Below, in pieces: positions 1 through 20,285 of a DNA stretch of 20,285 bases. Every line of letters starts with the position of its first letter. Position 1 is the first letter of the stretch. This DNA is from Selaginella kraussiana (Eukaryota > Streptophyta > Lycopodiopsida > Selaginellales > Selaginellaceae), in contig LDJE01105595.1 of the NCBI GenBank assembly GCA_001021135.1, positions 1 to 20,285 of the forward strand, in the 5' to 3' direction. The notes beneath the pieces are model-generated. The model had not been told where the DNA came from. It saw only the letters and a program-made list of their open reading frames with translations, and searched no databases. The position numbers and the translations under genes were made by a program.

Positions 1-20
1 TACGAGGTGACGAATATGGC

Positions 21-425
21 TCAACTCCATATATGACTCTGTATGGATGCTGACTCCTCAACAAAAAAAAAATCAACAATGAAACCCACATCGAACACTA
101 AAGCCAGAGTTTGTTGTTGCTTATTCCGGAAAACAGAATTTCCCTCATTGATCGGACTAAAGGCTAAGCAAAACGCTTCACTGTTCCGACCACGGCATAA
201 CAAGGTGGTGCTTTCAGGTGGAAGGTCAATCGTGGTTCCACCATTGTCACGGTGATAGGAAGAACGGTACGCCTCTCGAGCTCTCAACATCCCCAGGTTA
301 TTCCCACTGTCAATAATCATCCCATCAACTAAACGTCCCGTCTCATTGTCATGCTTGGCGGCGAGATTCCTAAGCGGTAGAAGAAGACACGGAACTGTGA
401 AGTCAGTGTTTTCACTAGCGCACAT
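21..425 (-). pseudogene. Relic of a nepenthesin-type (A1) aspartic protease C-terminal lobe
   Basis: A 134-codon minus-strand reading frame keeps the hallmarks of the second lobe of plant nepenthesin-like aspartic proteases. GMIIDSG corresponds to the second catalytic Asp motif, which is usually DSGTT but here is DSGNN. It is followed by GGTTIDLPPES, then FCLAFSP, then a GN-QQQ-like stretch (FRNKQQQ) and VFDV, in the family order. Intact family members are about 400-480 aa secreted or vacuolar endopeptidases. Here the first lobe, signal peptide and first active site are absent. Most of the 70-90 residues normally found between the catalytic Asp and the LPPE segment are missing, and the C-terminus after FDV no longer resembles the usual GFAP ending. 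Upstream DNA (426-650) shows no clear protease frame. I read this as a degraded or truncated copy. An exon of a gene running off the window is a less likely alternative. Confidence 0.55.
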
Positions 426-1336
426 GCTAGATGGAAAAGTTCAACATACCATGTTGCCCATCGCGAATATCTGGATTTTGTGGTTTTTCCAGCTCCAATC
501 TTGAATTTTGCTCTACAACCCTGTTAAGCATTACAGGACGGAACCTGCTTGGCAAAAGTGAAAGTGTCCATAGTTTTGTGAACTTCTTACCTTCTCCAAC
601 CATGATAACGTTGCAGTTATACTAACTTCGCCATGTCAATCACGGTGGAATCCAACTTTTCACTTTTCCACACTGTAATATTGACTTGCCATCATGATCT
701 ATCATTTGCAATAGAGGCGGTGTTCCGGCACTGTAGTATCTAAGACGGGATCTAAGAAGACTGAACGAAACATTATTATTCATTCACCATTTCAAGGACA
801 GTTTATGCTCTTTTGGAGACGTCACTAACATTATGTATTACATATATAGCTTTTATATAATTACACTATTGAGAAAGTTAATGTGCTATTCCCAACTGAC
901 AATTTTGGGAGGGCCAGGTCACCTCCAGCATAGGTCACAATCACTAGTATAGTTAGTACTAGGATTGTCAACAAGACCTTGGTATTCTGGAAAACAAACT
1001 CTTTTTTAAGCTCGGCCCAAAAGGAAACTGAAGGGATGATTCATGTCTACTACAGATACATGCAGTCCAAGTGCATAGAATGTGAGACTCTCAGTTTTAC
1101 TGCCCAGCACGAAGCCGAAAGCTAAGGGCGAAAATGCCTGAAAACAAAAAGGCCCTTGGAAACGAACAGTGGAAACGAAAGGATTTGCGTGGTTCCACTC
1201 ATTACCGTCGGAATGCAAATTCCTGACGTCTACCACGGCGAATGACTGCAGCTTGATGGTGGCCTTGACACCAGCTGCAAATGATACTGGTGATTTTGAT
1301 GCGCATATTCACATGGGAATATTTTTCTTGCGATGG

Positions 1337-1432
1337 GTAGTTTTCACCACATACAACAGGTCTCTCTGTGACTAGGACTTACAAGGTAGCTGCACTCACA
1401 CAAGTTACCACAAGTTATCAAACTCCGCTGGA
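1337..1432 (+). repeat. Dispersed repeat, copy A
   Basis: About 97 bp beginning GTAGTTTTCACCACATACA and ending in ATCAAACTCCGCTGG. It recurs in the same orientation at 19151-19249, with short insertions, deletions and substitutions. Shared blocks include CACCACATACA-CAGGTCTC, AAGGTAGCTGCACT, CACAAGTTACCA and ATCAAACTCCGCTGG. Flanks are not similar and I see no terminal inverted repeats or obvious target-site duplications. It is probably a fragment of an old unclassified mobile element. Confidence 0.65.
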
Positions 1433-1925
1433 ACAAGTTCCCGAGGTGAGGTTGCCATGATAGTTCAAATGCAAATGAAATCGATGTTCTCGAGTGAGGG
1501 GTTTGGCCAAGAGCGAACATTTGAATGAGATGGAAAACAATAGAAAACGCTTGAGTTTGAGCATCTCTTAACGTGGTAAAAGTGATGTGAGTGCTTTCTA
1601 CACGGCATTTTCGTCAATCCGTTCTTCTAGTTCAACGCTTATTCATAGGGTACAATGGTTAGATTGAAAAAGTGAGCTATTGTGACGGAAGCCGGGGAAT
1701 AGTTTCATCACCTGAAGGAAGTTGCAGGTTGAAAGTCTAGCCTGATTGAAGCACTTACTTATCCTTGCATCCTGATGAAAAAATTGACAGTAAAAGCGAC
1801 TGTACTGCAGTATTGACGGTGCGAACATACTTTCCGTGCTCCGTTACTTGCCTTTCCACATTCGGCAGGTCCCTTTGGAATGGAGGTGTCAGGTTAATAC
1901 TGTGATTGACTGTTCATTGTTTTAT

Positions 1926-1951
1926 AGCTGGAAAAAGTACTTTTTCCAGCT
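1926..1951. repeat. Perfect 26-bp palindrome
   Basis: The sequence AGCTGGAAAAAGT is followed directly by its exact reverse complement ACTTTTTCCAGCT, giving two 13-bp arms with no spacer. It lies in gene-poor DNA about 375 bp beyond the stop codon of the minus-strand PPR gene. It could form a cruciform or hairpin, or be a dimeric binding site. No function can be assigned. Confidence 0.9.
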
Positions 1952-2148
1952 CGGATTTAGCTTGCAACGCCGGCTCAAATGTGCTACAGTCGGTTTTAAT
2001 CGCTTGGAGGCTTGGTAGCATTCCACCTTGGGCGTCTCCAAAGTGTTCTCTGTTGTCCATAGAATTTAGTTATCCGGATGAAGCGAAAAGAAATCGCAGT
2101 ACTAAATAGACATTTGTGCCGTATATGCAAGCATAATGTTGTGTTACG

Positions 2149-2154
2149 AATAAA
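2149..2154 (+). terminator. Candidate poly(A) signal, plus strand
   Basis: AATAAA on the plus strand in AT-rich DNA, 39 bp before a minus-strand AATAAA. It faces the PPR gene and could end a plus-strand transcript from 1600-2150, but I see no convincing coding exon there. A chance occurrence is quite possible. Confidence 0.2.
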
Positions 2155-2192
2155 GTCTATGAAAATCCATTGAGATGAATACAAGCAGTGTG

Positions 2193-2198
2193 TTTATT
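2193..2198 (-). terminator. Candidate poly(A) signal for the PPR gene
   Basis: TTTATT on the plus strand reads AATAAA on the minus strand, about 130 nt downstream of the PPR stop codon. That is a plausible 3'UTR length. Plant near-upstream elements are loose, so this is a candidate only. Confidence 0.4.
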
Positions 2199-2326
2199 AT
2201 GTTTTGGTTGTACATGTCAGCTGTATAACTTCGTTTAGCCTCAAGATGTATTTGAAATGAAATGAGGGCCACATTAGAATTTCTTTAATTGTAAAACAAA
2301 CAACAGTTGATTTTTTTACAGTTGTA

Positions 2327-4942
2327 TCACTTTTTAAACGATGAAGAATACATGTTAGACAACAAAACGTAAAGCCCTTCGGCCTTGTGGTTAATTCTCT
2401 GGATCCTATCTGCCGCCCGAGACCCGCGCATGGTATCACCATGAACCGCACAGGCCCCAAGCAGCGACCTTGTGGTAACCACAAGGTCCTGAGACGAAAC
2501 CCCCAAGCCCGCCACCTTGTTCACCAACTCCTCAGCCTCGTTAAGCCATCCCGACTTCCCTAATAGGTCAATAATACAACTATAATGCTCCGGAGTGGGC
2601 TTCACCTTGTGGTCATGCTCCATAGCAACGAAACATTCAAACGCGTCTTTAATTTTCCCTGCATACGTGCAAGCAAAGACGACGCAAAGAAACGCAATGC
2701 CATCAGCCCTAACCCCATCCTGCTGCATCCTCCAAAACAGCTTCAGGCTCTCTGCAGCGTCCCCGCTTTGAGCATAGGCGGCGATCATCGACGTCCAACA
2801 GACGACGTCCTTGCGTTTCGTCTTGTCGAATTCCCGTCTCGCCGCTGGTATGTTCCCGCATTTCCCGTACATGTCAAGTACGGCGTTCTGGACAATCTCG
2901 TCCGAATCGTAACCACAGGCGGCCGCCCGCTCATGGATGGCCCGTCCGAGCGCCGAGGCGGCAAGCCCGGCGCAGGCATCGAGCACAAGCACAAACGAGA
3001 TCACGTCAGGCTTCACCCCTTCCTGGTCCATTCTCCGGAACAGGCTCAACGCCAGCCGCATGCTCGACTTCCGTTGCACGTACACCGTGAGCAAGGCGTT
3101 CCACGAGATGATGTCCTTGTTCGTCAGTTTCTCGAACGTCGCTTCGGCATCTTCGAGGCTCGCAAACTTTCCGTACAGATTGATCAACACATTAGAGACC
3201 TTCACACCCAAATGGACACCAGACGCTACCGCTCGGGCCTGAATGGCCTTTCCGAATGCGGGAAGCCCTAAACAAGCACACGAGTTGATAGCCGTCACGT
3301 AGGTTACCCGGTCCGGCTTAAAACCCTCAAGGTCCATTTTCCTAAAGAGCCCTAGCGACTCGTTATCATACCCTTGCTTGCTATACAACATCATCATAAC
3401 ATTCCATGAGACAACATTCTTCTCGATCATCCCATCGAATATTCGTCTCGCCTCAGGGAGGCCCCCACACTTCCCATACATGTTAACGATTCCATTGTTG
3501 AGCTCAACGTCCTCACCCATACCAGCGTCCACCATCCTACCATGAACCTGCATCCCAAGTACTAGGTTTTCCACGATCGCACATGCGTCCAGGACGCTGA
3601 CGAACGTCACCTTACTAGGTTTGCAACCCTCCAAGTCCATTTCCCTGAAGAGACGCAGCGCTTCCTCACCATAGTCGTTCTGAGCATAGGCACTGATCAT
3701 AGAGTTCCATGAAACCACGTTTTTCTTGGGCATACCATCAAGAACCTCCCGAGCCTCCTCAATACTCCCACATTTCCCATACATATTCACAAGGCTGGTC
3801 TCAAGAACAGGCTCAAGTTCAACACCACTCTCAAGCAAGCAGGCATGAATCAGCCGTCCCTGACCTAAATCCTCGAGCCGAGCACAGGCCGTGAGGACAC
3901 CAAGAAACATAGCCCGATCTGGCGGCGTTCCATCCATGTTCATCAGGAGCCAGAGCTCCACAGCCTCTCTAAAACACGAATGCTGCGTATATACGGTAAG
4001 CATGGCACCCCAAGAAACGGCACTTCTCCATGGAAGTTCATCAAATACCCTCCTGGCATCGTCTACACTACCACATCTACCGTACATACTCAAAAGGGCA
4101 TTTGCCGTATAGTGATCAGCCCACCAGCCGCATTCCCCAATGAACTTATGAACCTCGCGACCCTCCTTCAAGCACCTGCAAGACCCCAAGATCGATACAA
4201 AAGTTATATCATCGGTCTTCTCACCTTCCAGTTGCATCCCATGGAACAAATGCCAGGCTTCATCCAAATGCCCATGCTGGGTATATGCAGCGAGGAGGGC
4301 ATTCCACGAGATACTGTCCCGATGCTTCATGCACTCAAAAACGCTCCGCGCTTCATCAACGCTGCCACATTTGCCAAACATGGTTATGCAACAGTTAGCT
4401 ACAATCGAATGATGTACCATGGGGCTCGCGACGATGGTACCATAGACAGCCCTGCCATGGGGTAACGCCTTCACCATGGTTAACGCCCGTACAAGTACGA
4501 TCAGGGTAAACGTGTCGGGACGGTAACCCTCGTGGAGCATTTGCCAGTACAAGGCAACGGCCTCCATAGGATGCCCATTCTGGGCATATGCAGCGATGAC
4601 GACCGCGAAGACGAACTTGTCCGGCACGATGGATGCCGCCTGCATTTTCTGGAACATGGTCACCGCTTCCATGTACCGCCCGTTCTGGAAATAGGCCACG
4701 ATCATCTGCGTCCAGGAAGTCAGGTTTTTCTCCAGAATCCCCTCGAACACCTGAAATGCGTCGTCGGGGGACTTGCACCTGGAGTACATTCCCATCAGGA
4801 GGCGTCCCAGTGCCCGGTCACCGCCCAGGCCGCTCCGAACGACGCTCTCGTGGATCTTCCTCCCGTCTGCAAGCTCCTCGCAGCGCTTCAGCAGTTGCTC
4901 CAGTGACGATTTTCTCAGTTGCAGCGCGCATTGCTTGAGCAT
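2327..4942 (-). CDS. PLS-class pentatricopeptide repeat protein, truncated E region, no DYW domain
   Basis: An intronless 871-codon frame consisting almost entirely of PPR motifs. Recurrent helices such as VSWNSMISAYAQN, NMYGKCGSIEEAREVLDGM and CKPSKVTFVSVLDACA alternate in the P-L-S pattern of land-plant PLS proteins. Such proteins usually bind organelle RNA one base per motif, for C-to-U editing or other processing, in mitochondria or chloroplasts. The N-terminus runs into the array within about 50 residues. It is rich in Leu, Lys and Arg with few acidic residues at the start, so organelle import is possible but not certain. After the last S motif an E-like region (PTPEHYSCIIDLLGKSGWLNEAEELV, then LLGACAVHGD and YVLLSNMYSSS) stops at SFKK. 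The usual continuation of the E motif and the DYW deaminase are absent. Near the N-terminus two 35-residue motifs (SWTQMIVAYFQNG and AVVIAAYAQNGHP) sit back to back, which breaks the PLS order. The gene is divergent from the NF-YA gene, with 449 bp between start codons. Confidence 0.93.
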   Translation of the reverse strand: MLKQCALQLRKSSLEQLLKRCEELADGRKIHESVVRSGLGGDRALGRLLMGMYSRCKSPDDAFQVFEGILEKNLTSWTQMIVAYFQNGRYMEAVTMFQKMQAASIVPDKFVFAVVIAAYAQNGHPMEAVALYWQMLHEGYRPDTFTLIVLVRALTMVKALPHGRAVYGTIVASPMVHHSIVANCCITMFGKCGSVDEARSVFECMKHRDSISWNALLAAYTQHGHLDEAWHLFHGMQLEGEKTDDITFVSILGSCRCLKEGREVHKFIGECGWWADHYTANALLSMYGRCGSVDDARRVFDELPWRSAVSWGAMLTVYTQHSCFREAVELWLLMNMDGTPPDRAMFLGVLTACARLEDLGQGRLIHACLLESGVELEPVLETSLVNMYGKCGSIEEAREVLDGMPKKNVVSWNSMISAYAQNDYGEEALRLFREMDLEGCKPSKVTFVSVLDACAIVENLVLGMQVHGRMVDAGMGEDVELNNGIVNMYGKCGGLPEARRIFDGMIEKNVVSWNVMMMLYSKQGYDNESLGLFRKMDLEGFKPDRVTYVTAINSCACLGLPAFGKAIQARAVASGVHLGVKVSNVLINLYGKFASLEDAEATFEKLTNKDIISWNALLTVYVQRKSSMRLALSLFRRMDQEGVKPDVISFVLVLDACAGLAASALGRAIHERAAACGYDSDEIVQNAVLDMYGKCGNIPAARREFDKTKRKDVVCWTSMIAAYAQSGDAAESLKLFWRMQQDGVRADGIAFLCVVFACTYAGKIKDAFECFVAMEHDHKVKPTPEHYSCIIDLLGKSGWLNEAEELVNKVAGLGVSSQDLVVTTRSLLGACAVHGDTMRGSRAADRIQRINHKAEGLYVLLSNMYSSSFKK

Positions 4943-5391
4943 GAGAGTTAGGGTTCTTGACCCCGAGATTTCAGGGATCTTCCCGCAATTAGGGCTCTGG
5001 CGAGAAATTACAGTATATCCCGTGAATCATTTGCCCGTTCGTCCGAAATGACCGGCAGCAGTCGGTGGCTGGTGGAGCCACGCGGCGCACCGGGTGTCGG
5101 CGCGGGCGGCGGTGGCCGCCGCGCACCGGGTGTGGCCGGTCAGTGGACCCCCGCTACGGGCTGCGCCGGTGACCCAGCTATGGATGCTTCTTGCGCGATA
5201 GGGTTAGGGTTCTAGCGGGGAGGTGGATTGCGGGCGACCAATGGCGCGCGCGCTTGTGATGCCACTGTGAGTTGTACCAATCGCCACTCACTGATCGAGA
5301 TCGCATTGTTTTTTCCTTTCCGTTTTTTTTCCTTCTTTGGGGCCATCCAAAGAGGTTTTAGTGAGGGGCGTTTTGTGATTTTCGCGTAGTT
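4943..5391. promoter_or_regulatory. Shared upstream region of the divergent PPR and NF-YA genes
   Basis: The start codons of two oppositely transcribed genes are separated by 449 bp, so promoters and 5'UTRs of both must lie here or overlap. Telomere-motif (telo-box-like) TTAGGG sequences sit at each end: about 4948-4957 near the PPR start, and TAGGGTTAGGG at about 5200-5210 on the NF-YA side. Telo-boxes are known in plant promoters of translation and ribosomal genes. The centre (5045-5165) is strongly GC-rich. It contains a 13-bp direct repeat GCGCACCGGGTGT (5085-5097 and 5121-5133) and a palindrome GCGGCGG-TGG-CCGCCGC (5106-5122). No clear TATA box is seen for either gene. A pyrimidine-rich stretch (about 5308-5340) lies upstream of the NF-YA start. 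Confidence 0.55.
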
Positions 5392-6878
5392 ATGCAAGGT
5401 GAAGACCGGGGTACTAGTGGTAGTGGTAACGGTGGTGCGCCGGGCCCGGGAGTACTACCACCCGTGCCCGTGCCACCCGTAGTGGTAGCTTCAGGAACCC
5501 CTGCATTGTCCTGGTGGGGTGGTCCACTTGCCCCTCACGCAGACGGCGCTGCAAGGCCGGTCGAACTTGTACATATGCGACCTGGCCATGAGACGCCGAC
5601 GGACGTACCTCCCCAAGCTTCGAAACCACCCAGTGTAACCACGCCAGGTACTACCGTGGACGCCGTGCATATGATGGTTACTGATGGATGGTTCTTTCAG
5701 ATGACAATGCAAGTACGGGGGAACATCAACCTCAAGTTGGAAATGGACCACCACCGCCGCCCGGAGAGTACTTGATCAGGCCACCACAAGTTGAGCTCGG
5801 TCATCCAATTGTAAGTTTTTATAGTACCGTGGTAGTTAATGCATAGTTAACTGTTTAAAATGTTTGTTAAAATAGTTGGACCTTCCGTTGTCGATTGTTA
5901 AAGTCGTTGAGATGTTATTAATAGTTGCATGCTTAATGGTTGACATACTAACTTTAGTTTACTATTTAGTTGTCGTTTGTTATTAAATATTACTATTTGT
6001 GTCATTGAATGGTAACCGTCGATAGTGTTGTTGTTATGATGTGGTTACGTGGTTTTAGATGGTACCGTCTGTCGTTGTTAAAACACTGACGTTACCATCG
6101 AGAGCTACACTTATGGGATCTAACCAACGTGGTTGATGTGATGGTGACACCAGGTTCGGGCTGCCTACCCGTACCCAGACCCGTATTACAGCGGACTCAT
6201 GGCGGCATACGGAGCTACAGCGATGGTATACCCCTCTTTTTCTTGCGTTTTTCTAGACACTGACCTCGGGTTGCTTTCAGATGCATCCCCATGTCCTCGG
6301 CGTTCAACACAGCCGGATGCCACTACCATCCGAGATGATGGAAGAGGAGCCGGTGTACGTGAACGCCAAGCAGTACCACGGTATTCTACGTCGGAGGCAG
6401 ACCCGGGCAAAGGCCGAGCTCGAGAACAAGCTGATCAAGACCCGAAAGGTGAGCATGGTAACCATCGTAACGCTGACGTCCCGCTCGTCGTTGCCAGCCT
6501 TACTTGCACGAGTCACGCCACCAGCACGCTCTACGAAGAGCCCGAGGTTGCGGAGGCCGATTCCTCAACACGAAGAGCAAGGAAGAGTCCGGCAAAGGGG
6601 CCGAGTCGCAGAGCTCGGACACTTGGGATCCCAAGTCGGCTTCTTCGGGCAAGAGCGGAGCAAACCGGGGTTCGAACGAGGGGTCCTCGGTTCAGGTGAA
6701 TGGTACTACCGGGTACCGACCTATTGCCCAAAAGCCAGGTACTGGGCAAGGCAATGGGTTTCACCACAACCAGGGGTACCATCCGTCGGCGTTTCACTCT
6801 TTGGCTGGTGGCTGCGATGGTGACAATAGTCAGGGCGGTGGTAACATGGTATCCAATGTTGCCGTTGCTACGCAGTAG
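5392..6878 (+). CDS. NFYA: NF-YA (CBF-B/HAP2) subunit of the CCAAT-binding factor, five exons
   Basis: Proposed exons are 5392-5647, 5701-5810, 6154-6225, 6281-6448 and 6498-6878. All introns are GT-AG and phases close to give 328 aa. NF-YA joins the NF-YB/NF-YC histone-fold dimer in the nucleus and supplies sequence-specific CCAAT contact. The A1 helix ([20 protein letters not shown], about residues 171-190) binds NF-YB/C. The A2 segment ([20 protein letters not shown] followed by RFLNTK, about 203-228) contacts DNA. All key Arg and His residues are present, and a 49-nt intron falls exactly between A1 and A2. Upstream are the plant-typical [15 protein letters not shown] and [11 protein letters not shown] segments. 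The C-terminus is rich in Gly, Ser, Asn and Gln. Intron 2 (5811-6153, 343 nt) is unusually long for this window and T-rich. The start is the first ATG of the open frame. Exon 1 is less conserved and so its boundary is slightly less certain. Confidence 0.93.
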
Positions 6879-7703
6879 TTGAAGGTTTCACCCCTTTTTT
6901 CTACGGTATTGAACTTTCTTTTTTAACTCTCTCGTAAAAAAACTTTGTGCTACCACTGTTAAGACGAAGACCATCACCAACTACGTACCTTCTGATTTTG
7001 TTGTTGGAAGGCGACTATTGTTGACAAAAATGTCCATTGTTTGTCCACGTATTATTTCATTGTGTTTGCATCCTCCATTTTGATCTATATATTTTGGAAA
7101 CTTCTACTCTTGTTGGTTTTATGCTTGCTTGACATATTTGAATTTCAATGATTTTATTGATTTATGTTATTTATGTCTTGTGTATCTATACAATATATGT
7201 ATTAATCTCAATGAGAGTAATACCATGCCAATTTACATCTCCTGTTCAATCTATTTGATTCGATCCATATCAATGGAGATCTCTATCATCAGATTGCTGA
7301 TCTATTTGCTTGCTTTTCAATGCTTTTATTGAAACTCTCATGTGATTCCTCACATTGGGGTCTAGAAAGTCCATATAGATGGATACAAACCAACCAAAGC
7401 TGTTCGTTGCAATTTCACTTCCTCCTTGACTTTACTAGCATAGTGCCCGTCACGGAGGTAAATTGGGGGTTCAGAATCAGCCTGCCCGTGATAGTGATGG
7501 TGATGTTGATTCAAGTCTGTCTCGAGGCTTTTGAGAATGCTCTTTCATTCGTGCTCGGAGGTTCTGGACACTGAAGGACCACCACCTTGCTTGGAGTAGC
7601 TTAAGAATAATGGTCATCGTATACTTGCATGTGTACTGTGCAAGTACAATATAACTAACATTGCAGTTCTAATTGCAAAGGTTCGGAAAGATCCCTAGAC
7701 ACT

Positions 7704-7783
7704 GCAAGTGCTTCCGAATGATTAACTAATTGGCTTTTCGGTGCACGAAATATGGACGCAAGACACGCAAGTGCTTCCAAATG
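7704..7783 (+). repeat. Pair of 17-bp direct repeats
   Basis: GCAAGTGCTTCCGAATG at 7704-7720 recurs as GCAAGTGCTTCCAAATG at 7767-7783, one mismatch in 17, with starts 63 bp apart. It is a local duplication of unknown meaning. Confidence 0.7.
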
Positions 7784-7918
7784 TTTTTTTTATTCTATAA
7801 ACTAAACACTTCTTTAACAACATTGCACGATGGACGGAAGTGACACCACCTCTGGGTTCTAAAGCTGGTGCAACAACGCTTGGTACACTACTATAAAGGT
7901 CACTGATTGATGCTCTCT

Positions 7919-7946
7919 TTTGCAGATGGCAATTTGCAGATGGCAA
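7919..7946 (+). repeat. 14-bp perfect tandem duplication
   Basis: TTTGCAGATGGCAA occurs twice head to tail (7919-7932 and 7933-7946). It may come from replication slippage or be a filled double-strand break. Confidence 0.85.
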
Positions 7947-8172
7947 TGTAAAAGGACTCCCAACTCTACTCAAACTCAACTGTTAAGTGTGCTGCTATCT
8001 ACCCCAGGATCAACTTTCAGTTGTCGTTCAGGAAGGGTAAGGAGATGATACATTCCTTGCTATCACGGAAGCAACACAATGAAAGGATGCTCGACGGTGG
8101 ACGGACGCTATGGTCACCTTGAGAAGTGCCAAATGCTGGATATTTTCAGCATTTCTTATGTTGGCAATGAAG

Positions 8173-8505
8173 TTGACCTTCCTTTGCACGAATCGTGTTA
8201 GGGCCGATAAACGCAACAAAGCAACAAAGAGGGAACGTTCCTTCAACTGGCGGACCCAACTTCTAACTCAAAGCGCCAGTTGGCAAGAACCAAGTCTTGA
8301 TCACGAACTTCAGTGGTAACTCAAGAGTTGACCGTGGTTCTGGAAACGAATGTGTGACTAACCCCTCGTGCACCTCTTCTCGAATTTCAGAGGTGATTTT
8401 ATCGTTGACCATCGTTTGGGAATAGCTGACCGAAACGTGTGGCTCTTGACATACTCCAAGAGGTTAAGTTGTCGTTGACTGCTTGGAATATGAAAACAGT
8501 TGACT
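8173..8505 (+). promoter_or_regulatory. Cluster of TTGAC[C/T] (W-box-like) motifs
   Basis: TTGACC or TTGACT occurs at 8173, 8328, 8405, 8475 and 8500, with TTGACA at 8446, all on the plus strand within 333 bp. WRKY factors are known to bind TTGAC[C/T]. The cluster lies about 1.4-1.7 kb upstream of the H+-ATPase start codon. Whether it regulates that gene is unknown. Confidence 0.3.
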
Positions 8506-9306
8506 AAACGCCGGCGTAATACGCTCTAGAACTGGTCCCCCTGCTTGTCTGAGCCTTCAGGTTCTATACCATATTCCAAAAGGTGAAGCGCACTAGTATG
8601 ACAATGCCGTCCTCAATCGTCCTCAACTTCTCGTCGCGTCTAAGAACTTGTGCTTCCTCTACCCCACCACCATATCAATCTTTGTGCTGCCCACGAAGTC
8701 CACCACCCTTGAAAGCCCGGAGCAGGTGAGGCCTGGGAGGGGATGCTCCCCCGGATGCTCCTTTCTGGGTTTCTACAGGCCATTGACTTAAGCAGCTCGG
8801 GTATGGGATAGAGATCGGGATGTATCTTAGAAGGCGTGACCTAAGCATTTGAAAACTGCATTTGAAAATACGAATAGTCCCGCCCTGGCCTGCATAATTG
8901 ATAGGCATCTTCAAACATCGACGTGTGGTTGACGCTCGTTTAAGTAAGATTTGCCACCCTTTCCCAAGGGGTTTCCAGCAGCTATAGCAGTGCTTACAAA
9001 TGCTGTAGCTTTTGGCCGCTTTCGGGGATTGAGTGAGTTTCACGACCATATACTATAAAGCTCCACATTCTCATGTGAATCCATTGCATTCAGCAAACAT
9101 TGTTTAATCAAATAGCTCCAAGGTCTATTGATTGTGGAAAAGCATCATTTTGTCAACTCGTATAGAACGAAGCAACCACAAGTTGCCTCTGTATAAGAAC
9201 GAAGAAATGTTTTTCTTCTTTGCCTGGTCGGCATTCTTCTAAAAATCATAAACGAAACTAAAGAGAGCCACTCCAAAAAATGAAATTGGCTTCATTCATC
9301 AGGTGA

Positions 9307-9368
9307 TATATAAAGCCTACACAACCAGAAACCAAATTATATAGAGCCTACACAACCAAAAATCAAAA
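9307..9368 (+). repeat. Two-copy ~31-bp tandem repeat
   Basis: A unit beginning TATATAAAGCCTACACAACC (9307-9337) is followed by a copy beginning TATATAGAGCCTACACAACC (9338-9368), with few differences. It lies about 420 bp upstream of the putative H+-ATPase TATA box. Confidence 0.75.
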
Positions 9369-9665
9369 AGCTTTTATTATCGAATTATACGTGATGGTTC
9401 CAACCATGCGACTAAGATGTTTGTTTGATTGGCATATAAATTCGTGCACTATAGCTTCGTAGTTTGGGATACATCCACCCTAAGACAGTTTAAATGACAT
9501 ACAATATTAAAATTAGGTCTGCGTAGACACAATGAATATACCGGCGCACACCAAAATTCAAAGATTCTTAGTATCTCAGAGCATCTTTTTTGGGAGAGAG
9601 GGCTTTTGATTCATTCCTCAGCTACTTGCGATTGCATTGTCGCCGCTTGTAGTCGGCGACTTTGA

Positions 9666-9770
9666 GCGATCGGCGATCGATTGATCGATCGATCGCGACG
9701 CGCACAGTTGCAAGGGCTTCCCTGTATAAATTTCCCCATTTGCGTCTCTGCGATCGCTCCTCGATCGATC
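9666..9770 (+). promoter_or_regulatory. Core promoter region of the H+-ATPase gene (TATA box and GATCGATC-rich DNA)
   Basis: TATAAAT at 9725-9731 is a good TATA box. It would place transcription start near 9755-9765 and give a 5'UTR of roughly 130 nt before the ATG at 9891. On both sides is DNA rich in self-complementary CGATCG units: a near-continuous GATCGATC run at 9666-9697, then GCGATCGC at 9750-9757 and TCGATCGATC at 9761-9770. The TATA assignment is an inference from motif and distance. Confidence 0.5.
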
Positions 9771-9890
9771 TCTATTAATATTTTTGAGGGAAAACATTTG
9801 CCCTTCTTTTCAGGGCTTTTTCAAATCGTCTCATGAATTGAGTGAAAAATCGCTCGCGGAAAAGGCGCTCCTTCGGAAGCCAGCGGCGAC

Positions 9891-12800
9891 ATGGCGGCGG
9901 CGAAAGAGTTCGTGCTCGATGAGAGCGTCGATCTGGTGAGTACTCCTTCCGCCACTTTTTCTCCTCGAAATTTCCACGCCTACGACTTTTCCGCTCGAAA
10001 TTTCTGACTCGCGATCGATTTTTGTGCGAATTTCAGGAGCGCATACCGATCGAAGAGGTTTTCCAGCAATTGAAATGCTCAAAGGAAGGACTGAGCAAGA
10101 CCGAAGGAGAGCATCGTCTCACGATCTTCGGATACAACAAGCTCGAGGAGAAAAAGGTTCGCATGAAATTTCCATGCCACAAACTTTGCATTGCCGAAAT
10201 TTCCTGTTCCGAAATTTCTTGCACGTTTCATTAATTTCGCCTTCTTCAGGCCGCATGTAATTGTCCGAATTTCCACTAGATTCTAGTTTTTTTGCTGTTT
10301 TTTGCTGTCTTGCACCATCCATTTAATTGCTGTGTGCATATTCATTAACTAAATTTCGTTAATTTGTTAAATTCAGGGGCAATTTCGTTGTTTGTACGTT
10401 GTTAAGCACGTAGTTAGTTATAGTGAGTGGAAACCCGCACATCTTTCGCGTTTTTTCCGTTGAGGCTTCGCCTCTCCCGTGTGCGTTTGTTGACCCGTCA
10501 TTGCATATTACTTTTCTTGCAAGAATTGTCTGAAATTCATTGTTTTTACGTCATATGATTGCGCAAATCATACATACGATAAGCATGACTGGTATTTTCC
10601 CATGCATTATTCGTAATATTCGTATTTTTCTATGCTCTGTGCCTTCGCTACCTGATTTATTACGGATTTTAGAATATTCGTTGCATTATTCGTAGTATTT
10701 CATATTGTAGGTGATATTCGTATGGCTCTCCTTCCAGTATATTCGGATTCACTAGCCATTTTTAGGCATATACTAATTGATTCTCCGCATTTTAACGTAT
10801 TAAACGCATATTCGTGTTGTGTTATACTAGTAAAATTTGCATTACTACGTATATTCGAGCTTATACTAATGATTCCATTTTTTAATGATTTTGTAGGAGA
10901 GCAAGCTTCTGAAGTTCCTGGGGTTTATGTGGAACCCGCTCTCATGGGTCATGGAAGCAGCGGCGCTCATGGCTATTGTTCTGGCCAATGGAGAACATAA
11001 GCCCCCTGACTGGCAGGATTTCCTGGGTATCATCATTTTGCTCGTAATCAACTCCACCATTTCCTTCGTTGAGGAAAACAATGCTGGAAACGCTGCGGCG
11101 GCACTCATGGCCAGGCTTGCACCAAAAGCCAAGGTATGTAGTCGTTTAGTATAGTACCTCATACTTACCATGGTAACGTAGTACTTGGCAGTACTGCAAT
11201 ATTTGTATTTGCATTAACCTAACGCTACCACGTACAGGTCCTACGTGACGGGAAGTGGTCTGAGGAGGACGCCAGCATCCTCGTCCCTGGAGACATCATC
11301 AGCGTCAAGCTCGGCGACATTATCCCTGCTGATGCTCGGCTTCTCGAGGGCGATCCTCTGCTGATTGATCAGGTTCTTGAAATCGAACTCCGTTTCTGAT
11401 CTCGGACTTGATATCGGACTGCCAGGCTGCATTGACGGGAGAATCGTTGCCGGTCACCAAGCACCCCGGAGACGAAGTCTTCTCCGGGTCTACTTGCAAG
11501 CAGGGAGAGATCGAGGCGGTGGTGATTGCAACTGGCGTTCACACCTTCTTCGGGAAAGCAGCGCATCTTGTGGACACAACTAACCAAGTCGGACATTTCC
11601 AGAAGGTACTAGTAGTACCATTGTAGTACCATGGTAGACCTAATGGTTACTGTGGTGTTACTAGGTTCTCACTTCCATCGGAAACTTTTGCATCGTCTCC
11701 ATCGCCATCGGCATTGTGATCGAAGTTATCGTGATGTACCCTATTCAGCACCGGAACTACAGAGACGGAATCAACAACTTGCTCGTCCTGCTTATCGGTG
11801 GTATTCCGATTGCGATGCCGACTGTGCTCTCCGTTACCATGGCCATCGGGTCTCATAGGCTTTCCCAGCAGGTTTCAACACGTTTAAACATCCTTAACCA
11901 TCACTAACCATCGTTAAACTGCATGCAGGGAGCGATTACGAAACGTATGACTGCTATTGAGGAAATGGCTGGAATGGACGTCCTCTGCAGTGACAAAACT
12001 GGCACTCTCACTCTGAACAAGCTCACTGTCGACTTGAACCTTATTGAGGTAATTAATGTCTGTGTTTTGCTGTGGCTGAAAAACTGGTGATTTTTGCAGG
12101 TTTTTTCCAAGGGAATGGACAAGGATCGCGTTGTGTTGCTTGCAGCGAGAGCATCCCGTATTGAAAACCAGGATGCTATCGACGGTGCTATCGTTGGACT
12201 ACTGAGCGACCCCAAAGAGGTATGGTTACCATGGTTACCATTACCATTGCTTACCACGGTTGATGGTCACGTCCAGGCCCGTGCCAACATTGAAGAAGTA
12301 CATTTCTTACCATTTAACCCAACGGATAAGAGGACGGCGCTGACGTACATTGACTCGAAAACTGGCAAGTGGTACCGAGCAAGCAAGGGTGCTCCTGAGC
12401 AGGTAACCATGGCCGTTTAGGGTTTAGGGTTAGGGTTTGACTTTTGCTAAACGCGTTCTTGTAGATTTTGGCGTTGGCACACAACAAGTTGGAGATTCAA
12501 GATGCGGTACACAAGTGCATTGCGAAGTTTGCTGAGAAGGGTCTGCGTGCTCTTGGAGTAGCCATGCAGGTAATAATGGGATTATTGGATAATTTAATAA
12601 TGCATTTGCTTATTTTTTATTTATCAGGAAGTGCCAGAGAGGACCAAGGAAAGTTCTGGAGGTCCCTGGTCGTTTTGCGGGCTGCTCCCACTGTTCGATC
12701 CTCCTCGTCACGACAGTGCTGAGACCATTAGAAGGGCACTTAACCTTGGTGTTAACGTGAAGATGATCACTGGTAATGTTTTAGTTTAGCTGATTTTTTG

Positions 12801-14675
12801 GACATGGAATCTCATGTTTACGAATGTGTTCATCAGGTGATCAACTTGCAATTGCTAAGGAAACGGGGCATCGTTTGGGAATGGGCACCAACATGTACCC
12901 ATCGTCGGCTCTTCTCGGAAACCACAAGGACGCAGCTCTTGCAGCTTTGCCTGTCGACGAGCTCATCGAGAAGGCGGATGGTTTCGCTGGAGTATTTCCG
13001 GGTAAGCGCAAACCCTAACCCTTAAAAGCCCTAAACCCTAAAACCAGCTTCTTACTTGTGGTTTTTTTTTTTCAGAGCATAAGTATGAGATCGTGAAGAA
13101 GCTGCAAGAGAAGAAGCACATATGTGGTATGACTGGAGATGGTGTGAACGACGCACCCGCGCTTAAGAAGGCCGATATCGGCATTGCCGTGGCGGATGCA
13201 ACTGACGCTGCCCGAAGTGCCTCCGACATCGTCCTCACCGAGCCCGGACTCAGTGTTATCATCAGTGCCGTCCTGACCAGCCGAGCTATCTTCCAGCGTA
13301 TGAAGAACTATACGGTGAGTGTTTAGATTGGTATATTTCATTAAAAACTGACGTTTTTCCTGTAATTCAGATCTACGCCGTGTCTATCACCATTCGTATT
13401 GTGGTAAGTTAATCGGAAAACTGTATATTTCTTGGGTTTTCTAAGGTGTTTTGTTGCAGCTTGGTTTTATGCTCCTGGCTTTGATCTGGAAATTCGACTT
13501 CTCTCCGTTCATGGTGCTGATCATCGCCATCTTGAACGACGGTAACCATGGTCATCTCCTTGAATGACCGCGTTGCTTACCATGGTACTTCACAGGTACT
13601 ATCATGACGATTTCGAAGGATAGGGTGAAGCCATCGCCGCTACCCGATAGCTGGAAACTCAACGAGATTTTCTCTATCGGAGTTGTTCTTGGGACGTACT
13701 TGTCTCTCGCAACCGTGGTCTTTTTCTGGCTCATTCACGACACCAGGTTCTTCGAGGTGAGGGTTAGGGTTAGGGTTTAGGTCATTCTAACATGGTTGCC
13801 CTTTTCCAGTCCCGTTTTAATGTGAGAGAACTCAAAGACAGCAGCAAGGAAATGACAGCCGCAGTCTACCTGCAAGTTAGCATTGTCAGTCAAGCTCTCA
13901 TCTTCGTAACAAGGTCGAGGGGCCTCTCCTTTCAGGAACGTCCCGGATTCCTGCTGCTTTTTGCATTCTGCGTTGCTCAGTTGGTAAGAGTTTCTGCTGG
14001 TATTTTTTGCAGTTTTTTCATCGTCTTTTTTCGTAGGTTGCCACTCTCATTGCTGTCTATGCGAACTGGAACTTTGCTAACATCAAAGGAATTGGATGGG
14101 GCTGGGCTGGAGTAATCTGGCTGTTTAGCATTGTCAATTACGTTCCTCTCGACTTCATCAAGATCGCAGTGCGCTACATCATGAGTGGAAGGGCCTGGAC
14201 GACGATGCTTGACAAGAAGGTGAACTTTAGGGTTTAGGGCTAAACTTTAGAGTTCAGGTTTTAGGGCTCAGGTTAGGGTTATGATTAGGTCTCAAATTAG
14301 ATTTATAATGTTAGGGTTGTGCTGATGATCTTGCTCCGTGCTTGTTCAGACTGCTTTTACGACTCAGAAGGACTTTGGCAAGGAGGCCCGCGAAGCTCAA
14401 TGGGCACATGCGCAAAGGACGTTGCATGGCCTTGACACAGGCGGCACATCAGCTACTCCTGACAATAGAAGCTACCGGGAGCTCTCTGAGATTGCCGAAC
14501 AAGCTAAGAGGCGTGCTGAAATCGCGAGGTACACATTTTTCCCATCTGTTAGGTTTGCTCATTGTTGGGTTTTTGCAGGTTGAGGGAACTGCACACGCTC
14601 AAGGGGCACGTTGAATCGGTGGTGCGGCTCAAAGGGCTGGACATCGATACTATTCAGCAGCACTACACCGTTTAG
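9891..14675 (+). CDS. PMA: Plasma-membrane H+-ATPase (P-type, P3A), 20 exons
   Basis: Exons: 9891-9935, 10037-10156, 10897-11133, 11238-11372, 11426-11605, 11665-11871, 11929-12048, 12100-12219, 12277-12402, 12465-12569, 12628-12772, 12837-13001, 13076-13314, 13371-13403, 13460-13541, 13596-13756, 13810-13983, 14037-14219, 14350-14528, 14579-14675. All introns are GT-AG and the frame closes at 950 aa, the usual family length. The protein exports H+ from the cytosol using ATP and energises secondary transport. TGES (183-186) is the actuator-domain motif, and the phosphorylated Asp is D330 in [14 protein letters not shown] (425-430) and TGDGVNDAP (588-596) are the nucleotide and hinge motifs. 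D686 in ILND and R657 match the proton-pathway Asp and Arg of Arabidopsis AHA2 (D684, R655). The autoinhibitory tail is complete and ends QQHYTV, with T949 the penultimate Thr that is phosphorylated to bind 14-3-3. Exon 14 is only 33 nt. Intron 2 (740 nt) is by far the longest. Confidence 0.97.
9966..10274 (+). repeat. Cluster of CGAAATTTC[C/T] motifs around exon 2 of the H+-ATPase gene
   Basis: The self-complementary core GAAATTTC, usually preceded by C and followed by C or T, occurs at 9966, 9996, 10164, 10195 and 10210. One-base-shorter versions (CGAATTTC) occur at 10027 and 10266. All lie in introns 1 and 2, close to exon 2. Five copies of an 8-mer in about 250 bp is far above chance expectation. 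Confidence 0.7.
10609..10857 (+). repeat. ATTCG-rich segment of intron 2
   Basis: ATTCG occurs eight times on the plus strand in 249 bp (starting at 10609, 10618, 10676, 10688, 10716, 10741, 10810, 10853), often as TATTCG or ATTCGTA. Random expectation is well below one. It may be a decayed tandem repeat or a splicing or transcription enhancer inside the gene's one long intron. Confidence 0.65.
12415..12440 (+). repeat. Interstitial telomere-like repeat in H+-ATPase intron 9
   Basis: About 26 bp of TTTAGGG and TTAGGG units within a 62-nt intron (12403-12464), making up over a third of it. TTTAGGG is the usual plant telomere unit. Confidence 0.85.
13011..13045 (-). repeat. Interstitial telomere-like repeat in H+-ATPase intron 12
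   Basis: AACCCTAACCC, CCCTAAACCCTAAAACC and similar units lie in a 74-nt intron (13002-13075). The G-rich strand is the minus strand, opposite to the telomere-like repeats in introns 9, 16 and 18. Confidence 0.8.
13757..13782 (+). repeat. Telomere-like repeat beginning at the 5' splice site of H+-ATPase intron 16
   Basis: The intron (13757-13809, 53 nt) starts GTGAGGGTTAGGGTTAGGG and continues with TTTAGG, so the repeat begins within the donor site itself. Confidence 0.85.
14220..14320 (+). repeat. Degenerate telomere-like repeat in H+-ATPase intron 18
   Basis: Intron 18 (14220-14349, 130 nt) contains at least six TTAGGG or near-TTAGGG units with spacers such as CTAAAC and GTTCAGG. It looks like a telomere-like array that has decayed. 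Confidence 0.7.
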
Positions 14676-15884
14676 GTATTGCTCATGGTGCAGGCGACCT
14701 CGAGGCGACTCTCCCTTTTTGATAATGATGATGATGAAGCCTTGAGAGTAAGTGATATATACGTCTCGAATAATATATATGCTCAGTAAATATTTGGGAT
14801 ACTCTTTTTACTAATTTCGTTTCTACAACACCCTAATTATTACATTTTTTGCAAAGTCGTCTCGATACATTTCTGCAAAGTTTAGAACCACTAGAGAAAT
14901 GTATCGAGAGATATGTACACCAATAACACTGAAGGAATTTAAGAAAACAACTTGTGTGAAAACATTAGACATATGTATGAAGGCATATACCGTTTGTACA
15001 TTATCTGGATTTATGAAAAATCTGAAATTTCGCTTTGCTGTCTAGAACATTAATGCATGGCATTGTCTTGAATTAAGGCATTGCAGGAGTAATATTTTAG
15101 ATTCCGGCCTCTATTGCAAATGACATGACAATGATATTGAAGAATAACTGCTTCATCGTCAAGTACAATCTATCCTTTAGGAAAGCACGATTTTGTAAAT
15201 ATATTCAGCATATGCACTATCACTCTCATGCAAGGACAGTTTACATGTCTCTTTGAAATGTTAGTATAATGGTGGCCAGAGCCGTACGGTTCGTGCGGAA
15301 GCTACCATATGCGAGGTTAACTCTAAGATAAGCTTCATGGCCTCGGAAGATGATCTCTTAGGCCTTAGGCTGGATTCTTCTCTATTCAGCAGCAGCTCCG
15401 TCTAAGGCATCACTAGGTCTAACTTGAGCGAGCAGCAGAGGAGCATCGTATTGGGCTTCGTCTCTACCTACGATCACCCCAGTTCATGACAATGCTTATC
15501 TTGATGGAACCAGGTTGGGTGCTCATTGATTGATTGAGGTGTCCATGTTGCCAGCGTTTTGCGTCAATGCCTTTCAATATATTCTTTTCAATCTGACGAT
15601 TATGTATATATACGTATAGGCCTCATTTTTTGGCCGCGCCGCAAAGTCGTATCTTAACGTAGAGTACTTTCTGACAATAATGATCTGAGCCGTCCAAACG
15701 TTTTACGTGTTAAGATCGGAATATTTGTATTATTTCATCGCACGCGCGAAATGGGTACGAACTGTGCGTTCTATCCTAGCCGTTCGGGTTTAGGGGATAG
15801 GGAGTCGCATACACAAGAAACACAACACCTCCCCGCCGCCAGCCCTGTTTTCGTGAGAGACATCTGCGGTGCGATTTATCACCG
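14676..15884. other. Intergenic region between the H+-ATPase gene and the proteasome-like gene
   Basis: This is 1.2 kb with no coding frame I can support. The first part is AT-rich and presumably includes the H+-ATPase 3'UTR. A hairpin-forming inverted repeat lies at 14860-14909. Pyrimidine- and CCGCC-containing DNA just before 15885 probably belongs to the 5'UTR of the next gene. No convincing TATA box was found there. Confidence 0.5.
14860..14909. repeat. Perfect 15-bp inverted repeat with 20-nt loop
   Basis: TCTCGATACATTTCT (14860-14874) is exactly complementary to AGAAATGTATCGAGA (14895-14909). The arms are about 185 bp after the H+-ATPase stop codon. It may be a 3'UTR hairpin, a decayed miniature transposon or a small-RNA precursor. 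The stem is short for a plant miRNA. Confidence 0.8.
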
Positions 15885-17122
15885 ATGAGCGATCGTCAAG
15901 GTTCGTTGTAGCAAGTCACATGAATCGATTGCTTTGCGTTGCAGCTGCTCCCGGTGATGGGATTGCAGATGACGAAGAGGATCCCAACGAAGACAACAAG
16001 ACGCAGGATCATTTTATTGGCGACCAGCGGAAGAGGATCAATGGACGTCGCAATTTCCCCACAACGATGGCTGCATCCGACGACGAAGGTACTCTGATTC
16101 AGGCTAGGTCTAGTACTAGACAGTACATACGTTCATTCTCCAGGCCAGGAGCTCATGAACAAGGAATTCCTGGATGAGGAGCGCATGAACCAAGACGCTT
16201 TCTTCAGTGAGCCAAGGAAGAAACCCCAGAAGTAAGTTTCGAACAATTATTCTAGATAGAAATGTATTTAAAATACGGTATATATATCCAGGGAGGAGTC
16301 GTATGAGCTCCTGGACGAGGCGTACCAGAGGCCGTCACCGGTGGTAAGTTACCATCACTGTCTCACGAAGAGCTGATATTTTTGCAGCGGTCGGAAAAGG
16401 CTGACGAATCCGATCACCTCAGGCTGTCTGCACCGGCAGACGACGAGGCCGAGGATGGCCGCCTTCTCGGTGATGATGAAGGTTCGTATTTCAGTGCTTG
16501 GTATCAAATGGATTGAGCTTTTGCGTTGCCGCAGCTGCTACTAGCGATGACGAGAACGACGAGAACTGGCACCAGGTCTCTGGACGGCCCAGGATGAAGA
16601 AGTTCCAGAGGAAAGAATCCTCGACCGCATTTGAAGCACACATCTTCGGAAGCATCAACCAGTCGGAAGTTCGAGTACACGAGGTCGAGGAGGACCACTG
16701 CGATCGTCGGCCCGGAGGCTCCAAGAAGCTCGTAGTGGTGAACGAGTTCGAGGACTCCTGGCAAAACTGTGAGCTCCTGGACGTGACCGGCTCGAAGTAC
16801 CACGTAAGTTACCACCACATGGCACCATCGTTACCACGACGTAGCATTGCTCACTACTTTCTCCCTGGGTGCAGGATGAGAAGAAGCGGCTGAAAAAGGC
16901 CGTAAGGTCGGAGCTCAGGCTGTCGGACGACGAAGGGGAGAATGGCCTCAAGCATCACCTTTTCGGCGACCACAAAGGTTCTCGTTTTCCAGTCCTTGGT
17001 ATGCAAATGAGCTGAAATTCTGCGTTTCTTCAGCTGCTGCTGGCGTTGAGATTGTGGAGGAGGAGGGTGATGAGGAGGACGACCTCAACGAAGATGAGGA
17101 GCTCCCTGGCTCACCCGAGAAG
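15885..17122 (+). repeat. Duplicated acidic exon modules with homologous introns
   Basis: Three phase-1 introns (15901-15944, 16482-16534, 16978-17033) have the same borders: a codon base G, then GTTCG or GTTCTCG, and at the other end CAG followed by CTGCT. The second and third also share internal sequence (CTTGGTATCAAATG against CTTGGTATGCAAATG). The first and second share GATTG-GCTTT-TGCGTTG near the acceptor. Flanking exons show related peptides: LRLSAPADDEAEDG with LLGDDE, against LRLSDDEGENG with LFGDHK. This indicates internal duplication of exon-intron units. Confidence 0.7.
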
Positions 17123-19004
17123 GTTTTATAACATCTCGTTTAGTTACGTTACGTGTATTGAGTCCGAGTTTGTTCAGCTTCATACCATTCTCGTAGCAGG
17201 CCGAGGTGTTCTGGTATCTGACACTTTAGAAGTGAGGCAAAATGGTCGTCGTAACAATATCAAGAGGAACGTATCAGTTTCCAAGGTATATTTTTCATAT
17301 TCCTATAAAGATTCATATTACGATCGTGTTTTTTCAGGTGAAAACGCTCACTGGTTTCGGATTCCCAGGATGCAAAGGGAGTCTTGGTTTCTCCGGCTGG
17401 ACTTCCGATGCTCTGCGCATCCTTCAAAGGGCTCGGACCAGATGTGCTTCCTCTGACGATATGTGGAACGTCGCACGGGCTATTCGATGGAGTCTCAACC
17501 AGGAAATAGACGCACCTAATAGTAAGATCTCTGCACTATTGAGTTTTAACTTCTTTTTCAGTTGAATTTGTTGTTTTTGATGAAACAACGACGATCGTCA
17601 CTTCCAACAAATGGGTTCCATTCAAGGCGACGTAAGCAAAAGTTTTAGTGGAAATTATTAACACTCCATGTTTTACAGGAAAATTATTGCCTTGGGATCG
17701 GGAACTGAGCGAGCCAACAAGACAATTCAAAAGCGCATGGAAAAAAGACACCCGGGTATTTATCCACAAAGTTCTCAAAGTTTTTTGAAATCTAATGTCA
17801 CTGCAGAACTAGACTGGAAAAAAGAGGCTTCTACGGTACTTAAAGCAGCAGCAGCGGCATGCAAAAAAGAGCCCACTTGCGGTGGAGATTTCCTCCAAAT
17901 CGACTTTGGCGACGTCGACGAGTAAGATCATCAATGGAACTTTAACCAAACCTTGTAACCATGCAGTAAAACCGAGAAGGAGAAAATGGAGTTTTACAAG
18001 AAGCTTTGGGCCAAGATTTCCAGGAAACGCGGGCTTAAAATGGAGCTCGTGAGTACAGAAGAACTTGCAGCTATATTGAAATTGAACTCATAATTTATTG
18101 CAATTTTTGAGCCCTAATTGACTAATTGACGGCTCTATATTTTAATTTAATGTAGGGTAACCTACCCTAATTCATGGCGATCCCTAAAGCGGAGACGAGC
18201 AAGAAGGAACGGGCTCTTCATCGATTGAAATGCGGCGCACAGGGTACGTTCGTGCCTCCGAAGCAGGACCCTGCAAGCAAAGGTGAGTACCCGTACCGTA
18301 GACCCAAGCCAGAGAAGAAGGATCCATACGAGCCGCCTGAACCACCGTGTGCCGCCACGAAGTACGTATTCTCACATTGAAAGTTGTTTCCATAATATTC
18401 CATTCGCAGCCCAAAGTTGGAGGCTCGCGTGATGGAGCTGCTCACGGGGGGAGGTATCATAACTGAGAAGGTGAATGTGTACAGTAAGATCATCTTATCT
18501 GAGCACTGTCAGTATTACTACTTGATCAGGTTCCCGAGGTAGGACTTCCATGCAATTCGTGAACGTAGCTGACGAGGGTTGTTTCATGTCAGGTGGGTGG
18601 ATAACAGGGTGACCGGCGACCCGGTTCACTGGGGTGCTTACCTTCCTCCCAATGCCAATGGTTCTGAGCAAGTCTCGCTCTATTGCGAGTCCCTGACCAG
18701 CAGGAAGTTCGCAGATGGAAAGTATCAGATGCGAGTAATGTGGGAGCGTGATCACAAGCCAAGTCTGTACACCGCCTCTAGTGCATTCCTCGACTGGATT
18801 CACCCTTTCGACATGCGAATGGATAATGAAAGCGACTCGGAGTTGGAGGGACCCTTGGACGATAAGGAGCCTCCAAGGATCTGGGAGAAGAAGAAGGAGG
18901 CCAAGAGGCTTGAGAAATTAAGGAAGCTAGAGGAGGCGGAGGAAAAGAAGCAGCGCCGCAGGCGTAAGAATGGCAAGAAACCAGCAGCAGTTCCTTCTTC
19001 GTAG
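15885..19004 (+). CDS. Unknown protein: acidic duplicated N-terminus, proteasome-beta/HslV-like domain, Lys-rich C-terminus; 16 exons
   Basis: Proposed exons: 15885-15900, 15945-16088, 16144-16231, 16292-16343, 16388-16481, 16535-16803, 16875-16977, 17034-17122, 17178-17285, 17338-17521, 17562-17631, 17679-17921, 17967-18048, 18243-18361, 18410-18538, 18593-19004. All introns are GT-AG, all phases agree, and the product is 733 aa. Residues 1-285 are highly acidic with repeated modules. Residues about 287-485 resemble a proteasome beta/HslV subunit. The remainder is basic and contains a RWVDNRVTGDPVHWGAYLPP block, a DWIHPF motif and a Lys/Arg-rich helical tail with nuclear-localisation-like clusters. 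No signal peptide is seen. The start was chosen because the first intron resembles two later duplicated introns; ATG 15920 without that intron is an alternative. The junction 18048/18243 is the weakest point, and exons 14-16 could be a second gene starting at 18174. A variant donor at 18529 is also possible. I recognise no characterised family for the whole protein. Confidence 0.7.
17178..17921 (+). other. Proteasome beta/HslV-like (Ntn-hydrolase fold) domain, residues about 287-485
   Basis: This stretch of exons 9-12 reads in the order of a proteasome beta or HslV subunit. HTILVAGRGVLVSDT matches the first two strands (TTI...GVIVAAD in active subunits). IKRNVSVSKV matches the conserved Lys-x-Asn/Thr-Val-x-Lys-Val turn. 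GSLGFSGWTSDALRIL matches G-x-x-GG-x-AD-A and the following helix. IEFVVFDETTTIV and ATKIIALGSGTERANKTI match the later strands and the A-x-GSG helix start. VLKAAAAACKKEPTCGGDFL matches the final helix and the conserved SGG (here CGG, 473-475). The position of the catalytic N-terminal Thr is occupied by His287, with Thr288 at position 2, and no propeptide Gly precedes it. Catalysis therefore seems unlikely. The match was made from memory of the family, without an alignment program. Confidence 0.6.
18049..18242 (+). other. Ambiguous splice or gene boundary in the proteasome-like gene
   Basis: The frame ending at 18048 can continue in three ways. (1) A donor GTGAGT at 18049 can pair with the CAG at 18240-18242 and keep one frame into the last exons; this intron (194 nt) is much longer than its neighbours. 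(2) With no splicing the frame reads on for 14 codons (VSTEELAAILKLNS) to a TAA at 18091-18093. (3) The T-rich acceptor ending at TAG 18157 gives a short GNLP ending and a stop. An ATG at 18174 opens a coding-looking stretch (MAIPKAETSKKERALHRLKC) in frame with exon 14, so exons 14-16 could alternatively form a separate 242-aa gene (18174-18361, 18410-18538, 18593-19004). Confidence 0.5.
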
Positions 19005-19020
19005 TTGTGTAAATGTTTTA

Positions 19021-19056
19021 ACAAGTAAACAACATGCCTGCATATTGTTTACTTGT
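19021..19056 (+). repeat. Strong inverted repeat just after the stop codon (3'UTR hairpin)
   Basis: ACAAGTAAACAACATG (19021-19036) and CATATTGTTTACTTGT (19041-19056) pair over 16 bp with a single mismatch and a four-base loop (CCTG). It begins 17 nt after the stop codon, so it would lie in the mRNA 3'UTR. Confidence 0.85.
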
Positions 19057-19150
19057 GTATGAATGGAGCAAAAATTATGACAAAGCGTGGGGCTTAAACT
19101 AAGAACGCTTAGTTAGGGAATTCATTTCAACCAAAGGTTGATCTATGTAT

Positions 19151-19249
19151 GTAGTTTTCACCACATACAGCAGGTCTCCGGACTAAGGTAGCTGCACTTG
19201 CACAAGTTACCAACTTACCACAAGCCACTCGATATCAAACTCCGCTGGG
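19151..19249 (+). repeat. Dispersed repeat, copy B
   Basis: Second copy of the ~97-bp sequence at 1337-1432, same orientation, about 150 bp after the stop codon at 19004. It differs by a few small insertions and deletions, for example a shortened segment after GGTCTC and an added CGATATC-like segment before CAAACTCCGCTGG. Confidence 0.65.
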
Positions 19250-19935
19250 ACATTTGTTAAAGACTAATATTTATTTTGTTTGTTTTCCTCTCTCAATACT
19301 AATTTTGAAAGACATGAAAGGTCAATCACTGATCTCTACTACAGGTCTTTGTAGACTTTCAAAGGTGCCATCGTTTCACGTTTGTACCACCACTAGAAAC
19401 TCAGGAGGAAATTGTAAACCTGGAACCCTCAAATTGGTTTGTGTTAAATATTTAGCAAAAATATATGTATACCCTATGCCGAGAACAGCGTGTCGATTCA
19501 CGGAAAATGTGGAAAGCAAATTCGTACTCTGAATGTTCTCGACCATGGAACCACTAGACTCTAGAATCTCAAGTGCCTCATCAGATGCAACCAGACCTAC
19601 ATTCGGGTTTACATCAGGGATCTCGAAAATTGATGATATCAAGTTATTGAAAAGGTCCCACGGAAGGCCACAAAGATTGCCAAATGTTCTGAAGAAAAAA
19701 ACTTCCAATTTGGAATTTGGAATAGCGAGAGACGGGCGTGGCGGGCAGGCGCTCCTCCATCTTCCCCATGCGATGCTTGCAAACATCCCTTGTACACTGC
19801 TCGTATACGTGAAATTGATGGAAGATCCAACACTCGGACTTGCATCTCGTGCATCATCCCAACAAAAGTTTCATACTCGCAAGTAGGCTTAGGGCCCCTC
19901 CCGGAGGATTTTACTCTCTTGAAGGGTGATATATG

Positions 19936-19941
19936 AATAAA
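19936..19941 (+). terminator. Candidate poly(A) signal, plus strand
   Basis: AATAAA in AT-rich DNA, over 900 bp past the stop codon at 19004. That is too far to be a confident signal for that gene. It could serve an unrecognised plus-strand transcript or be chance. Confidence 0.15.
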
Positions 19942-20285
19942 GGGGAGTAGGCCTGCTGTGATTGATATATGACACCGCGGAAAGTTAATAGAACATGTAT
20001 TGTATTGCTGTACAGGATAATAGAAAGCAAAACCTGCTTGTTTATAGAACTACAGGCATATGTTCTACACATTGCCAATGTCTTTCTCTACACATATTCC
20101 ACCAAACTAAAACTAAAAGTCCATTGAATTTGAAGGACGTGATGGAGCTTGAACCTCGGATGAAACAATGAACATTATAAGAGACGGCGCAAGCTTGACT
20201 TGGTAGATTAAGCTTATCAATTGAGATCAATTGTAGATCCTTTGAGAATGGAAACACCGTTAATGCGGATAAAATGTAAAGACTT

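Follow-up and report, generated by a model that had tools for sequence, protein, structure and literature searches.

A divergent proteasome-like domain behind a large acidic region in a predicted gene of Selaginella kraussiana

A broad census of proteasome-like proteins (Fuchs, Alva and Lupas; 2020 data; PMC8665760) found 22 additional families, all confined to prokaryotes and phages, and for eukaryotes it lists solely the 20S subunits and organellar HslV. Does a stretch of lycophyte DNA encode a further kind, and if so, is it an enzyme? The window analyzed here comprises 20,285 nucleotides of the Selaginella kraussiana contig LDJE01105595.1, within which a sequence-only reading had proposed an apparent proteasome-beta/HslV fold in a large plant protein, with the catalytic threonine replaced by histidine and the domain consequently a possible pseudo-enzyme. 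That the architecture is unusual agrees with the census, and our search of the open-access literature on plants and Selaginella returned no report of such a protein. The fold and the fate of the threonine call for separate treatment.

The forward strand from 15885 to 18093 can be assembled into a 14-exon model with a predicted product of 511 aa, in which a proteasome-like domain lies between an acidic region and a short K/R-rich tail. Its introns are 40–71 nt each, follow the GT-AG rule throughout and, once spliced, leave a single open frame, in which the exonic coding score is +81, the alternative frames giving −58 and −129. Exons 1–8 (15885–17122) encode residues 1–285, which are 27% Asp plus Glu with a net charge of −38; exons 9–13 (17178–17921) encode the proteasome-like (HslV/PPH-type) domain recognized by profile matches (residues 286 to about 470); and exon 14 (17967–18093) adds the K/R-rich tail and the stop codon TAA, and splicing at 18049 could give a different end. 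Removing the four introns within the domain (52, 40, 47, and 51 nt, each GT-AG) gives one open frame bearing every motif quoted in the sequence-only reading, which was also right in setting the domain after a 285-residue acidic region and before a basic tail.

The weak point of this model is the exon 8-to-9 join. Intron 8 (17123–17177), which connects the two halves, has a weak donor (GTTTTA), and its retention would bring a TAA stop soon after (17129–17131). Composition changes at the same place: GC3 is 0.69 in exons 1–8 and 0.47 in exons 9–14, a sharp drop between 17122 and 17178 that coincides with the domain boundary. A composite gene or alternative isoforms would account for both the donor and the break, as would two transcription units or isoforms in which a short acidic protein would end at the TAA at 17131 and the proteasome-like part would be a fragment in decay or be spliced to another 5′ exon. 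The neutral codon score of exons 9–13 taken alone fits this second possibility, yet it is weakened by the lack of a start codon, as neither intron 8 nor exon 9 contains an ATG. The exon 8–9 join is, moreover, in frame (phase 0), the five domain exons are free of stops in the chosen frame vs. 6 and 9 stops in the others, and the exon 9 acceptor requires an upstream donor, for which several in-frame ones are present. We regard this second possibility as improbable.

Three independent libraries (PHROG, NCBIfam, and Pfam) each place the same superfamily at the top for the domain. The best database match is the phage family phrog_1040 (“peptidase HslV family”; E = 3.8e-5), which covers the whole domain (domain residues 3–212), followed by two NCBIfam HslV models (E = 0.0018 and 0.0021; 18 and 17.8 bits, both below their equivalog cut-offs of 137 and 157.75 bits) and Pfam PF00227 (Proteasome; 14.4 bits, E = 0.03, under the gathering cut-off of 22.4 bits). 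Relatives gathered from phages, IMG/VR, and GTDB genomes were used for profiles of our own: 55 HslV-type proteins (domain 22.0 bits, highest score among 5,000 shuffles 10.0), 16 short-hairpin proteins (14.6 vs. 9.1 bits for the best shuffle), and the 71 combined (26.7 vs. 9.8 bits; 5,000 shuffles). Aligned to the combined profile with hhalign, the domain reached a probability of 93% (E = 2.6e-7). As a guard against splice sites chosen for their fit, all 648 unspliced six-frame ORFs of the window (at least 20 residues) were scored against the same profile; the top two were the exon-10 ORF and the exon-12/13 ORF, individually weak (E about 0.3) but on the same strand and collinear with the model. 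Other searches with the domain gave chance matches only (tblastn against phages) or found no relative (a degenerate-pattern search of viral contigs). We take the similarity to the proteasome/HslV family as real and beyond chance, pointing to a divergent proteasome-like Ntn-hydrolase domain. Profile similarity to the proteasome-like family in the sense of PMC8665760 is significant; PF00227 stayed sub-threshold, and phmmer against PDB retrieved no 20S beta or HslV chain at E ≤ 10.

This missing PDB match speaks against an ordinary 20S subunit. A divergent but otherwise ordinary subunit, 20S beta or organellar HslV, whose gene model has been drawn too long would be in line with the shared superfamily and with HslV being the nearest curated model; however, a score of 18 bits against cut-offs of 137–158 is far from HslV, and the acidic start does not look like a transit peptide. 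We consider this reading very improbable. Among known systems, the first strands look like those of the phage proteasome homolog (PPH) and the middle like HslV. With PPH the domain shares the short S1-S2 hairpin, a Thr 12 residues ahead of Asp, the xSDT/ADT motif, Lys33, GSG, and the C-terminal GG. PPH proteins, however, have about 140 aa, begin Met-Thr, lack helix H2 and are known from phages and bacteria only, whereas the plant domain has about 185 residues, lies internally in an intron-rich plant gene, and appears to retain the H1-H2 stretch, its segment from GFSG to the next strand aligning with H1-H2 of HslV. Agreement with HslV (ClpQ), the peptidase of HslUV, is best over the H1-H2, GFxG, and A(L/I)GSG blocks (22 bits), but the plant hairpin is 4 residues shorter, the TN motif near the end is missing, a 285-residue acidic extension precedes the domain, and there is no sign of organellar targeting. 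The 20S beta subunits (PF00227) share the fold family, and KEPTCGG resembles their end motif RDxxSGG, while the −1 Gly is absent and Asp166 and Ser169 are replaced in the plant domain. Connectase, an archaeal monomeric proteasome-like protein ligase, demonstrates that not all such domains are ring proteases (PMC8665760); by its description, without H1-H2 and with a two-helix insertion, it is set apart from the plant domain.

Whether the nucleophile has been lost depends on the register of the first strands. In HslV, with its long S1-S2 hairpin, Thr1 lies 16 residues ahead of the catalytic Asp; in many phage and bacterial relatives the first hairpin is shorter (MTTIAYRDGVMAADT) and the distance is 12 residues. 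The plant sequence HTILVAGRGVLVSDT matches this short-hairpin block without a gap, placing Thr288 (17184–17186) on Thr1 and Asp300, 12 residues on, upon the catalytic Asp. With Thr in register the score is +14.7 bits, with His −15.5 bits; no domain among 2,000 shuffled ones scored above 10.9. Laying HTILV over TTIVS of the long HslV hairpin is what put His287 (17181–17183), the “nucleophile position” of the sequence-only reading and position −1 in the register preferred here, at the Thr1 site (T1); this would require the hairpin to have lost 3 residues compared with HslV, and we rejected it. Structural comparison was made on a short-hairpin relative (L022), whose AlphaFold model has a pLDDT of 89.8. 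In VIA-align superpositions (Z 16–18; the aligned ranges are defined by their end points) its residue 2, a Thr, fell on residue 1 of HslV from Escherichia coli and Trypanosoma brucei and of 20S beta chains. On the strength of this alignment and of the register score, Thr288 rather than His287 probably occupies T1. Some doubt comes from the combined hhalign profile, dominated by HslV, which sets Thr288 one column late, and from HslV relatives with short N-terminal extensions, in which His at −2 with Ser or Ala at −1 is common. These extensions (L031, L090, and others, several of them planctomycete) end in WHG, FHA, THS, or YHS before Thr1.

The remaining active-site positions are largely kept. 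Asp300 (17220–17222; Asp17 equivalent), Lys321 (17283–17285, the last codon of exon 9; Lys33 equivalent), and Ser413 of the GSG motif (17698–17700; Ser129 equivalent) fall in columns that are invariant across all relatives in our alignment (A1), as are the Gly47 region and neighboring glycines; Gly341 (17395–17397), in GFSGW, corresponds to the oxyanion-hole Gly47 of GFAGS. The residues that mark the family in the sense of PMC8665760 are hence represented by Thr288, Asp300, Lys321, and Gly341, the first subject to the register. Toward the end, Glu453, Cys456, and Gly457 (KEPTCGG, 17869–17883) stand for Asp166, Ser169, and Gly170 of RDxxSGG, the first two being changed (D166E, S169C). Work on yeast and archaeal proteasomes has defined Thr1, Asp17, and Lys33 experimentally as the triad; there, Ser129 and Asp166 act as a proton shuttle, D166A abolishes self-processing, and D166N reduces activity (PMC4792962). 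The sequence shows the domain family, the proposed 14-exon model, and which residues occupy the active-site positions; activity is plausible, and a pseudo-enzyme arising through loss of the threonine is not supported, since Thr288 sits at nucleophile spacing and the Asp17, Lys33, Gly47, and Ser129 equivalents are retained.

Processing is a separate matter. The Gly(−1)-Thr1 site of 20S beta subunits, where the Gly is placed for attack in the precursors studied (PMC4792962), is absent; Leu286-His287-Thr288 takes its place whichever upstream donor is used, so that residue −1 is always His. The earlier observation that no Gly precedes the nucleophile is accordingly correct, and it argues against self-processing, but not decisively, because Gly occupies this position in only 30 of the 82 relatives (Ser in 19, Ala in 8, and otherwise the start codon). 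His at −1 occurs in none of the 82. Self-cleavage is uncertain.

Most likely, this is a threonine-type domain that has been domesticated, may be active, and carries a large acidic prodomain. Specifically, a plant nuclear gene would encode about 285 acidic residues and a highly diverged domain of the HslV/phage-homolog type that is cleaved before Thr288 and works as a threonine hydrolase or ligase, a proposal that we favor only tentatively, at somewhat less than an even chance. The alpha-beta-beta-alpha sandwich would be preserved and its first strand would carry Thr288, with Asp300 and Lys321 as the other members of the triad, Gly341 forming the oxyanion hole, and Ser413 as part of the proton shuttle. 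The acidic region would serve as a large prodomain or tether until cleavage ahead of Thr288, autocatalytic or by another protease, leaves a free Thr amino end, and the product would be a hydrolase or ligase of narrow specificity rather than a 20S subunit. Several facts weaken this proposal: His at −1 given the role of Gly(−1) in beta precursors, D166E and S169C, the weak donor and composition break between exons 8 and 9, and the restriction of propeptides to beta subunits and HslV, other relatives being without them (PMC8665760). If uncut, the same fold may act as a binding module. Such an uncleaved pseudo-enzyme or scaffold—in which the domain binds a partner and the acidic region and basic tail add contacts, as in inactive beta and alpha subunits—is a serious contender that we likewise hold to be short of probable. 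His at −1, the Glu and Cys in place of Asp166 and Ser169, and the internal position of the domain with no start codon close to Thr288 all agree with it; retention of the equivalents of Thr1, Asp17, Lys33, Gly47, and Ser129 at only 13–21% overall identity to the relatives in A1 does not. We rate the enzyme with a prodomain slightly above the uncleaved scaffold.

A bolder form of the preferred enzyme reading is that a land-plant lineage acquired a proteasome homolog of the phage/bacterium type and joined an acidic domain to it, yielding an internal threonine hydrolase or ligase freed from a 287-residue prodomain by His-Thr cleavage. We think this unlikely; if true, it would give eukaryotes their first proteasome-like enzyme encoded in the nucleus that falls outside both the 20S subunits and organellar HslV. 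A plant member with a mostly intact catalytic constellation would extend the proteasome-like family of PMC8665760 to plants, in an architecture—a large acidic N-terminal region—that is not described there, and would allow a simple test of whether such proteins are hydrolases, ligases, or binding modules. The corrected register shifts the focus to activity and the mature Thr288 end, rather than to a presumed dead enzyme.

The acidic half itself matched no family when residues 1–285 were searched against Pfam. Exons 2, 6, and 8 open with related sequence (AG|CTGCT…; 15941–15959, 16531–16549, and 17030–17048), and introns 5 and 7 resemble each other, which suggests that this half grew by internal duplication. 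Downstream, a gene at 18171–19004 encodes about 242 aa with a lysine-rich end and gave nothing significant in a Pfam search (best E 0.3). The other neighbors within the window are a pentatricopeptide-repeat gene without introns and genes for NF-YA and for a plasma-membrane H+-ATPase whose sequence ends in QQHYTV, a set consistent with land-plant DNA. Introns of the H+-ATPase gene contain telomere-like TTTAGGG/TTAGGG repeats at 13755–13785 and 14220–14283.
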